64,000 nt of DNA from NCBI RefSeq assembly GCF_020179605.1, contig NZ_JAINZO010000001.1, positions 1,648,799 through 1,712,798 on the forward strand, in the 5' to 3' direction. Origin of the DNA: Geomonas agri (lineage in GTDB: Bacteria; Desulfobacterota; Desulfuromonadia; Geobacterales; Geobacteraceae). Position 1 is the stretch's first letter. Every line of letters begins with the position of its first letter. The notes under the pieces are model-generated. The model was not told where the DNA came from and did no database searches. It was given only the letters and a program-made list of their open reading frames with translations. A program made the position numbers and the translations under genes. Positions 1 to 64,000 of the stretch are shown piece by piece.

Positions 1-5
1 GCAAT

Positions 6-39
6 AAAAAAAGGGCCCGCAGCAACGGGGCCCTTTTTC
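6..39. terminator. Bidirectional intrinsic terminator
   Basis: A GGGCCC stem with a 9-nt loop and matching GGGCCC arm is flanked by an A-run on the left and TTTTT on the right, so it could terminate transcription from either side. It lies about 115 bp beyond the stop of the leftward ferritin gene and could also serve a gene outside the window. Confidence 0.75.
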
Positions 40-101
40 TTTTCAAAATTCACCAGCTCAGCAGTGCCGCATCCAAGAAGCGTCGACGCGAAGCACCACG
101 T

Positions 102-139
102 CCCCCCCTTTTGCGAAGGGGGGACAGGGGCGATTTGGC
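102..139 (+). repeat. Intergenic palindromic repeat, family A, copy 1
   Basis: C-run, TTTTGCGAAGG-type hairpin, GGACAGGGG, then GATTTGGC. The same order recurs at 2444, 12674 (inverted) and 32291 (inverted). It lies in the spacer after the ferritin gene. It looks like a small non-coding REP-type repeat; its function is unknown. Confidence 0.6.
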
Positions 140-154
140 TCCCGGAAGCCTCCC

Positions 155-670
155 TTACGCCGCCGTAGTCGGCGGCGGCACAAACACCCTAGCCGCCAGC
201 TCTGTGTCAAGCATCAATAGCCCCTGCCCATTATCCCCGATCAGCTTCAGCTTACCGATGATATCCCTGTCGTTCTCCTCCTCCTCGATCTGCTCGGTGA
301 CGAACCACTGCAGGAAGATGTTGGTGGCGTGATCCTTTTCGGACAGGGCAAGGTCGGTGAGTCCGTTGATGGACGCAGTGATGGTAAGCTCGTGCTTCAG
401 GGTCTGTTCGAACATGTCCAGGAGGTTCTTGAACTCGGCCGGCGGGGCGTCGATCGCCTGCAGCTTCACGTGCTCGCCGCGGCTGTTGATGTAGTTGTAG
501 AATTTCATGGCGTGAACCATTTCTTCCTGGTACTGGACCATGAACCAGTTGGCACTCCCTTTGAGTCCGATGGAAGCGGCATAAGAAGACATGGATAGAT
601 AGAGGTAGGCAGAGTAAAGCTCATTATTCAGTTGGTTGTTGAGAGCGACGCACAGCTTTTGGGTCAGCAT
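155..670 (-). CDS. ftn: Ferritin (nonheme iron storage)
   Basis: A 171-aa bacterial ferritin, which oxidises Fe(II) and stores it as a mineral core in a cytoplasmic 24-mer. The N-terminal half carries the ferritin helix pattern with an early Glu (NNELYSAYLYL) and the ExxH ferroxidase motif (YQEEMVHAMKFY). The second half has the Gln/Glu-rich helix (EQIEEEENDRD). The start is the ATG at 670: AGGAGG (679-684) sits 8 nt upstream, whereas a start ten codons earlier would place that site inside the gene. The length is normal for the family. The gene appears monocistronic, with a sigma-70-like promoter at 737-764. A ferritin fits an iron-cycling bacterium. Confidence 0.93.
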   Translation of the reverse strand: MLTQKLCVALNNQLNNELYSAYLYLSMSSYAASIGLKGSANWFMVQYQEEMVHAMKFYNYINSRGEHVKLQAIDAPPAEFKNLLDMFEQTLKHELTITASINGLTDLALSEKDHATNIFLQWFVTEQIEEEENDRDIIGKLKLIGDNGQGLLMLDTELAARVFVPPPTTAA

Positions 671-736
671 CAGGTTTTCCTCCTTGAAATCAAATAGCAC
701 GTTCTCGAATTATCTTCTCAGTGTCGTTCACGTACT

Positions 737-764
737 ATGTTACCTGAGGCTGAGCCGTTGGCAA
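737..764 (-). promoter_or_regulatory. Sigma-70-like promoter of the ferritin gene
   Basis: Reading leftward there is TTGCCA (5/6 match to the -35), a 16-bp spacer and TAACAT (4/6 match to the -10), about 67 bp upstream of the ferritin ATG. No Fur-like palindrome was seen. The call rests on motif and position only. Confidence 0.4.
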
Positions 765-793
765 GCAGGGTATACGCTAGGCAGGTAGTGTGG

Positions 794-1609
794 TCAGACC
801 CGTGATTCCACCGGCCGACTGTTCCAGCCATCCAGGTAGCGTTTATACCCCTTCCGGGCTGGCGTCCTCAGGTACACGAACAAGGTGGCAAACTCCGCCA
901 TCGCCTTCAGGTAATCCGTCATGGAAACCTTGGAACCTTTGACGTCATACCATTCCTCGAGGGGGTATTCGACCCAATTGGCGCACACTTCGAGGCTAGG
1001 GGCTTCAAGCACCAGGGGAAACCTGGCCAGGACCTCGACATCGAAGGTCCATCTCACCTTGAAGGGACTGGAGAAGACAATTTTCAACGCCGTGGAATTG
1101 CGGAAGATCTTGGCGCCGCACTGGGTGTCGTAGACATTCATGCCGAGAAGCAGCGAGGCGAAAGTCGCAAAAATCCTGCCCAGGTAATGTCGCAGAGGTC
1201 TGCGCTTGATCCTCCTGCCCAGCAGTCGAACACGCGCTCCCAGCACGGCATCGACATGGCGCTTCTCCAGCACCTCGCGGAACTCGGTGATGACCTCCAG
1301 GGGGGTGGCCAGGTCCGCGTCCCAATACCCGATGTAGTCAAACGGTCCCTCGCTCGCCTCCAGGATACCGCGTCGGACCGCCTCCGCCTTGCCGCAGTTT
1401 ACCTCGAGGTCGAGCACGTCGACCTGGGCCGGGTTCTTGTCCCTGATGGAGGTGAGAATCCTGAGCGTATCGTCTCTGCTGCCGTCGTTAACGAAGAGAA
1501 AGGACAAGGAGGGATCGCTGCGCAAGGCGGCGAGGAACGAGTGCGGTTGCAGGCGCTGCGATTCGTTGTAACAGGGGACTACTATCCGTGTTTGTCGCAC
1601 AGCACCCAT
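794..1609 (-). CDS. Family 2 glycosyltransferase (dolichyl-phosphate sugar synthase-like)
   Basis: A 271-aa GT-A glycosyltransferase resembling DPM1/DPG synthases, which move a sugar from a nucleotide donor to a polyprenyl phosphate at the inner membrane. Residues 6-15 (RIVVPCYNES) begin the nucleotide-binding fold. FVNDGSRDDT follows, and DADLATP supplies the metal-binding Asp pair. No C-terminal membrane segments are evident. The start is the ATG at 1609; an in-frame extension to 1720 would overlap the upstream methyltransferase by about 140 bp and lacks family character. The chosen start still overlaps that gene's end by 28 bp, so the two are probably co-transcribed. Confidence 0.85.
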   Translation of the reverse strand: MGAVRQTRIVVPCYNESQRLQPHSFLAALRSDPSLSFLFVNDGSRDDTLRILTSIRDKNPAQVDVLDLEVNCGKAEAVRRGILEASEGPFDYIGYWDADLATPLEVITEFREVLEKRHVDAVLGARVRLLGRRIKRRPLRHYLGRIFATFASLLLGMNVYDTQCGAKIFRNSTALKIVFSSPFKVRWTFDVEVLARFPLVLEAPSLEVCANWVEYPLEEWYDVKGSKVSMTDYLKAMAEFATLFVYLRTPARKGYKRYLDGWNSRPVESRV

Positions 1610-2319
1610 CCTGTCAGGCCCGGTATCTTGATACCCAACCGGCCTGCGGCAAGGAGAATCTTGTTGTCCAGCTTGAGAGCCAAGTGGATCAGGGAGGTAA
1701 GCAAAGGCCCTTTGCGCCAATGCCCCACCCCTTCTGAAGAGTCGGCGGATTTGAGCACCTTGAACAGCACCAGCTTTGGCAGCAGCAACGAGAAGAAGAG
1801 GTAACCGCAGCGGCGGGATGTCAGCCCGGCCTCCTCGACCACCCGCAGTAACTGTGGCAGGCTATAGCGCCGGTAGTGCCCCAGGAAGTAATCGTGCCCG
1901 CTAAAGATGGCCTGAAACGCCGGTACCGTGATCAGGACCAGCCCTTTGCCCGCCACGTGGCGCTCGACGATGCCGGCAAGAAAGGAGTGATCAGTTTGGA
2001 CATGCTCCATCACGTCCAGCAGCAGCACCAGGTCGAAGCTCGATTCATCGGGCAACTCCTTCCGGAAGTCGATCCCCCCCTTGGTGGCGGAGAACTCGGC
2101 AATCTGCTGATCGGAAAGGTTGGTATCCACCGCCGTGATCTTCAGACCCGGGATCTCTTTGCCAAGGCTCTCCGCGATAAAACCGTCGCCGCACCCAATA
2201 TCGAGGACTCGCATTCCCGGTGTCAGGAAGTCGGACAGAATCTCCAGCAAGGCATCCCGCCGGGAAGTTTCCCAAGGATGTCTGTTCCGATTGTCGGTCC
2301 GTGCCTCTTTCAGGTCCAT
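1582..2319 (-). CDS. Class I SAM-dependent methyltransferase
   Basis: A 245-aa methyltransferase. Motif I is VLDIGCGDGF near residue 40, an acidic residue follows at the end of strand 2 (AVDTN), and motif IV-like LVLLLDVMEHVQTD resembles UbiG/Methyltransf_11 enzymes. The C-terminal third is hydrophobic (YLFFSLLLPKLVLFKVL), suggesting membrane association. The substrate is unknown; pairing with a polyprenyl-phosphate glycosyltransferase suggests a lipid or glycan acceptor. It is the first gene of a two-gene leftward unit, and its 3' end overlaps the glycosyltransferase start. Confidence 0.82.
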   Translation of the reverse strand: MDLKEARTDNRNRHPWETSRRDALLEILSDFLTPGMRVLDIGCGDGFIAESLGKEIPGLKITAVDTNLSDQQIAEFSATKGGIDFRKELPDESSFDLVLLLDVMEHVQTDHSFLAGIVERHVAGKGLVLITVPAFQAIFSGHDYFLGHYRRYSLPQLLRVVEEAGLTSRRCGYLFFSLLLPKLVLFKVLKSADSSEGVGHWRKGPLLTSLIHLALKLDNKILLAAGRLGIKIPGLTGWVLCDKHG

Positions 2320-2443
2320 CCGCCGTTACCACGCCTTTGCCGACAGTTTAAGATTGCGCCAATGTCTCACATCGCCATTACATAGTCAACTTTGAATGCA
2401 GCCGGCAACTGCTCCAGTCAAAGCGTCGCACATGCCACGGTAT

Positions 2444-2480
2444 CCCCTTTGCGAAGGAGGGACAGGAGGGATGATTTGCC
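2444..2480 (+). repeat. Intergenic palindromic repeat, family A, copy 2
   Basis: CCCCTTTGCGAAGGAGGGAC, then AGGAGGGATGATTTGCC. It closely matches copy 1 and lies in the 206-bp spacer between the methyltransferase and slipin genes. CCCTTTGCGAAGG can form a short hairpin. Confidence 0.6.
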
Positions 2481-2525
2481 TCTTTTTAGTCTGCTTTTAA
2501 CTTGCCACCCCGCCCCTCCAATCCC

Positions 2526-3287
2526 CTATGTCCCCATCTTATCAATAAACATCTTAATCAAGTCGATAGGCACCGGGAAGATGGTGGTGGAGTTTTTTTC
2601 CGCCGCGATCTCCGTCAACGTCTGCAAGTACCGCAACTGCAGCGACATCGGCTCGTTCCCCATGATGGTCGCCGCCTGCGCCAGTTTCTCCGAGGCCTGC
2701 AACTCGCCCTCAGCGTGGATGACCTTGGCGCGCCGCTCGCGCTCGGCCTCCGCCTGCCTGGCGATGGCTCGCTGCATCTCCTGCGGCAGGTCGATGTTCT
2801 TCACCTCGACCGTGGAGACCTTCACCCCCCAGGGCTCAGTCTGCCGGTCCAGGATCTCCTGGAGTTCCTTGTTGATCTTCTCGCGGTTGGCGAGGAGTTC
2901 GTCCAGGTCAACCTGCCCGAGCACGCTCCTGAGCGTCGTCTGGGAAAGCTGGCTGGTGGCGTACAGGTAGTTCTCCATCTCGACCACCGCCCGCACAGCA
3001 TCCACCACGCGGAAGTAGATGACCGCGGAAACCTTCACGGTGACGTTGTCGTGGGTGATCACGTCCTGGGAGGGAACGTCCATGGCCACGATGCGCAGCG
3101 AAACGCGTACCAGCCGGTCGATGCCGGGAATGATCAGCACGAGACCAGGGCCGCGTACCTTTTTAACCCGCCCCAGCCGGAACAGTACCCCCCGCTCGTA
3201 TTCAGGGAGGATGCGGATTGCATTGGCCAAGAAAGCCACGATGAAAAACAGGACGATAAGCACCGGAAACAGGTTCACGACGTTCAT
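2526..3287 (-). CDS. Slipin (stomatin-like SPFH/band 7 protein)
   Basis: A 253-aa SPFH protein. A single N-terminal hydrophobic segment (about residues 5-23) is followed by the slipin signature ([16 protein letters not shown]), the band 7 core, and a charged Glu/Ala/Arg-rich coiled coil ([19 protein letters not shown]). Slipins oligomerise on membranes, organise microdomains and often pair with an NfeD partner and a protease. No NfeD gene is adjacent, so this looks like an orphan slipin. GGAG lies just upstream of the ATG, and the length is typical. Confidence 0.92.
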
Positions 3288-3429
3288 GATTTCCTCCGCG
3301 GATACTGCTTAATAAAGGGCGATAAACCCGCGTAAGTATATCGGAACAAGGCTTTACGTCAAATATGCATATTGCCAAATGCTTTCATCCATGTTATTGA
3401 AGAAATCTCTAACACTGGGAACTCACCGA

Positions 3430-4806
3430 ATGAAACCCACCATAAAAATACTGCTCATAGAAGACGACGACGGCAGCCGCGAGGCGATGCTCATCTTGCT
3501 CAAGGCGAGCGGCTTTGCCATCAAGGGGTGCTCCAGCGGCAAGGAAGGCCTGGACCAGTTGGCCGGCGAGCCGTTCGACATCGTCATCAGCGACCTGTTT
3601 CTGCCCGACATGAACGGCATCGACATCCTGACCCGGGTGAAGCAGGACTCCCCGCACACCGAAGTCATCCTGGTCACCGGTCACGGTTCCGCCGAGACCG
3701 CGGTGCAGGCGATGAAGAAAGGTGCCTACGACTACATCACCAAGCCCCTCAACATCGAAGAGCTGCGCATCATCATCGACAAGGCCGTCGAGAAAGGGCA
3801 GCTGTTAAGCGAAAACGTCTACCTCAAGAAGCAGTTGCAGGACAAGTACGAGTTCGCCAATATTATCGGTAACTCGCAGGCCATGCAGCAGCTCTTCTCG
3901 CGCATGAAGCGGATCATCAAGACCGACTCCACCGTCCTCATCCTGGGCGAATCCGGTACCGGCAAGGAGCTGGTCGCCAAGGCGATCCATTTCAACGGCA
4001 ACAGAAAGGACAAGCCGTTCATTGCCGTCAACTGCTCCGCCATCCCCGAGAATCTCCTGGAGAGCGAACTGTTCGGTCACGTAAAGGGAGCCTTCACCGG
4101 TGCGGTAAAGGAAAAGGTAGGTAAGTTCGAGGCCGCCAACTACGGCACCATTTTCCTCGACGAGATCGGCACCCTCCCGATGCACCTGCAGACCAAGCTG
4201 CTGCGTGTGCTCCAGGAGCAGGAAGTCGAGCGCGTCGGTTCCAACAAGCAGATAAAACTCGACGTGCGTGTCATCTCCGCTACCAACGTGAACCTCGAGG
4301 AAGAAGTCGCGCGCGGCAATTTCCGTGAGGACCTTTTTTACCGACTCAACGTGATCCCGGTTCTCATTCCTCCGCTGCGCGAGCGTATCGAGGACATCCT
4401 CCCCCTCACCCGTCACTTCCTGGCGAAGAACTGCCACTCCATGCAGCGTCCCATCATGCACCTCGACAAAGAGGCGTTGGAGGCGTTGGAGGCGTATCCC
4501 TGGAACGGCAACGTGCGCGAATTGGAGAACATCATGGAGCGTATCGTTGCGCTCACCGAAGGCGATGTTATTACCCTGCGCGACCTACCCGCCAACATCG
4601 CCAAGAACTACCAGGAAGGCGCCCACTCCGTCAGCGTCACCCCCGCCGGTATCGACATGGTGCAGGCCATCAGTGAGATTGAAAAGCGCATGATCGGCGA
4701 AGCCTTGCAGTTATCCGGCGGCGTCAAAGCCCGCGCCGCCGCGATGCTCAGCATCAACCGCACCACCCTGGTCGAAAAGATGCGCCGCCTCGGCATGCCG
4801 CTGTAG
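3430..4806 (+). CDS. Sigma-54-dependent response regulator (NtrC family)
   Basis: A 458-aa three-domain activator. The receiver (about 4-120) has acidic pocket E11-D12-D13, phospho-acceptor D55 and K105. The AAA+ core (about 143-380) has Walker A GESGTGKE at 173-180 and the sigma-54-contact loop GAFTGA at 220-225. A Fis-type helix-turn-helix lies at the C-terminus (about 425-458). It should activate sigma-54 promoters after phosphorylation, but no histidine kinase gene is adjacent, so the partner is unknown. The start is the ATG at 3430, where the receiver fold begins; an upstream in-frame ATG at 3379 adds 17 unconserved-looking residues. Confidence 0.93.
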
Positions 4807-4884
4807 ACCGGCCCCGTCGCCGCGCGCTGCCGATTGCGGTTGTTTTTGAGGTTCACTCCTCCCCGCTACCGCCCTGAAACATCG

Positions 4885-4956
4885 GAGGGACGTTGCTGAG
4901 ATTTTGAGATTTACAAGCGCAACAAAGACAGAAAGTCAAAATCTCGGCAACGTCCC
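4885..4956. repeat. Imperfect inverted repeat, REP/MITE-like
   Basis: A 21-bp arm at 4887-4907 (GGGACGTTGCTGAG then ATTTTGA) is matched by its reverse complement at 4936-4956 with one mismatch, around a 28-bp centre. The GGGACGTTG edge resembles REP sequences mobilised by RAYT (IS200-like) transposases, but no transposase is present in the window. It fills the spacer between the convergent response regulator and Cys-rich protein genes and may act as a transcription barrier. Confidence 0.65.
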
Positions 4957-4986
4957 CCACTCATTTAACTTCGCGCGGAAAGCTTA

Positions 4987-5328
4987 TTAGCGGGAGGAGG
5001 AGCCTTGCCTGACGGAGGGAATCCCCACTCCAATGGCGCCGATGGCCCGCGTCCCTATAGCCGCAGTACCTAAACAGCCGGTGATTTCTCCGTTCCTGAT
5101 CACCCACACTCCCTGCTGGGGAACTTCAACCTGACACACCATACCCATCGCTACGCTGCAGTCGCCAGCACTGAAGTTGACGCTATGGTCTACCTGGCCG
5201 TTGTACGAGCAGTCGCATTCACAATGGAACGTTTGCTGCTTTGGTAGAGCCAGCCCCTGACTGGTTCCCCCCAATATGACGCTCACCCCCAAACACCCCA
5301 CCACACACGTTTTTGAAAGTAGCCGCAT
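4987..5328 (-). CDS. Small exported cysteine-rich protein, unknown function
   Basis: A 113-aa protein. It has a classical signal peptide (MRLLSKTCVV...GLA, cleavage near residue 27), then a mature region of about 85 aa with six cysteines: three clustered in HCECDCSYNG, then one each in GDCS, MVCQ and TGCL. The tail is Gly/Ile/Ala-rich and ends in SRQG-type polar residues. GAGGAGG 6-7 nt upstream of the ATG supports the start. The Cys pattern suggests disulfides or metal binding in the periplasm, but no family is recognised. It is monocistronic and convergent with the response regulator gene. Confidence 0.7.
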   Translation of the reverse strand: MRLLSKTCVVGCLGVSVILGGTSQGLALPKQQTFHCECDCSYNGQVDHSVNFSAGDCSVAMGMVCQVEVPQQGVWVIRNGEITGCLGTAAIGTRAIGAIGVGIPSVRQGSSSR

Positions 5329-5509
5329 TGCGTACCTCCTCTAGGTTAGGTGATAATCTCATATGCAACTGGAGACACTACTGCAAAATTAACAATCGTC
5401 AATGTTGCAAAAAGGTTTTCTGCTGCCTCGGGGGCTAGAGGGGACGTGCTTGCGTTGACACTAAGAATGGGCTACATTTCCCAAACTTCATGCTGTGAGA
5501 GGTATCTCC

Positions 5510-6160
5510 GTGTTCTCAGTTCTTTTGACTATCTGGCTACTTTACGCCGCTATTCTTCTTAGCCCAGGTGCCAACACCCTTTTAATAACACAACTGGCCG
5601 CCAGCGAGCAGGGCCGCTCTGCATGCGTTGCCGCACTCGGAGTTGCCTTAGGCTCTACACTCTGGTGCGTCAGTGCGGTGTTCGGAATCCACGTAATCTT
5701 CGTGGTTTTCCCGGCGATGCGGTTGACGCTGCAGGTAGGAGGCGGCATCTACCTCCTCTACATCGCCAGCCGCCTCTGGCGTGCGTCCTCGGGAGCAATG
5801 ACTCGGATGGAGCTGCGTGCCTCTAAAAGTGCTATCGCCGCATTCCGCCTCGGATTTCTTACCAACATGACCAACCCGAAAGCGGCCTTGTTCTTTGGCA
5901 GCATCTTCGCGGCGTCGTTCCCTGCAACTCCAAGCAGGGCCCTGCAAGTAGCCGTGATCGTAATGGTCATGGTGAGTTCGAGCTGCTATCACCTGTTTCT
6001 AGCGTACTTGTTTTCCCGCGACAAGGTACGAGCCGGTTACGCACGGTCGCGCGGCACGTTCAACCGCATCGCAGCGGTAGCCGTCAGCTCCCTGGGGCTT
6101 GGGTTGCTGGTAGCCACCTTAAGAGAGGCACGCCACCAGTTCTTCGCGCCGTCCACTTGA
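5510..6160 (+). CDS. LysE/RhtB family exporter
   Basis: A 216-aa inner-membrane exporter of the LysE/RhtB superfamily, which expels amino acids or related small metabolites. The first helix ends in LSPGAN, the family hallmark. Later segments include the conserved LGFLTNMTNPKAALFF block. About six hydrophobic segments are present. The GTG at 5510 is preferred because AGAGG lies 8 nt upstream; an in-frame GTG at 5495 is possible but has no ribosome site. The acetyltransferase gene follows after 13 bp, so the pair may jointly detoxify or export an amino-acid-like compound. Confidence 0.85.
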   Translation: MFSVLLTIWLLYAAILLSPGANTLLITQLAASEQGRSACVAALGVALGSTLWCVSAVFGIHVIFVVFPAMRLTLQVGGGIYLLYIASRLWRASSGAMTRMELRASKSAIAAFRLGFLTNMTNPKAALFFGSIFAASFPATPSRALQVAVIVMVMVSSSCYHLFLAYLFSRDKVRAGYARSRGTFNRIAAVAVSSLGLGLLVATLREARHQFFAPST

Positions 6161-6173
6161 CCTGAGGAATCAC

Positions 6174-6704
6174 ATGAGTGAACAGAATGTAGTGCGCTGC
6201 AGCTTTGAGCGACACGGGGATGCGATACTGGATATTTTCAATGATGCGATCGTGCACTCGACTGCGCTCTACGAGTACCAGCCGCGGACACGGCAATTCA
6301 TGCAAAACTGGTTCGAGACCAAACGGTCGGCGGGGTTCCCGATTATCGGTATCGAGGACTGCAACGGGGTGCTGCTGGCATTTGGCAGTTACGGCACATT
6401 CCGCGCTTTCCCCGCTTTCAAGTACACGGTGGAACACTCGGTATATGTGCACAAGGACCATCGCGGACGCGGCCTTGGCCGGTCCGTGATGCAGGAGTTA
6501 ATAGCAGCGGCGCGCGGCAACGGGATGCATGCCATGATAGGCGGCATCGACGCCACCAACACCGGCAGCATTGCACTGCACGAGCAACTCGGCTTCAAAC
6601 ACGTCGGTACCCTGCCCCAGGTCGGCTTCAAGTTCGGCAAGTGGCTCGACCTCGCCTTCTATCAGCTGCTGCTCGATACCCCCGCCCACCCAATCGACGG
6701 CTGA
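6174..6704 (+). CDS. GNAT N-acetyltransferase (phosphinothricin/methionine-sulfone type)
   Basis: A 176-aa GNAT enzyme transferring acetyl from acetyl-CoA to an amine. The acetyl-CoA loop is HKDHRGRGLGRSV, followed by GGIDATNTGSIALHEQLGF, the pattern of the PAT/YncA subgroup that acetylates phosphinothricin, methionine sulfone or related amino acids. The N-terminal INDAIVHSTALYEY-like stretch also fits PAT enzymes. It starts 13 bp after the LysE exporter, with a GAGGAAT ribosome site. The natural substrate cannot be read from sequence. Confidence 0.85.
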   Translation: MSEQNVVRCSFERHGDAILDIFNDAIVHSTALYEYQPRTRQFMQNWFETKRSAGFPIIGIEDCNGVLLAFGSYGTFRAFPAFKYTVEHSVYVHKDHRGRGLGRSVMQELIAAARGNGMHAMIGGIDATNTGSIALHEQLGFKHVGTLPQVGFKFGKWLDLAFYQLLLDTPAHPIDG

Positions 6705-6723
6705 ACAATTTCGACCGGCTCTA

Positions 6724-7080
6724 TCAGCTCGGAGGCGCTTCCTCCGGTTTCCGCTGCCAGGGCCAGTGGCCTTCAAGCTCTACTTGCAAGGCCATGCTCA
6801 AAAAGGTCCGAATAACAACTATAACGCCCAGAACTAACACCCCTCCCAGGGTGGGGGTTACGGCAACGGTGCGGATGATGTCCGCTGCAACAAGAAATTC
6901 CAGGCCGAGCAGGATCCCCCGTCCGAGGTCCTGACGCAACTGCTTAAATCCGTCCTCGACCCTACGACCTTGGACGGCATACCTGGTTACCGCCACCACT
7001 AGACCGACACAAATGGCTATCACACCTGCCCCGTCGATAACGACGCCAACCGTCTCGGCAACCTCCTTGAAAGTTAGCAT
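6724..7080 (-). CDS. DUF1622 family membrane protein
   Basis: A 118-aa protein with three predicted membrane helices (about 12-35, 55-75, 80-98). The conserved core reads GRGILLGLEFLVAADIIRTV, diagnostic of DUF1622, whose function is not established. The C-terminus is a short cytoplasmic Pro/Glu-rich tail. AAGAGG precedes the ATG. It is convergent with the acetyltransferase gene and stands alone. Confidence 0.82.
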   Translation of the reverse strand: MLTFKEVAETVGVVIDGAGVIAICVGLVVAVTRYAVQGRRVEDGFKQLRQDLGRGILLGLEFLVAADIIRTVAVTPTLGGVLVLGVIVVIRTFLSMALQVELEGHWPWQRKPEEAPPS

Positions 7081-7100
7081 AGAACCTCTTATGTAAGAGC

Positions 7101-7571
7101 TTGTTTGGATCGCTTGGCGAGGTTTTGCGTCGGTACGGGTTGCGGGCCCGCCTCACTCATGTACTTATTCTAATTTTATCAGAACTTTCCGCAAGGGCCA
7201 CCACAGAGAAACGAGACCTCCTGGTTAGGAGACGCGACCTCCTAGTTAAAGAACGCGACCTCCTCGTTAAGGGACACGACTTCCTCGTTAAGGGACACGA
7301 CTTCCTCGTTAGGGGACACGACCTCCTCGTTAGGGGAAGCGACCTCCTAGTTAGGGGAAGCGACCTCCTAGTTAGGGGACACGACAACCTAGTTAGGGAA
7401 CGCGACCTCCTAGTTAGGGAACGCGACCTCCTAGTTAGGGGACGCGACCTCCTAGTTAGGGGACCCGACCTCCTAGTTAGGGGACACGACCTCCTAGTTA
7501 GGGGTCAGGACCTCCTAGTTAGGGGTCAGGACATCCTAGTTAGGAGACACGAACTCCTGGTTAGGGCGTAA
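7101..7571 (+). CDS. Possible ORF through the 21-bp repeat array (heptapeptide repeat protein)
   Basis: An open frame of 156 codons whose residues 37-155 are 17 heptads of the form (G/E)(R/H/S)DLLVR. The 36-residue leader has a hydrophobic patch (LTHVLILIL). Reasons for doubt are the lack of a clear ribosome site at 7101, the use of CTA and AGG codons that nearby genes use sparingly, and the fact that a 21-bp unit keeps several frames open automatically. The region may be a non-coding minisatellite instead. Confidence 0.25.
   Translation: MFGSLGEVLRRYGLRARLTHVLILILSELSARATTEKRDLLVRRRDLLVKERDLLVKGHDFLVKGHDFLVRGHDLLVRGSDLLVRGSDLLVRGHDNLVRERDLLVRERDLLVRGRDLLVRGPDLLVRGHDLLVRGQDLLVRGQDILVRRHELLVRA
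7209..7565 (+). repeat. Minisatellite: 17 tandem copies of a 21-bp unit
   Basis: Seventeen head-to-tail units with the consensus GACCTCCTAGTTAGGGGACG plus one base. No unit has an indel. Central units are nearly identical and outer units have diverged. Each unit contains CCTAGTTAGG, an inverted repeat (CCTA-GT-TAGG). The 21-bp period equals two helical turns, so every palindrome faces the same side of the helix. The spacing is fixed and there are no distinct spacers, so it is not a CRISPR array. Confidence 0.95.
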
Positions 7572-7673
7572 GTACATTAATGAGGGGGAAGGAATTTTTT
7601 TTGGTTGTGAGTTAGGAACCAGCTTGGATGCGCTGGTACAACCATTGAGGCGCGTGGTTGGAAGAAAACGGAA

Positions 7674-7698
7674 CGAGGGTGCCTTGGTGGCACCCTCG
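7674..7698 (-). terminator. Hairpin terminator after the minus-strand gene at 7717
   Basis: A perfect 10-bp stem CGAGGGTGCC / GGCACCCTCG with a 5-nt loop lies 19 bp beyond the stop. Read leftward it is followed by TTCCGTTTTC, a moderately T-rich tract. Confidence 0.65.
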
Positions 7699-7716
7699 CT
7701 GGATGTGGAAGGAACG

Positions 7717-8370
7717 TCAGGAGATCAGGACACTGGTGATTGAAGACCAGGGACCGGGGCCATCGGGACCGTGTTGTCTCATCCTGAAGAAGGTGTTCAC
7801 CGGGTCCAGGTTATCCAAGACCATGTTTCTGGCATCCGGGAACATGGATTTGTGAAACCAATCCGACTCGACCGCAGGATCCTTGGTGTTGATGTGAATC
7901 TCGTAGTTATAGGCGCCATGCACAGGACTTGCGCTAGCCATAGCCTTTCTCGGTTCACCGGAATTGGTGACAGTAAAATCGGCAGAAGCGGTAAGAGCAA
8001 CCTTGGCCCTGCGGAAACTTCTACGCTCCTGAGCGATGTTAAAACCGGTGGTGTACAAGGCATCGGGATTCCGCATCGACACCGCTTCCAGGAACGAGGC
8101 CATCTCATCGAGGAGGGCTATGACCTCTTCTATAAGTTTGTCCCGCTCGCGGATCAGAAGCCGATCGCCATTACTAGCCAGACGGTAGGCTGTCACCAAC
8201 GCCGTCACCAGTTCTACGATCTTTTGCAGGAGCGCGGCATTGCCCCCCCAAACCGAATCGGGGTAGTTCTTGTTGCCAATCAGGCTAAGCTGCACCTTCT
8301 GTGAAAATGCGAGAAATTCTTTCGGACCAAACCGGTGATAGTCCCTCTTTATCCTCCTTTGCATGACCAT
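7717..8370 (-). CDS. Conserved hypothetical protein with helical N-terminal half
   Basis: A 217-aa protein with no signal peptide. Residues about 35-95 look helical (LLQKIVELVTALVTAYRLA, then RERDKLIEEVIALLDEMASFLEAV). The C-terminal half looks beta-rich (AYNYEIHIN...PWSSITSVLIS) and recalls a fibronectin-III-like module, but this is weak. The start is the ATG at 8370, with AAAGGAGG 5-10 nt upstream; an upstream in-frame ATG at 8406 lacks this. A strong hairpin follows the stop. The short RERDKLIEE stretch resembles the heptads of the adjacent repeat array, which may be coincidence. No function is assigned. Confidence 0.7.
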   Translation of the reverse strand: MVMQRRIKRDYHRFGPKEFLAFSQKVQLSLIGNKNYPDSVWGGNAALLQKIVELVTALVTAYRLASNGDRLLIRERDKLIEEVIALLDEMASFLEAVSMRNPDALYTTGFNIAQERRSFRRAKVALTASADFTVTNSGEPRKAMASASPVHGAYNYEIHINTKDPAVESDWFHKSMFPDARNMVLDNLDPVNTFFRMRQHGPDGPGPWSSITSVLIS

Positions 8371-8556
8371 TGATGCCTCCTTTGCCGTTGGTGCGTTGGT
8401 TTCCACGCAAAATTAGATATAGCTAACGGGCTAAAGGATATAAAGCACCTTGCACATGTCAAGCGGCTGGGACGACACCAGGCTCCCTTCCTCGATCGTA
8501 AGGGCTGGTGACAACGAACAGGTGTAACGGGAAAGGACCGTATCATAGTGTCGGGC

Positions 8557-8862
8557 TCATTCCGAAACTGGCGGAGCCCACTTCAGCAGCGGGCTTTGTT
8601 TTTTTGCCGCTCCGGCTGACTCTTTACCCCGAGCCTGGTCTGATGCCGGCGGTTTCCCCAGGAGAAAGTTCCTCACCTTTTCCGAAAGGGGGACGGAGGT
8701 TTCTCCGACGGAGACATCCTGGATATCCTTAGCGGGGCCCGACAAGGTAACTGTCTGTACCTCACCGGAGGCGTACGTGATGACCAGGGTGTCGGCAAAA
8801 GCAGGACAGGCGACTGCCACTGCCAAGGCAGCCACGGTTAACGACTTCGTGCAGTAGTTCAT
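8557..8862 (-). CDS. Small exported hypothetical protein
   Basis: A 101-aa protein with a signal peptide (residues 1-23, VAVACPAFA then DT). A compact beta-strand region (LVITYASGEVQTVTLSG) and a Lys/Ala-rich polar tail follow. It overlaps the end of the large membrane protein gene at 8859 by 4 bp (ATGA), which implies translational coupling and a shared function. The family is not recognised. A periplasmic partner of the membrane protein is an inference from the overlap alone. Confidence 0.68.
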   Translation of the reverse strand: MNYCTKSLTVAALAVAVACPAFADTLVITYASGEVQTVTLSGPAKDIQDVSVGETSVPLSEKVRNFLLGKPPASDQARGKESAGAAKKQSPLLKWAPPVSE

Positions 8863-10562
8863 GACATCTTCCTTTCTACGGCTATATTTTGTTTCTCTGT
8901 GATCATTTGCCCTACAGTGAAGGCTAGGTAGCCAAGTAGCATCGTAAAAAATGCAGCGGAAATGTATTTAGCGGCTGCCCGCAAAGGTGTGTCGACGAAC
9001 CTGAGGGTAACGAGATGATTTCCAGGAGCGACCCCGATGAGAATTGCTCCACTTCCTGTCTCCACCCCGACCGGCACGGCGACTCCGTCAATGTCGGCTA
9101 TCCAGCCTGGATAGTACGAGGTGGCGACCCTCACGACAGCTCGCGTCGAAGCATTTGCCGCCAGGACACGACGCTCCGGTAACCACTCCCGTACCTGCGA
9201 CGATGCGGTACCGGCAACAGTTTCAACTTTTATTGTTTTTTTAGTCAGCAGTGCATCAAGTTCCGTTACCGTCGCAGGGGTGTATTCCCGTGCCACGGGA
9301 TAGCCCCGGTATCCTGCTGCGATGGTGCTACCGCTCTTGGCCACAATGATCCCCCCGACCAACAGTACCGTAAGCAGGGAGTACACCACGGCCTTATCAC
9401 GCGTCCCAGAACCTGCACATCCGGCACCTCCTGAAACCACCTTCCCGGCGAGGAAACACAAGGAAACCTCCATCAGCGACAGGAAACGCCAAGGGAATTG
9501 CAGGGTGGCTAAGCCGGGGAGTGCCACCCACAGCGGTCCGGACAAGGGCGTTGTCATGAAGAGGGCAACCAGGAACAGCAGGGTGAAAAAGGTATGCTCC
9601 CCCTCCTCTTTCTCTTTCGCCCCGCCCCGTAGCACAGCAACCAGCGAGATGAATACGACCAGGTCCAAAATGGTGGCGAGATGTAGCATGGCCCCGAAAT
9701 TATGCAATCCCTGCGGCGCGTGCCCCAGCCAGAACAGGAAGTTATCCCTGAAATTTCCCACGAAGCATCGGACGATGAAGTCGATGTGGACGAACTTCCT
9801 CTCGAAGACGACCGGCACCAGGTAAAAGGACGCGAGCCCCAGGCCACCCGCCATTGCGGTCATGGCCAGAGTGGCGTCCCTCACCTTCTTATGGGACAAG
9901 TACTCAAATACGAAAAAGGCGAGCAGGACCGGGGTAAAAATATAGCCGGACACAAGATGGGTGAGGATCAGAGCAGCATAGGTGACGCTCAGCCCCGCAG
10001 CATGAAGGTGTTTGCGATCGGAGCTGAACACTCCGTGCGCGAAGAGAAAGACCAAGGGGAACCAGGTGAAGGCGAACAACTCAGCAAGGGTACAGCGAGC
10101 ATAAAGGTCAAGCAGGTGGTATGGCAACACCTGATACAGGATCCCCGCAACCAAGGCACCTTCCCGGCCGCACAACCGTCCGGCAGCGTGGAACATGGCG
10201 ATCCCCGAAATAAAGAATGCAAGCAAAATGGTCACGATCATCGCGGCCTGAACAGAGCCTGACAACAGGTTAAGGGCAGCCGTCAAGTAATAACTAAGAG
10301 GGGCATAAAAAACGAAATTGGGACTGCCGTACCCCATGTTGGCATCGGCAACCCAGCGCGGCAAGATGACTCCGCTGTGAAGGGAACTGGCAAACTGATC
10401 GGCCTGGAAAAGATGAAATCCCACGTCGTGCGCGAGGGGGAGTGCCTGCCGGACCAGGGGCTGAGCCGCGAAACAACAAGCACCGAGGGCAAGCAAGGCG
10501 TACGCAATGCCGATCCGACAGGAACGAGCCCTGGCTAGGATGTCTGTGAGAAGGTTCCACAT
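8859..10562 (-). CDS. Polytopic membrane protein, PTPS-related (PF10131-like), GT-C-like
   Basis: A 567-aa integral membrane protein with about 11-12 hydrophobic segments and a C-terminal periplasmic beta domain (about 430-535). The first loop carries HDVGFHLFQ and LPRWVADANMGYGSPNF, the pattern of the 6-pyruvoyl-tetrahydropterin-synthase-related membrane family. Despite the name, these resemble GT-C glycosyltransferases or YfhO proteins that use polyprenyl-linked sugars. The gene follows another large membrane protein by 90 bp and overlaps a small exported protein by 4 bp. AAGGAA lies upstream of the ATG. The sugar donor and acceptor are unknown. Confidence 0.72.
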   Translation of the reverse strand: MWNLLTDILARARSCRIGIAYALLALGACCFAAQPLVRQALPLAHDVGFHLFQADQFASSLHSGVILPRWVADANMGYGSPNFVFYAPLSYYLTAALNLLSGSVQAAMIVTILLAFFISGIAMFHAAGRLCGREGALVAGILYQVLPYHLLDLYARCTLAELFAFTWFPLVFLFAHGVFSSDRKHLHAAGLSVTYAALILTHLVSGYIFTPVLLAFFVFEYLSHKKVRDATLAMTAMAGGLGLASFYLVPVVFERKFVHIDFIVRCFVGNFRDNFLFWLGHAPQGLHNFGAMLHLATILDLVVFISLVAVLRGGAKEKEEGEHTFFTLLFLVALFMTTPLSGPLWVALPGLATLQFPWRFLSLMEVSLCFLAGKVVSGGAGCAGSGTRDKAVVYSLLTVLLVGGIIVAKSGSTIAAGYRGYPVAREYTPATVTELDALLTKKTIKVETVAGTASSQVREWLPERRVLAANASTRAVVRVATSYYPGWIADIDGVAVPVGVETGSGAILIGVAPGNHLVTLRFVDTPLRAAAKYISAAFFTMLLGYLAFTVGQMITEKQNIAVERKMS

Positions 10563-10652
10563 CCTGGTATTTCCTTCAAGTATCCAACAGGAACTTTAAG
10601 GTTGCCCAAGGTAAGGGCATTTTGTATCTTGCACCGACCAGCGCATGCAGCA

Positions 10653-12173
10653 TCACTGCGACTTGCGCGCCGTCCTGTTCTTGAAAACCTCCCAAGGACC
10701 TGACTTGGCAACAAGGTCACAGTAGCGGAACAAGTCCGGGTAAAGCGACCCGGGAGCGCTGCGAACCAGCAGGTAATCGTAATACGTGCCGTACCGCTCC
10801 CAAGAGAAGTCTGCCGGCTTTTTCGGGTAGGGAAGCACCACTCCCGGCTGGTACTGTACCGGCATCATGGCGTTGGGGAACAGCGTCGGCGTTGCCCCTC
10901 CTCCCGCAAACATCTGGTAGTATTCGGCGTCGTGGCTATGGATCTCGTTGAAGTAGTAAGGGTCCAGAAAAGGCGAATCGGACCGGTACACGAGTGGAAG
11001 TACAAGCGAGTTCTTCTGCGCAACCGCAGCCACAGGGAGGATAGCTTCCTTCTCGAAGGCGACCGCATGCTGCAGGCGAATCGATTGTATCAGCAGCGCC
11101 AGCGCGCATACGGTGAGCAGCGCGGCATGACGAAACGGGATCCGCAGACAGCACAGAAGCAGCGCCAACGAGAAATAGGAGACTGGCGCGAGGCGAAGGT
11201 TGAAGTAGGAGTAGTAGCCCATCCAGAAAGGAAGGACGAAGATGCCGACCAGTGACGCGGCGAACCAGGCCAGAAAGCGCTTGTCGATAGTGTCCTGGTC
11301 GGTACGACGCCTCCATGCCATATCGAAGACGACAGCGACGACCACCCATATCATGACGCAGGACCAGTCCGGTCCGCCAATGATGCGCATCCCGGTGAAC
11401 TGGAGCAGGTAAAATGCCAGGGAGCGGTGCGGCACCAACCAACGCACGCTCCACGGTACGCTGGTAGGGGTGGCGCTTGGGCCATGCTGGGCCATGTACC
11501 AGACACCAATGACCACCGCCATGACCGCCGCCGGCAGCAAGGTCCGCAGCAACTGCTTGCGCTGGGCGATCGAGGTCAAGGCGGGCGTCGCGGAAAGGGC
11601 TATGTAGACCAGCAGGCTGTACGGGTGGATCAGGAAAAGAAGGATCAGGTACATGCCGTGGCGTGCCACCCTTCCCACCGAAGGCCCAGCAGCCAGCGCA
11701 TCGAGGTCCAACAGGGCGAGGAAAATCAACGGCAGCGACAGGACGAAATTTGGGAACCCCAGGAAGTACATCTGGTTGAAGGCAAAGGGGAAGAGGAGCA
11801 GGCTGCCCCAGGGGTAGCCGCTCGGCGGCGCGAGGCGCCGCGCAACCAACGCCAGCAGGCCCATCAGCAGTATGTAAAGTGAAAAAAGGATCTTACCCGC
11901 AGTCTCGACCGCGCAGACCAGGGTGAGCACTTTCATGGCGAGGTACCACAGCATGTACGGGCGCACGCCGAGGTCGATCCGGTAGAACTCCTGCCAGTTG
12001 TACGAGGGGTCGTGATAGGTGGCCATCACCTGGGCGAGGAACAGGTGTTGCGGGTAGTCCTGCATCGGCAGGAGACGGCTCGCCCAGATCGGCCACACCG
12101 ATGCGACTGTCAACGCCGCGAGGGAAACGTAGAAAAGGATGGCATCTTTACCTGTACCAGGCCTGCTTATCAT
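10653..12173 (-). CDS. Large polytopic membrane protein, putative GT-C-like glycosyltransferase
   Basis: A 506-aa protein with 10-12 membrane helices and a C-terminal soluble domain of about 120 aa. The first periplasmic loop (WASRLLPMQDYPQHLFLAQ) has the Asp-Tyr/His arrangement seen in GT-C proteins. The tail (YGTYYDYLLVRSAPGSLYPD) resembles C-terminal domains of O-mannosyltransferase-like proteins. GGGAG lies 4 nt before the ATG. Only 38 bp separate it from the divergent thioesterase start, so the promoters must overlap. It probably forms one unit with the two leftward genes that follow. Function is inferred from topology only. Confidence 0.68.
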   Translation of the reverse strand: MISRPGTGKDAILFYVSLAALTVASVWPIWASRLLPMQDYPQHLFLAQVMATYHDPSYNWQEFYRIDLGVRPYMLWYLAMKVLTLVCAVETAGKILFSLYILLMGLLALVARRLAPPSGYPWGSLLLFPFAFNQMYFLGFPNFVLSLPLIFLALLDLDALAAGPSVGRVARHGMYLILLFLIHPYSLLVYIALSATPALTSIAQRKQLLRTLLPAAVMAVVIGVWYMAQHGPSATPTSVPWSVRWLVPHRSLAFYLLQFTGMRIIGGPDWSCVMIWVVVAVVFDMAWRRRTDQDTIDKRFLAWFAASLVGIFVLPFWMGYYSYFNLRLAPVSYFSLALLLCCLRIPFRHAALLTVCALALLIQSIRLQHAVAFEKEAILPVAAVAQKNSLVLPLVYRSDSPFLDPYYFNEIHSHDAEYYQMFAGGGATPTLFPNAMMPVQYQPGVVLPYPKKPADFSWERYGTYYDYLLVRSAPGSLYPDLFRYCDLVAKSGPWEVFKNRTARKSQ

Positions 12174-12211
12174 CGGGCTCCCACGGGCATCACAAGCAAA
12201 AAGGAGGTTTC

Positions 12212-12652
12212 GTGTACCACTACGACGAGGATATGACGGGCAGCGCCGCGCAGTTCCAGCTTTCGGGGTGGATCGCCTGCGCCCCCTTCGAGGAGTACCT
12301 CGGCATGCGCATCGAGGAGGCCGGTGACGGACGCGCGGTCCTCAGCATGCCGTTCAAACTGAAACTGGCGCAGGGTGTGGGGCTCATGCATGGAGGCGCT
12401 ATCACCTCCCTGGCCGACACCGCCGTGGCCATGGCCATCAAGAGCATTCTGCCGGAGGGATCCGACTTCGTGACGGTGGACCTGCACCTGAAATTCTTCG
12501 CCGCCGTTCGGGAAGGCTCGGTCCGCGCTGTGGCCCGCGCCACCCCTCAGGACGAGCGCAAGATCGTCGGGGTGGCTGAGATCTTCAACGGGGACACCAA
12601 GGTGGCGGAGTTCAACGCTTTCTTCATCGTCAAGAGGAGGGGGCCGGAATAA
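12212..12652 (+). CDS. PaaI-family hotdog-fold thioesterase
   Basis: A 146-aa acyl-CoA thioesterase. The active-site helix MHGGAITSLADTAVAMA has the family HGG and conserved Asp, followed by the strand VTVDLHLKFFAAVREGSV. The GTG at 12212 is chosen because AAGGAGG ends about 4 nt upstream; upstream in-frame codons run into the divergent promoter and encode a nonconserved extension. Such enzymes hydrolyse aromatic or medium-chain acyl-CoAs, and the substrate is not predictable here. It is divergent from the membrane protein gene and convergent with the TolA-like gene. Confidence 0.88.
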   Translation: MYHYDEDMTGSAAQFQLSGWIACAPFEEYLGMRIEEAGDGRAVLSMPFKLKLAQGVGLMHGGAITSLADTAVAMAIKSILPEGSDFVTVDLHLKFFAAVREGSVRAVARATPQDERKIVGVAEIFNGDTKVAEFNAFFIVKRRGPE

Positions 12653-12673
12653 AAAGGCGGGGCAAACTGCCAA

Positions 12674-12707
12674 GGCAAATCCCCCCTGCCCCCGCTCAGC
12701 AAAAGGG
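12674..12707 (-). repeat. Intergenic palindromic repeat, family A, copy 3 (inverted)
   Basis: Read on the minus strand it is CCCTTTTGCTGAGCGGGGGC, then AGGGGGGATTTGCC, matching copies at 102 and 2444. It sits between the convergent thioesterase and TolA-like genes, where it could assist termination. Confidence 0.6.
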
Positions 12708-12785
12708 TGGGACTCTTGGGCAGGTCCACTGCTTCGTGGGAAATACCCTGCACGTCGCAGATCTCCAAAGAACCAACTACAGTCT

Positions 12786-15398
12786 TTACTGGCCGTACTC
12801 TTTCCACACGAGGCCGGTGTCGGCGTTGAACTTGGTGATGCCTTCGCTGTCCTGCATGGTGCCGGTGAAGGCTTCGTCGTCTTCCCAGAGGATGCCGTCG
12901 GGCATCAGCACCCGGGCCACTACGGCTTTGCCGGCAATGTTCCGGGAACCGAGTTGCTTCAACTTCCCGGTCTTGCTCATCTCGAAGATCTTCAAGGTGA
13001 ACTTGGCATTGGACGCCTCTTTGCCTTCGCTCTCGGCCGTGAAGGTGTAGATCCCCTCGCCGGCCTTTTCGATGACGGCTTCCTTGGTTTTTTCCGGCGT
13101 CTTTACTACCACTGGCGTTATCTTCTGCTCGCGCCTTGCTTCTGAACGGCTGAGTGCCCTGCCCCGCTTCGACTTCGGGTACTCCTTGAAGGAAACCGTG
13201 ATCTTGAGGTCGCTGGCGCCGGCAACAATCAGCTTGAGGTCGCCATGCATGGAGGGAATCACTACCCCTTTTTCTTCCGGCGGCTTCTCGGACGGTCTTG
13301 GCCCCACCGTCTCCTTCTTCGCCGGTTCGGCAGGCTTCACCGGCATCGGCAACTGGCTCGCCGCGGCTAGCGCGGCACGGCGTGCCTGCTCGGCCTTCTC
13401 CGCGGCAAGGCGCTCGCGGGCGAGTTGGTCTGCCTGGGCGCGCATGGCGGCCAGACGCTCGGCTTCTGCCCTCTTGCGCTCCAGCATCTCCTGCTCCGCC
13501 CTTTTCTTCTCAGCCGCGGCCAGACGCGCCAGCTCCGCCTGGCGTGCGGCTGCCTGGACACGCTCCTGCGCCAGCTTATCCTGTTGGGCCTTCAGGGCCG
13601 ACTGACGCTCCAGCTCCGCTTTTCTCTTCTCCAGCAGCGCCTGTTCGGCCAGCCGCTTTTTCTCCGCCGCGGCCTGCCGGCGCTGCTCCTCCTGCCGGGC
13701 CGCCAGTTGCTCACGCTCGCGTGCGGCCCGTTCTGCCTCGGCACGAAGGGCTGCCTTGCGATCCTGTTCGGCCTTTTTCTTCTCCTCGGCAATGCGCTTT
13801 TTCTCGGCCGCAGCCTGGCGTAGTTGTTCGGCCCGCTGTGCCTCCAGCTGCTCCCGCTCTCGCGCGACCCGATCCGCCTCGGCGCGCTGGGCGACCTTGC
13901 GCTCCCGCTCTGCCTTGCGCTTTTCCTGCACGACCTGCTCGGCCAGCCGCTTCTTCTCGGCTGCCGCCTGGCGGCGCTGTTCCGCTTTTTCGGCTTCCAG
14001 CTGCTCCCGCTCGCGTGCCAGGCGCTCCGCTTCGGCGCGCTGGACCGCCTTGCGTTCCTGCTCCGCCTTGCGCTTTTCCTGGGCCGCCTGATCGGCCAGC
14101 CGCTTTTTCTCAGCTGCCGCCTGGCGGCGCTGCTCCGCCTTCTCGGCTTCCAGCTGCTCCCGCTCGCGTGCCAACCGCTCCGCTTCTGCGCGCTGGGCCG
14201 CCTTGCGCTCCTGCTCCGCCTTGCGCTTTTCCTGGGCGGCCTGATCTGCGCGCCGCTTTCTCTCGGCCACAGCCTCACGCTCCTGCCGTGCCTTTTCGGC
14301 CGCCAACAGTTCCCGTTCCTTGGCCTGTTGTTCGGCCAGGGCGCGGGCCGCCGCCACGCGCTCCCGTTCGGCCTCCCGTTGTTCCTGCTGTTCCTGCTCG
14401 GCCTTGGCTGCTGCTACGCGGCGCTCCTGCTCTTCCTTCTCGGCAACGGCACGTTCACGTTCACGGACCAGCCGCTCCTGCCTGGCCCGATCCGCAGCCC
14501 GGCGCTGCAACTCCGCCTGGCGTTTTTCCAGTATTTCCTGTTCGGCACGTTTCGCCTCGGCGGCCTTGCGCTCCAGCTCGGCTTTCTCCGCTGCCGCCTT
14601 TTCCCGCTCCAGGGCCAGCTTTTCCTGGCGTACCTTTTCCGCTGCCCGGCGCTCCAGGAGCGCCTTTTCGTGGGCCACCTTCTCCTGCTCGGCTTTCTGC
14701 CTGGCCGCTTCGGCTGCCTTGCGCTCCGCGTCTCTTTTTTCCGCGGCTTTGCGTTCAGCCTCTTGTTGCTGGGCCGCCTTACGCTGCCGCTTGGCCTCCG
14801 CCTCGGCCTGCCGCTCCTGTTCCGCCTTTACCTCCGCGAGTCGCTTGCGCTCGGCTTCTTCCCGGGCTCGTGCCTCCTCGGCCGGATCCGGTTGCGGCGG
14901 TGTATCCAGCTCCTCAACCTCGGCTTCCTCCTGCTCTTCCTGAACGGGTTTGGCCTTGGCCACCACCAGTCCCTTTTTAGGGTCCTGCGCCAGCTTTTTC
15001 GGCTGGCTACCGGCGCTTTTCGCGGTCACCATCTCGATGTCGGCTGTTTCTGGGACTGCTGCGGGCAGAGGTTCTTCGGGCAGGGACTCTTCAACTGCGG
15101 TTACAGGGGATTTCGGCAGCACAGTAGCAGCGGCACCGCTGGCAGGCTGCGGATCGACCTGCGCCGTGGCCATGGGAGCGCTACTGGTCTCTGCGGGGAG
15201 TGCGGTTGGCGCCATGGGCAACGAGGACGTGTCAAGCCAGAGGATGTCGAACCGCGCGCTGAGTCCGGTTTGGGGATAGAAAAGCGACGATGACGTCAGC
15301 GCGAGGAACAGCAGCGCGTGCACGACCAGCGACCCGGCAACTGACCAGGCCCCGTCAAGGCGTCTCCTCCTTTTTATCAACCGGATATGGTCTTCCAT
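12786..15398 (-). CDS. TolA/TonB-like membrane-anchored coiled-coil protein
   Basis: An 870-aa protein. It has a basic N-terminus (LIKRRRR), one membrane helix (about 19-42) and a Pro/Ala-rich stretch to about residue 175. A long Lys/Glu/Ala/Arg/Gln coiled coil (about 175-690) contains near-identical 51-aa repeats. The final globular domain of about 150 aa is beta-rich (LKLIVAGASDLKITVSFKEY ... GLVWKEYGQ). The layout matches TolA or TonB: an inner-membrane anchor, a periplasm-spanning rod and a C-terminal contact domain. That last domain does not match TolA or TonB by eye. No tolQR or exbBD genes are adjacent. It may connect inner and outer membranes, but the partner is unknown. Confidence 0.72.
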   Translation of the reverse strand: MEDHIRLIKRRRRLDGAWSVAGSLVVHALLFLALTSSSLFYPQTGLSARFDILWLDTSSLPMAPTALPAETSSAPMATAQVDPQPASGAAATVLPKSPVTAVEESLPEEPLPAAVPETADIEMVTAKSAGSQPKKLAQDPKKGLVVAKAKPVQEEQEEAEVEELDTPPQPDPAEEARAREEAERKRLAEVKAEQERQAEAEAKRQRKAAQQQEAERKAAEKRDAERKAAEAARQKAEQEKVAHEKALLERRAAEKVRQEKLALEREKAAAEKAELERKAAEAKRAEQEILEKRQAELQRRAADRARQERLVRERERAVAEKEEQERRVAAAKAEQEQQEQREAERERVAAARALAEQQAKERELLAAEKARQEREAVAERKRRADQAAQEKRKAEQERKAAQRAEAERLAREREQLEAEKAEQRRQAAAEKKRLADQAAQEKRKAEQERKAVQRAEAERLAREREQLEAEKAEQRRQAAAEKKRLAEQVVQEKRKAERERKVAQRAEADRVAREREQLEAQRAEQLRQAAAEKKRIAEEKKKAEQDRKAALRAEAERAAREREQLAARQEEQRRQAAAEKKRLAEQALLEKRKAELERQSALKAQQDKLAQERVQAAARQAELARLAAAEKKRAEQEMLERKRAEAERLAAMRAQADQLARERLAAEKAEQARRAALAAASQLPMPVKPAEPAKKETVGPRPSEKPPEEKGVVIPSMHGDLKLIVAGASDLKITVSFKEYPKSKRGRALSRSEARREQKITPVVVKTPEKTKEAVIEKAGEGIYTFTAESEGKEASNAKFTLKIFEMSKTGKLKQLGSRNIAGKAVVARVLMPDGILWEDDEAFTGTMQDSEGITKFNADTGLVWKEYGQ
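13600..14281 (-). repeat. 153-bp direct repeats inside the coiled-coil gene
   Basis: Anchor sequences (CGCTTCTGCGCGCTGG and variants) recur at 14181, 14028, 13875 and 13734. The spacing is 153, 153 and 141 bp, i.e. 51-, 51- and 47-codon units (AEAERLAREREQLEAEKAEQ, continuing to KAVQR). Units are in frame, so copy number can change rod length without breaking the gene. Outer boundaries are approximate. Confidence 0.85.
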
Positions 15399-15526
15399 AG
15401 TTATTCCAGATGCGGTGGAAACTTGCTGTTCCAGGTAATGATCCCTGCAAATCCACCTGCCCTCTTCGCAGAGGCTCGATTGGCGAGGCGGAACTTTGCC
15501 ACTTTACAGTCCCTTCTGCTACCCGA

Positions 15527-17107
15527 TCAGACCTTGTCGTCCTTGTCGTCCTTTGGGACAGGGCGGACCGCAGGATACTTCCTGATAAGGTACTGGTACT
15601 GTGGCACGTTGCGGACAAAGATGTTGGCCACCTTGTCGGCGTAGATGAGCTTCCAACCCGGGTTGGCCTGCAGGTACCGAGAAAAGGGCGCGTTGGCGTC
15701 GAAAAAGACCCAGGAGATGCGGTACTTGTCTAACACCCCTTCCCACCCCTGCTGAAAGTTGGTCACCTTCTTGTATTCCTTCACCCTGGCGCCACCGTAC
15801 ATGTCGAGCCTGCCATCGATGAACACCTTGTACATCGGGGCTGCACTGTAGATGACACAGTCTCCGAATTCGTCATTGTTGAACATGTTGCCGCTGATCC
15901 TTTCCTTCTTGAGGAATTCGATGGCGGCTACCGGTTTAACTTCAGGGCTGAAAGTGAACTCTATTTTACCCGTATAGATGGCTACAAGCACGGCGCCGAC
16001 AGCGACAGCAGGCCAGAGATGGCCGTAGGACCTGGCATCGATGGCGGCAATGTTGCGGGACCGGGTTTTGAGGAACGTGGCCAGTTTCAGATCGGATCCC
16101 TTGAGCATCTGGTCCAGGTGTTTCCCCCAGATCGGGGTCACCACGATGACGAAAAGTGGTATGTACCGGGCGGAGAACAGTGCCATGTAGAGGAAGAGGA
16201 CCATCAGGGCGGCCTCGATGAAGTTCAGCTTCACCTTGGAGAAGCCTAGGGTGGCCACCAACCCCAGCAGGTAGACCTCGAACCACCTGACGTAACTCTC
16301 GTGGAAATTGGGCGAGAGAAACTCAGAAACCGTGTCCATGAGATCCTTGGAGGAGGTCAACTGGAAGGGGAACAGCAGGATGTGAAAGCCGTAGGGATTC
16401 ATCAGGGTGACGACCAGGCACACCCCGGTGGCCACGCCGAGGGCGCGCAACTTCTCCAGGCTTGGCCGCCCCTCCCCCCCCTTTTTGAGCACCAGGTCGA
16501 GGCCGTTGCCCAGCAGGTAGACCCCGAGCAGCATGAAGCCCCCCATGAAGCCCCCATGCAGGTTGACCCAAAGGAGCATGATGACGGGCAGCAGGTAGAG
16601 CCCTTGGCGCCGGTCCTCGTACTGGAACCGGTCCAGCAGGCGGTGCCAGATCACCATGAACAACATGGAGATGATGTGGGGTCTCGCTAGCCAGTGCAGG
16701 CACGAGGCGGCAGTGGTCAGGATGACCAAGGGGATGGAAACAATTATGTTGTCGAGGGTTGCATCGACAACCTTGAACAAGAGGTAGAAAGTGAGCGCGA
16801 TCAGGAAAGCGTAGAAGGTGACAACGCCGGTCAGCCCGGAGAAACGGTGGATGACCGCCATAAGAACCTCGGACAGCCATTCGTGCGCGGTCCAGGGCAG
16901 CGGCGGGGAAAGGTAGGAGAACATGTCGTAACGGGGGATGGTCAGGGTCTTCAGGATGTACTCGCCGGCGCGGACGTGGTAGCCGGTATCGCCGTCGCCG
17001 AGCAGGTTCTTCCCGGAATGGACGGTCATGAGCAGAAAAACGGAGATAAAAAGGAAGTCTCCGATCGATGGAACCAGGAAGGAAGAGCCGCTTTTGGGTT
17101 TGATCAA
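15527..17107 (-). CDS. Polytopic membrane protein, GT-C-like or O-antigen-ligase-like
   Basis: A 526-aa protein with about 12 membrane helices and a C-terminal soluble domain from about residue 395. The first loop (LLGDGDTGYHVRAGEYIL) has the Asp-x-x-x-His character of GT-C enzymes. The C-terminal domain (FNNDEFGDCVIYSAAPMYKVFIDGRLDMYG) is typical of bacterial GT-C-like proteins annotated as hypothetical. The start is a TTG at 17107, preceded by AGGTGG. The C-terminus is charged (PVPKDDKDDKV). It stands between the DUF192 and TolA-like genes on the same strand. The donor and acceptor are unknown. Confidence 0.68.
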   Translation of the reverse strand: MIKPKSGSSFLVPSIGDFLFISVFLLMTVHSGKNLLGDGDTGYHVRAGEYILKTLTIPRYDMFSYLSPPLPWTAHEWLSEVLMAVIHRFSGLTGVVTFYAFLIALTFYLLFKVVDATLDNIIVSIPLVILTTAASCLHWLARPHIISMLFMVIWHRLLDRFQYEDRRQGLYLLPVIMLLWVNLHGGFMGGFMLLGVYLLGNGLDLVLKKGGEGRPSLEKLRALGVATGVCLVVTLMNPYGFHILLFPFQLTSSKDLMDTVSEFLSPNFHESYVRWFEVYLLGLVATLGFSKVKLNFIEAALMVLFLYMALFSARYIPLFVIVVTPIWGKHLDQMLKGSDLKLATFLKTRSRNIAAIDARSYGHLWPAVAVGAVLVAIYTGKIEFTFSPEVKPVAAIEFLKKERISGNMFNNDEFGDCVIYSAAPMYKVFIDGRLDMYGGARVKEYKKVTNFQQGWEGVLDKYRISWVFFDANAPFSRYLQANPGWKLIYADKVANIFVRNVPQYQYLIRKYPAVRPVPKDDKDDKV

Positions 17108-17191
17108 TCCATGCCACCTTTTCAGTTCACTACCGGATCCAGCTGACGTCTACACCGGGTCTTAGCCGTGGAAGGCTTGCGGGCAGGAACT

Positions 17192-17533
17192 TCACGTAAT
17201 CTCAATCCGGTTTCCCACCGCGGTAACATCGGCGTCGAGGACACCGGCAGGCAGTTCCAGCACACTGTAGGCCCGAGAGCAAAAAGGGGACACGCGGTTG
17301 GGGCGCAGCGTCTTCGCCACGGCCACCACCCGCATGTCCCGGTCCATGAAAAGCACGTCGATGGTGAATCTCATCCCGAAGGTGTGCACGCTGCTGCAGG
17401 GCCTGATCCATAGCCCTCTCCCGGCGGGAAGCTCGCGCCGCCCGAGGAGACCTTTCAGCCGGGCGAAGAAGCTGTCGGCCAGGTCAACTTCCCGGGCCAG
17501 CACCTTGCCGGTATCGAGATCCACCGCCGTCAT
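17192..17533 (-). CDS. DUF192 domain protein
   Basis: A 113-aa DUF192 protein. The core FARLKGLLGRRELPAGRGLW, then CSSVHTFGMRFTIDVLFMDRDMRVV and the C-terminal VLELPAG, define the family. The role is unknown, though DUF192 genes often accompany secretion or pilus loci. It begins 2 bp after the OmpW-like gene's stop, so it belongs to the distal part of the tad transcription unit. No signal peptide is seen, unlike many exported members. Confidence 0.87.
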   Translation of the reverse strand: MTAVDLDTGKVLAREVDLADSFFARLKGLLGRRELPAGRGLWIRPCSSVHTFGMRFTIDVLFMDRDMRVVAVAKTLRPNRVSPFCSRAYSVLELPAGVLDADVTAVGNRIEIT

Positions 17534-17535
17534 GG

Positions 17536-18138
17536 TCAGTCGAAGGGGTGTTCCGGAAGGAAGAGCCGCACGCCGACCATGCCCAGGAAGCTGGTGGGGT
17601 CGTACTCGTTGGCGGTCGATTTCAGGTCGCCGGTGGGCGCGAAGACGCCCTTCAGTTCCGCCGTCAAGGCGATCCCCCTGGTCACGAAGTAGTCCACGCC
17701 GGCGCTGACATGCCCTCCCGTCGTCCAGGACAGGTCGAACTTGCCGTTGTACTTGTTGGTGAAGCTCCCCTGGATGAAATCGACCCCCGCCCCGAGGTAG
17801 GGAACCAACTGCCTGTCCGGGGTGAAGCGGTACTGCAGCCCAAGGGAGAAGTCAGTGAGGGTGACGTCCCCTACTTTCCCGCTGCCGTTCTCGACCGACA
17901 GTGACGGCGCATGGGTGATGTCTAGCTCGGCAGCGAAGTTACTGCCGAAGCCGTAGATGAGACCGCCGCCCGCGGCGAAGCCGGTACCGGACTTGGTGGT
18001 GCCGCTGATCAGGTCATCCTGCAACGGCATCTGGAAGCCGAGCTTTCCGGTAAGGCCGATCCTGCCGTCGATACCGGCGGCGAAGACGTTCGACGTGAGT
18101 AGCAGCAGTCCCATCAGTAAGGAAGTGATAAGGCGCAT
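17536..18138 (-). CDS. OmpW-like outer-membrane beta-barrel protein
   Basis: A 200-aa protein with a signal peptide (SLLMGLLLLTSNVFAA, cleavage near residue 22). Alternating amphipathic strands follow, including FGSNFAAELDITHAPS, SLGLQYRFTP and VPYLGAGVDF, and the last strand reads FLGMVGVRLFL. This matches small eight-stranded OmpW/OprF-type barrels. The start is the ATG at 18138 because AAGGGGGAC precedes it; an ATG eight codons earlier lacks a site. It sits between the lipoprotein and DUF192 genes in the tad operon and may be an outer-membrane accessory to the pilus, which is inferred from position. Confidence 0.8.
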   Translation of the reverse strand: MRLITSLLMGLLLLTSNVFAAGIDGRIGLTGKLGFQMPLQDDLISGTTKSGTGFAAGGGLIYGFGSNFAAELDITHAPSLSVENGSGKVGDVTLTDFSLGLQYRFTPDRQLVPYLGAGVDFIQGSFTNKYNGKFDLSWTTGGHVSAGVDYFVTRGIALTAELKGVFAPTGDLKSTANEYDPTSFLGMVGVRLFLPEHPFD

Positions 18139-18163
18139 CAAGTAGTCCCCCTTGGTGATCATA

Positions 18164-19075
18164 TCAGTTTGATGACGGCTGGCTATTGGCCTGGGTGTTC
18201 ACCAGTGTCGCAATAAAGCCGCCGTAGGAGAAGATTTTGGCCGCAGGGTTGCTCCAGTCCGGCGCCTCGACCTTGTATACCAGCGAGCACGAGTTTTCAC
18301 TGCCTATTTCAGGAACGGCCACTACCACACCGGCATTGAAGATCCCCTTGCCGGTGTCATCCGTGGTGACGGTCTGCTGCAGGGTTTCCGGTGAGTCGAT
18401 GAACACGGGACAATTCCCGATCTCGCTGTAGACACTGACCGTTACCGGGACGCGGGTGCGCGGGTAGCCGTTATTGTCCAGCACCTGGAAGGGAACCAGT
18501 TGCAGAATCATCCTGGGATCAGAAGGAAGTGGAACGGCATTCAGGCTTACCTTGATGGTGTTCAACGTGCCGTCCGGATCGGTGGGGCTTTTTGTGGTCA
18601 AAAACTTGATGATGTTGGTTTCGCTACGCAGAATTTTGGTTATGGCGACAGCGGTGACCAACTGCCCGTTTACCGAAGAGGACGCCTTGAGGATGACGTC
18701 AACCGCCGACGTTGTAGTCTCATCAGCTTTCACCACATTGACCGCGGTCCCATCGGAGACGGTCTGCTGTATGGGAGTGGCGATGGTGACCGGTCCTTCG
18801 ATGGCCTCGAACTTGATGGGCTGTTGTGATACAGGCCTGTTTTCCGAGTCGGTCAGCGTAGCAGTCGCTATGACAGAGCCATTCGAACCGACCGTGGCAG
18901 GCACGCTCAACGAGAGCTTATACGAAAGCACCGTACCAGATCCCGTGGGCGTGCTCGCATCACCCGTGCCCGGGGTGAAGGGGTTCGTGTTGCCACTGGA
19001 GCTGCCGCCGCACCCGGCCAAGGACATGATCAACACCGGCAGGAGAACGACTGCCGCCCTGAGTATACCTCGCAT
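18164..19075 (-). CDS. Lipoprotein with Ig-like/invasin-type repeats
   Basis: A 303-aa protein with a lipoprotein signal peptide and lipobox LAGC (Cys22). A Gly/Ser/Thr/Pro linker (about 23-50) is followed by beta-sandwich sequence typical of bacterial Ig-like domains: VGSNGSVIATATLTDSENRP, then a second related stretch around residues 165-260. Gly24 after the lipobox Cys suggests outer-membrane sorting. It lies 26 bp upstream of the OmpW-like gene and downstream of the 27-aa membrane ORF, within the tad unit. It could anchor or decorate the pilus exit, which is inferred from context only. Confidence 0.78.
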   Translation of the reverse strand: MRGILRAAVVLLPVLIMSLAGCGGSSSGNTNPFTPGTGDASTPTGSGTVLSYKLSLSVPATVGSNGSVIATATLTDSENRPVSQQPIKFEAIEGPVTIATPIQQTVSDGTAVNVVKADETTTSAVDVILKASSSVNGQLVTAVAITKILRSETNIIKFLTTKSPTDPDGTLNTIKVSLNAVPLPSDPRMILQLVPFQVLDNNGYPRTRVPVTVSVYSEIGNCPVFIDSPETLQQTVTTDDTGKGIFNAGVVVAVPEIGSENSCSLVYKVEAPDWSNPAAKIFSYGGFIATLVNTQANSQPSSN

Positions 19076-19129
19076 ATTTCCTCCTCAAACTTCACGGGTT
19101 CATAGCAGAATTGGGTGTTCGCCCCTAAG

Positions 19130-19154
19130 GGCGGCTCCCGGTCAGGGAGCCGCC
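19130..19154 (-). terminator. Strong hairpin after the tadC-linked microgene
   Basis: A perfect 10-bp stem GGCGGCTCCC / GGGAGCCGCC with a 5-nt loop lies 15 bp beyond the 27-aa ORF. There is no clear T-run, so it may be a weak terminator or a transcript-stabilising structure separating the core tad genes from the lipoprotein and barrel genes. Confidence 0.5.
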
Positions 19155-19168
19155 GGGCACGAGAGAAG

Positions 19169-19252
19169 TTACTTCCTGGCCAGCCGCGTGTAGATAAGAG
19201 CCAGTTCGACCGCGATGATCAGCAAAACGATTCCGTCAAAATCCAGTTGCAT
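19169..19252 (-). CDS. 27-aa single-helix membrane microprotein in the tad operon
   Basis: Reads MQLDFDGIVLLIIAVELALI, then YTRLARK. One membrane helix (about 7-21) is flanked by an acidic N-terminus and a basic C-terminus, the charge pattern of an N-out single-pass microprotein. GGAG lies 8 nt upstream of the ATG, and the gene starts 48 bp after the tadC stop. It is too short for most gene callers. It may bind TadB/TadC or another inner-membrane pilus component. Coding is supported by the ribosome site, position and composition, but not proven. Confidence 0.5.
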   Translation of the reverse strand: MQLDFDGIVLLIIAVELALIYTRLARK

Positions 19253-19300
19253 GAGGTGGTCTCCTTTCCTGCTCGTTTTTCCCCGGTGGGGGTAACCTAT

Positions 19301-20212
19301 CTACTTCATCAGGACCTTGCTGATCTGGACGTAGGCCGGCCCGAGGATCACCACCAACAGGGCCGGGAAAACAAACAGGATGAGCGGGAAGATCATCTTG
19401 ATGGTGGTCTTAGCGGCCGCTTCCTCTGCCATCTGCCGCCTCTTGGTGCGCAGCGATTCGGCGTGGACGCTCAGGGCCTGGCTCAGGCTGGTACCAAAAC
19501 GCTCGGTCTGGCTCAGCATGGTGACGAACGCCTTTACGTCATCGACCATGGTTCGCTCCGCCATGTCCTTGAGCGATTCGATCCTCGGCTTGCCGGCCCT
19601 GGTCTCCATGGTGGCTACCTTTATTTCCTGGGCCAGGGGATCGCCGGCGAACTGGGGCGTCTCCGTGGTCTTGATCAGCGCTGCGTCCATGCTGAGGCCG
19701 GCGTCGACGCAAACCGTGATCAGGTCGAGGATGTCAGGCAGGGTGTGGAAGATCTTCAGCCTGCGCTCGTTGAACTGGTGGTAGAGCCAATAGCTGGGAG
19801 CGAGATAGCCGACGATTGCCAGGATCGCAGAGATCAGGATCACCTGCCGGTCGAACTCGAGCCCCTTTGATATTACGTAGAGAAACAGGTAGGCAGCGGG
19901 CAACCCGCAGGCGAGCAGAATCTTGGCGCCGAAGAAGACGTAGACACTCTCCCTTTTGTAGCCGGCAGCGACCAGCATCCTCGAGTACTTGTTGCGCTCC
20001 TTGGAGGAGAGGTTGAGCATTTTCCCCACGTCGCTCAGCTGGTCGTACCACTTGGGGGCCTCGGGGACCAGCTCGATCTTGCTGACCTCCTGCACCTCGA
20101 ACTTCTCCAGGCGAGTCTGGACCACGCTGCGCCGTGACAGGTAGGGATAGACTCCCGCCCAGGTAAGGAGAATGATGGCTATGAATACGGTAGCAGTTAT
20201 GGCGTAGAGCAT
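19301..20212 (-). CDS. tadC: Tad pilus platform protein TadC (type II secretion F domain)
   Basis: A 303-aa inner-membrane platform protein. It has an N-terminal helix, helices near residues 95-150, the GspF-type cytoplasmic domain (FHTLPDILDLITVCVDAGLS ... LSQTERFGTSLSQALSVHAE) and a C-terminal helix (MIFPLILFVFPALLVVILG). TadC pairs with TadB to anchor the TadA ATPase and drive pilus extension. It is 9 bp downstream of tadB in the operon, and the length is standard. The start at 20212 is the first Met before the first helix. Confidence 0.93.
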   Translation of the reverse strand: MLYAITATVFIAIILLTWAGVYPYLSRRSVVQTRLEKFEVQEVSKIELVPEAPKWYDQLSDVGKMLNLSSKERNKYSRMLVAAGYKRESVYVFFGAKILLACGLPAAYLFLYVISKGLEFDRQVILISAILAIVGYLAPSYWLYHQFNERRLKIFHTLPDILDLITVCVDAGLSMDAALIKTTETPQFAGDPLAQEIKVATMETRAGKPRIESLKDMAERTMVDDVKAFVTMLSQTERFGTSLSQALSVHAESLRTKRRQMAEEAAAKTTIKMIFPLILFVFPALLVVILGPAYVQISKVLMK

Positions 20213-20221
20213 CTCTGGCCC

Positions 20222-21187
20222 CTAGATCCTGATCCTGATGATCTTTCTGATGACGAAAAGACCCACCACCTGCAGCACAATCGCCAGTGCAAGTACGTAG
20301 AGTCCCTTGGTCTCGGTATAGAGCGCGGACTCGTATTTGGGGTTCAACAGGTTGAAGAGAACGAAGGTGACCACGGGCAAGACGCCCAGCACGTATCCGG
20401 TCATCCTCCCCTGGGCAGTGTAGACCCGGACCTGCCTCCTGATCTTCAAACGCTCACGGATGGTCTTGGCGAGGTTCTCCAGGATCTCGGAGAGATTGCC
20501 CCCGACGTCGTTGTTGATGGCGATGGCGGTGGTGAAAAACCTCAGGTCGAGACTTTCGATCCTCTCGTTGAGGTTGCTGAGGGTCTCAGTGATCCTCAGG
20601 CCTAACAGCTGCTGTTCGTAGGCGGTTTTGAACAACTCCCCCACGGGGTCCGCGATCTCCTCGCCGACCAGCTGGATGGCGCTATTGAAGGAGTGGCCGG
20701 CACGCAGGCTCCTGGAGATCATGGTCAAGGCGTCGGGGAAGTTCTCGGTGAACTTTTCCAGCCGCTCCCTGATTTTGAACTGCAGGTAGGCAAACGGGAG
20801 CAGCGACAGGAGCACCGCCCCGACAAGGGCCGCCAGGATCGATTTCGACAGCAGCAGGATCAGTATGAAGGCCAGCACCGTGACCGAGGATGCGACCATG
20901 ACAAAGCGCGAAGCGGTGATCTTCAACCCAGCGTGGTCGAGTTTCTTGTCGAGATCGCGGGTCAGCGGCAGCTTGGCGAGAATCTGGTCCAGGGGGGGGA
21001 TTTCCCTGATGATCTCGGCACGGAGATCCTCCGGCATCCCTTGGGCGCTCTTGTCCCGGGCCAGGCGCTGCAATCGCCTCTTCAGTTCGTACTTAGGGGA
21101 GTTCCTGACCGCGGTGACGCCCAGGTAGAGCGCGATGAACAGGCAGAAAACCGCGAGGAAGGTTATGATCAGGATCGGTACCAGCAA
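20222..21187 (-). CDS. tadB: Tad pilus platform protein TadB (type II secretion F domain)
   Basis: A 321-aa protein. It has an N-terminal helix (2-24), a basic linker (KYELKRRLQRLARDKS) and the F domain with ENFPDALTMISRSLRAGHSF and FFTTAIAINNDVGGNLSEIL, both hallmark TadB/CpaG sequences. Two C-terminal helices follow. It forms the inner-membrane platform with TadC. It lies 8 bp after tadA with AGGAGG upstream of its ATG. The length is typical. Confidence 0.94.
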   Translation of the reverse strand: MLVPILIITFLAVFCLFIALYLGVTAVRNSPKYELKRRLQRLARDKSAQGMPEDLRAEIIREIPPLDQILAKLPLTRDLDKKLDHAGLKITASRFVMVASSVTVLAFILILLLSKSILAALVGAVLLSLLPFAYLQFKIRERLEKFTENFPDALTMISRSLRAGHSFNSAIQLVGEEIADPVGELFKTAYEQQLLGLRITETLSNLNERIESLDLRFFTTAIAINNDVGGNLSEILENLAKTIRERLKIRRQVRVYTAQGRMTGYVLGVLPVVTFVLFNLLNPKYESALYTETKGLYVLALAIVLQVVGLFVIRKIIRIRI

Positions 21188-21195
21188 GGTTCCTC

Positions 21196-22500
21196 CTAAT
21201 TTTCAAAGATGTCCCGGGGCAGCTCGTATCCGTACACCCTGAAGCGTTCCGCGAACAGCGGCCTGACCCCGGTAGCCCGGTACTCGCCGACCACCCTCCC
21301 CTCCTTGTCGATCCCCTTCTGGTCGAAGACGAACACGTCATGCATGACGATGGTGTTACCTTCCATGCCGGTGACCTCGGAGAGCTTCACCACCTTCCTA
21401 GTACCGTCGGAGAAGCGGACCAGCTGCACCACCACGTTGAGCGCGCTCGCCACCTGTTCCCTGATGGCGCGCTCAGGGAGGTCCATCCCCGCCATGAGCA
21501 CCATGGTCTCGATGCGGGCCAGGGCGTCGCGGGTCGTGTTGGCGTGCACAGTGGAAATGGAACCGTCGTGACCGGTGTTCATTGCCTGGAGCATGTCCAG
21601 CGCCTCGCCGCCGCGGATCTCGCCCAAGACGATGCGGTCCGGCCTCATCCTGAGGGCGTTGCGCACCAGGTCGCGCTGGGTGACCTCGCCCCTCCCCTCG
21701 ATGTTGGGAGGGCGGGTTTCCAGCCGCACCACGTGCTCCTGCTTGAGCTGGAGCTCGGCGGAGTCTTCGATGGTGACCACGCGTTCGTCGTGGGGAATGT
21801 AGGCCGAGAGGACGTTGAGCATGGTGGTTTTACCGGTACCGGTACCGCCCGAGATGAGGATGTTGAGCCTGGTCTTCACCGCTCCTTCGAGGAGCCGCTG
21901 CATGCGCGCGTCAAGCGTACCCAGGGTGAGGAGGTCTTCCATCTTGAGCGGGTCCTGGCCGAAACGCCGGATGGAGAGCACCGGACCGTCCAGGGCCAGA
22001 GGCGGGATGATGGCGTTGACGCGGGAACCGTCGGGAAGCCGCGCGTCCACGTAGGGAGAGGACTCGTCGATGCGGCGGCCGACCTTGGAGACGATGCGCT
22101 CGATGATCTGCATCAGGTGGGCGTTGTCCTTGAAGCAGACGTCGGTCTTGGCCAGCTTGCCGAAGCGCTCCACGTACACCTGCGAGGCCTTGTTGACCAG
22201 GATGTCCGAGACGTGGGGGTCGGCCAGGAGCGGCTCAAGAGGTCCCAGGCCGAAGGTCTCGTGCTGGATCTCGACCACGAGGCGGTCACGCTCGAACTGG
22301 TTCAGCGGCACCCCTTCCTCGATGATCAGATTTTCGATGACGAAGCCGATCTCCCGGTTGAGCTCGTTGCTCCCCAACAGGTCCAACTTGGCGAGATCGA
22401 GCCGCTCGATCAGGCGCCGGTGGATGCGGCTCTTGAGATCCTGGAAGAATTCCTGGTCCTGCATGGTGCCGGGGGTGCGAAACGGGTCGTTAGGCGTCAT
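21196..22500 (-). CDS. tadA: Tad pilus assembly ATPase TadA/CpaF
   Basis: A 434-aa secretion ATPase of the PilT/VirB11 superfamily that powers Flp pilus assembly and retraction. Walker A is GGTGTGKTT with Lys224. The Asp box ([12 protein letters not shown]), Walker B ([20 protein letters not shown]) and His box ([15 protein letters not shown]) follow. The N-terminal domain (about 20-190) is the CpaF-type. The gene sits between cpaE/tadZ and tadB, 27 bp after the former. All catalytic motifs are intact. Confidence 0.96.
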
Positions 22501-22527
22501 GGTGGCCTCTCGTATCGGTAGTCTGCG

Positions 22528-23649
22528 TTACTTGACCAGCTCGGCCAGCGTCAGGAGCGCCTTGCTGACTGGCGACCGGGGCGACATCTTCACCACCGGC
22601 ATCCCCTTGTTGATCGAGGCGACCACGTCCAGGTACTCGTTGGGTATGGTCTGGAATACGGTGTGGCCGAGTACCTTCTCGGCGTCCTTCACTTGGATGT
22701 CCGCCTTGGGGAGGTAGCGGTTGACTACCAGTTTCAGGCGGTCCTTGCGCAGCCCCTTGCGCTCCATGGCGGTCAGGTAGCGCTTGGAGTTCTTGAGGGC
22801 GGGGAGACTGAGAGCGGTGGTGAAGAGCACCACGTCCGAGGATTCGAAAATGGCCATGTTGCACCCGGCCAGCGGCCCGCCGCAATCAACTACCACGTAG
22901 GTGAAGACCCCCTTGAGAAACTCCAAGATGCGGCGCACCTGATCCGGGGTGATGGAGATGGCGTCGTCGACCTCGTTGGGCTCGGTAAGCACGAAGGGGC
23001 CGGAGGAGTGCCGGGTCATCACGGTCATCAGGAAATTGGCGTCGAGCCGGTCAATGTTGCTGGTGACGCTGCTCAGGGTGTAGGTCGGGTTGACGTCGAG
23101 GAAGGTGCTGATGTCCCCGGAATAGAGATTCAGGTCCACTAGCGCCACCTTGGTCCCTTCCGAGGCAAGGCTCGCGGCCAGGTTCACCGCGACCGTGGTG
23201 GTGCCGGTGCCGCCGGTCGGGTAGTAGACCGAGATGAGCTTGCCGTTGGGGGTCTTGTCGGAGCTGGAGGAGAAAAAGAAACGGCCCACCTTCTGCAGGG
23301 CCTGTTTCAGTTCCTCCTGGGTGATGGGGCGCAGCATGTATTCAACGGCGCCGGCGCGCATGAGCGAGAGGATCCAGTCGGAATTGCGCTCGGCGGAGCT
23401 GACGATGACCGAGGTTCTGGGAAAGCGCGAGGTGATGTGCTGCACCTCCTGCATGCCGCGCTGGATGTCGTTCACCTCGAGGATGACCACGTTGGGGGCG
23501 CTGTTCTCGATGAGCCGGACCCCATCGGCAAAGGTATCCACGGAGCCCGCGATGCTGATGGTCTCCGCAAACGGCCTCAGGGTTGCCTCGATGGATTCGC
23601 GGGCGGAGGCGTCGCTGTCGATGATGGCCAAAGTGATGGAAGGAGGCAT
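22528..23649 (-). CDS. tadZ: Pilus localisation protein TadZ/CpaE (receiver-like plus MinD-like ATPase)
   Basis: A 373-aa protein. Residues 1-125 form a receiver-like domain (LAIIDSDASARESI) whose phospho site region is VVILEV, so Glu stands where Asp is usual, suggesting a pseudo-receiver. The MinD/ParA-like ATPase begins near residue 140. Its P-loop reads YPTGGTGTTTVAVN, lacking the usual GK lysine, as in other CpaE/TadZ proteins. TadZ places the pilus machinery at the pole. It is directly upstream of tadA. Confidence 0.92.
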   Translation of the reverse strand: MPPSITLAIIDSDASARESIEATLRPFAETISIAGSVDTFADGVRLIENSAPNVVILEVNDIQRGMQEVQHITSRFPRTSVIVSSAERNSDWILSLMRAGAVEYMLRPITQEELKQALQKVGRFFFSSSSDKTPNGKLISVYYPTGGTGTTTVAVNLAASLASEGTKVALVDLNLYSGDISTFLDVNPTYTLSSVTSNIDRLDANFLMTVMTRHSSGPFVLTEPNEVDDAISITPDQVRRILEFLKGVFTYVVVDCGGPLAGCNMAIFESSDVVLFTTALSLPALKNSKRYLTAMERKGLRKDRLKLVVNRYLPKADIQVKDAEKVLGHTVFQTIPNEYLDVVASINKGMPVVKMSPRSPVSKALLTLAELVK

Positions 23650-23671
23650 ATGGGTCGTCGATCCTTTGTCG

Positions 23672-24763
23672 TTATTTCACCAGGGAGGCCTTGTCCCCCA
23701 GGAAGTTGGTGGTTTCGCAGGCTTCGCAGCTGATTGACAGCACTTCTATGTAACCGTCGGGACCACCACAAGAGGGAAGAGTGCTGGGGACGGTACCACT
23801 GTGACCGCCCGGCACGCTGACGTCGGAGATGGTGATCTGCGCGTACTGAACCAGCGAGGTGAAGCGCTCGCCCCATGAGACCGACGAGGGGCAAAGCCCG
23901 AAGATCGGGACCAGGATAGTCCAGGTGCCCCCGGGGGAAGAAGGCGTCCTCTTGGCGACGAAGGTGTCCTCCAGCACGTTTTTCACCTGGCCGAGGCCGT
24001 TGTTGGTGTAGAGCGTCTGGCCACAAAGCCCCAGCGGGATATCCTGCCTTCCATCGATCAGTTCCGCGACGACGCTGTTGCGCCCAAGATCGGTGGCGTG
24101 GGAGGTCGCGGAAAACTCAGTCCACCCCACGGTGTAGGTGTAGTCGAGGCCGCAGGCCGGATCCTTGGCCTGGGTCTGGTTGAAGTAGACCCTGAAAGGG
24201 GTCGGCTTGGAGCAGAGGTCCTGGCACAAGACCACCGGGGCCGAGGGCTTTGGGGGGCGGCAGGCGATGGCCTCCGACTTGGCGCTCATCTGCCCCCAGT
24301 TGAACACCTGCCCGAAAAACAGGGCAACCTGCTTGTTGTCGGTGCTGATCCCGGTCCCGGTCTCGGTGTTCCTGCGGGCCACCACCTTGACGGCGTTGGC
24401 GACCTTGCCGGCCGGCACGGGGTTGGCCAGCGTACCGGCGGTCTTGTCCCAGTAGCCGATGACCACGTCGCCGCCATTATCGTTGGTGTCGTTGCGATCG
24501 ACCTTCACCTGTTCGCCGGCCGCCTGGTTCTTCTCGGCGAAATCCTTGGCTGCCTGGCGCGCCGCTGCGAAATTGGAAAGCTTGGCGACGCCGGCCAGGG
24601 CACCAGCGTCGGCCGCGTTTTGCAGCTGCCCCTTGGCGACGTACATGTACCCCATGTCCACCGCCAGGCTGACGAAGGCCACCAGCACCACCAGCATCAG
24701 GGCGATGTAGACGATGGCGAAGCCTTTGTCGCCGAGCTTTTTCAATCCCCTAAAGGCATCCAT
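23672..24763 (-). CDS. tadG: TadG-like pilus protein with Flp-type N-terminus
   Basis: A 363-aa protein. A pilin-like N-terminal helix (GFAIVYIALMLVVLVAFVSL) is followed by the TadG-type sequence DMGYMYVAKGQLQNAADAGALAGVA. A large periplasmic part with scattered Cys follows (CRPPKP, CQDLCSKP, CGLDY, CGQTL, CEACE). TadG proteins are pseudopilin-like and help pilus assembly or adhesion; the von Willebrand domain of classical TadG is not obvious here, so this may be a shorter variant. Its start overlaps the secretin end by 22 bp. Confidence 0.82.
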   Translation of the reverse strand: MDAFRGLKKLGDKGFAIVYIALMLVVLVAFVSLAVDMGYMYVAKGQLQNAADAGALAGVAKLSNFAAARQAAKDFAEKNQAAGEQVKVDRNDTNDNGGDVVIGYWDKTAGTLANPVPAGKVANAVKVVARRNTETGTGISTDNKQVALFFGQVFNWGQMSAKSEAIACRPPKPSAPVVLCQDLCSKPTPFRVYFNQTQAKDPACGLDYTYTVGWTEFSATSHATDLGRNSVVAELIDGRQDIPLGLCGQTLYTNNGLGQVKNVLEDTFVAKRTPSSPGGTWTILVPIFGLCPSSVSWGERFTSLVQYAQITISDVSVPGGHSGTVPSTLPSCGGPDGYIEVLSISCEACETTNFLGDKASLVK

Positions 24764-26199
24764 GACAGCTCCTTCTCCTGTCCCGGAGTAAGCTTTCTGT
24801 CGGTCGGAAGCTCGGTCTTCACGCCCGGGGCCGTCGGCTGCACGAGCCTGGGCGTGATGAAGAACACCAGCTCCTTCTCCTTGATCTCCTTGCTGCTGGA
24901 GCGAAACAGGGCACCGAGTACCGGGATGTCGCCCAAGACCGGGATCTTGGACATGTTCTTGATCTCCTCCTCCTGGAGCAGACCGGCCAGGATCAGGCTT
25001 TCGCCGTCCTTCAGCTCGACGCTGGTCTCCACGGTCCTACTGTCGATAATGGGATAGCCGTTGACCGGCAGGAAGCCCTGGATGCTGCTCACCTCGGCCG
25101 GGTTGATCTTCAGGGAGATGGTGCCGTTTTCCATGACTTCAGGCTTGAACTTCAGCTTGATGCCGATCGGCTCGTACTTGATGGTGGTCGTGGCCTGGCC
25201 GTTGGTGCTCTCCACGATGGCGATGGGGACCTTGCTCCCTGCCAGGAAGTTCCCCTCCTGGGAGCTTCTCACCAGGAGGTTCGGCTCGGCGAGCACCTTG
25301 GCATGCCCCTTGGACGAGAGCGCCTGCAGCACCGCGGCGATACCGGCGGGGAAGTAGGAGACACCGACCTGGAAGGTGTCCAGCGAGGGGAAGTTACCGA
25401 TGCCCGTCCCGGTCCCGGACAGCGTGCCGTTGGGGCCGGCGATCAGGTTGGAGAAGCCTTCGCCGGTCTTGCCCTTGATGGCGTAGCTGATGCCCATCTC
25501 CCGGAGCGAACTCTTGTCGATCTGGGCCACCTTGACCTGCAGCAGCACCTGCTGAGGCGCGTTGACCGTGATGTTGTTGATCACCTTGCCCGCGTACGCC
25601 TTGGCGATCTCGACGGCCTTGGCCTTGGTCAGGTCGTTGGCAACGTTGCCCGAGAGTACCACCGTGTCGTTGGCGTACTGGACCTCGATGGTCTCGGTCG
25701 GCGCGATCTCCTTCAGCTGGGTCTCGATAGCCTGGCGATCACCGGTCACCTTCAGGTCGAAGAAGGTCGGCGCGGGGCGTTCGTCCCCCTCCCCCTTGGT
25801 CCAGATGATCATGCTGGTGCTGCCGATCATGATGCCGTCGAGCTTCAGCACGTATTCAGACAGGACCTCGGGGACCACGAACTTGTTGGTGTTGCTCACC
25901 TCGGAGTCGGAGCTCCTCTTTTTGGTCACGCTGACCGGCACCGGCACCACGACGGTCTCGTTCGTTCCCGGCCTTGGGAGGGTGACCGTCTGGTCCACGT
26001 CCTTCTCCTTGGCCTCCTTGTTGGTGTTGGCGAGGGTAACCAGGACGATCTTCTTGTTCTGGCTCTTGAAGTCCACCAGGATGCTCTTGTAGAGGCCCAC
26101 CTCCAGGGGAACACCGGCGGTGGCGGCGGTGGCGAAAGCACAGGTCAATAACAACGCCCAGGTCAACAGCAGCAGTTTTCTAGTCGGGACCATTATCAT
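24742..26199 (-). CDS. cpaC: Tad outer-membrane secretin CpaC/RcpA
   Basis: A 485-aa secretin precursor with a signal peptide (LLLLTWALLLTCAFATAATA, cleavage near residue 29). An N-terminal pilus-assembly domain and a BON-like domain (NDTVVLSGNVANDLTKAKAV) lead to the C-terminal secretin core (ILAGLLQEEE, PVLGDIPVLGALFRS, ELVFFITPRLV). It forms the outer-membrane exit pore of the Flp pilus. The ATG at 26199 is preferred, with GAGG 7 nt upstream; an ATG at 26193 is equally in frame. It is 36 bp downstream of cpaB. Confidence 0.94.
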   Translation of the reverse strand: MIMVPTRKLLLLTWALLLTCAFATAATAGVPLEVGLYKSILVDFKSQNKKIVLVTLANTNKEAKEKDVDQTVTLPRPGTNETVVVPVPVSVTKKRSSDSEVSNTNKFVVPEVLSEYVLKLDGIMIGSTSMIIWTKGEGDERPAPTFFDLKVTGDRQAIETQLKEIAPTETIEVQYANDTVVLSGNVANDLTKAKAVEIAKAYAGKVINNITVNAPQQVLLQVKVAQIDKSSLREMGISYAIKGKTGEGFSNLIAGPNGTLSGTGTGIGNFPSLDTFQVGVSYFPAGIAAVLQALSSKGHAKVLAEPNLLVRSSQEGNFLAGSKVPIAIVESTNGQATTTIKYEPIGIKLKFKPEVMENGTISLKINPAEVSSIQGFLPVNGYPIIDSRTVETSVELKDGESLILAGLLQEEEIKNMSKIPVLGDIPVLGALFRSSSKEIKEKELVFFITPRLVQPTAPGVKTELPTDRKLTPGQEKELSWMPLGD

Positions 26200-26235
26200 C
26201 AAAGCACCTCATTCGTGAGCTTTTTGCCGTAGTGG

Positions 26236-27162
26236 TTACTGGAGCACGAATTCCTTCGTGGTCCGCACGCCGCCGTCGATCACGGTAACCGTGTGTCCCT
26301 TGGCCGGGGCCGGGGCCGGAGCTTTCGGCTCGGTGGCCCGGGGGGCCTTGGGGGCCGCCGCTACCTTCTTGCGCGCAGGACGCTTCTGCACTGCCTTGGC
26401 CGGTGCGGCCACCGCAACCGGCGCCGGCGTGGCCTGCATGGGGGTTCCGGCAAGCACGCGCGCAATGGTGGCGCCCCTGGCGTCGATGGGAGCCGAGTCG
26501 GCGATGTTCCTGAGCAGGAGCTGCAGCGATCCCTTGCTGCCGGCCAAGACCAGCTTCTCCGAATCGTCCGGGGTCAGGTCCAGGGTGACCGTGGGCACGA
26601 TGACCGGCTTTCCCTCCTTCTGCTCGGTGATCTGACCTGTGGCGAGAACCGGCACGTTCTGCAGGATGATCTTGCTGATGTTCTCGTTGGGGGAGCCCGG
26701 GATGGCGGTGGTCAAGACGATGTCGACGCGGTCGCTGGGGGTGATGAAGCCGGCCACGCCGGCCACCTCGTTGACGGCAACGGTCGTCGCGCGGTGCCCG
26801 GGGGGGACGATGTAGGTCATGAAGCCGGTGCCCGCCGCGCCCACCTTGGGTTTAAGCTTCGACTCGGTGACCGCGTCGCCGCTGGAGATGGGGCGAATCG
26901 CCACCCTGCCCACCAGCGACTTGAGGTCGGCGGTACTGCCGGCAGGGATGCTGTCCTTGGGCCAGGAGGTGACTTTCAACTGGGCTTCGCTGATGGCACT
27001 GCCGATGGTAATGTCAGCCGCGGCGACGACAAGCGGCTGGGGCTGGACCGCCTTGGTCTTATCCATTTCCTTTTGCAGGTAGTGGAACGTGAGCCATGCC
27101 GCAATGCCCGCAAAAACCAGAGCAAGAATCGCAACGACGATTACTGCCTTGGGTCGTGTCAT
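26236..27162 (-). CDS. cpaB: Flp pilus assembly protein CpaB/RcpC
   Basis: A 308-aa protein. An N-terminal membrane anchor (AVIVVAILALVFAGIAAWL) is followed by a SAF domain (PLVVAAADITIGSAISEAQL ... GRVAIRPISSGDAVTESKL) and the RcpC core (PPGHRATTVAVNEVAGVAGFITPSDRVDIVLT). The C-terminus is an Ala/Pro/Lys-rich tail (about 235-290) that may bind peptidoglycan or the secretin. CpaB is a periplasmic component coupled to CpaC. It lies 23 bp after tadE. Confidence 0.93.
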   Translation of the reverse strand: MTRPKAVIVVAILALVFAGIAAWLTFHYLQKEMDKTKAVQPQPLVVAAADITIGSAISEAQLKVTSWPKDSIPAGSTADLKSLVGRVAIRPISSGDAVTESKLKPKVGAAGTGFMTYIVPPGHRATTVAVNEVAGVAGFITPSDRVDIVLTTAIPGSPNENISKIILQNVPVLATGQITEQKEGKPVIVPTVTLDLTPDDSEKLVLAGSKGSLQLLLRNIADSAPIDARGATIARVLAGTPMQATPAPVAVAAPAKAVQKRPARKKVAAAPKAPRATEPKAPAPAPAKGHTVTVIDGGVRTTKEFVLQ

Positions 27163-27185
27163 AGCACCTCCTGGAGATAATCAGA

Positions 27186-27662
27186 TTACTCATAACGCAT
27201 CGAAGCTTCGCCGGTGATGGTGTTGGTGATCGGTATCAAGATGGGGAGGATCGCCTCGAACTTGTCCCAGGTAAGGCGGACGTCAACACTGTCGCCGGGA
27301 CTAAGGCCGGAGGGAGCTTCCAACTCGGTGATGGTGATGTCGACGGTGACATCGGTCTTGACGATGCCGTTGTAAATACTGTTGCAGATCGTCTTGTACA
27401 CGGGGCCGTTCTGCCCGTTGAACTCGCTGTCGGTGCACAAGAGCTTCTTGGACGAATTGCTGGTGGACATGCCGTTTGGGTGCGTGGTGGCGTCGTACTT
27501 CGGCGTCACGACGGCCGTGCGCGCGCCGGCCCGCGCTGCATTGTTCAGTGTGTTCTTGAGAAACATGGCCCGGCCGAACTCAAAGAGTCCCATGATCAAG
27601 ATGATCACCAAGGGAAGTATTATCGCCGCTTCGACGAGAGCCTGTCCTTTTTGATCTTTCAT
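27186..27662 (-). CDS. tadE: TadE-family pseudopilin
   Basis: A 158-aa minor pilin. The prepilin motif KGQALVEAAIILPLVIILIM has Gly and Glu at the class IVb positions, followed by the TadE signature FGRAMFLKNTLNNAARAGAR. One N-terminal helix leads into a beta-rich periplasmic part ending GEASMRYE. TadE must be cut by a TadV-type peptidase, which is not in this window. It is the first gene after the terminator that separates it from the pilins. Confidence 0.92.
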   Translation of the reverse strand: MKDQKGQALVEAAIILPLVIILIMGLFEFGRAMFLKNTLNNAARAGARTAVVTPKYDATTHPNGMSTSNSSKKLLCTDSEFNGQNGPVYKTICNSIYNGIVKTDVTVDITITELEAPSGLSPGDSVDVRLTWDKFEAILPILIPITNTITGEASMRYE

Positions 27663-27751
27663 TGTGTTTTCCTAATCACATACTGTCACAACCTCAACAC
27701 TATTGGTATCCTTTTATACAAAAAAGATAATATGTCAAGTGCAGACATTAT

Positions 27752-27811
27752 AAAAAAGGGAGAATCTGCGCTTCTGATAGAACACGTCATGTCAGAAACT
27801 CAGAGTCTCCC
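27752..27811 (-). terminator. Intrinsic terminator between the Flp pilins and tadE
   Basis: Read leftward, GGGAGACTCTG pairs with CAGATTCTCCC (one mismatch), an inner TTCTGA/TCAGAA pair extends the stem, and a run of six T follows at 27757-27752. It lies 50 bp beyond the second pilin stop and 90 bp before tadE. Partial read-through would give much more pilin than assembly mRNA. Confidence 0.75.
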
Positions 27812-27861
27812 GTAGGCTGCCGAGCCAACCTGATGCAGCTTTTCAACAGGGGCAGCCACTA

Positions 27862-28056
27862 CTAGTTGAGGGCGCTGTTCACCTTGCTGAAAACGGTGTT
27901 CGCCTTGCCGCCGATACCGGTGACCATTGCGATGACGACGATGGCAATGAGTACGAGAATGAGAGCGTACTCAACAAGCCCCTGACCCTTCTCGTTCTTC
28001 AGGGTGCTCATACTGGTCAGAAACTTCACGTACAGCGACATCAAAAATTCGGTCAT
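27862..28056 (-). CDS. flp: Flp-family type IVb pilin (second copy)
   Basis: A 64-aa prepilin. The leader of about 24 residues ends in EKG, then QGLVEYALILVLIAIVVIAM. The G-X4-EY cleavage motif and hydrophobic helix are the Flp signature, and the mature peptide of about 40 aa ends FSKVNSALN. AAAGGAGACG precedes the ATG. It shares the core QGLVEYALILVLIAIVV with the other pilin 72 bp upstream, so the pair arose by duplication. A terminator follows. Confidence 0.94.
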   Translation of the reverse strand: MTEFLMSLYVKFLTSMSTLKNEKGQGLVEYALILVLIAIVVIAMVTGIGGKANTVFSKVNSALN

Positions 28057-28128
28057 GACACGTCTCCTTTTGTGTTATTAGTCGGCGCTTTGCACACGCC
28101 ATAGCGATGCTGCCGTCAACTGCAACCG

Positions 28129-28323
28129 TCACCCCCCGGCGTTACTCACGCTGGAGTTGATCGTCTCGTACGTATTGCTCAGTTTTACCCCCAGGCCCGA
28201 GACCATGGCGAAAACCACGATCGCTATCAGCACCAGTATCAGTGCGTACTCTACGAGCCCTTGGCCTTTGTTGTTCGAAAGCATGAGACGAAGACTTCTT
28301 AGAGGGTTCTCACAACAAGACAT
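28129..28323 (-). CDS. flp: Flp-family type IVb pilin (first copy)
   Basis: A 64-aa prepilin. Its leader (MSCCENPLRSLRLMLSNNKG) is followed by QGLVEYALILVLIAIVVFAM, with the G-X4-EY peptidase motif intact. The mature tail is YETINSSVSNAGG. The leader has two adjacent Cys absent from the second copy. AAAGGAAG lies upstream of the ATG. It is the first gene after the sigma-54-like promoter at 28491-28506, with a 5' leader of about 155 nt. It is probably the major pilin, but which copy dominates cannot be read from sequence. Confidence 0.93.
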   Translation of the reverse strand: MSCCENPLRSLRLMLSNNKGQGLVEYALILVLIAIVVFAMVSGLGVKLSNTYETINSSVSNAGG

Positions 28324-28490
28324 AAAGGCTTCCTTTGTCCATGCGGGGACTGACAGGAGATCATGCTCAACATGTTATTCAAGCAATTAAAAGATGTCAA
28401 TCCGCGGATAGCCACAAAAGAATTATTTTATTGTAATGCTTTTATAGCAACACTGTGGCAATTGAATATTTTTTAATTCAGAAAATATTC

Positions 28491-28506
28491 AGCACATAGT
28501 GTGCCG
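28491..28506 (-). promoter_or_regulatory. Sigma-54-type (-24/-12) promoter of the flp/tad operon
   Basis: Read leftward: CGGCAC, five bases, GTGCT, against the consensus TGGCAC-N5-TTGCW. The essential GG and GC doublets are present at exact spacing. A start near 28480 would give a 157-nt leader before the first pilin. A sigma-54 activator gene lies directly upstream. Confidence 0.6.
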
Positions 28507-28617
28507 GTATTAGCGGAGTGGAGTGGCCTAGAGGACAACCTCTTGGAATCCTTATACCAATTTCAGGCTAAACCGTGCCGGACCGCGAGGAGGAAATGGC
28601 AGGTGAAGAGGCAACTA

Positions 28618-28657
28618 TGTAAAGAGAGTGTAAAGGAAGTGTAAAGCGCGCTGTAAA
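28618..28657 (-). promoter_or_regulatory. Four phased TTTACA repeats, candidate activator binding sites
   Basis: On the minus strand TTTACA occurs four times, with left edges at 28618, 28629, 28640 and 28652, spaced 11, 11 and 12 bp, so roughly one helical turn apart. They end just past the regulator's stop and lie about 112-165 bp upstream of the sigma-54-like promoter, the usual distance for an enhancer site. Confidence 0.5.
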
Positions 28658-28658
28658 C

Positions 28659-30137
28659 TCACGAGTCGCGCCGGCCGGGGCGGTTCATGGGAATGTCGTG
28701 CTTCCGGATCAGGGCGTACATGCTGGGGCGGCTGATGTGCATCTGGCGCGCCGCCTTGGCGATGACGTAGCCGTTTTGCTCCAGTACGCTGATGACGTGC
28801 TCCTTCTGGGACAAGGGGCGCGCAACGGGGTCAGGCACGGATAGTATTGGCTCATCCTGGCCCAGTTCCATACACTCCGGGTCGATTACCTCCCCGGCCG
28901 CCATCAAAAAGCCCCGGCGCACCTTGTTCTCGAGCTCCCGCACATTGCCCGGCCAGGGGTGGACGCGGATGGCGTCCAAGGCCTCCTCCGAGAAATCAAG
29001 GAAACGGTTTTCGCTGTGGGAGAACTTGTCCAGGAAATAACGGGCCAGGCGGACCTTGTCCTCCCCCCGCTCGCGCAGGGGGGGGAGCTTGATAGTGAAG
29101 GAGTTGAGCCGGTAATAGAGGTCGGTGCGGAACGCCCCCTGCGCTATCGCCCCCTGCAGGTCGCAGTTGGTGGCCGCGACGATCCTCACGTCGATCTTCC
29201 TGGAGGCGGTCGACCCTACCGGCTGAACCAACCGGTCCTCCAGAAAGCGCAGCAGCTTCGCCTGCAGGGCAGCCGGCAGGTCGCCGATCTCGTCCAGGAA
29301 CAGGGTGCCGCCATCGGCGGACTCAAACTTCCCCTTCCTGGCGGTGTAGGCCCCGGTGAAGGCCCCTTTCTCGTAGCCGAACAGTTCCGCCTCAAGCAGG
29401 GTCTCTGGAATGGCGGCGCAGTTGACGGCAACGAAGGGTCCCTCCCGGCGCGTGCTCAGGCTGTGCAGTGACTTGGCGGTCAACTCCTTGCCCGTGCCGC
29501 TCTCCCCCAAAAGGAGCACGCTCATCTCGGTGGGAGCGACCTTCCTGATCATGGAGAAGACGCACAGCATGGCAGGCGAGGTCCCCACGAACTCTTTGTC
29601 GGGGGAGCGGTGCTGGATCTTCAGGAGCTTGGAATCGACGAAGTGAATGATCTTCTGGATGTGTTCAAGGTTGAGCCGGCTCAGGCGGATGTTGAGACGT
29701 TGGGCGAAGGTGTTCTCGATGTGCCGTTCGAGGTAGTTTTTCTTGGAGAAGTCGAGGTAGAGATTGCAGTTGTCGCAGGAGCCTTCCCTGGAGTCGTCGG
29801 GGTGACTGCAGTAGGGGCAGTCGTCGGTATGGGGGAGTTTGTCGCGGATGTGCTCCCAAAGTGCCTGCATGGTGCCCTGGTCGGAGTAGAACAGGCGGAT
29901 CGCCGCGCCCTTCTTCCCCTGCCGCACCAGCTTGGCCAAGAGTTCCACCTCTCCCGTGCCGGGCAGAACCGGCCTGATGGCGAAGAGCTCGCTCAACTGG
30001 GTGGAAAGCCCGTCCACCAGGGCGCCGCTGAGGCTGAGCTCCCGGATGGTCACCCGCTCTTCCAGCCGGTCCTCCCTGGAGAGGTAGCACACCCTGGACT
30101 CCAGATCGGTTCTAACCCTGACGTCAAGCCTGCCCAT
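28659..30137 (-). CDS. Sigma-54 enhancer-binding protein with PilZ and zinc-ribbon-like N-terminus
   Basis: A 492-aa activator. Residues about 1-95 look like a PilZ domain: R3xxxR7 and ELSLSG (33-38) match the c-di-GMP motifs RxxxR and (D/N)xSxxG, with Glu for Asp. Next come C107xxC110 and C121xxC124, a zinc-ribbon-like element. The AAA+ core has GESGTGKE (211-218) and GAFTGA (258-263), and a Fis-type HTH ends the protein ([20 protein letters not shown]). There is no receiver domain. It sits upstream of the pilins on the same strand, with a sigma-54-like promoter between, so it probably activates the tad operon. c-di-GMP sensing is inferred. Confidence 0.88.
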
Positions 30138-30332
30138 TGCCCATGCGTCTCCTAGCGATTACCAGCCGCTTCGCTGGACTGTTTAGTTAAAGTGTGTCAA
30201 TATTCTCCAGACCGTGGAACTGTCAAGTGGGGGCCTTTTTCTGGCACAGCCGTGACACGGGTTCTTTACATACTTTATTATTGAGGTAAATCTTACCACG
30301 AAGCCGCGCATATGACAGTCATGGGGGGAACA

Positions 30333-31742
30333 ATGTTCATTCTCGGTGAGAAGCTGGTTAAGGAACACATCATTACCCAGGCACAACTTGACGAGGCCCT
30401 GGATCGGCAGCGCCGGCTGGGCGGGCGGCTCGGGCACAACCTGGTCGCCTTGGGGCACGTCACCGAGCAGGATATTAAGAAGCAGTACCAACGGAATCCC
30501 CCACCGCCCAAATGCGTGGAAGACACCGGGCTCGACCTCTCCTTCATTACCGACCTGGTCCTCAAGCACATCGTCTTCATGGGGGAGTTCCGCATGGGGG
30601 ATGTGGTGGACCGGATCAAGCTCCCCATGACCATCGTCAACCGAGCGCTGGAGGTGTTAAAAAGGGAAAAGTTCGTCGAGATCAAGGGCGCCACGAGCTA
30701 CGCGTCGGCCACCTACACCTTCAAGGTCACGGAGTCGGGACAGAAACGGAGCCTGGAACTGATGGACCTGTGCAGGTATGCGGGGCCGGCGCCGGTGACG
30801 CTGGACGAGTACCAGACCATGGTTGAGCTGCAGACGGTGAAGTGTGTCACCATCAGCGAGGAGACCCTGCGGGACGCCTTTTCCCACCTGGTATGCCGGG
30901 AGGACCTGTTCCGGCGCCTGGGGCCGGCCATCACCTCGGGCAAGACCGTGTTCATCTACGGACCTCCCGGCAACGGCAAGACCGCGATCGCCGAGGCGGT
31001 AGGACGCGTCCCCACGGACTTCGTCTACGTCCCCTACGCCATCGACGTCGGCGGCCAGATCATCAGCGTGTTCGACCCGGTGAACCACATCCCGGTACCG
31101 TCGGCCCTGCTGCCCGAGAACGTGGACCAGCGCTGGGTGCTGGTGCGCAGGCCGGTGGTCATGGTGGGGGGCGAGCTGACCATGAGGATGCTCGACCTTG
31201 ACTTCAATCGCATCTCCAAGTACTACGAGGCCTCGCTGCAGTTGAAGGCAAACAACGGCATCTTCATCCTGGACGACTTCGGCCGGCAGCAGATCGAACC
31301 CCGGGACATACTGAACCGCTGGATCGTCCCCCTGGACCGTCACATCGACTTCATGACCCTGCACACCGGCATGAAGTTCGCGGTTCCCTTCGACATGCTG
31401 GTCATCTTCGCCACCAACCTCGACCCGTCCGAGCTTCTGGACGAGGCGTTTTTGCGCAGGATCAGGTACAAGGTGGAGATCGACCGCCCAACGGAAACGG
31501 AGTACCACAAGATCTTCAAGATGGTTTGCGCCGCCAACGAGGTCTCCTACAGCCAGGAGGCATACGACTACCTGATAAGTTACTGCTATAAGCAGTACGG
31601 CGCCATACCGAACGCGTGTCACCCGCGCGATCTCATAGAGCAGATCATTGTCGAATCACGCTACCACAACCAACCGGCGCGACTGACAAAGGAAAGTATT
31701 GAGATGGCATGTTCCAATTATTTTGTTAAAATGGTGACATGA
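30333..31742 (+). CDS. AAA+ ATPase with MshEN-like N-terminal domain
   Basis: A 469-aa protein. Residues 1-52 (ILGEKLVKEHIITQAQLDEA ... LVALGHVTEQDI) resemble the MshEN/GspE N-terminal domain, which in pilus ATPases binds c-di-GMP. A winged-helix-like part follows (about 70-145). The AAA+ core has Walker A GPPGNGKT (210-217), Walker B FILDDFG (311-317), a sensor Asn (VIFATNLDP) and arginines (FLRRIRYKVEI). It is not a PilT-type ATPase, as the Asp and His boxes are missing. The start is the ATG at 30333 with GGGGGG upstream; one at 30312 lacks a site. It is divergent from the tad regulator and possibly a pilus-linked ATPase. Confidence 0.8.
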   Translation: MFILGEKLVKEHIITQAQLDEALDRQRRLGGRLGHNLVALGHVTEQDIKKQYQRNPPPPKCVEDTGLDLSFITDLVLKHIVFMGEFRMGDVVDRIKLPMTIVNRALEVLKREKFVEIKGATSYASATYTFKVTESGQKRSLELMDLCRYAGPAPVTLDEYQTMVELQTVKCVTISEETLRDAFSHLVCREDLFRRLGPAITSGKTVFIYGPPGNGKTAIAEAVGRVPTDFVYVPYAIDVGGQIISVFDPVNHIPVPSALLPENVDQRWVLVRRPVVMVGGELTMRMLDLDFNRISKYYEASLQLKANNGIFILDDFGRQQIEPRDILNRWIVPLDRHIDFMTLHTGMKFAVPFDMLVIFATNLDPSELLDEAFLRRIRYKVEIDRPTETEYHKIFKMVCAANEVSYSQEAYDYLISYCYKQYGAIPNACHPRDLIEQIIVESRYHNQPARLTKESIEMACSNYFVKMVT

Positions 31743-31915
31743 CGCAGGCCGTTTGCACTACTCGACTGCCTGGAGGCGGCACAGCGCTGAAGGTTTGAAA
31801 CATTCCTGGAGGGACTCAGAACACAGCAGTTGGCATCCAATGTCATTCACACCTGTCCGGTTGTCCATGCCATGCGATTTCGTATGAGAGGATGCCATCC
31901 GCGGGGGAGAGGACG

Positions 31916-32113
31916 ATGCTGATACGCGTGGTGTACGATGAGTTCCAGAGCGCAAAGGTGCATGACTATCTGCTCGACTCCCTGATCATGCAGCGCAAGA
32001 TCCTGGGGTTCTTCCGCTCCGACGGCTACGTTCGGGTCGGGCAGGACCGGGTCCGGGGCACGGGCGGCAACTACGTCGGGCACGACCGCAGGCGCGCGCT
32101 GAAGGCGGCCTGA
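31916..32113 (+). CDS. GSU3473-like small protein
   Basis: A 65-aa protein beginning MLIRVVYDEFQSAKVHDYLL, then DSLIMQRKILGFFRSDGYVRVG. The early VVYDE, the middle I/L-rich helix and the FRSDGYVRVG turn match my memory of the small Geobacter GSU3473 family, which has no known function. GGGGAGAGG lies just upstream of the ATG; an in-frame ATG eight codons earlier is less well placed. It starts 173 bp after the ATPase and stands alone. Confidence 0.62.
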   Translation: MLIRVVYDEFQSAKVHDYLLDSLIMQRKILGFFRSDGYVRVGQDRVRGTGGNYVGHDRRRALKAA

Positions 32114-32290
32114 GCGGCTGAGCACCACCGGTGCCTGGCCTCCTGTGCAACCTTTCCATTACGGCACTGCCACAGCGGCAGATGCCAGGGGGGCGTTTTG
32201 TTACTCGGGACGTCCTTTAAGTGCAACTCTTCTCCGAAGACCCTCGTTTTTAGTTTCCACTCTTTCCACTTTTCCTTTTGATCAGCCAAA

Positions 32291-32324
32291 GGCAGATCCC
32301 TCCTGTCCTCCCTTCGCAATGGGA
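32291..32324 (-). repeat. Intergenic palindromic repeat, family A, copy 4 (inverted)
   Basis: On the minus strand: TCCCATTGCGAAGGGAGGAC, then AGGAGGGATCTGCC, matching the other copies. It lies in a 495-bp gene-free stretch (32114-32608) that otherwise holds only the promoter at 32461 and no convincing ORF. Confidence 0.6.
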
Positions 32325-32460
32325 GGAATGCCGGGGCATCTGCGGCGCTTTGTGTTCTCCCCTCGACGTTGCCCATGTCCACCCACGCAACCTTCTCAGG
32401 GAGAACCTCCTCAATCGTGCAGTGCTTGCCCCCCCACAGAGCCTTTTCTTCTCGCTATTG

Positions 32461-32490
32461 TTGACAGCACAACAAACCACGTTAGATTAT
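32461..32490 (+). promoter_or_regulatory. Sigma-70-like promoter upstream of the 32609 gene
   Basis: A perfect TTGACA, an 18-bp spacer and GATTAT (4/6 match to TATAAT). A start near 32497 would leave a leader of about 110 nt. No regulator site is evident. Confidence 0.5.
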
Positions 32491-32608
32491 AGCTTTCTAA
32501 TTACAATCACAAATCAAGCCTTAAATACAGTGCAGCACGTTTAACCAGTGAGCGCGACACTACCTCTCGGCAGTGAACGTCAAGGAAGATACCTAGGAGA
32601 GGGCGAAA

Positions 32609-33238
32609 ATGAGCATGTTATACCTGTGGCACCCTTCGGTAGGCGCAGACGGAACGGTGGTCGATTTTATACTGACCAGGGGCGACTCCGACCAGGTGGG
32701 AGGGGGATCCGAGAGATTCGTGAGTGCCCTCATGGGCGTCCTGGACATACGCGCGGAACTATTGAAGTGGGGCATAAAGCCGTACCTCTGCAACTACTAC
32801 AGCGAGTACTGGGATGAAGATGGTCGGGAATCCAAGTGGGACTTCGTCTGGCGCGTCACCATCCACTTCCGGGTACAGGTCGCCATTCAGCCGCTCAAGC
32901 TGGGCTACCTGGGAATAGACTATATCGACGACTACTCTCCCGAGGTCGAAAGCTACAAGTTCGAGCCCTTCTCCTGCCTCGCCGTAGGTGTCTTCAACTC
33001 GGAGCACATGGCCAAGGAGATCGCCCGCAGGGTGATCACCGACAAGGAACTTACGGCGGCGCGCAAGGTGGTGCCGGCACCAGACCCGGTGGTTCAAGTG
33101 GTGCGGGTTAACCAAGGGGCATTCCACCTGAGGGCCGCCCTCGGCTCCGGGGATGACAAATTCTTCCTCGGAAGCTACCCGGAGATGGTGCTCTCCTTTC
33201 TGCAGGCATCGGGTGCTGTGATCCATGCCCCGGCATAG
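32609..33238 (+). CDS. Conserved hypothetical protein, unknown function
   Basis: A 209-aa soluble protein without a signal peptide or membrane helix. It is rich in aromatic residues (YLCNYYSEYWDEDGRESKWDFVWR), and a hydrophobic beta region follows (VQVAIQPLKLGYLGIDYIDD). The start is the ATG at 32609 after GGAGAGGG. The last 14 bp overlap the next gene, so the two are translationally coupled and probably work together. I recognise no domain. A structural or accessory role with the injection-system-like gene next door is possible. Confidence 0.65.
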   Translation: MSMLYLWHPSVGADGTVVDFILTRGDSDQVGGGSERFVSALMGVLDIRAELLKWGIKPYLCNYYSEYWDEDGRESKWDFVWRVTIHFRVQVAIQPLKLGYLGIDYIDDYSPEVESYKFEPFSCLAVGVFNSEHMAKEIARRVITDKELTAARKVVPAPDPVVQVVRVNQGAFHLRAALGSGDDKFFLGSYPEMVLSFLQASGAVIHAPA

Positions 33239-33767
33239 CCCCCCTCAACAACAAAGCGACGAGGGGGGCAACCTGGAGTCGGCCCTGGACTGGCTAACCC
33301 AGCTGGTCACGGGCTATCTGCGGGTGCGACTGCAACAGGCCGAGAAGTACCTCCCCCCTCCCCTGGAGTTTTACAGCGAGGACTCGCCCATCGAGATGTT
33401 TATCAAGAGCCAGGATCCCACCCGCGACGAGTTCGCCGTGGTGATGATTGCCCTGGCGCCCCATGTGCACCCTGGGTTCTTCAACAAGATCCTGGGAAGG
33501 CTGATCCCCGAGGGGGGCGAGTTTCAGGAATTCGGCGGCGTAACCGGCGCGGACCATCACTCCATCCAGCCGACGGGCGAAACGGCGCAGTTCATCCTGG
33601 CCGGGTACGACGTCAGGAAGAGGATCGAGGTGCAGCGCTTCTTCAGCAGCGATCACTGGTTTGCGAAGAAGCGGATCCTCTGGCTGGGCCAGGTGCGTCC
33701 CGGTAAACCGGTGATGAGCGGGCGACTCTGTATCGACCCGGAGCTGGTGGAGTGGGTCGGATCATGA
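33225..33767 (+). CDS. Standalone protein resembling the N-domain of contractile-injection-system ATPases
   Basis: A 180-aa protein. The block FFNKILGRLIPEGGEFQEFG, then GVTGADHHSIQPTGETAQFI and LAGYDVRKR, closely resembles the N-terminal domain of AAA+ ATPases of Afp/PVC-type extracellular contractile injection systems as I remember them (FxEFGG, HxxxxPTxETAxFxLAG, DHxF). In those proteins an ATPase domain follows, but here the gene stops right after the domain boundary (SGRLCIDPELVEWVGS). No sheath, tube or baseplate gene is in the window. It overlaps its upstream neighbour by 14 bp and the next ORF by 4 bp. It may be a domain used alone or a remnant. Confidence 0.6.
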   Translation: MPRHSPPQQQSDEGGNLESALDWLTQLVTGYLRVRLQQAEKYLPPPLEFYSEDSPIEMFIKSQDPTRDEFAVVMIALAPHVHPGFFNKILGRLIPEGGEFQEFGGVTGADHHSIQPTGETAQFILAGYDVRKRIEVQRFFSSDHWFAKKRILWLGQVRPGKPVMSGRLCIDPELVEWVGS

Positions 33768-33883
33768 ACGTGACGCATAACTGCGCGCTGGAGGTACTGG
33801 CTGACCAGACGCGACGGCTGGAACCGAAGCGGCTGAAGGCGGCGGTCTTGAGGGAGTATGTGAAGGAGGGGAAGGTTGTGTGA
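33764..33883 (+). CDS. Small 39-aa ORF translationally coupled to the upstream gene
   Basis: Encodes 39 residues starting MNVTHNCALEVLADQTRRLE and ending REYVKEGKVV. Its ATG overlaps the previous stop (ATGA), a classic coupling signal. It is basic and probably helical, with no membrane segment. No ATPase motif is present, so it does not restore the missing domain. It could be a small partner or a remnant of a longer 3' part. Confidence 0.4.
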   Translation: MNVTHNCALEVLADQTRRLEPKRLKAAVLREYVKEGKVV

Positions 33884-33911
33884 GGAGGGCGCTGTGACAA
33901 GGAAGGATGTC

Positions 33912-34035
33912 CACCCGCCTCTCCCCTTGGGGGAGGGGCGGGGTGAGGGCGAAGCTAGCTAGGCATCATGGTGCCCTCGGCAACTCCCTCACCCGGCCTC
34001 CGGCCACCCTCTCCCGAAGGGCGAGGGTACTTCTT
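33912..34035. repeat. Compound palindromic intergenic repeat, family B
   Basis: A hairpin (CCTCTCCCC/GGGGAGGGG-like) followed by GGGTGAGGG, a short core with GGCATCATGGTGCC, then CCCTCACCC and a second hairpin (CCCTCTCCCGAAGGGCGAGGG). The same order occurs at 45696-45810. It lies between the convergent 33764 ORF and the minus-strand gene at 34034 and slightly touches the latter's 3' end. Confidence 0.6.
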
Positions 34036-34540
34036 AAAACCTCCGGCTGTCGTAGGCCCAATGCAACAGGGCCTGGCGTTGCCTTCTGCGGCAGGTAAGG
34101 ACTCCTTCGGGGCAATTGTGCCTGATCTGGGCGATGTGCCGGGTCATCGCCTTCCAGCGCTTGATCTGGCGCGCGTCGTCCGGGCACCTACGCCCCATGT
34201 AGTAGCGGCAGTACCACTGGAACCAGCCGCGCGGGTCGTCGCTGTAGATCCACCCCTTCTCACGCCAGTAGGAGAGCGGCTTCGATGCGTTGACGCCGAA
34301 GAAGTTGTACTCCGGCACATGCCGCTCGTGACAAAGCCGCGCATTTTCGAACCATTCCCTGGGAAACTCATCCTGGCAGTCGGTCATGTACTTGCCGCCG
34401 AAGACCCCCATTTCGAGCATCTCTTTCGGTGTCAGGACCGGCTTGAACTCAGGATGAAAGTTCTTTCCCTCCGGTTCGGTCCGGTAATAAACGTAACCCT
34501 GCTGCATCATGTCGTTGACGCACACTTTGATTTTTTCCAC
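34034..34540 (-). CDS. Conserved hypothetical protein (GVFGGKYMTD family)
   Basis: A 168-aa soluble protein, very rich in aromatic and basic residues. Key stretches are LTPKEMLEMGVFGGKYMTDC, EFPREWFENARL and WFQWYCRYYMGRRCPDDARQ, which I have seen in uncharacterised bacterial proteins without a named function. The GTG at 34540 is favoured, with AGGGGAG 11 nt upstream; the ORF is open to an ATG at 34594, so the start is uncertain. The C-terminal HNCPEG and RRRQRQALLHWAYDSRRF suggest nucleic-acid binding only by charge. It is divergent from moeA. Confidence 0.68.
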   Translation of the reverse strand: MEKIKVCVNDMMQQGYVYYRTEPEGKNFHPEFKPVLTPKEMLEMGVFGGKYMTDCQDEFPREWFENARLCHERHVPEYNFFGVNASKPLSYWREKGWIYSDDPRGWFQWYCRYYMGRRCPDDARQIKRWKAMTRHIAQIRHNCPEGVLTCRRRQRQALLHWAYDSRRF

Positions 34541-34721
34541 AGCGACTTGTACTCCCCTGGCAAAGCGGTAAAAATATCCGGACCAAATGTACAATGAGCG
34601 GAACGAGTGTCAAGTAGCGGAAATCTGTTGCAGGTGAGGCCGCCGTTTTGATACAACCGCCCCTGTTCCGGTGCAACGCCGCAGCGGACCGGCAATAACC
34701 TGTGAGGGAGGCAACGTCGCC

Positions 34722-35936
34722 ATGATCAGCATTGAAGAAGCGCAACAGATCATCCTGAGCCAAATCGGCCCTCTTGAGACGGAGAAGGTCACCGTCTTCC
34801 ACGCACTGAATCGCATCACTCCGCAGGACCACACCGCCCCGTGGGACATTCCCGCTGCCGACAATTCGGCCATGGACGGGTTCGCCTTTCTCTTCGCCGG
34901 GGTAAAGGAAAACCGGCTCCGCGTGTGCGGCTTCCTCCCCGCCGGGGAGGTGCGCGGCGAGCCGGTCCCGCCGGGCGAGGCGGTGAGGATCATGACCGGC
35001 GCCCCCGTACCACCGGGATGCGATACCGTGGTCCCCATAGAGGACGTCGAGGAGGACGGAGAGTTCATCGTGCTGCGCGGCAAGGTCAAGCCGGGCGACC
35101 ACGTGCGGCAGCGCGGCGAGGACATAACGAAAGGCGATGTGGTCATTCCGGCGGGGTCGCTGCTGCGGCCGCAGGAGATCGGCATGCTGTCGGCCATGGG
35201 GAGCACCTCGCTCGCCGTGCACCGGCGGGCACGTGTCGCCATCCTCGCCACCGGCGACGAACTGCTGGAACCGGGTTCGACGCCCGAGCCGGGCAAGCTA
35301 ATCAACAGCAACAGCTACAGCCTTGCGGCCCAGGTTCTCGATGCGGGCGGGGATCCCGTGCTGCTGGGGATAGCCCGGGACACGCTGGAGGCCACCTGCG
35401 ACAAGATCCGCGCGGGGCTCAACGCCGACTTCCTGGTGATCACCGGCGGCGTCTCGGTAGGGGACCGCGATTTCGTCAAGGCCGCCATCGAGGAGCTCGG
35501 AGGGAGCGTCAGCTTCTGGAAAGTGAATATGAAGCCGGGCAAGCCGCTGGCCTTCGCGACCCTGCAGGGGAAACCTATTTTCGCCCTCCCCGGCAACCCG
35601 GTCGCCGCCATGGTCTCCTTCGAACTTTTCGTGCGCCCTACCCTGCTCAAGGCGATGGGGCACGCCCGGGTGTTCCGGCCGGTGGTCCGGGCCGAGTTGC
35701 AGGAAGCGACCGCAAACAAGGGGAACCGCCCACACCTCGTGCGTGGCATCGTGTCGCGGCAAGCCGACCGCTACCTTGTTTCCACCACGGGGAACCAAAG
35801 TTCGGGCCGTCTGTCTTCACTTATCCTCGGCAACGGCCTCATGAAGCTGGCGCCGGAGACATCCTTCGCCGCCGGCACAATGGTTGACGTGATCCTGCTG
35901 GACCGCAATTTCGAGATGAACTTGCCGGGGGAGTAA
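34722..35936 (+). CDS. moeA: Molybdopterin molybdenumtransferase MoeA
   Basis: A 404-aa cytoplasmic enzyme inserting molybdate into adenylylated molybdopterin, the last step of molybdenum cofactor synthesis. Domains: MoeA N-terminal (PWDIPAADNSAMDGFAF, RIMTGAPVPPGCDTVVPIED), central MoCF-biosynthesis domain (VAILATGDEL, LVITGGVSVGDRDFVK) and C-terminal domain IV (LPGNPVAAMVSFELFV). The start is the ATG at 34722, after GAGGGAGG about 11 nt upstream. Placement 350 bp before the nar operon fits, since NarG needs molybdenum cofactor. The length is standard. Confidence 0.96.
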   Translation: MISIEEAQQIILSQIGPLETEKVTVFHALNRITPQDHTAPWDIPAADNSAMDGFAFLFAGVKENRLRVCGFLPAGEVRGEPVPPGEAVRIMTGAPVPPGCDTVVPIEDVEEDGEFIVLRGKVKPGDHVRQRGEDITKGDVVIPAGSLLRPQEIGMLSAMGSTSLAVHRRARVAILATGDELLEPGSTPEPGKLINSNSYSLAAQVLDAGGDPVLLGIARDTLEATCDKIRAGLNADFLVITGGVSVGDRDFVKAAIEELGGSVSFWKVNMKPGKPLAFATLQGKPIFALPGNPVAAMVSFELFVRPTLLKAMGHARVFRPVVRAELQEATANKGNRPHLVRGIVSRQADRYLVSTTGNQSSGRLSSLILGNGLMKLAPETSFAAGTMVDVILLDRNFEMNLPGE

Positions 35937-35968
35937 CAGCTTCTTTCCGGCATTGATGACGCGCCCTT

Positions 35969-36070
35969 ACCGCCCCTCTCCCTGGGGAGAAGGGAGCACT
36001 CGTCCACATATTAGACCTCCCTGCGGCGGAGAGTCTCTCCCGCCGCAGCCTCGCGTCCCTCCCCCCTCCC
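35969..36070. repeat. Palindromic intergenic sequence, family B-like
   Basis: CCCCTCTCCCTGGGGAGAAGGG forms a hairpin. A second, longer imperfect one (CCTGCGGCGGAGAGTCTCTC, then CCGCCGCAG) follows within 60 bp. It resembles half of the family B element at 33912. It could act as the moeA terminator; no clear T-run was seen. Confidence 0.45.
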
Positions 36071-36089
36071 GTGCAATCCCAACCTGCCA

Positions 36090-36098
36090 TGTTATAAT
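36090..36098 (+). promoter_or_regulatory. Extended -10 promoter element upstream of the nar operon
   Basis: TGTTATAAT is a perfect extended -10 (TGn then TATAAT). The -35 is poor (GTGCAA, 16 bp upstream). It may give basal transcription, about 190 nt upstream of the cytochrome gene and upstream of the FNR-type box. Confidence 0.35.
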
Positions 36099-36149
36099 GA
36101 GCCCCGAATCCGCCCGGACCTCATTAGTCGAAATTCCATCTCCACTTTT

Positions 36150-36163
36150 TTGATTTAGGTCAA
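36150..36163 (+). promoter_or_regulatory. FNR/DNR-type box upstream of the nar operon
   Basis: TTGATTTAGGTCAA matches the FNR/ANR consensus TTGAT-N4-ATCAA at 9 of 10 positions. Centred at 36156.5, it would lie at -41.5 of a start near 36198, with TAGAGT (36186-36191) as a fitting -10. This predicts activation under low oxygen or by a nitrogen-oxide-sensing CRP/FNR protein. It is 123 bp before the first gene. Confidence 0.65.
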
Positions 36164-36286
36164 GAACCTTAACAAACTCCTGTTCTAGAGTCTCCTCTAT
36201 CCGAAGTGTTTACAACATCGTCCCTGCAGTGCCGCTGGCGCGGCTGCCGGGCGTATCGACACGCTAGAAGCTGAAGGAGAGCATCC

Positions 36287-37117
36287 ATGCCACATTCGCC
36301 GTTGACGCCGATTCGTTTTATTGTCGCACTCATGCTGGTAGCAGCCGTTGCGGGGACCGCACTGGCCGACGGGGGAAAGGAGCTCTTCGACAAGCACTGT
36401 GCCTCCTGCCACACCATCGGCGGCGGCGATGGCGGCGGCCCGGACTTGAAGGGTGTCGGCACCAAGCACCCGGCCGAGTGGCTGGTGAAGATCATCACCG
36501 ATCCCGGCAAGCTGACCGCCGAGAAGGATCCCGCCCAGGCGGAACTGGTGAAGAAGTTCGGTTTCGAGATGCCCAATGTCGGGGTAAGCCGCGGCGATGC
36601 CGAGAAGATCGTCGCGTTCCTGGGAGGTGGCAACGCGCCCGCGGGTGCCGGCGCCAGCGCGGACAAAGCCGCTCCCGGCGCGGCTCAACCGGCCCAAGCT
36701 GAGGCGCCGCAACAAACGGCCGAGGTCGTGGTGACCAAGGAGTTGCTTGCCACCGGCCGAGACCTGTTCACCGGCAAGCAGCGCTTCGCCAAGGGGGGCG
36801 CGCCCTGCGTCTCCTGCCACCGATTCGATTACCCCGGCATCTACAGTGGCGCGCTGGCCGCCGACCTCACCAACCTGTACGGCAAGATGGGAGAGACCGG
36901 TGTGCGGGGCGTGCTGAAGAGCCTCAGTTTCCCTGTCATGAAGAAGATCTACGCGGACCGCCCGCTGACCGATGAGGAATCCACTGCGCTCACCGCCCTG
37001 TTCAAGGACGCCGCCGCCAGAAAGCATCCCGCCACTGACCCGTATCCCGCCATCGGCCTGGGCTTCTTCGCCATCTGCCTTGTCGCCGTCCTGCTGTTCA
37101 AGAGGAGAACCAAGTAA
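36287..37117 (+). CDS. Membrane-anchored diheme c-type cytochrome of the nar operon
   Basis: A 276-aa protein with a signal peptide (RFIVALMLVAAVAGTALA). The first cytochrome c domain has C38xxC41H42. An Ala/Pro-rich linker (about 105-135) leads to a second domain with C174xxC177H178. The C-terminal helix (AIGLGFFAICLVAVLLF) ends in basic residues (KRRTK), so it is a periplasmic protein tethered to the inner membrane. A cytochrome c in this position occurs in Geobacter nar operons and could carry electrons to or from NarI. It overlaps narG by 1 bp (TAATG). Confidence 0.9.
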   Translation: MPHSPLTPIRFIVALMLVAAVAGTALADGGKELFDKHCASCHTIGGGDGGGPDLKGVGTKHPAEWLVKIITDPGKLTAEKDPAQAELVKKFGFEMPNVGVSRGDAEKIVAFLGGGNAPAGAGASADKAAPGAAQPAQAEAPQQTAEVVVTKELLATGRDLFTGKQRFAKGGAPCVSCHRFDYPGIYSGALAADLTNLYGKMGETGVRGVLKSLSFPVMKKIYADRPLTDEESTALTALFKDAAARKHPATDPYPAIGLGFFAICLVAVLLFKRRTK

Positions 37118-40100
37118 TGTCACATAACAGGATCAAGGACGACTGCTCCGCGCACAATCGCCAGTGGGAAGAGCTGTACCGGAACCGGGCCCAGTACGAC
37201 AAGGTGGTGCGCTCCACCCACGGCGTCAACTGTACCGGCGGCTGCAGCTGGATGGTGCACGTGAAGGACGGCATCGTCGGGTGGGAGCTGCAGGCCAACG
37301 ACTACCCGCAGTTCGACGGCAGCATCCCCAACCACGAACCGCGCGGCTGCACCCGCGGCATCAGCTTCTCCTGGTACCTCTACAGTCCGCTGCGCGTGAA
37401 ACACCCCTACCTGCGCGGCGCCCTATTGGATCGCTGGAACGAGGCGAAGAAGGTACACCCCGACCCGGTGGACGCCTGGGCCAGCATCGTGGAGAATGCC
37501 GACACCCGCGCCTCCTACACCGGGCAGCGAGGCATGGGGGGCTTTAGGCGCGGCGACTGGGATACCGTCACCGAGATCATCGCGGCCTCCAGCATCTACA
37601 CCGCCAAGAAGCACGGACCGGACCGGGTGGTCGGGTTTTCCCCGATCCCGGCGATGTCCATGATCAGCTACGCGGCGGGGAGCCGCTTCCTGCAGCTCTT
37701 CGGCGGCGTCGCCTTGAGCTTCTACGACTGGTACTGCGACCTCCCCCCCGCCTCGCCGCAGGTCTGGGGTGAACAGACCGACGTCAACGAGTCGGCGGAC
37801 TGGTACAACGCCTCCTACATCGTATTGTGCGGCTCCAACGTCCCGATGACACGCACGCCCGACGCACACTACCTCACCGAGGCGCGCTACCGCGGCACCA
37901 AGGTGGTGGTGATGTCGCCGGACTACTCCATCGCAACCAAGTTCGCCGACGCCTGGCTCCCTGTCGAGCAGGGGCATGACGGCGCCTTCTGGATGGCGCT
38001 GAACCACGTGATCCTGAAGGAGTTCTACGCCGAGCGCCAGGTCCCCTTCTTCGAGGAGTACGTCACCAGGTACACCGACTTCCCGTTCCTGGTGCAGCTC
38101 ACCGAGAAAGACGGCGTGTGGCGCCAGGACGAGCTGGTGCGGGCCTCACGCTTCGAGCGTTCCGCATCCCTGGAGCACGCGGAGTGGTGCCTGTGCGTCG
38201 CCGACAAGAGCGGCGAGGTGCGCGTCCCCAACGGCAGCCTCGGCTCGCGCTGGAGCAAGCAGGAGGGACAGTGGAACCTGGACATGAAGGACGTGGTCGA
38301 CGGCGCGGAGATTGATCCTGCCCTCACCTTCCTGGGAGAGGAGAGCCGCAAGGTGTTGTTCCGCTTCGAGGGTGAAAAGGACCAGGTGCGAGAGGTGCCG
38401 GTGCGTCGCGTAGCAACCGCCGACGGCGAGATCGTTGTGACCACGGTTTTCGATCTGCTCATGGCACAGTTCGGCGTCTCCCGCGGGCTCTCTGGCGACT
38501 ACCCGCATGGCTACGACTCCGATCTCCCCTTCACCCCCAAGTGGCAGGAGAAGCACACCGGCATCGACGCCGAGACGCTGATCAAGATCGCCCGCGAGTG
38601 GGGCCAAAACGGCGAACAGAGCCGCGGACGCAACATGGTCATCATCGGCGCCGGGGTGAATCACTGGTACCACAACGACCTGATCTACCGGGCCGCCATC
38701 ACCGCTCTCATCTTAACCGGGAGCGTCGGCAGAAACGGCGCTGGCCTCGCCCACTACGTCGGCCAAGAGAAGGTGGCCCCGCTCTCCCCCTGGACCTCCA
38801 TCGCCATGGCGCAGGACTGGGTCAAGGGGAGTCGGCTGCAGAACACGCCGAGCTTCTGGTACATGCATTCGGACCAGTGGCGCTACGACCGCAATTTTGT
38901 CGACTACTTCAAGCCGGAGACCGGCGACAAGATGCCCATGCACGCCGCCGACTTCAACGCCAAGGCGGTGCGCCTCGGGTGGCTCCCCTTCGCGCCGCAC
39001 TTCAACGCGAACCCGCTTGAGCTCATGAAGCAGGCCAAGAGCGAGGGGTGCGGTGATGACGACGCGGTCCGTTCCTGGCTGGTGAACCGGCTGAAAACCG
39101 GGAAGAACCGTTTCGCCATCGAGGACCCGGATGCCGCCGGTAACTCGCCCAAGGTCTGGTTCATCTGGCGCGGCAACGCCATCTCCGCCTCGGCCAAGGG
39201 GCACGAGTTCTTCCTGAAGCACGTGCTGGGCGCCCCCAACTCCAGCGCCACTGCCAAGGAAATCGCCAAGGGACAGGTACAGGACATCGTCTGGCACGAC
39301 AAGGCGCCTGAGGCGAAGGTGGATCTCGTCATCGACCTGAACTTCAGGATGGACACCTCGACCCTGTACTCGGACATCGTGCTGCCGGCGGCCACCTGGT
39401 ACGAGAAGAGCGACCTCAATACCACCGACATGCACTCCTTCGTGAACTGCATGGACGCCGCGGTGCCGCCGTCCTGGGAATCCAAGTCGGACTGGAAGAT
39501 CTTCAGTAAGATCGCCAAAAAGGTGAGCGAGCTGGCGGCGGTTCACCTGCCGGAGCCGGTTAAGGACATCATTGCCGCGCCGCTGTTACACGACACGCCG
39601 GGAGAGATCGCTCAACGCTCGGTCAAGGACTGGAAACTTGGAGAGTGCGAGCCGGTGCCCGGCAAGACTATGCCTAACCTGGCCATCGTTGAGCGCGATT
39701 ACGTGAACCTCTACAACCGCTACCTGTCGCTCGGCCCCAACATCGGGCACCTCGGGTCGCACGGCAACTACTACGACGCGGACGATGAGCACGAGAAGCT
39801 GCTGAGGGAACTCCCCACTCGGAGTTGGAACGGCAAGAATTACGTGGACCTCGCCGACGAAAAGGTGGTGGCGGATGCGATCCTCTCCCTGGCGCCGGAG
39901 ACCAACGGCGAACTGGCGCACCGCGCGTACCAGAACCTGGAGAAGCGGGTCGGTAAGCCGCTCGCCCAGCTCGCGGCGGGCGCGCGCGAAATCCGGGTCA
40001 AGTGGGAGGACGTGACCCAGAAACCGCGCCGGGTGATCAACTCCCCGATCTGGAGCGGCCTGGTGAACGGCGGGCGACCCTACTCCCCGTACACGCTGAA

Positions 40101-40689
40101 CGTGGAGCACCTGGTCCCCTGGCGCACGCTGTCGGGAAGGCAGTCGCTCTACCTGGACCACCCCTACTACCGCGAGTTCCACGAGGGGCTTCCGACCTTC
40201 AAGGGGAAACTGAACCCCGCGCTTTTGGACGAGACCGAGGGTGAGACCGGGCTGGTGCTGAACTTCCTGACGCCGCACGGCAAGTGGGGCATCCACTCGA
40301 CCTACAGCGACAACCTGAGGATGCTCACCCTGTCGCGCGGCGGCCAGGCTGTGTGGCTGAACCACCTGGACGCGGCCGGGGCCGGCATCGAGGACAACGA
40401 GCAGATCGAGGTCTACAACTCAAACGGCGTGGTGGTCTGCCGCTCTATCGTATCCTCGAGGATCCCGAGAGGCGCCGCGGTAATGTACCACGCGCCGGAG
40501 CGGACACTGAATATCAAAAAGTCCAAGAAGAGCGGCAAACGCGGCGGCGTGCACAACAGCCTGTCGCGAATCCGGCTCAAGCCGACCCTGATGCTCGGGG
40601 GGTACGCCCAGTTCAGCTACTACTTCAACTACTGGGGCCCAACCGGCGTGAACCGCGACAGTTACGTGGTAGTCAGGAAACTGAAATAG
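37117..40689 (+). CDS. narG: Respiratory nitrate reductase alpha subunit NarG
   Basis: A 1190-aa molybdenum enzyme that reduces nitrate to nitrite on the cytoplasmic face. The FS0 [4Fe-4S] site is H35xxxC39xxxC43...C78. Other conserved blocks are DWYCDLPPASPQVWGEQTDV, the Mo-ligand region NVPMTRTPDAHY, and MIIGAGVNHWYH-type sequence near residue 510. The protein closely follows E. coli NarG in order and length. No twin-arginine signal is visible, as expected for an inward-facing enzyme. It begins at the cytochrome stop and is followed by narH after 16 bp. Confidence 0.97.
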   Translation: MSHNRIKDDCSAHNRQWEELYRNRAQYDKVVRSTHGVNCTGGCSWMVHVKDGIVGWELQANDYPQFDGSIPNHEPRGCTRGISFSWYLYSPLRVKHPYLRGALLDRWNEAKKVHPDPVDAWASIVENADTRASYTGQRGMGGFRRGDWDTVTEIIAASSIYTAKKHGPDRVVGFSPIPAMSMISYAAGSRFLQLFGGVALSFYDWYCDLPPASPQVWGEQTDVNESADWYNASYIVLCGSNVPMTRTPDAHYLTEARYRGTKVVVMSPDYSIATKFADAWLPVEQGHDGAFWMALNHVILKEFYAERQVPFFEEYVTRYTDFPFLVQLTEKDGVWRQDELVRASRFERSASLEHAEWCLCVADKSGEVRVPNGSLGSRWSKQEGQWNLDMKDVVDGAEIDPALTFLGEESRKVLFRFEGEKDQVREVPVRRVATADGEIVVTTVFDLLMAQFGVSRGLSGDYPHGYDSDLPFTPKWQEKHTGIDAETLIKIAREWGQNGEQSRGRNMVIIGAGVNHWYHNDLIYRAAITALILTGSVGRNGAGLAHYVGQEKVAPLSPWTSIAMAQDWVKGSRLQNTPSFWYMHSDQWRYDRNFVDYFKPETGDKMPMHAADFNAKAVRLGWLPFAPHFNANPLELMKQAKSEGCGDDDAVRSWLVNRLKTGKNRFAIEDPDAAGNSPKVWFIWRGNAISASAKGHEFFLKHVLGAPNSSATAKEIAKGQVQDIVWHDKAPEAKVDLVIDLNFRMDTSTLYSDIVLPAATWYEKSDLNTTDMHSFVNCMDAAVPPSWESKSDWKIFSKIAKKVSELAAVHLPEPVKDIIAAPLLHDTPGEIAQRSVKDWKLGECEPVPGKTMPNLAIVERDYVNLYNRYLSLGPNIGHLGSHGNYYDADDEHEKLLRELPTRSWNGKNYVDLADEKVVADAILSLAPETNGELAHRAYQNLEKRVGKPLAQLAAGAREIRVKWEDVTQKPRRVINSPIWSGLVNGGRPYSPYTLNVEHLVPWRTLSGRQSLYLDHPYYREFHEGLPTFKGKLNPALLDETEGETGLVLNFLTPHGKWGIHSTYSDNLRMLTLSRGGQAVWLNHLDAAGAGIEDNEQIEVYNSNGVVVCRSIVSSRIPRGAAVMYHAPERTLNIKKSKKSGKRGGVHNSLSRIRLKPTLMLGGYAQFSYYFNYWGPTGVNRDSYVVVRKLK

Positions 40690-40705
40690 GATCAAGGAGC
40701 CATAT

Positions 40706-42156
<1,451 letters not shown>

Positions 42157-42160
<4 letters not shown>

Positions 42161-42702
42161 GCGTGCAGCAGAGTTACCATGCCCTGTCGCGGCTTTTCGA
42201 GTACCCCCAAGAGCGGGAAGAGCTGCTGACTTCCTACGACGCCCTCTCCTCCTACCTGAGGCGGAGCGGCATCGACTCGCGCACCCATCTCTTTGGCGAA
42301 ATGCTGAGCGAGTCCAGCCTGGCAGAGTTGCAAGAGGACTATGTGGCCCGCTTTGACTTCAACCCGGCGGCGGCCCCCTACCTGGGGCACCACCTGTACG
42401 GCGACAACCAGAAGAAGGGCGGCTACATGATCCAGGTGAAACAGGAGTACGGCAGGCACGACTTCGAGGCGTCAGCCGAAGAGCTGCCGGACCACCTGGG
42501 CGTAGTGCTCGCGTTCCTGGCGCACCTCGCCAGCCGCGGCGAGGATGCTGTCCGCCGCGAGTTCATCGAGAAACTGGTTCTACCCGGGATTAACAAGCTG
42601 CTCGGGAGTTCCGTTGAGCGCGACGCATCCCCCTGGCTCACCCTGGTAGAGGCGGCCGAGCTTTTGTGCAGCGCGGACTGCCGTGAGGAGGCAACATGCT
42701 GA
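42157..42702 (+). CDS. narJ: Nitrate reductase maturation chaperone NarJ
   Basis: A 181-aa TorD/NarJ-family chaperone, needed to insert the molybdenum cofactor into NarG and to dock the NarGH dimer on NarI. It is all-helical; recognisable stretches are SYHALSRLFEYPQEREELL, LAELQEDYVARFDFNPAAAP and YLGHHLYGDNQKKG. It overlaps narH by 4 bp and narI by 7 bp, so translation is coupled. It is short compared with E. coli NarJ (236 aa) but normal for this lineage. Confidence 0.94.
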
Positions 42703-43361
42703 ACTCTTTGATCTTCATTGCCCTACCCTATGCGGCCCTGGCGCTAGTGCTCCTGGTCACCCCGTATCGCTTTTTGAGCAACCGGCTCACCTGGTCCGCC
42801 TATTCGACGCAGTTCCTGGAGCGCAAGATCCTCTACTGGGGGATAAACCCGTGGCACTACGGCATCCTGCCAATCCTGCTGGCGCACATCCTCGGCTTCG
42901 CCTTTTCGGGGATCTTCAAGCCCTTCCTCGGCAACCCAGCGACCCTGGTGGGCGTGGAAAGCGTCCTCTTCGGGCTGGGGGCCTTCGCCGTGCTGGGGGT
43001 GCTGCTCCTGTTGCTGCGCCGCGTCAACTCGGGGATGCTGAAGCGGGTCACCTTCAGCTCCGACTGGCTGATCCTGTACCTGCTGCTGTTCCAGGCCGGC
43101 ACCGGGATCTACATCGGCTACTTCATGCGCTGGGGCTCGCAGTGGTACCTGCATACTGCGGTTCCGTATCTCTGGTCCATAGTCTCGTTCCAGCCGCAGA
43201 TCGACTACGTCGCGGATCTCCCGATGGTGTTCAAGCTGCACGCCGCCTGCGCATTCCTGATCGTCGCCGTGCTGCCGTTCACCAAGCTGGTGCACATGCT
43301 CTACCTGCCGTTCGATTTCCTGAAGGACCCGCCGCTTTTGTACCGGTGGCGGTCGAAATAA
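42696..43361 (+). CDS. narI: Respiratory nitrate reductase gamma subunit NarI (cytochrome b)
   Basis: A 221-aa integral membrane diheme cytochrome b. Five hydrophobic helices are visible, with heme-ligand candidates in WHYGILPILLAHILGF and in FKLHAACAFLIVAV ... FTKLVHM. It normally oxidises quinol on the periplasmic side and passes electrons to NarH. The ribosome site GAGGAG lies inside the narJ 3' end. The length matches E. coli NarI (225 aa). Confidence 0.95.
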   Translation: MLNSLIFIALPYAALALVLLVTPYRFLSNRLTWSAYSTQFLERKILYWGINPWHYGILPILLAHILGFAFSGIFKPFLGNPATLVGVESVLFGLGAFAVLGVLLLLLRRVNSGMLKRVTFSSDWLILYLLLFQAGTGIYIGYFMRWGSQWYLHTAVPYLWSIVSFQPQIDYVADLPMVFKLHAACAFLIVAVLPFTKLVHMLYLPFDFLKDPPLLYRWRSK

Positions 43362-43440
43362 TTGTTTAGGGCAGGATCAGTTGGGAATGCTGCATTGCGG
43401 ATTTGCAGATTTGGGCATTTGAAAATCTATGGGAGGGACG

Positions 43441-44826
43441 ATGTCGTCACGAGTACTGGCAGTATGGAGCCCGGAGGATGCACAGTTCTGGGAGGAGCAG
43501 GGTAAGGCCACCGCGTATCGGAATTTATGGATCTCGATCCCGGCCCTCTTCCTTTCCTTCGCTGTCTGGATGGTCTGGAGCGTGGTGGTGGTGAACCTGC
43601 AGTCGATAGGTTTCGCCTTCGACGCGGACAAGCTGTTCTGGCTAGCGGCACTGCCGGGGCTCTCCGGTGCGACGCTGCGCATCTTCTATTCCTTCATGGT
43701 CCCCATCTTCGGCGGCAGGACCTGGACCACCATCAGCACCGCATCGCTTCTCATCCCGGCAGTCGGCATCGGCTTCGCGGTGCGCGATCCGAACACAAGC
43801 TACAGCACCATGCTGCTGCTGGCGTTTTTGTGCGGCCTGGGCGGCGGCAACTTCGCCTCCAGCATGTCCAACATCAGCTTCTTCTTTCCGAAGGCACTCA
43901 AGGGGACGGCTCTCGGATTGAATGCGGGCCTTGGCAACCTTGGCGTGAGCGCGATGCAGTACTTGGTGCCGCTGGTCATCACCGGGGGCATGTTCGGCGC
44001 ACTGTGCGGCGACCCGCAGGTCTGTGTCGTCAAGGGGGTCTCCACCTCGGTCTGGATGCAGAACGCGGGCTTCGTCTGGGTCCCCTTCATCATCCTCGCC
44101 ACCCTGGCTGCCTGGTTCGGCATGAACGACATCTCCGACGCCAAGGCCTCCTTCAAGGAGCAGTCGGTCATCTTCAAGCGCAAGCATAACTGGATCATGT
44201 GCTGGCTCTACCTGGGCACCTTCGGTTCGTTCATCGGCTATTCAGCAGGGCTGCCGCTGTTGATCAAATCGCAGTTCCCGACTATCAACCCCATGCAGTA
44301 CGCTTTCCTGGGCCCCCTGGTCGGGGCGCTGTTCCGGCCGGTAGGGGGCTGGATCGCCGACAAGCTGGGTGGGGCACGGGTCACCTTCTGGAATTTCGTC
44401 GCCATGACCGCCGCTGGCTTCGGTGTGCTGCACTATCTCCCAAGCCAGGGGAACCCGGGCAACTTCTGGGGCTTTCTCGCCATGTTCATCCTGTTGTTCG
44501 TTACCACGGGTATAGGCAACGGTTCGACCTTCCGGATGATCCCGGTGATCTTCCTGACCGAGCGGCAGCGTGCGGCGGGTGACGTAAGGCGTGAGGCTCA
44601 AGCCAAGGCTGCGGCCGAGGCGGGAAAGGAAGCAGCGGCCGTTCTCGGCTTCTGCTCTGCGTTTGCGGCCTACGGGGCCTTCTTCATCCCCAAAGCCTTC
44701 GGCAGCTCCATAACCCATACCGGCGGGCCGCAGGCGGCACTCTACGGCTTTCTCGCCTTCTACCTGAGCTGTATCGTGCTCACTTGGTACTGGTATTCAC
44801 GCAAAAATGCGGAGATGCCCTGCTAG
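43441..44826 (+). CDS. narK: Nitrate/nitrite transporter NarK (MFS)
   Basis: A 461-aa major facilitator protein with 12 helices. The nitrate signature FASSMSNISFFFPKALKGTA, then LGLNAGLGNLGVSAMQYL, is nearly the E. coli NarK sequence, and the second signature lies around ITTGIGNGSTFRMIPVIFL. It imports nitrate or exchanges it for nitrite. The ATG at 43441 is used, as GGAGGG sits 3-8 nt upstream; an ATG four codons earlier would bury it. The gene is 79 bp after narI and probably in the same operon. Only one copy is present, not the NarK1-NarK2 pair. Confidence 0.95.
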   Translation: MSSRVLAVWSPEDAQFWEEQGKATAYRNLWISIPALFLSFAVWMVWSVVVVNLQSIGFAFDADKLFWLAALPGLSGATLRIFYSFMVPIFGGRTWTTISTASLLIPAVGIGFAVRDPNTSYSTMLLLAFLCGLGGGNFASSMSNISFFFPKALKGTALGLNAGLGNLGVSAMQYLVPLVITGGMFGALCGDPQVCVVKGVSTSVWMQNAGFVWVPFIILATLAAWFGMNDISDAKASFKEQSVIFKRKHNWIMCWLYLGTFGSFIGYSAGLPLLIKSQFPTINPMQYAFLGPLVGALFRPVGGWIADKLGGARVTFWNFVAMTAAGFGVLHYLPSQGNPGNFWGFLAMFILLFVTTGIGNGSTFRMIPVIFLTERQRAAGDVRREAQAKAAAEAGKEAAAVLGFCSAFAAYGAFFIPKAFGSSITHTGGPQAALYGFLAFYLSCIVLTWYWYSRKNAEMPC

Positions 44827-44843
44827 AGAGGATGCCTGGGACA

Positions 44844-44876
44844 GCACCGGGAAATTGTGGTATCTTCTCCCGGTGC
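44844..44876 (+). terminator. Hairpin after narK
   Basis: A 9-bp stem GCACCGGGA / TCCCGGTGC with a 15-nt loop, 17 bp after the narK stop. No T-run follows, so it is only a candidate nar operon terminator. Confidence 0.45.
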
Positions 44877-44946
44877 CTGAAAGCGCAAGTTTGCAACAAC
44901 ACTGAAGGTCCGTGGAGGCTGATCCGCCGGACCACCAGAGGGTGAC

Positions 44947-45684
44947 ATGATCCTGGAACTTCTGATACCGATGTTGTTGTGCACCCTGCTGGTCGCGGTC
45001 CTCTACTCGTGCGTCGGGCACGGCGGTGCATCGGGGTACATCGCTGTGCTGGCGCTTTTCAGCGTGGCGCCCGAGGTCTTCAAACCCACCGCACTGACCC
45101 TGAATCTCCTGGTGGCGGGGATCGCCACCTTCTCCTTTGCCCGCGCCGGGCACTTCTCGTGGCGCCTGTTCTGGCCCTTTGCGGTGACCTCGATCCCGTT
45201 CAGCTTTCTGGGTGGCTACCTCACCCTCCCCTCCCACATCTACCGGCCGCTCGTCGGCATGGTGCTGCTTCTCTCGGCATCGCGACTGCTGATGCAAAAA
45301 AACCAGACTCCCGAGCGCACCACTCCCCCTGCCACCGCGACCGCCATGGTCATCGGCGCCGCACTCGGGCTTTTATCCGGGCTCACCGGGGTCGGGGGCG
45401 GCATCTTCCTGAGTCCGCTCTTGTTGTTGTGCAAGTGGGGTGAGCCGAGGGAGGTCTCGGCAGTGGCAGCGCTCTTTATTCTGGTCAATTCAGGGGCGGG
45501 ATTGCTGGGGCATTTGAGCGGGGTGCAGGCGATACCGAGTTACGCGCCGTTCATGGCCGGCAGCGCGCTGCTAGGGGGCGTGATCGGCTCGCTTCTTGGA
45601 AGCCGCCACCTCCCCGTCCCCACCATCATGCGGGTCCTCTCCCTCGTCCTCGCCATCGCCGGATTCAAGTTACTGCTAGTCTGA
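44947..45684 (+). CDS. TauE/SafE family permease (sulfite exporter-like)
   Basis: A 245-aa membrane protein with eight predicted helices and the two TauE/SafE repeats: N-terminal YSCVGHGGASGYIAVLALFS and C-terminal LLSGLTGVGGGIFLSPLLLL. These proteins move organosulfur compounds, sulfite or other small anions. The start follows GAGGGTGAC. It lies 120 bp after narK on the same strand, so it may be read with the nar operon past the hairpin. The substrate is unproven. Confidence 0.87.
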   Translation: MILELLIPMLLCTLLVAVLYSCVGHGGASGYIAVLALFSVAPEVFKPTALTLNLLVAGIATFSFARAGHFSWRLFWPFAVTSIPFSFLGGYLTLPSHIYRPLVGMVLLLSASRLLMQKNQTPERTTPPATATAMVIGAALGLLSGLTGVGGGIFLSPLLLLCKWGEPREVSAVAALFILVNSGAGLLGHLSGVQAIPSYAPFMAGSALLGGVIGSLLGSRHLPVPTIMRVLSLVLAIAGFKLLLV

Positions 45685-45695
45685 GGTCTGACAGG

Positions 45696-45906
45696 GGGCC
45701 CCTCTCCTCTTGAGAGAAGGTGGCCGGAGACCGGGTGAGAGGTGATGTCAGATGGCATCATGTCATCCCTTTGCCAGGCCCTCACCCCTGCCCCTCTCCC
45801 GGAGGGCGAGGGGAGTGGACCTACGGATCGGTCGGATGGTTGGCCAATTTAAAAACTACGTCCCCCGACTCTCCCTCTCCCCCCGGGAGAGGGTCGGGGT
45901 GAGGGC
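45696..45906. repeat. Compound palindromic intergenic repeats, family B
   Basis: Hairpins CCTCTCCTCTTGAGAGAAGG, CCCTCTCCC-like GCCCCTCTCCCGGAGGGCGA and CTCTCCCCCCGGGAGAG are joined by GGGTGAGAGG ... CCCTCACCCC and a core TGGCATCATGTCAT. The plan is that of 33912-34035, plus a third hairpin. It fills the 265-bp spacer between the convergent permease and uppP genes. No ORF was seen. Confidence 0.6.
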
Positions 45907-45949
45907 GATGCTACAAGCGATGCTTTAAAAAAACCGCACTAAACCGTTC

Positions 45950-46720
45950 TTAGAACATAAAAACCAGGAAGAGCACCCCAATGATGATGCGGTAGATGCC
46001 GAAGGGGATGAAGGTGTGGGTGGTGACGAACTTCAGCAGTGCCTTGATGCCGATGACGCCGAAGATGAAAGAGGTAACGAAACCTACCGCAATGTTCTCC
46101 CAGTCCCCCATGTGGAACACAGTGTAGTTCTTGTAGACGTCGTAGCAGGTGGCAGCCAGCATGGTGGGAAGGGCCAGCAGGAAGGAAAATTCGGTGGCAT
46201 CTTTCCGATCAAGTCCGCACAGCAACCCGCCCATGATGGTAGCGCCGGAACGCGAGACGCCCGGCACCATGGAGATGCACTGCACGAGGCCGATGGAGAA
46301 GGCCTGCTTGTAGCTGATCTCTTCCAGGGTGTGGGTTGTCGCCGGCCGGTCCTTCATCCAAAACTCAATGACGATAAAGGCGACACCGCCGGCGATGAGC
46401 ATGTAGCTCACCAGTGAAGGCTGGAAGAGCGACTTAACCAGCTTGTACAGCAGAAATCCTATGGTGCCGGTGGGAAGGAAGGCAAAACAAACCTTCTTGA
46501 GCAGATCGGGGCGTGCAAGAAGCTGCTTGCGGTACACCTCGACCACGGCAAGCATCGCCCCCAGTTGGATGACTACTTCGAAAACCTTGTGCGTCTCAGA
46601 CTGCTGCAGTTTTAACAGCGCCGACGCCAGGATCAGATGCCCAGTGGAAGAAACGGGAAGGAACTCGCTCAACCCCTCCACGATACCAAGTACTATCGCC
46701 TCAAAAATGCCCACGGACAC
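45950..46720 (-). CDS. uppP: Undecaprenyl-diphosphatase UppP (BacA)
   Basis: A 256-aa inner-membrane phosphatase that recycles undecaprenyl diphosphate, the lipid carrier for peptidoglycan and O-antigen. The Glu-rich motif GLSEFLPVSSTGHLIL and the PGVSRSGATIMGGLLCGLDR motif with catalytic Ser/Arg are intact. About eight helices are present. Length and start are standard. It is monocistronic, at the edge of the glycan cluster, which would need the same lipid carrier. Confidence 0.96.
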   Translation of the reverse strand: MSVGIFEAIVLGIVEGLSEFLPVSSTGHLILASALLKLQQSETHKVFEVVIQLGAMLAVVEVYRKQLLARPDLLKKVCFAFLPTGTIGFLLYKLVKSLFQPSLVSYMLIAGGVAFIVIEFWMKDRPATTHTLEEISYKQAFSIGLVQCISMVPGVSRSGATIMGGLLCGLDRKDATEFSFLLALPTMLAATCYDVYKNYTVFHMGDWENIAVGFVTSFIFGVIGIKALLKFVTTHTFIPFGIYRIIIGVLFLVFMF

Positions 46721-46843
46721 ACTCCTTGCTACTGCGCTAGTTTAAGTGGGCTAAGATACCCGATCAATGGGGCATTGTAAAGCCGAACCATTGGCGGGGA
46801 ATATGCCATTCAGGTAAGCGTGAGCAAGGTTAGCAATGGGAGA

Positions 46844-46871
46844 TGGAACCACGGGGTGTCCCGTGGTTCCA
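46844..46871 (-). terminator. Strong hairpin after the hemerythrin gene
   Basis: A 12-bp perfect stem TGGAACCACGGG / CCCGTGGTTCCA with a 4-nt loop, 22 bp beyond the hemerythrin stop. Leftward it is followed by TCTCCCATT, not a clear T-run. Probably a terminator. Confidence 0.55.
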
Positions 46872-46893
46872 CGTGTGGGACGGGTACCAGGTA

Positions 46894-47301
46894 TCAATCG
46901 TGGAGCTTCTCGTAGGCCGCATAAAGCGTGTTCTCTTCGCTGCGCAACCGCCTGGAGATAGTTGCGAACAGCCGGCCCAGCGCCTTGGCGAATTCTATGT
47001 CGATGACCGCGTCGTCGGCAGCGTATTTCTTGAAGAAGGCCACGGCGTTGCCGGATATCTCATCCATGTCCTTGGCGTAAAAATCGACGGTGCGCTTCAA
47101 AGCCTGGTCGGCCTGCGCGGCCTTGTTCAGCACCGGGTAGAGTTGCGCATCCTCCTTGCGCAGATGCGCCAGCAGCGTCGACTGCGCTGCCAGAAGGAGC
47201 TTGTGCGCCTCCTTGTTGGTGATGCTGGTATCCTTGACGCGGTTGAGCATATCCTCGATCGCCACGTGATCCCGTTTCAGCTCGTCTATCAACCTTGCCA
47301 T
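46894..47301 (-). CDS. Hemerythrin-domain protein
   Basis: A 135-aa four-helix protein of the hemerythrin HHE family, which binds a di-iron centre and senses or carries O2, NO or iron. Ligand candidates are H11 (KRDHVAIEDML), the HLRKEDAQLYPVL motif in the third helix region, and EENTLYAAYEKL near the end. The ATG at 47301 is chosen because AGGAGAGGTGG lies 5-15 nt upstream; an extension to 47403 adds nonconserved basic sequence. A nearby nitrate system fits an NO-related role, but this is inference. Confidence 0.85.
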   Translation of the reverse strand: MARLIDELKRDHVAIEDMLNRVKDTSITNKEAHKLLLAAQSTLLAHLRKEDAQLYPVLNKAAQADQALKRTVDFYAKDMDEISGNAVAFFKKYAADDAVIDIEFAKALGRLFATISRRLRSEENTLYAAYEKLHD

Positions 47302-47438
47302 TTGCCACCTCTCCTGTTGCCGTGATTTGTCCTTCACTTGATCAACCTGATGATCAAAGTATAGGCGGGTGGAGAGGTAAGCGGATTGACGCAGGTCAAG
47401 CAATTGAGATATCCGGAAAAATCAGAACGCAAGGAGGC

Positions 47439-48833
47439 CTATTTTGCCAAGGAGATACTTTTCTTGCCGAAGTATGCGGCGTAGGCGCGGTTGACCCAAC
47501 CCTGCGGGTCAGAACCGATGAAGTAGAAATAGAGGCTGGCAGGGCGAGTCGTCACGTCTTGCGCAGTACACTGGCTGTCAGCGCATTGAATCACGTGTGA
47601 TTGTCTTTGTAGCATCTCCCTGCTGTACCGAAGGGAATCGCCACTGACAAGATCTTTGGTCACGGTGACAAAATTCGAGGTTTGCAGGCAGAACAAAAGG
47701 GTCAGGAACGCAGCGGCGACCGTGCTGCCCCCTTTAGAGGGGATGTTTTTCAAGAGCGCCAAGGCGGGATCTGCAAGCCTGGCAAAGATGACAGCAGCTG
47801 TCATCATCCAGCCGATCAGGAAGAAGAAGTAAACCAGGTTGAGTACACGGTTCTGCGGGTACATCCCGGTGCCCCAGTACGGTATGAAGAACCCCAGTAA
47901 CCCTACCAGCAATAACGTCCCCGTTGCGTACACCACCTTGATACGGGCAAACGTTGCCCTCAGTTGAGGCCTGCTGGCAACCGCGCAGAAAACGGCAGTG
48001 GCCAGTATCAAAGTCATCGGGGAGGTCATCCATACTTCCATGGAAGCAAGTGAAGCTTTGCCTGCGTTCCAGGCGATGGTCCAAATGTCCCGGTGAGTAT
48101 CGTAATCGCTCTTCATGCGCGCGAAATTGCCGGGTGCGAATACTCCAAGGCAACTTCCCGTGGCGACCGCCACAAATGTCGCGACCTGAAACCCAGTCAG
48201 TCTTTTTTTGAGCGCATACTGGCCAGCGATCAAGACCACGCTGATAAGGAACGTGAGAGACAACACGATCTCGTTGGTTCCACCCAGGAAAAGGGACAGC
48301 ACAAGGACTGCTCCTTTATTCCAGGGATTGTCGTATTTGGCGTCCTGGTCAATCAGCAGTACCAGGGAAAGCCACAGAATTAGCATGGTGGCGGCAACCT
48401 GGTAGGTGACCACTCCAGCCATCCAGTAGAGCCCCGACCGCAGGTCATCCATCTGGTCCAGGTAGGCGAAGAGCAAGGCTAGCGAAAATATGAGCTTTTC
48501 CCGCCACGCGAGAGCGCGTCTTGTCACTGCGTGTGTCAGCAGGTACAGCGAGCCCACCTGCGCCGCGATGATGAAGGCAAAGACGAGCCGGTATCCCGCA
48601 AGGCTGTCATAGACAAGGGGATTAGTGCTGAGCAGCGCGGTCGAGGTGAAGCGGCCCGACCAGTTCATGTAGCAGGCATACTGGGCTTTGAAGACTCCGA
48701 GGGTTCGGGCGGCAACTGAGTAGGCAAAATCATCGGTTTGCGGATACGCAAAGAAACAGTTGATGACAAACGGAAGTATCAGCAAGGTAAAGAACAGTAC
48801 CGTTACAGTCTTCTTTGCATCCGAAATCGGCAT
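47439..48833 (-). CDS. DUF6056-like polytopic membrane protein
   Basis: A 464-aa protein with about 11-12 membrane helices. The first loop FAYPQTDDFAYSVAARTLG has the TDDF motif and is followed by YMNWSGRFTSTALLSTNPLV, the pattern of DUF6056/GT-C-like glycan proteins. The C-terminal part is periplasmic (SLYFYFIGSDPQGWVNRAYA). The ATG at 48833 has AAGGAA upstream. It is the last gene of the leftward glycan cluster. The probable role is transfer or modification of a polyprenyl-linked sugar; donor and acceptor are unknown. Confidence 0.75.
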   Translation of the reverse strand: MPISDAKKTVTVLFFTLLILPFVINCFFAYPQTDDFAYSVAARTLGVFKAQYACYMNWSGRFTSTALLSTNPLVYDSLAGYRLVFAFIIAAQVGSLYLLTHAVTRRALAWREKLIFSLALLFAYLDQMDDLRSGLYWMAGVVTYQVAATMLILWLSLVLLIDQDAKYDNPWNKGAVLVLSLFLGGTNEIVLSLTFLISVVLIAGQYALKKRLTGFQVATFVAVATGSCLGVFAPGNFARMKSDYDTHRDIWTIAWNAGKASLASMEVWMTSPMTLILATAVFCAVASRPQLRATFARIKVVYATGTLLLVGLLGFFIPYWGTGMYPQNRVLNLVYFFFLIGWMMTAAVIFARLADPALALLKNIPSKGGSTVAAAFLTLLFCLQTSNFVTVTKDLVSGDSLRYSREMLQRQSHVIQCADSQCTAQDVTTRPASLYFYFIGSDPQGWVNRAYAAYFGKKSISLAK

Positions 48834-48941
48834 CTGTTCTTCCTTTACGTGGTCCCGGTCCACTCAGAGGTCAAGGACTGTCATGGGGGGCAAAAAACGA
48901 GGCTGCAGCCTGCAACAGGTCAAGAGAAGCGGCTGCAGCGG

Positions 48942-49673
48942 TCAGGGCGCCTCGTTGCGGAAGAACACCCCATCAACCTGGTATGTTCTTCCGGTGGTGT
49001 CGTCGGAGAAGCAGGGGTTGAGGTCGTGCAGGGTAAAGCCCAGGCCCTCCACCGCATCGATCACCTCACGGAAAAGAGGCTCTCCGTCGTACAGCGGGTG
49101 CAAGGAGAGTTCGAGCTGCACGCCGAGCACCTGGGACAGCACCCCTTCCGCCCCTCGCAGCACGGGGAGTTCGTAGCCCTGCACATCGATCTTGAGGAAG
49201 ACCCTGTCGCCGGGTGAGAGGTACGACTGCACGGCGTCGTCAAGCCGGTGCATGGGCACCTTCTCCACGGCCACGGTCCTGACGCTGGGCTCCGCCTGCA
49301 GGTGAGCTTCGGAAACGGAGAGCAGCGAACTGCTTTCCAGGTTGGCGGACACCTTGATCTCGACCTCGCCCGTGCTATCCCCAAGGGCCTGCCGCGGCGC
49401 CACGGTGAGTTCCGGGTCCCTGCGGGCGAGCTCGGCGAGAGCGGCATGGGCCTCGCGCAAGGGATCGAAACAGATGATCCTGCCCTGGTAGCCAATGGAA
49501 CGGAGGTGCCGTGCAAATTGACCGGTATTAGCGCCGACGTCCAGCACCGTGTCGATCCGATGCTGCTCCAGCATGCGGGCAAGGCGTGCCGCTTCGGAGC
49601 GCGCCGGGCGGTAGGCCCGGATGTCGACGCCAAGGGCGCGGGCAAGTCGCTTGACGAGGAAAGCAAAATCCAC
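48942..49673 (-). CDS. FkbM-family methyltransferase
   Basis: A 243-aa methyltransferase. Motif I is VLDVGANTGQFARHLRSIGY, followed by IICFDPLREA and VFLKIDVQGYELPVLRG, the FkbM signature. It is expected to O-methylate a sugar hydroxyl in a surface glycan. The start is GTG at 49673 with GGAG 6 nt upstream. It is 48 bp after the GT4 gene. A second FkbM gene lies at 53201. Confidence 0.92.
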   Translation of the reverse strand: MDFAFLVKRLARALGVDIRAYRPARSEAARLARMLEQHRIDTVLDVGANTGQFARHLRSIGYQGRIICFDPLREAHAALAELARRDPELTVAPRQALGDSTGEVEIKVSANLESSSLLSVSEAHLQAEPSVRTVAVEKVPMHRLDDAVQSYLSPGDRVFLKIDVQGYELPVLRGAEGVLSQVLGVQLELSLHPLYDGEPLFREVIDAVEGLGFTLHDLNPCFSDDTTGRTYQVDGVFFRNEAP

Positions 49674-49721
49674 CTGAATCTCCTTTTTGATGATCTTCCT
49701 CGTGAACCGGGCGCGCAGTCT

Positions 49722-50981
49722 CTACCCTGCGGCGCCTCCAGCCATGATGTCACGGTACAGGTCGAGGTGCCGTTGCGCACACACCCTGATGTCGAATCTC
49801 TCTTCTACCTTGGCGCGGCAGAACGCCGGCAAGGCGGCCCCCTTCGCGGTGGCTTGCAGCACCCACGCGATGCCATCGGCAAGCGACTCCGGATCGAAGG
49901 GACGGGCCAGGTAGCCGTCGACTCCGTGGGTAATAAGGTCCGGCATTCCCCCGACATCGAAACCTACGCAGGGGGTGCCGCAGGCCATGGCCTCCATGAC
50001 CGTGCAGGGAAGGTTCTCCTGCCGCGACGGGGCCAGAAAGAGATCGGCAACGCTGTAGAGCCGGTTCAGGTCCTGCTGGTCCTCGAAGTAGCCAAGGTAC
50101 CTGGCAGGCAGCCCCAGGTCGAGCTTGCTGTCGGGAATGTCGCGGCCGAACAGCAGCAGCTCCACGGTCTGACCAAGCCCCGCCCGCGCCAGCTGTTCCA
50201 GGGCCGGCGCCAAGTACTGCGCCCCCTTGTTGCTGTCGCTGAGACCGCGCACGGCGCCGAACAGGATATAACGCCGGTCCTCGGGCAGTCCGAGCGCGCG
50301 GCGCGCCTCCGCCTTATCCAGCGGACGAACCGATACCAGGTCGAGGCCGTTGGGGATCACTTCGATCCTGCGCCCGCGAAACAGGGAGCTTTCGCCTGCA
50401 CAGCGGGCCATCCAGCGACTGGGCGCCACCACCGTCATGGAGACCTGCCGCCACGCCCGCTGTTTCCGGTTCCAGACCACGCGGGAAAGGTCGTGCTCGT
50501 GGCGGGAAGCAAGCTGAGGACAGGCACCGCACGCGCCGGTATAGCGAAGGCACTCCTGCGGGACGTGACACCCCCCGGTGAAAGGCCAGGAGTCGTGGAG
50601 GGTCCACACCACCGGGCGCTTGAACCGCGCCAGAGTCTCCACCCTCAGGAACCCACCCGCCACCCAGTGCAGATGGACGACATCAGGCGCCAGTGCGGCG
50701 ACGTCCCCGGCCAGCGCATCGGGGAGCACGGCAGGCGTGAAAGTGGTCCCCCTACCGCGGCGGCTCGCCAGGGCCGGGAGTGCGTCAAGGAAGTACCTCA
50801 AAAAGGCAAACTGAGCGGCACCGCGTCCAAGCTTGGCCGTGACCAGCGGATCGCTACCGGGAGTGGTCTGGACCAGCATCCGGGACGCCGCCCCGTGCCC
50901 CAGGAGCCCCTGGTGCAGACGGCGAGCTGCGTTGAAGGCGCCGCCGCCGGTATCCGAGGTGGAAAGATGCAGGACTTTCAT
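49722..50981 (-). CDS. GT4-family glycosyltransferase
   Basis: A 419-aa GT-B retaining glycosyltransferase. It has an N-terminal acceptor domain with the glycine loop TSDTGGGAFNAARRLHQGLL and a characteristic WTLHDSWPFTGGCHVPQECL stretch. The C-terminal nucleotide-sugar domain has FLAPSRQENLPCTVMEAMAC and the E-x7-E pattern. Its start overlaps the end of the polysaccharide deacetylase by 4 bp. The Cys-rich HVPQEC...CGACPQ segment is typical of WcaC-like enzymes. The sugar added is unknown. Confidence 0.93.
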   Translation of the reverse strand: MKVLHLSTSDTGGGAFNAARRLHQGLLGHGAASRMLVQTTPGSDPLVTAKLGRGAAQFAFLRYFLDALPALASRRGRGTTFTPAVLPDALAGDVAALAPDVVHLHWVAGGFLRVETLARFKRPVVWTLHDSWPFTGGCHVPQECLRYTGACGACPQLASRHEHDLSRVVWNRKQRAWRQVSMTVVAPSRWMARCAGESSLFRGRRIEVIPNGLDLVSVRPLDKAEARRALGLPEDRRYILFGAVRGLSDSNKGAQYLAPALEQLARAGLGQTVELLLFGRDIPDSKLDLGLPARYLGYFEDQQDLNRLYSVADLFLAPSRQENLPCTVMEAMACGTPCVGFDVGGMPDLITHGVDGYLARPFDPESLADGIAWVLQATAKGAALPAFCRAKVEERFDIRVCAQRHLDLYRDIMAGGAAG

Positions 50982-51955
50982 GAGATCCAGAACCGTGACA
51001 GCTGTTTTTTAAAGGTAGCGAGGTCCCAGTCGCGCACGACCTGGCGCGGCAATTGTTGCACATCGGTACCGGCACGCCACTGTCCCGGGAAAGCGGAACA
51101 GGTCCGGGCAAAGCCCAGTTCGCGGCACACGGATACCGTTGCGCCGGTGTAATCCCGCCTGGTGCCGAAGGGGTAAGAGAAGACTTCGGCCTTCTTACCG
51201 GTCAACTCCTCCAGGCGCGCTCTTGAAGCCGCTATTTCCTCGCGCTGGTGCGAGGCAGGCAACGTAGAGAGCGAGGAGTGGGTCACGGTATGGGCACCCA
51301 AGGTCACCTGGGGACTGGCAGCCAAGGTGCGCAACTCCTCCCCAGAGAGGGACCGATGGGTCGCCCGCCCCTCCTTTCCTGCTCCGGCCCACGATCGCAA
51401 CTTGTCCAGGTGATCCTCACGCTGTTGCGGCAGCTCGCGACGCAGCAGCGGCAAGAGCTCCTGGTAGCACCGGGCACGCTGCTGCGGCATCGCGGTATCC
51501 CAGCGTTTCGCCGCCCCATTGATCTGCAGTTCCAGGGCAGGAGGATAGGTTCGCTCGGTGAGCAGCAAGCGTTCCACATCGTCCCACCAGAATTCCCGGC
51601 CACTCCCCAGCAGTTCCGTCGCCACGAAGAAGGTGGCAGGAACCTGCAGTTCTTCCAGTATGGGCAGCGCCTCCAGCGCGTTGTCCGCGTAGCCGTCATC
51701 GAAGGTGACCACCACCGCCGGTTTCGGGATGCGCTCCCAATCGTCATCCAGGCGCGCCAGGGCGAAGTTTTCCTTTAGATAACGCATCTGGGCCCGAAAG
51801 TTCTCTGGCGACACCGCCAAGAGTTGCGGGTCGTGTTCCAGCCGGGTGACCCGGTGGTAAAGCAGGATCAGCACCGGCGGGCTCAAGCGGTTACGCACCC
51901 ACCTGCTCGCCATCAGCAGCGGGGATACCCCCATATGGATCGCATCCAGCAGCAT
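50978..51955 (-). CDS. Polysaccharide deacetylase (NodB domain)
   Basis: A 325-aa carbohydrate esterase 4. The catalytic motifs are VVTFDDGYADN (Asp-Asp) and LGAHTVTHSSL (metal-binding H-x3-H), with FSYPFGTRRDYTGATV near the end. It probably removes acetyl from an N-acetyl sugar. No signal peptide is visible, so it may act in the cytoplasm on precursors, unless the hydrophobic N-terminus acts as an anchor. It overlaps the GT4 gene by 4 bp and begins 1 bp inside the end of the CgeB-like gene. Confidence 0.92.
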   Translation of the reverse strand: MLLDAIHMGVSPLLMASRWVRNRLSPPVLILLYHRVTRLEHDPQLLAVSPENFRAQMRYLKENFALARLDDDWERIPKPAVVVTFDDGYADNALEALPILEELQVPATFFVATELLGSGREFWWDDVERLLLTERTYPPALELQINGAAKRWDTAMPQQRARCYQELLPLLRRELPQQREDHLDKLRSWAGAGKEGRATHRSLSGEELRTLAASPQVTLGAHTVTHSSLSTLPASHQREEIAASRARLEELTGKKAEVFSYPFGTRRDYTGATVSVCRELGFARTCSAFPGQWRAGTDVQQLPRQVVRDWDLATFKKQLSRFWIS

Positions 51956-53196
51956 CAGGCCCCCTTGCTCCCGCGGGACGAGGCATCCAGCAGTCCTTGC
52001 AGCAGTCCCGCCAGTCCCGGGGCACGGTGGGCGAAGGTGTAGTTCTCAAGCGTGCGTCGCTGCGCCGCCCTCCCCATCTCCTCGGCAACGATTCTATGTT
52101 CCAGGAGCCACTTCACCTTTTCCACGCATTCCTCGGCAGAGCGGAACACCGCGACCTCGCGGTCCGGCTCGAAGATCTCGTGCAAATTCTGCTTCCAGTC
52201 ACTCACCAGGCAGGACCCGACGCCGCTCACCTCGTACAGTCTCATGTTGGACGCAAACAGAGGGGAGGAGTCGGCGTGGATGTTGAGAGCGAGCAGCGAG
52301 TCGGCAACGAGCTGGAACATCTCGAGGCCGAACAGCGCCGGCTTAAGGAAGGGACGTAGCCGCGGGTTCACCGGCCAGCACTGCTCCGGCGTCAGCCCGG
52401 CAACCACCCCCAGGAGCGGCAGTCCCCGCAGCGACTTTTCGGATACGCCCAGTTTGGTAAGCCCCCTCATGCCCAGGTTCACTCCCACCTTGACCAGCGA
52501 TTTCAGATGGTCAGCTCTGGATGTCGAGGCGCTGGGCGAGTGGATGGCCAGCGGTACCTGCCGTGACAGCAACTCCAAGAGAGCGTCCCGCTGAAGGTGA
52601 AAGTCGTTGAAGCGCAGCAACTGCCCGATGAAGGTGATTTCCAGGCTCTTCTCTCGCTTGTCGAGGCGCTGCAAAATGGTGGGATCGAAGCTGTGCGGGA
52701 AGCAACGCGCAGGGTACCCCTCCTGTTGCAGGGCTGTCACCGATTCAGGCGCACAGGACAGGATCAGGTCCAGGTCCGACCACACCTCGGTCTTGGGCAT
52801 GGCGCTCCCCACCCAACCGAGGACACCCCTGATGGAAGGGATGTCACGCCTGAGCGCGTGCAGCAACGCCTGGTCATACTCATCGAACCAGACCAGGTCG
52901 GGTTGGAACTCCTTGGCCTGCAGCAGCAGGATCTGCTTCAAATCGACCGTGCTCCACTGCTTCATACCCCGGTCCCTGGCCCAGGCACGCTGCATCGGCT
53001 CCACATTCCAGATGATGTCGAGGACGTCCCAGCCGTGTGGGCGCAGCGCATCACGCCAGCAACTGGACCAGCCGAACGCGTCCTGCTCGTACGCCTCCTT
53101 CTGCACGGCGTAGGTGCAGGCGCCAAGCTCCGGGCGCGAGCCGTAGAACGACTGCAGGTACCTCGCATAGGATGAAGTGATGATCAGCAGTTTCAA
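51955..53196 (-). CDS. CgeB-like glycosyltransferase
   Basis: A 413-aa GT-B protein resembling the CgeB/spore-maturation-type glycosyltransferases. LVWFDEYDQALLHALRRDIP lies in the first domain, and FPHSFDPTILQRL, ITFIGQLLRFNDFHLQRDAL and FASNMRLYEVSGVGSCLVSD define the second. The C-terminal EEMGRAAQRRTLENYTFAHR is the usual family end. It directly precedes the deacetylase gene. Donor and acceptor are unknown. Confidence 0.88.
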   Translation of the reverse strand: MKLLIITSSYARYLQSFYGSRPELGACTYAVQKEAYEQDAFGWSSCWRDALRPHGWDVLDIIWNVEPMQRAWARDRGMKQWSTVDLKQILLLQAKEFQPDLVWFDEYDQALLHALRRDIPSIRGVLGWVGSAMPKTEVWSDLDLILSCAPESVTALQQEGYPARCFPHSFDPTILQRLDKREKSLEITFIGQLLRFNDFHLQRDALLELLSRQVPLAIHSPSASTSRADHLKSLVKVGVNLGMRGLTKLGVSEKSLRGLPLLGVVAGLTPEQCWPVNPRLRPFLKPALFGLEMFQLVADSLLALNIHADSSPLFASNMRLYEVSGVGSCLVSDWKQNLHEIFEPDREVAVFRSAEECVEKVKWLLEHRIVAEEMGRAAQRRTLENYTFAHRAPGLAGLLQGLLDASSRGSKGA

Positions 53197-53200
53197 TCGA

Positions 53201-53917
53201 TTACCGTCCCATATTCCTTACGAATCCCCAGTCCTCGCCGCTTTCGGAGATGTGGAAGGAGTGCAGCCCCGCCTTTGCCAGTGCCTCGATGCAGGCGTTG
53301 GTATCTTTGATCCCCTTGCCGGGGAAGCGATGGTGGAACTCGACCAACAGTTGCTGCGCCCCCCCGGCCACCGGGGAACTGGTAAGGATGTCGCCGATGA
53401 CGCCGTACTCGGCCCCCTCGATGTCCATCTTGAGCAGGTCGATGCGGTCGTGCCCCAGCAGGGACATGATGGTCTCCAACCGGTACACCGCCACCTCGAT
53501 GGCATTCTTTGCCGTGCGGCGACGCCTGAGCAGGGTGTGGCTGACCCACTCCGCGTTCTCCGGGGGATAGAAGAGCGCCGTCCCATCGTAGTCCGCGAGC
53601 CCGTAAGGGTGGAAGACGAACTCTTCCGGCAGGCTCTGCCGCTGCACGAATTGAGCTGAACGCGGCGTGGGGTCGAAAGCGTGGACCGTGACACCGTACT
53701 TCTCGATGACGGCGAGGTCCCAGCTGATGTCCTCGCCCACCCCGAAGGAGTAGACCACCCCACTGCGGGTGAGGCCTTCCGGGCAGAAGGTCCAGGCACC
53801 GTAGCTCAACTCGCCAAGGGTCACGGTTGGGCAGGAAAGTTCGGGCGCCTGTGGGAGTCGATGTCCCAGCGCGAATTCCACACCTTGTTTAAGCAGCAGT
53901 TTCAGTCCGTCCAGCAT
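53201..53917 (-). CDS. FkbM-family methyltransferase (second copy)
   Basis: A 238-aa methyltransferase of the FkbM family. Motif I is weak (VVYSFGVGEDISWDLAVIEK), but VHAFDPTPRSAQF and RIDLLKMDIEGAEYGVIGDI are clear. It has little resemblance to the first copy outside these motifs, so it is not a recent duplicate. The ATG at 53917 follows AAGGAGCCTTG. It sits between the CgeB-like and GT2 genes, 4-10 bp from each, and probably methylates a sugar of the same glycan. Confidence 0.9.
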   Translation of the reverse strand: MLDGLKLLLKQGVEFALGHRLPQAPELSCPTVTLGELSYGAWTFCPEGLTRSGVVYSFGVGEDISWDLAVIEKYGVTVHAFDPTPRSAQFVQRQSLPEEFVFHPYGLADYDGTALFYPPENAEWVSHTLLRRRRTAKNAIEVAVYRLETIMSLLGHDRIDLLKMDIEGAEYGVIGDILTSSPVAGGAQQLLVEFHHRFPGKGIKDTNACIEALAKAGLHSFHISESGEDWGFVRNMGR

Positions 53918-53927
53918 CAAGGCTCCT

Positions 53928-54851
53928 TCAATCCTTCCCGGAGGGCACCCTGCCCATAAGGTATCCCAATCTTCCGGCCAAGTCCTCGGCCCTCCGGACC
54001 AGTTCGGTCCTCAGGGGACGCGAGGGGCGCAGCAAGGCAAATGGTGTTGCCGCAAGCGACAAGAGGGCGGCGCAAAAAGCAACGACGTAGGATGCTGAGC
54101 AGATACGCCTCCCCTGCATGACGGCGAGCGAGCGACCGGAGTTGTAGCTGCGCCTCAGGATGAAAGCCACCGTGGTGAAGCGCGCCGGTGTCCAGTGCCG
54201 GACCGAGATGGCCGGATCGTACCAAAAGAGAGGGTGCTTCGCGTAAATCCTCTGCGCGAGATCCGTCTCTTCGCCTGGCCCCGTGCTTTCACCGGTTGCA
54301 CAGCCGTACCGTGGTGAGAACCCGCCCAATTCCTCGAGAACACTCCTGGCGAAAGCCACGTTCGCCCCGGAAAACCCGTGCCTTGCGCGGGGCGGCGTGA
54401 GGAAGCCGGCGCTCTTTCCCCATGTGCGCAGTTCAAATTCATCGCTAAACCAGGAAGGGGGAGCAGCCTCGTACCAGGGCCGGATCTCCCCCCCCACGGA
54501 TACCGGTCGCGGCGACACGGCGGTGAAGGCATCGATGATACGTTCGCACCACTCCGGGCATGCCTGGGCATCGTCGTCGATATAAGCGACGAGCTCCCCC
54601 TGTGCTTCGCGCCAGCCGCGGTTGCGGGCGTGGCTGACACCCTGCCGGGGTTCGTGCACCAGCCGGAGATTGGGGATGCGCGGCGCGAAGGAAGAGACGA
54701 CCGTGCTGGTCCCGTCCGTCGAGTTGTTGTCGATGACGAGGACCTCATAACGCTCATTATCCAGAGTTTGCCCGGCAAGCGACTGCAGGCAGTGCCCCAG
54801 CAGGGCCTCCCTGTTGTAGGTGCATACCACCACGGAGAGGAGCGGTCTCAT
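53928..54851 (-). CDS. GT2-family glycosyltransferase
   Basis: A 307-aa inverting GT-A enzyme. SVVVCTYNREALLGHCLQSL opens the fold, VLVIDNNSTDGT and AYIDDDAQACP give the nucleotide- and metal-binding sites, and EETDLAQRIYAKHP follows. One or two hydrophobic segments near the C-terminus (VVAFCAALLSLAATPFALL) suggest membrane attachment. The ATG overlaps the end of the upstream GT2-GT4 fusion by 4 bp (ATGA). Confidence 0.92.
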   Translation of the reverse strand: MRPLLSVVVCTYNREALLGHCLQSLAGQTLDNERYEVLVIDNNSTDGTSTVVSSFAPRIPNLRLVHEPRQGVSHARNRGWREAQGELVAYIDDDAQACPEWCERIIDAFTAVSPRPVSVGGEIRPWYEAAPPSWFSDEFELRTWGKSAGFLTPPRARHGFSGANVAFARSVLEELGGFSPRYGCATGESTGPGEETDLAQRIYAKHPLFWYDPAISVRHWTPARFTTVAFILRRSYNSGRSLAVMQGRRICSASYVVAFCAALLSLAATPFALLRPSRPLRTELVRRAEDLAGRLGYLMGRVPSGKD

Positions 54852-56833
54852 CGATCGTCCCCCATGGTGGGGAGGGAGTCAAAAAGCTTCCCATAGTAAC
54901 TGTCGAATCCCTTTCCGGAGAAGTTGGCGACGGCATGGGCGTAGGCCGCATCGGACAACCGGTGCAAAAGCCGCCGGTCCTGGTGCAGCCGCGCGACGAT
55001 GGCCGCGAAGCGGCTCACCAGGCCGTCTTCGTCACGGCAATCGCCCAGGATAAACCCGTTTTCGCCGTCGCGGAGATGATGGCTGATGCCGCCTACGTCG
55101 GTCGTCGCAGGAACGACGCCGTTGGCCATGGCTTCCATGACCACCATCGGAAAACCTTCCCTCTCGGAGGTGAGCAGCAGGATATCGCTCGCGCGGTACG
55201 CTGCGGCGACCGCTTCCGGGTCCGGCAATTCGCCTGCGAAGCGACAATAGGCCTGGTCAGCCGCTGCTACGGCATCCGTGAGCGCTCCGACAAGGGTGAA
55301 ATCGGCCGGGACACCTTGCATATGGCAGAGCCTGGCGATGCGTCCCACCAGATGCACCCTTTTCTCTTCCGATCCCCGCCCCACGTAGAGAACCTGGAGC
55401 CGCTCCGTCGCCGTCCTTTCGGGCTTCGTGGCCGGGATAGCGACCCCGTTTTCAACCACGTCGATCCGATCCATGAGGTCCTCGGACAGGCCGCGGGCCG
55501 CGTAAAGGCGCCTCATGTCCTCGAGGGTACGGTAGTCGATGACGATGCGCCGGTCGATCCGGTCGCAGTACGGCAGGGACACCTCCTCGATGCCTCCGCC
55601 AAAGGCGTGGATCAGGTCCACCACCCTGACGTCGGGGCGCAGATACGGGAGCAGCGTGTAGAAAAAAGGCGTGTTGCAGCCAAAGACCAGGGCGGCATCG
55701 CTTTTGTTGATGACGGCGGCAAGGTAGCCGCGCAGAAAAGCCTGCAAGGGAAGCAGCTCCAGCAACCGTGACAGGTCCCAGAGGTTACCGGCGCGAGCGA
55801 ACTCGTCCTTGAAGGCGGCGTTACGGGACCTGTTGGTGATCACGATGCGGGGATTATCGCCGGAGGCCAGCTTCACGATCTCGGCATGCACCCGCTCCGC
55901 CCCTCCCACATGGAAGAAGGGGAAGAAAAAATAGAGCCTGGATCTCGTGCCCGGCAGCATGTTGCCGCAGAGCATACCGGCCCGCACCAGGGCTTCCCGC
56001 ACCACACCCTTGACCCGCGCCGAGAGCAGGCGGGAGGAGTCACGCAGCAGTTCTTGAATCAAAGTCCTGATGAACGAGCCGGAGGGGAGCCGCCCGGCGC
56101 ACCACTGCGCCAGGCAAAGCGCCTTGATCCTGACGTTCTTGAAGTCGGCTTCCTGGCGGTTGCTGGTCGAGGTTACCGACTCCTGATGGACCCGGTACCT
56201 GAGCAGTACCTGGTCGAGTTTCTCCATGCGGCATCCCAGCGCAGCCAGCCGCAGCCATAGCTCGTAATCCTGCGCGTACGGCACCTTCTCGTGATAGGGA
56301 TGGCGCAGCAACAGCTCACGGCGCATCATAACGCTGGGGTGGGCCAGGCAGTTGCAGACAGGGAGCCGGCCGCGAATATCATCCCAGGTCACGGTCTCGC
56401 GGTCAGCCTGCCAGGCGCCGAGATCCGTGCCGTCGGCACCCATGAGCTCTACCCAGGTCCCCAGCACCTCGACCTCAGGGTGGCTCTCCAGGTATTCCAC
56501 TTGGCGCTCCAGCCGCCGCGGCAGTGAAACATCGTCAGCGTCCATGCGGGCTATGTAGCGCCCGCGCGCGAGCTGCGCCCCCCGGTTCAGGGCGCCGGCG
56601 ACCCCGAGTCTGACGTCGTTTCGGACCACGCGGATCCTGGCATCGCTGTAGCCGCGCAAGAGGTCGAGGCTTGTGTCCGAGGAGGCGTCGTCGAGCACCA
56701 GCAGCTCAAAGTCCGTGAAGCTCTGGGACAGCACGCTGTCGATGGCCTCGGCCAGGTAGCGTTCGGCGTTGCGGACCGGCATCAGCACCGTGACGGCAGG
56801 CTGGCTATGTCCCTGTTCAGGCGGAGAAGTCAT
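54848..56833 (-). CDS. Two-domain glycosyltransferase: GT2 fused to GT4
   Basis: A 661-aa fusion. The N-terminal half (about 1-290) is GT-A family 2 (TVLMPVRNAERYLAEAIDSV, LVLDDASSDTS, IARMDADDVSLPRRLERQVE). The C-terminal half (about 300-655) is GT-B family 4 (FPFFHVGGAERVHAEIVKLA, VLYVGRGSEEKRVHLVGRIA, LLTSEREGFPMVVMEAMANG). Such proteins can add two sugars in sequence. It overlaps the GT2 gene by 4 bp and the asnB-like gene by 17 bp. No frameshift is visible at the junction. Confidence 0.92.
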   Translation of the reverse strand: MTSPPEQGHSQPAVTVLMPVRNAERYLAEAIDSVLSQSFTDFELLVLDDASSDTSLDLLRGYSDARIRVVRNDVRLGVAGALNRGAQLARGRYIARMDADDVSLPRRLERQVEYLESHPEVEVLGTWVELMGADGTDLGAWQADRETVTWDDIRGRLPVCNCLAHPSVMMRRELLLRHPYHEKVPYAQDYELWLRLAALGCRMEKLDQVLLRYRVHQESVTSTSNRQEADFKNVRIKALCLAQWCAGRLPSGSFIRTLIQELLRDSSRLLSARVKGVVREALVRAGMLCGNMLPGTRSRLYFFFPFFHVGGAERVHAEIVKLASGDNPRIVITNRSRNAAFKDEFARAGNLWDLSRLLELLPLQAFLRGYLAAVINKSDAALVFGCNTPFFYTLLPYLRPDVRVVDLIHAFGGGIEEVSLPYCDRIDRRIVIDYRTLEDMRRLYAARGLSEDLMDRIDVVENGVAIPATKPERTATERLQVLYVGRGSEEKRVHLVGRIARLCHMQGVPADFTLVGALTDAVAAADQAYCRFAGELPDPEAVAAAYRASDILLLTSEREGFPMVVMEAMANGVVPATTDVGGISHHLRDGENGFILGDCRDEDGLVSRFAAIVARLHQDRRLLHRLSDAAYAHAVANFSGKGFDSYYGKLFDSLPTMGDDR

Positions 56834-58634
56834 GGTGCTCCATCCAGATGGCCAGGACCAGCAAGATCCAGCTTTGGTAGTCGCGCCCGGCGGCTATCCG
56901 GGCGAGTTCCTTGGAGTCGAAGAAGCCGACCAGCTTACCACCCGGCGGCAGCAGGTACTGGTGCAGCATATCCTGCAGGGCGTCCTGCGCCATCCAGCCG
57001 GCGACCGGCGCGCCGAAGCCTTGCTTGCCCCGGGAACGGACGGCGGGGGTCCAGCACTCCCCGAAGGCCTGGCGCAGGATCATCTTGTCCTGGGAATCGC
57101 TGAGCTTCAGCGCCACCGGGAGCCCCGCCAGGAAGGAGGCGAGCTCCAGGTCGAGAAACGGGGCTCGCAACTCCAGGCCGTGCGCCATGGCGGCCCGGTC
57201 GATCTTGGTCAAGATGTCACCGGGAAGGTAGTCACAAAGATCCATGCGCAGGGCGTCATCCACCCCTCCGAAGAGGGTGGGCGCCGAGACGGGTGGCAGC
57301 TCGAGCCCGAATCGGGAAAGCTCGGCGTCGCTGAAATAGACGTTCTGGCGACGGTGCAGCTCAGCGCTTTCCCTCGCTTCCCGGCCCAGGTGGTAGCCCC
57401 CGGCAAGCTCCCGCCACCGCATCGGGAGGCCGACACCGGTCCTGCGGCACGCCCCCCAGGCGAGCGCCACGAGCATCATCTTCCAGCGGTCCCGAGCCGC
57501 CGCAGAATCAGCCCAGTAAAGGGGCCGATACCAGGAATACCCCCCCAGGAGTTCATCGCCGCCATCCCCGGTCAGCACCACCTTCAGGGTGCGCGCCGCC
57601 TCCCGGCACATCACGAAAGTCGGGATGTTGGAGGAGTCGGCGAAGGGCTCGTCGTAGCACGTGGCCATCTCATGCAGTAGTAAGGGAAGATCGAGCCGGT
57701 CCGCCAGCAGCTCGCGGTGGTCCGTGCCGTAGCGGGCAGCGATCTCCCGTGCGTAAGGAAGCTCGTTAATCTCCTTACCGAAGCCGAAGGCGAAGGTCTT
57801 GAGGCTGGCGGCGCGCTCGCTGGCCAGGGCGACAATGGTGCTGGAGTCGAGTCCGCCGCTCAAGAAGGCGCCCACCTCCACGTCCGCCACGAGCTGCCGC
57901 TCGATCGCTCTTCCCATTAGTTCCCGAAACCGCTCCACGGCGTCATCGAGACTGATGGGCGCTGCCGGGGGGGGGAGCTCCCAGTACCTGCTTACGGTGA
58001 CCCTTCCCCCGCTCCAGACCAGCGCGTGGGCCGGAGGTAGTTGGTGGATGTTGCTGTAGATGGTCCGGTCACAGGGAACGTAGAGATGCTTCAGGTAGTG
58101 GGCCAGCGAGAGGCGGTCCAGCTGCGGGCGCACCATGCCGCTGGCCAGGATCGCCTTCAGCTCGGAGGCGAAGACCAGCTCCCCCTCGGGGGCCACCGCG
58201 TAGTAAAAGGGCTTTTCACCGAAACGGTCCCGGGCACAGAAGAGTTCCTGCCTGGCGTCGTCCCAGATGGCGAAGGAGAACATCCCCGGCAGACGCCGCA
58301 GCATCTCCCGACCGTGACGGCCGTAAAGGGCCAGTATCACCTCGGTATCTGAGGAGGTTACAAACGGGTGGGGCTCCAGGTATCTCCTGATGTCCTGATA
58401 GCCGTAGATCTCGCCGTTGAAGGTGATCCCGGTAGAGCCGTCGGAGGAGAGCATGGGCTGCCGCCCCCCTTCCAGGTCCACGATGGCCAGACGCCGGTGT
58501 CCGAGGGCGCAGTTGGCAAAGAAACTGCTCCCGGCGCCATCGGGACCGCGGTGGGCCAGGCTATCGGTCATGAGCCGCAACTGCTCCCTGAAACGCTCCG
58601 CCTGGGGCGCGACTATGCCAGCTATTCCGCACAT
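56817..58634 (-). CDS. asnB: Asparagine synthase-like glutamine amidotransferase
   Basis: A 605-aa enzyme. The N-terminal class II glutaminase starts MCGIAGIV, with Cys2 as nucleophile after Met removal, then RLAIVDLEGGRQPM and FNGEIYGYQDIRRYL. The C-terminal synthetase domain has the ATP PP-loop FLSGGLDSSTIVALA and VLTGDGGDELLGGYSWYRP. In glycan clusters such proteins usually amidate sugar carboxyls rather than aspartate, so the substrate is inferred. The start is the ATG that exposes Cys2; the ORF is open further upstream. Confidence 0.9.
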   Translation of the reverse strand: MCGIAGIVAPQAERFREQLRLMTDSLAHRGPDGAGSSFFANCALGHRRLAIVDLEGGRQPMLSSDGSTGITFNGEIYGYQDIRRYLEPHPFVTSSDTEVILALYGRHGREMLRRLPGMFSFAIWDDARQELFCARDRFGEKPFYYAVAPEGELVFASELKAILASGMVRPQLDRLSLAHYLKHLYVPCDRTIYSNIHQLPPAHALVWSGGRVTVSRYWELPPPAAPISLDDAVERFRELMGRAIERQLVADVEVGAFLSGGLDSSTIVALASERAASLKTFAFGFGKEINELPYAREIAARYGTDHRELLADRLDLPLLLHEMATCYDEPFADSSNIPTFVMCREAARTLKVVLTGDGGDELLGGYSWYRPLYWADSAAARDRWKMMLVALAWGACRRTGVGLPMRWRELAGGYHLGREARESAELHRRQNVYFSDAELSRFGLELPPVSAPTLFGGVDDALRMDLCDYLPGDILTKIDRAAMAHGLELRAPFLDLELASFLAGLPVALKLSDSQDKMILRQAFGECWTPAVRSRGKQGFGAPVAGWMAQDALQDMLHQYLLPPGGKLVGFFDSKELARIAAGRDYQSWILLVLAIWMEHHDFSA

Positions 58635-58639
58635 ATGGC

Positions 58640-59671
58640 TTACCCGGACCCGTCCGGCAACGCCGGCCTCGCCGCAACGAAGGAAGTGGCGCACCAGACG
58701 GTTTGCCTAATGTCGCCGCAGCCGGCGGCGGCGAACCAGCCCTTAACCTCTTCGCCGGTATGCGTGGATGCGAAATGCGGGGTGATGGCATCAAAGACGT
58801 CGAGGATCCGCCAGCGGAGGTCCGGGAGCGGGACGTTTACCAGGAACCTCGTCTCCAGGGCGAAAACGGCGCGCGGACCGAGCAGGGGCGCGTTTCCCAC
58901 CAGTCGCAGCAGGTGGTAAAGCAGGCCGGCGGAGCAGTAGGAATAGGCGAGCGCCGCCCCGGTGGCGAAGCGGCGACCCAAGCGCTCGCCGAGCTTTGCA
59001 TGCAGGTTCCTGAGAAAGTGCACCGACGGGTGGTCGTACAGCCCTCCCTTGGGATAGACGCAGCAGGCGAGCTTCCCTCCCGGCCGCACCATGCTCACCA
59101 GTCGCGCCAGACCTTGGGCGGGATCGGGGGTGTGGTGCAGCACCCCGATGCTGTAGGCAAGGTCGAAACTTCCGGGTTGGAAGGGGGGATTGAGGATGTC
59201 CCCCTGCACGATCAGGACGTCGCTGTCGGCGCTGAAGTTCTCGCGCGCCGCCTCGACGGCGGCACTCATGTCCATCCCCACGGCGATTCCGCCGCACCTC
59301 CTCACCTGGTCCAGGAACCGGCCGGAGCCGCAACCAAACTCGACCACCAGCTTCCCTTTCAACTGGTCAGGCTCCCACTCGGTCACGCTGCGGAACATCC
59401 GCGCCGTGTGTCCCTGCATCGGCCTCCCCGCGTTGTCAGCCTCGAACTGCACGCGAGGCCAGCGGCGCCACTCGTAGCCGAAACTCCCGGAGTACCGCTG
59501 CGCGCTAACGAAGCGGGGCACGCCGTTGACGACGGGATAGCGGGTGACCCCGTCCGCGGCGGTGAGGACGCCGGTACGGACCATGCCTTTGCCGTCGTAC
59601 TCCTCCACGGACAGGCTGAGCCCGCTACCGGTGACCGGACAGCGCAGAATCGGAACGAACTTGGGATGCAT
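58640..59671 (-). CDS. SAM-dependent methyltransferase with Trm112-like N-terminus
   Basis: A 343-aa protein. The N-terminus (FVPILRCPVTGSGLSLSVEE ... YPVVNGVPRFV) resembles the Trm112/YcaR small domain, though only one Cys is retained. The methyltransferase domain has LVVEFGCGSGRFLDQV, VQGDILNPPFQPGSFDLAYS and IGVLHHTPDP. The ATG at 59671 is chosen since the Trm112-like domain begins there; a GTG at 59713 would overlap the fucosyltransferase by 16 bp. The acceptor is presumably a glycan or lipid-linked sugar. Confidence 0.85.
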   Translation of the reverse strand: MHPKFVPILRCPVTGSGLSLSVEEYDGKGMVRTGVLTAADGVTRYPVVNGVPRFVSAQRYSGSFGYEWRRWPRVQFEADNAGRPMQGHTARMFRSVTEWEPDQLKGKLVVEFGCGSGRFLDQVRRCGGIAVGMDMSAAVEAARENFSADSDVLIVQGDILNPPFQPGSFDLAYSIGVLHHTPDPAQGLARLVSMVRPGGKLACCVYPKGGLYDHPSVHFLRNLHAKLGERLGRRFATGAALAYSYCSAGLLYHLLRLVGNAPLLGPRAVFALETRFLVNVPLPDLRWRILDVFDAITPHFASTHTGEEVKGWFAAAGCGDIRQTVWCATSFVAARPALPDGSG

Positions 59672-59697
59672 GAGAGGGTCGGTACCTGCCTTTCTGA

Positions 59698-60585
59698 CTA
59701 ACGCTTGCGCCACGCCGCGGGCACCACGTCCGAGGTGTCATGTCTCTCGTCGCGCAGCCACTTTTTCGGTGCGAACACGATCTTTCCGTGGTTCTGGTTC
59801 AGCCACGCCCCCCACCAGCTGAAGGAGCTGTTGGCGATGATGTTGTGCCGGCAAAGGCTCATCAGGCGCAGATCTTCATGGGCCAGTTCTGGGCCGTTAT
59901 GGCCGACGACGGTCGTTGGCAACCCGGTGGCGAAATGCGCCTCCACCCATTCCGGCTCGTCCGAGAAAAGGAACAGGTGTGGTTCAGGCACCGTGCGGCA
60001 AAGCTCCTCGACGCAGGGGTGGTAGTAGTCCATCCCGCAGACGCCGTGGGTCTCGCTGCTGGCCGGATTGGTGACGTAGTCGCCGCGACGCACGTGGACC
60101 GAAACGGAGTTGCAGGCGCCGATCGCCTCGGCCACGCGCCGGTTCTCGCCACTAAGGGGCTCCCGGCAGGTGAACTCACGGCGCAGCGCATCGGAGACCT
60201 CGTCGAAGTACTTCTCCGACTGCCAGTACCCCACGAGGTAACTCTGTCGGGGGGCGGACAGGACCCGAGGGTCAAAGTGAAAATGCCGTTCCGTCACCAT
60301 GGTGGCACGGGGGAACCCGACCACCTGGCGCAACTTGGACCAGGCCAGCCCCCACAAGGTTTCTTGCAGGCAAAACGTGGAGGCGATCTCTTCCGGCGAG
60401 GCGATGCCGGCCGAGATGTTCAAGGTGTTGAGCTGGAAGGTCCTGGGAGTGCAGCCGGCAGGACAGTTTTCCAGCTCCGAGAGGTCGAGCTTCAACTCGA
60501 CCTTGTGGTGCTGCGCCAGGCGGCGCCCCGCAGCGTACTGGAACATCTGGTTCCCCAGCCCGCCAGCCAGTCGCACGACGATCAT
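59698..60585 (-). CDS. Alpha-1,2-fucosyltransferase-like (GT11)
   Basis: A 295-aa GT11 enzyme. The N-terminal MIVVRLAGGLGNQMFQYAAG and the VSVHVRRGDYVTNPAS block are the GT11 donor-binding hallmarks, and LFLFSDEPEWVEAHF and ANSSFSWWGAWLNQN complete the family pattern. It would transfer fucose, or a related sugar, from the GDP form. The ATG at 60585 is set by AGGAAGGAC; a further 21 codons are open upstream. No GDP-fucose synthesis genes are in the window. Confidence 0.93.
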   Translation of the reverse strand: MIVVRLAGGLGNQMFQYAAGRRLAQHHKVELKLDLSELENCPAGCTPRTFQLNTLNISAGIASPEEIASTFCLQETLWGLAWSKLRQVVGFPRATMVTERHFHFDPRVLSAPRQSYLVGYWQSEKYFDEVSDALRREFTCREPLSGENRRVAEAIGACNSVSVHVRRGDYVTNPASSETHGVCGMDYYHPCVEELCRTVPEPHLFLFSDEPEWVEAHFATGLPTTVVGHNGPELAHEDLRLMSLCRHNIIANSSFSWWGAWLNQNHGKIVFAPKKWLRDERHDTSDVVPAAWRKR

Positions 60586-60676
60586 GGCGTCCTTCCTGAT
60601 GTGCCAACGCTTGCGGCATGCCCCGTCGTCACGCGGCAGCTGAAGCAAGGCAGTCCCTGCCCCCCTTGGGCGCTGA

Positions 60677-61399
60677 TCACGCTCCCTCCTTTCGGAACCA
60701 GAAGCAGCCGCAACCGTAGTTCTGGGCGTCGGCCAGTTCCCTGGCGGCGTCGGTCACGATGCCACCGCCTTGGGCATCATCGGGGATGAGTGCGAATTGC
60801 TGCAGGTTCAGTTCCCCGAAGTAGCTGACGACCTGGTCGTAGGAATAGATCCGGTGTGCGTTGAAAGCGATGCGGGGCTTCCCGATCGGGACCACGAAAA
60901 GAAGGTCCCCTCCCGGTGCCAGCACCCTCTTCAGTTCGGCCGCCGCCTTCAGGTCCCCTTCCGGGTCGAGCCGGTCGCCGTAGCGCCCAAGCCCTACATG
61001 CTCGACGACGTGCATGCAGGAGAGCGACCGGACACTGGCGTCGGCGAAGGGAAGGCTCAACAGGTCGGCGCGATTCGATGTTAGTCCCGACAATTGCAGC
61101 TCGGCCGGGCGGTAATCGAAGAAACTCACCTTGATGAAGGCGGAGACCATGGTGGCGAAGTAGAGCGACGAGGAGATGTCGTAATGCTCTTCCGGCCGGA
61201 TTTGCGCTAGTACCCTGGCGGCCCAGGCGAGATGGTAGACGTAGTGGCGATCGAAGCCGGTGGTGCCGGTATTGTCGTGGAGGCAGGGGTATCGGTCCTG
61301 CCAAAGCACGGGGAACCGCCCACCATTGACGCGCTCCAGAATTCGGTAGCGGCAAAAATCGCGGATAAAGCATGCGCGCTTTTTCAACTCAAGCTGCAT
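60677..61399 (-). CDS. DUF268-family methyltransferase-like protein
   Basis: A 240-aa protein. ELQLSGLTSNRADLLSLPFA, RSLSCMHVVEHVGLGRYGD, GGDLLFVVPIGKPRIAFNAH and RIYSYDQVVSYF match DUF268 proteins, which have a methyltransferase-like fold but an unusual motif I. The start follows GAGGCTTGAG. It is downstream of the fucosyltransferase reading order's upstream side, with 91 bp between. Role in glycan modification is inferred. Confidence 0.78.
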   Translation of the reverse strand: MQLELKKRACFIRDFCRYRILERVNGGRFPVLWQDRYPCLHDNTGTTGFDRHYVYHLAWAARVLAQIRPEEHYDISSSLYFATMVSAFIKVSFFDYRPAELQLSGLTSNRADLLSLPFADASVRSLSCMHVVEHVGLGRYGDRLDPEGDLKAAAELKRVLAPGGDLLFVVPIGKPRIAFNAHRIYSYDQVVSYFGELNLQQFALIPDDAQGGGIVTDAARELADAQNYGCGCFWFRKEGA

Positions 61400-61530
61400 C
61401 TCAAGCCTCGCCTCTATTAGTCATGGAGAATCACCAGGCGCCGCCAGAGCGGGCCGGCCAGGGCCAAGCTTGCATTCTTGGTTCCAACTGCCGGCCTGCA
61501 GCCCCTTGTCGTCCCCCTTGCCACGACGGT

Positions 61531-62661
61531 TCAAGTTACCTTCCCTGCCGTGGCCTGGCCAGGCATCTTTCCATGAAGCACAGACATGTAGCGATCGAAA
61601 TCGTAGACGCGGTTCGCCATCTCGTAGGCAGCCCGCCTGAAGGCGTCCCTCTCCCTGTCGACCAGGTCCACCGCCCGTTTCAGTGTTGTGGGGTCCTCCA
61701 AGTCGACGTACACAAAGGGCGGACGGTCGGAGAGGTCACAACGGATGTTAGTCAGAACCGGGAGGCCGCTCCAGAGATACGCTGCGATCTTTCCTGACGA
61801 AAGGATCAGGTTGTCGAAGTTGGAACTCCCTGTGAGGTTCTGGTAAAAAGCGAGTCCGGCGTCGTACCCCGCGATCAGGCTGGCATGTGCCGCGTCGGTG
61901 TAGTAGGAGCTGTCGACGGCAGCATCAGGCAAGGCGGCAGCCAGTTCCGCAACCTGTACCAGGTAGTTCTCCGTTCCAAGTGCATGCCCCTGCAACAGTA
62001 AAGCCGTGCGCTCGTGCACGCCGGATTTCCGGTAGGCCTCCAGGAACTCGGTCAGACAGGCCCACTCGGCGAAGTATCCGGTGTACAGGAGGCGCAGTTT
62101 CCCCGGCGGCGGCGCAGGCGGAAGCGGCTGATAACGGCTGGAAACCGGAAGGTACTCGAAAAGGAGTTCAGTGCACAAGTACTTGTTGAGATCGTCACCC
62201 CGTTCCCTGCTTTGCACGACGCGCACGGCACACCGGGTCAGCAATTCGGTGACGTGAGCCTTGTCGTACCGGAACATGTAGTCGCTGCTCTCCAGCGAAA
62301 GAAAGACGACGCGGGAGAGATCCGCTCCCACCTCGTACAGCATCTGCACGGCCTGAAAATCGACGGCGAAGAACCTCCGGTAGCGTCCGATGTTTTTCTC
62401 CAGCACGCGTAGGTACTGCCTTCTCCGGTCCATGCGCAGCACCGGCCCCCCAAAGTACCTGTAAAGCGGATCGGCCCCGCTGTCGATTACCCGCACACCG
62501 GCCCACTGGCAGGGCTCAGCCTCCCGGCAGTAGGTGCTCTCCACATAGAGATCGACAGCGGTTCCCTCTGCGTCATGAAGGTAGGAACAGATGTTCTTCA
62601 GCGTCGGTGAGATCTTGAAGGCGTACTGGTAGCAGATCATCGCAGTGGCGGGACCGGTCAC
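61531..62661 (-). CDS. Glycosyltransferase-like protein (GT-B fold, GT4-type)
   Basis: A 376-aa protein. The C-terminal half has LRLLYTGYFAEWACLTEFLE, LLLQGHALGTENYLVQVAEL and the LILSSGKIAAYLWSGLPVLT loop, which correspond to the nucleotide-sugar-binding half of GT-B enzymes. The first half (YCREAEPCQWAGVRVIDSGA) is divergent. The GTG at 62661 overlaps the upstream stop (GTGA) with GGAGGGG close by; an ATG at 62640 is a possible alternative. A 131-bp spacer with no visible gene (61400-61530) follows. Confidence 0.78.
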   Translation of the reverse strand: MTGPATAMICYQYAFKISPTLKNICSYLHDAEGTAVDLYVESTYCREAEPCQWAGVRVIDSGADPLYRYFGGPVLRMDRRRQYLRVLEKNIGRYRRFFAVDFQAVQMLYEVGADLSRVVFLSLESSDYMFRYDKAHVTELLTRCAVRVVQSRERGDDLNKYLCTELLFEYLPVSSRYQPLPPAPPPGKLRLLYTGYFAEWACLTEFLEAYRKSGVHERTALLLQGHALGTENYLVQVAELAAALPDAAVDSSYYTDAAHASLIAGYDAGLAFYQNLTGSSNFDNLILSSGKIAAYLWSGLPVLTNIRCDLSDRPPFVYVDLEDPTTLKRAVDLVDRERDAFRRAAYEMANRVYDFDRYMSVLHGKMPGQATAGKVT

Positions 62662-63425
62662 AGAACCCCTCCAAAGCAAACGCCCCAGGTGTCACCACCG
62701 GGCTCTTTGCCGGTCATCCACTCACAGGAGAAAGCAAGCCGCATCCCGGCTCTTTTGAATAGAGTTTCGATTTCAGGAAGGAAAAGGTAGCGCATCATGT
62801 GCGATTCGTTGAGCGTTTCTATCCGGTTGGAAGACCTCTCGCGTATCAGGACCTGATAGCGGACATCGACGCAGTTGCGATTCAGATGCAGGACCGGCTC
62901 GGCGATCCGGGTCGCCTCGATCTCTTCGTCCTCCAGCCGTTTCACCCTCGTCTCCGGTAACTCCAGTAGCACAGCGGGGCCGTACCAGCAGTCGAAGATG
63001 AAGACCCCCCCCTCCCGCAGGTGCGCCTTCGCTGTGGCAAAGGCGGCGCAAAGATCGTGGTCGGTCGTTTGATAACTCATAACGTGGAACAGCGCGAGAA
63101 CCGCGTCGAATTTTTCGCCGCACCTGAAGGTGCGCAGGTCGCCAGGGGAAAAGTGAAGACGCGACAAGGCCGCAGCTGGAAGACCGTTCTTTCTAATCTG
63201 GGCCTGTTCAAGCATCTCGACGCTGCGGTCCACGCCGTGCACATTGAAGCCTTCACCTGCCAGCAGAGCCGCATGTATGCCGGTGCCGCAGCCAAGCTCG
63301 AGAATCGACTCCGTTCCAGGACGGTGCCGACCCAAGAGGGTGCGTATGAACTCTGTTTCTCCGCGATAATCTTTGTCGCGGTACAGAAGGTCGTAGTAGC
63401 GGGAGTAGGCACCGAAGGGATTCAC
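62658..63425 (-). CDS. Class I SAM methyltransferase
   Basis: A 255-aa methyltransferase. It starts VNPFGAYSRYYDLLYRDKDY, then ESILELGCGTGIHAALLAGE (motif I), VHGVDRSVEMLEQA and FDAVLALFHVMSYQTTDHDL. This pattern is common among methyltransferases in sugar clusters. The GTG at 63425 overlaps the aminotransferase stop (GTGA), with GAGG about 8 nt upstream; an in-frame ORF continuing to 63908 runs inside the aminotransferase and is not real. It is coupled to both neighbours by 4-bp overlaps. Confidence 0.87.
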   Translation of the reverse strand: MNPFGAYSRYYDLLYRDKDYRGETEFIRTLLGRHRPGTESILELGCGTGIHAALLAGEGFNVHGVDRSVEMLEQAQIRKNGLPAAALSRLHFSPGDLRTFRCGEKFDAVLALFHVMSYQTTDHDLCAAFATAKAHLREGGVFIFDCWYGPAVLLELPETRVKRLEDEEIEATRIAEPVLHLNRNCVDVRYQVLIRERSSNRIETLNESHMMRYLFLPEIETLFKRAGMRLAFSCEWMTGKEPGGDTWGVCFGGVL

Positions 63426-64000
63426 GACAGTACCTCGTGCACGGCTCGGGACACTCGTTCCATCTGTTCCAGGGTCAGCGCAAGCCCGCTGGGGAGATAG
63501 AAACCACTGCGAGCAATGGTTTCGGCTACAGGACAACAAGCGTCCTCGAACAGCCCCATCCGGCGCAAGACCGGCTGCTCGTGCATGGGATAGAAGAAGG
63601 GCCGTGTCTGGACCTGCCGTTCGGCCAGGCGCGTCATGACCTGTGCCGCGTCCTCCCTGGTCACATCCCGCAGCACCACCCCGTAGACCCAGTAGGCGTT
63701 GGAGGCGTAATGAGTATTCTCCGGCGGCAGCTGCAGGCCGGGGAGGTCGGCCAGCAGGTCTTGGTAACGCCGCCCCATCTCCCGCTTCCTGGCGACGAAC
63801 TCGTCCAAGCGCTCCAGTTGGGCCAGTCCCACAGCGGCCTGCATGTTGGTCATCCGGAAGTTGTAGCCCAGTTCCTCGTGAACGAAACGCTGTCGCGGCT
63901 GAAAGCAAAGGTTACGCAGCGACCGGCAGCGCTCGGCCAACGCGGCATCGTCCGTGAGCACCATCCCCCCTTCGCCGGTGGTCACCAGCTTGTTCGGATA
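63422..64000 (-). CDS. DegT/DnrJ/EryC1/StrS sugar aminotransferase, partial
   Basis: The C-terminal 192 aa of a PLP-dependent aminotransferase; the 5' part lies beyond the window. It begins YPNKLVTTGEGGMVLTDDAA, where the Lys in NK (codon 63991-63989) should hold PLP. GYNFRMTNMQAAVGLAQLER and NAYWVYGVVLRD follow, the usual family blocks. These enzymes add an amino group to a keto-sugar nucleotide, so the glycan probably contains an amino sugar. It is the most upstream visible gene of the cluster. Confidence 0.93.
   Translation of the reverse strand, partial: YPNKLVTTGEGGMVLTDDAALAERCRSLRNLCFQPRQRFVHEELGYNFRMTNMQAAVGLAQLERLDEFVARKREMGRRYQDLLADLPGLQLPPENTHYASNAYWVYGVVLRDVTREDAAQVMTRLAERQVQTRPFFYPMHEQPVLRRMGLFEDACCPVAETIARSGFYLPSGLALTLEQMERVSRAVHEVLS

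Follow-up and report, generated by a model that had tools for sequence, protein, structure and literature searches.

A candidate sigma-54 switch for Flp (Tad) pili in Geomonas agri, with a PilZ-like activator gene beside a TTTACA array and a -24/-12 promoter

In the 64,000-nt stretch of the Geomonas agri genome analysed here (the window), four direct TTTACA repeats and a -24/-12 element lie between a sigma-54 activator gene and an flp-tad pilus operon (Table 1). We think it likely, on comparison of sequences, that a local sigma-54 switch at this locus controls the Flp (Tad) pili, with a PrsR-like DNA-binding module placed under a sensor made of a PilZ domain and a cysteine motif. The regulator would be a one-component enhancer-binding protein in which PilZ and a zinc-ribbon-like motif are joined to a GAFTGA-bearing AAA+ motor and a Fis-type helix-turn-helix (HTH). 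Most likely the HTH binds the four half-sites that follow directly on the stop codon of the regulator gene; on sensing a PilZ ligand, for which c-di-GMP is the best candidate, the protein would oligomerise, loop across ∼110 bp to the promoter at 28506-28491 and open sigma-54 polymerase there, with transcription starting near 28480 and running through flp1-flp2-tad. A sigma70-like block before flp1 may make a contribution of its own. That this regulator switches on the pilus through the repeats had been proposed in a preliminary description of the locus, and the proposal is supported because array and promoter are conserved at near-constant spacing, because the array tracks the regulator and because the half-site is common to sibling regulators and the predicted PrsR site.

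Table 1. Features of the predicted switch and the adjoining pilus operon (positions in the window).
Feature	Position	Strand	Basis or remark
Sigma-54 activator gene, PilZ-like/cysteine motif/AAA+/Fis-type HTH, 492 aa	28659..30137	minus	ORF and Pfam
N-terminal PilZ-like domain, ∼aa 1-100, R3xxxR7 and ELSLSG	29838..30137	minus	PF07238 in distant members
Zinc-ribbon-like CPYC-x10-CxxC (C107, C110, C121, C124)	29766..29819	minus	invariant Cys
AAA+ sigma-54 interaction domain and lid, with GAFTGA	28875..29588	minus	PF00158 7.4e-71, PF25601 1e-17
Fis-type HTH, SRPxxY recognition helix	28692..28808	minus	HTH_8 0.00086, below its cut-off
TTTACA copy 1	28652..28657	minus	begins one base beyond regulator stop
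TTTACA copy 2	28640..28645	minus	conserved in relatives
TTTACA copy 3	28629..28634	minus	conserved in relatives
TTTACA copy 4	28618..28623	minus	112 bp upstream of GG of -24/-12
-24/-12 element CGGCACACTATGTGCT (CGGCAC-ACTAT-GTGCT), exact GG-N10-GC	28491..28506	minus	+1 expected at 28480 by convention
Conserved sigma70-like block TTGACA-N17-TAACAT	28372..28400	minus	cross-locus alignment and promoter scan
First Flp pilin	28129..28323	minus	Flp_Fap 5.2e-7, 29.8 bits, just under cut-off 32.2
Second Flp pilin	27862..28056	minus	Flp_Fap 8.2e-11, over cut-off
tad genes: TadE-like, RcpC/CpaB, secretin, TadG-like, receiver/ParA-like ATPase, TadA-type ATPase	21196..27662	minus	Pfam

The regulator (P0001) has both the AAA+ domain with GAFTGA and the C-terminal HTH of a sigma-54 enhancer-binding protein, and RpoN is encoded in the G. 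agri genome. HTH_8 matches the regulator weakly, yet this model matched all 22 aligned members at E values up to 1. The preliminary description had called the protein PilZ-containing. Pfam finds no PilZ domain in P0001, even at E 10, but PF07238 exceeded its cut-off in the N-termini of two of eight relatives (L046, 5.4e-9; L129, 7.1e-7), with weak matches in L038 and L125 (0.032 and 0.15) and none in the other four. A profile search of the PDB returned one weak match (0.044), to an uncharacterised protein. The c-di-GMP-binding signature of PilZ domains is RxxxR followed by (D/N)xSxxG; P0001 reads ExSxxG, with E33 in place of the usual D or N, and its R3 and R7 are invariant in 22 of 22 aligned rows and in 14 of 14 rows of another alignment. 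The four cysteines are likewise invariant (22 of 22 rows), and DZR_2 matches to their motif are weak and below cut-off. The best reading of the N-terminus is a divergent PilZ domain with a four-cysteine zinc-ribbon-like motif, together forming a predicted sensor. On the other side of the regulator, the interval 30242-30311 carries a single TTTACA (30265-30270) and the palindrome GGTAA-ATC-TTACC, also found in several relatives; this interval separates the regulator from a divergent ATPase-like gene, 30312-31742, and is probably that gene's promoter region.

The downstream genes form an Flp/Tad operon by their Pfam matches (T2SSE 3.8e-72, RcpC 1.4e-30, Secretin 2.8e-47 and the second Flp). The first Flp ORF starts 167 bp beyond the -24/-12 element, and no Rfam match to a known RNA, such as a c-di-GMP riboswitch, was obtained in this leader. 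Several claims of the preliminary description agree with what we found: a -24/-12 element before the first Flp (the exact GG-N10-GC of CGGCACACTATGTGCT), a start near 28480 (the +1 expected by convention from that element), an activator gene ending at 28659 (confirmed as an ORF), and four TTTACA copies at steps of 11, 11 and 12, which read 12, 11 and 11 from 5′ to 3′ on the minus strand. The array had been placed 112-165 bp upstream; its actual position is 112-152 bp upstream of the GG, or 138-177 bp upstream of the expected +1. The repeats had also been said to lie on one face of the helix, and they are roughly phased, but because the 11-12 bp steps sum to 34 bp, ∼3.2 helical turns, same-face phasing is only approximate. 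The hexamer itself is not rare (13 in the window against 8.9 expected); four copies within 40 bp are, since 0 of 300 shuffles of the locus reached 4 per 80 bp. We rejected the array as a set of sigma70 -35 boxes, as no site in the promoter scan starts within it. With up to 3 mismatches, the -24/-12 consensus would be expected 106 times in the window and is found 89 times, so that the sequence match alone is not above chance and the case for the element comes from its conservation.

To assess this conservation, orthologs of the regulator were sought in 58 genomes, including that of G. agri. Close orthologs (74-85% identity to P0001) were found in 10 other genomes of the genus, and in all 10 the order regulator-flp-flp-tadE-rcpC-secretin was retained, on to the receiver/ParA gene, with the first exact TTTACA 10-35 bp past the regulator stop and GG-N10-GC further on. 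A further ortholog, on a MAG contig from another family (L124, genome G100), shares 69% identity over the regulator's first 180 residues and is followed by three exact TTTACA copies and GTTACA, TGGCACATAAAGTGCT and a Flp-pilin-like ORF, on a contig of 3.7 kb that ends before any tad gene could appear. Array and promoter, whose conservation the preliminary description had named as a check, are thus kept beside all 11 other flp-adjacent orthologs, those of the 10 genus genomes and the one from another family. GG-N10-GC is present at 12 of 12 loci (11 of 11 genus loci and L124), although these counts are not independent events because the genus loci share ancestry.

The spacing at these loci is also similar. 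Together, the 12 loci including L124 contain 44 exact TTTACA copies, separated by steps of 11 (22 times), 12 (7 times), 10 (twice) and 21 bp (once). The GG lies 109-113 bp beyond the fourth NTTACA copy at 12 of 12 loci, L035 being measured from the final copy of its longer array, and this reference point was chosen post hoc, when the positions had already been seen; counting exact copies only, the gap is 109 to 124 bp. Three relatives (L036-L038) carry a fifth copy about one turn further on, and the very last NTTACA there is 98-100 bp from the GG. Mean column conservation across the 11 genus loci was 0.80 in the array, 0.54 in the spacer, 0.87 in the -24/-12 element and 0.80 in the TTGAC block further downstream. 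The spacers of six relatives (L029-L034) contain the word TAATCA ∼50-60 bp upstream of the GG; it is absent from the window and is possibly a DNA-bending site.

The array was found only where the regulator is. The pattern TTTACA-N5,6-TTTACA-N5,6-TTTACA occurred in 11 of 19 genus genomes, the same 11 that have an ortholog of the regulator, and the reversed pattern in none of the 19; relatives of TadA are present in 16 of them. Using a cluster cut-off of 3 or more half-sites per 80 bp, picked after the genus arrays were seen, we found no cluster at 40 other sigma-54 activators of the G. agri genome (40 of its 45 other matches), where the maximum per 80 bp was 0 (16 activators), 1 (23) or 2 (1). 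Nor was a cluster found at any of 20 other TadA loci, none of which exceeds one TTTACA/TGTAAA per 80 bp; flp was located at 13 of these, with a single TTTACA before it at 2 of the 13. The array as a general feature of tad loci is rejected on these controls. Among the 13 control loci, only L140 had a -24/-12 match within 700 bp before flp. This flp-tad cluster has its own upstream sigma-54 activator, receiver-type by eye; L140 suggests that tad operons may have come under sigma-54 control on more than one occasion.

A wide regulon marked by TTTACA pairs was considered and is not supported: the 19 genomes hold 44 pair matches, of which 27 fall at flp loci, 3 near siblings and 14 at other places (L096 accounts for 2 of the 14), as against 28 for the reversed pattern. 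The only other three-copy array, L096 (G003:C1:1297167), lies between two large minus-strand genes, and no -24/-12 match was found on its strand in a stretch that begins 500 bp ahead of the array and ends 800 bp beyond it. An additional TTTACA pair of the G. agri genome is at G000:C1:2007713-2007730.

Regulators with the same N-terminus are also encoded beside other operons. With the first 180 residues as query, members were detected in 25 of 141 genomes of the order, and a profile search detected them in 13 of 395 genomes of the phylum, G. agri being included in both counts. Several siblings (among them L039, L042, L043, L127, L129, L217, L223 and L225) accompany operons that by eye encode repeat proteins and a C39-type protease, and which we take to resemble the Fap amyloid system. 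Pfam identified the L127 protease as C39-type (8.7e-22) and, for the barrel-like proteins, gave PF13557 in L126 (9.8e-5) and a sub-threshold match only in L041. This arrangement of sibling activator and operon extends to AT-rich lineages that are only distantly related. TTTACA/TGTAAA clusters are present next to siblings at Fap-like operons, and the last TTTACA is 51-53 bp from the GG of a TGGCAC-type promoter at L039, L041, L042, L043, L127 and L221; L223 has five direct copies 45-83 bp from TGGCAT-N6-TGC, and at L216 and L217 the half-sites are paired or single. The flanks of the two kinds of half-site resemble each other: of the 44 flp-type copies, 33 have a C before and 29 a C after, and of the 29 sibling copies, 15 and 13, respectively.

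Clusters were also counted by recognition helix. They accompanied 18 of 19 members with SRPxxY + A/S/H but none of the four with SRPTLYRR, none of the four with TRQTLHRR and not L125 (0 of 1); over all SRPxxY members of this first set the count is 18 of 23. Each SRPTLYRR member has one TTTACA or more ahead of its -24/-12, and L040 (52% identity, SRPTLYAMIKRYGI) lacks a half-site cluster. A later set of 13 loci, from other lineages, comprised 11 of the 12 non-own profile matches plus L200 and L201, with a short frame in G273 and the cut loci L202 and L203 omitted. Here 4 of 9 SRPxxY members, counting L218 (SRPALYDRF), had at least 3 half-sites as opposed to 0 of 4 others (one-sided Fisher 0.18), and each of the four clusters was reached in 0 of 300 shuffles. 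Because this later set is weaker, our confidence in the switch reading is slightly lowered.

The TTTACA half-site connects the regulator to PrsR. In their passages on this element, Haft et al. 2006 (PMC1569441) report that PEP-CTERM genes of proteobacteria are preceded by a 17-nt motif with TTTACA at its end, in some cases repeated, and by a spacer to -24/-12 averaging 62.8 nt (range 32-92); they predict PrsR as the activator for the combined site. PrsR (TIGR02915) gives the best E-value in the NCBIfam table for the 22 members and is the second-best match of P0001 itself, at 367.2 bits, below the cut-off of 502.6. Of the 40 control activators, all of them with a readable helix, only the G. agri PrsR has one of the SRPxxY kind, SRPTLYDLMKKLSI. 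The regulator's DNA-binding specificity is most likely of the PrsR kind, judging by this shared helix, by a Fis-type sigma-54 activator in both systems and by TTTACA, sometimes repeated, upstream of -24/-12 in both (PMC1569441, as far as its description of the motif goes). The two differ in that the N-terminus here is PilZ-like with a cysteine motif, whereas PrsR has a receiver domain (no Response_reg match was found in P0001 at E up to 1), and in that the activator gene here adjoins its presumed target, which is flp-tad.

PrsR might instead be the protein, alone or with the adjacent regulator, for which the array serves as enhancer, so that pili would follow the EPS programme; we consider this unlikely. 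Its case begins with TTTACA being the half-site predicted for PrsR in the motif description of PMC1569441 and with a PrsR in the G. agri genome that exceeds the family cut-off and has the SRPxxY helix. The composite TTTACA-N40-70-TGGCAY-N6-TGC, taken as favouring a PrsR enhancer, matches 37 times in the 19 genus genomes and its reversed pattern only 2 times; the 37 are a raw count in which some matches recur with coding-like sequence. However, PrsR exceeds its cut-off in 88 of 141 order genomes (G. agri included) and in 17 of 19 genus genomes, while the three-copy array occurs only in the 11 that have the adjacent regulator, and other flp-tad clusters in PrsR-bearing genomes are without an array. 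The half-site and the promoter are present before flp, but four direct repeats at 109-113 bp (112 bp in the window) fall outside the 32-92 nt that PMC1569441 gives for the PrsR motif. It is possible that PrsR itself is a second binder of the array.

Absent from the preliminary description was the conserved sigma70-like block before flp1, which could serve either as an additional promoter, of the sigma70 type, or as an operator. That the operon is driven mainly from this block, with the -24/-12 match unused or only modulatory, seems to us quite improbable. The block scores 10 of 12, sigma70-like sites in the region number 2 against 0.7 expected, its conservation over the 11 loci equals that of the array, and TTGAC lies downstream of -24/-12 at 12 of 12 loci (at L032 another TTGAC comes first and the block itself is also present). 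Such a promoter would nevertheless leave the array, the -24/-12 element and their near-constant spacing unexplained, and its -10 hexamer varies among relatives, with no clear one seen in L124. In relatives the block reads TTGAC-N..-TTAATAA-..-TAYAAA, the middle part having diverged in the window. It is not phased with the -24/-12 element, because the distance between them varies from 88 to 129 bp (L032, with its earlier TTGAC, left out). Highly improbable, in our judgement, is that CGGCACACTATGTGCTG is the hairpin terminator of the regulator gene and not a promoter, even though it has a 7-pair stem, a loop of 3 and a T-rich tail (1 such structure found in the region against 0.4 expected). No T-run was seen behind the hairpin in relatives, the dyad is partly inherent in the -24/-12 consensus, and the sixth stem pair is broken in L034 and in the sibling promoters of L126, L127 and L216, siblings that keep GG-N10-GC.

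The proposed sigma-54 switch is a new combination of known kinds of parts. Tandem sites are also a feature of the PilR-pilA system of Pseudomonas, which differs in its type IVa pilus, PilS sensor kinase and other half-site. As at the locus described here, a sigma-54 activator is found beside a pilin promoter in that system, according to the part of PMC6058289 that describes it. Sigma-54 control of Flp/Tad pili is itself already known from DVU2114 of Desulfovibrio vulgaris, a sigma-54 activator whose mapped targets include Flp/Tad-type pilin genes (Rajeev et al. 2011, PMC3333781) and which is placed under pili in PMC4641369; in the passages on it, PMC3333781 presents DVU2114 as a two-component response regulator, mentions no PilZ, and describes most sites as palindromes, the two direct-repeat cases belonging to other regulators. 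Clusters of 3-5 tandem short direct repeats before sigma-54 promoters are described for Nla28 of Myxococcus xanthus in the portion of PMC9765219 that deals with them, but there the half-site is the 8-bp CT(C/G)CG(C/G)AG and the candidate targets are many (70 promoters). A literature search of titles and abstract openings found no sigma-54 activator with a PilZ sensor controlling flp.

The switch reading gives the Tad pili of Geobacter relatives a candidate regulator, enhancer and start site and, if true, the joining of PilZ to a sigma-54 motor would let c-di-GMP act on sigma-54 transcription in a single step. More tentatively, as an idea that may well fail, a family of one-component PilZ/zinc-ribbon sigma-54 activators might use the PrsR word TTTACA with -24/-12 elements, in varied copy number and orientation, to make both Flp pili and Fap-like amyloid operons respond to c-di-GMP. 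As PrsR is predicted to read this half-site too, a single enhancer word could then cross-wire exopolysaccharide, pili and amyloid. The TTTACA word would be common to three surface programmes, PEP-CTERM/EPS, Flp pili and Fap-like fibres, which raises the question of how related activators avoid, or use, cross-talk.
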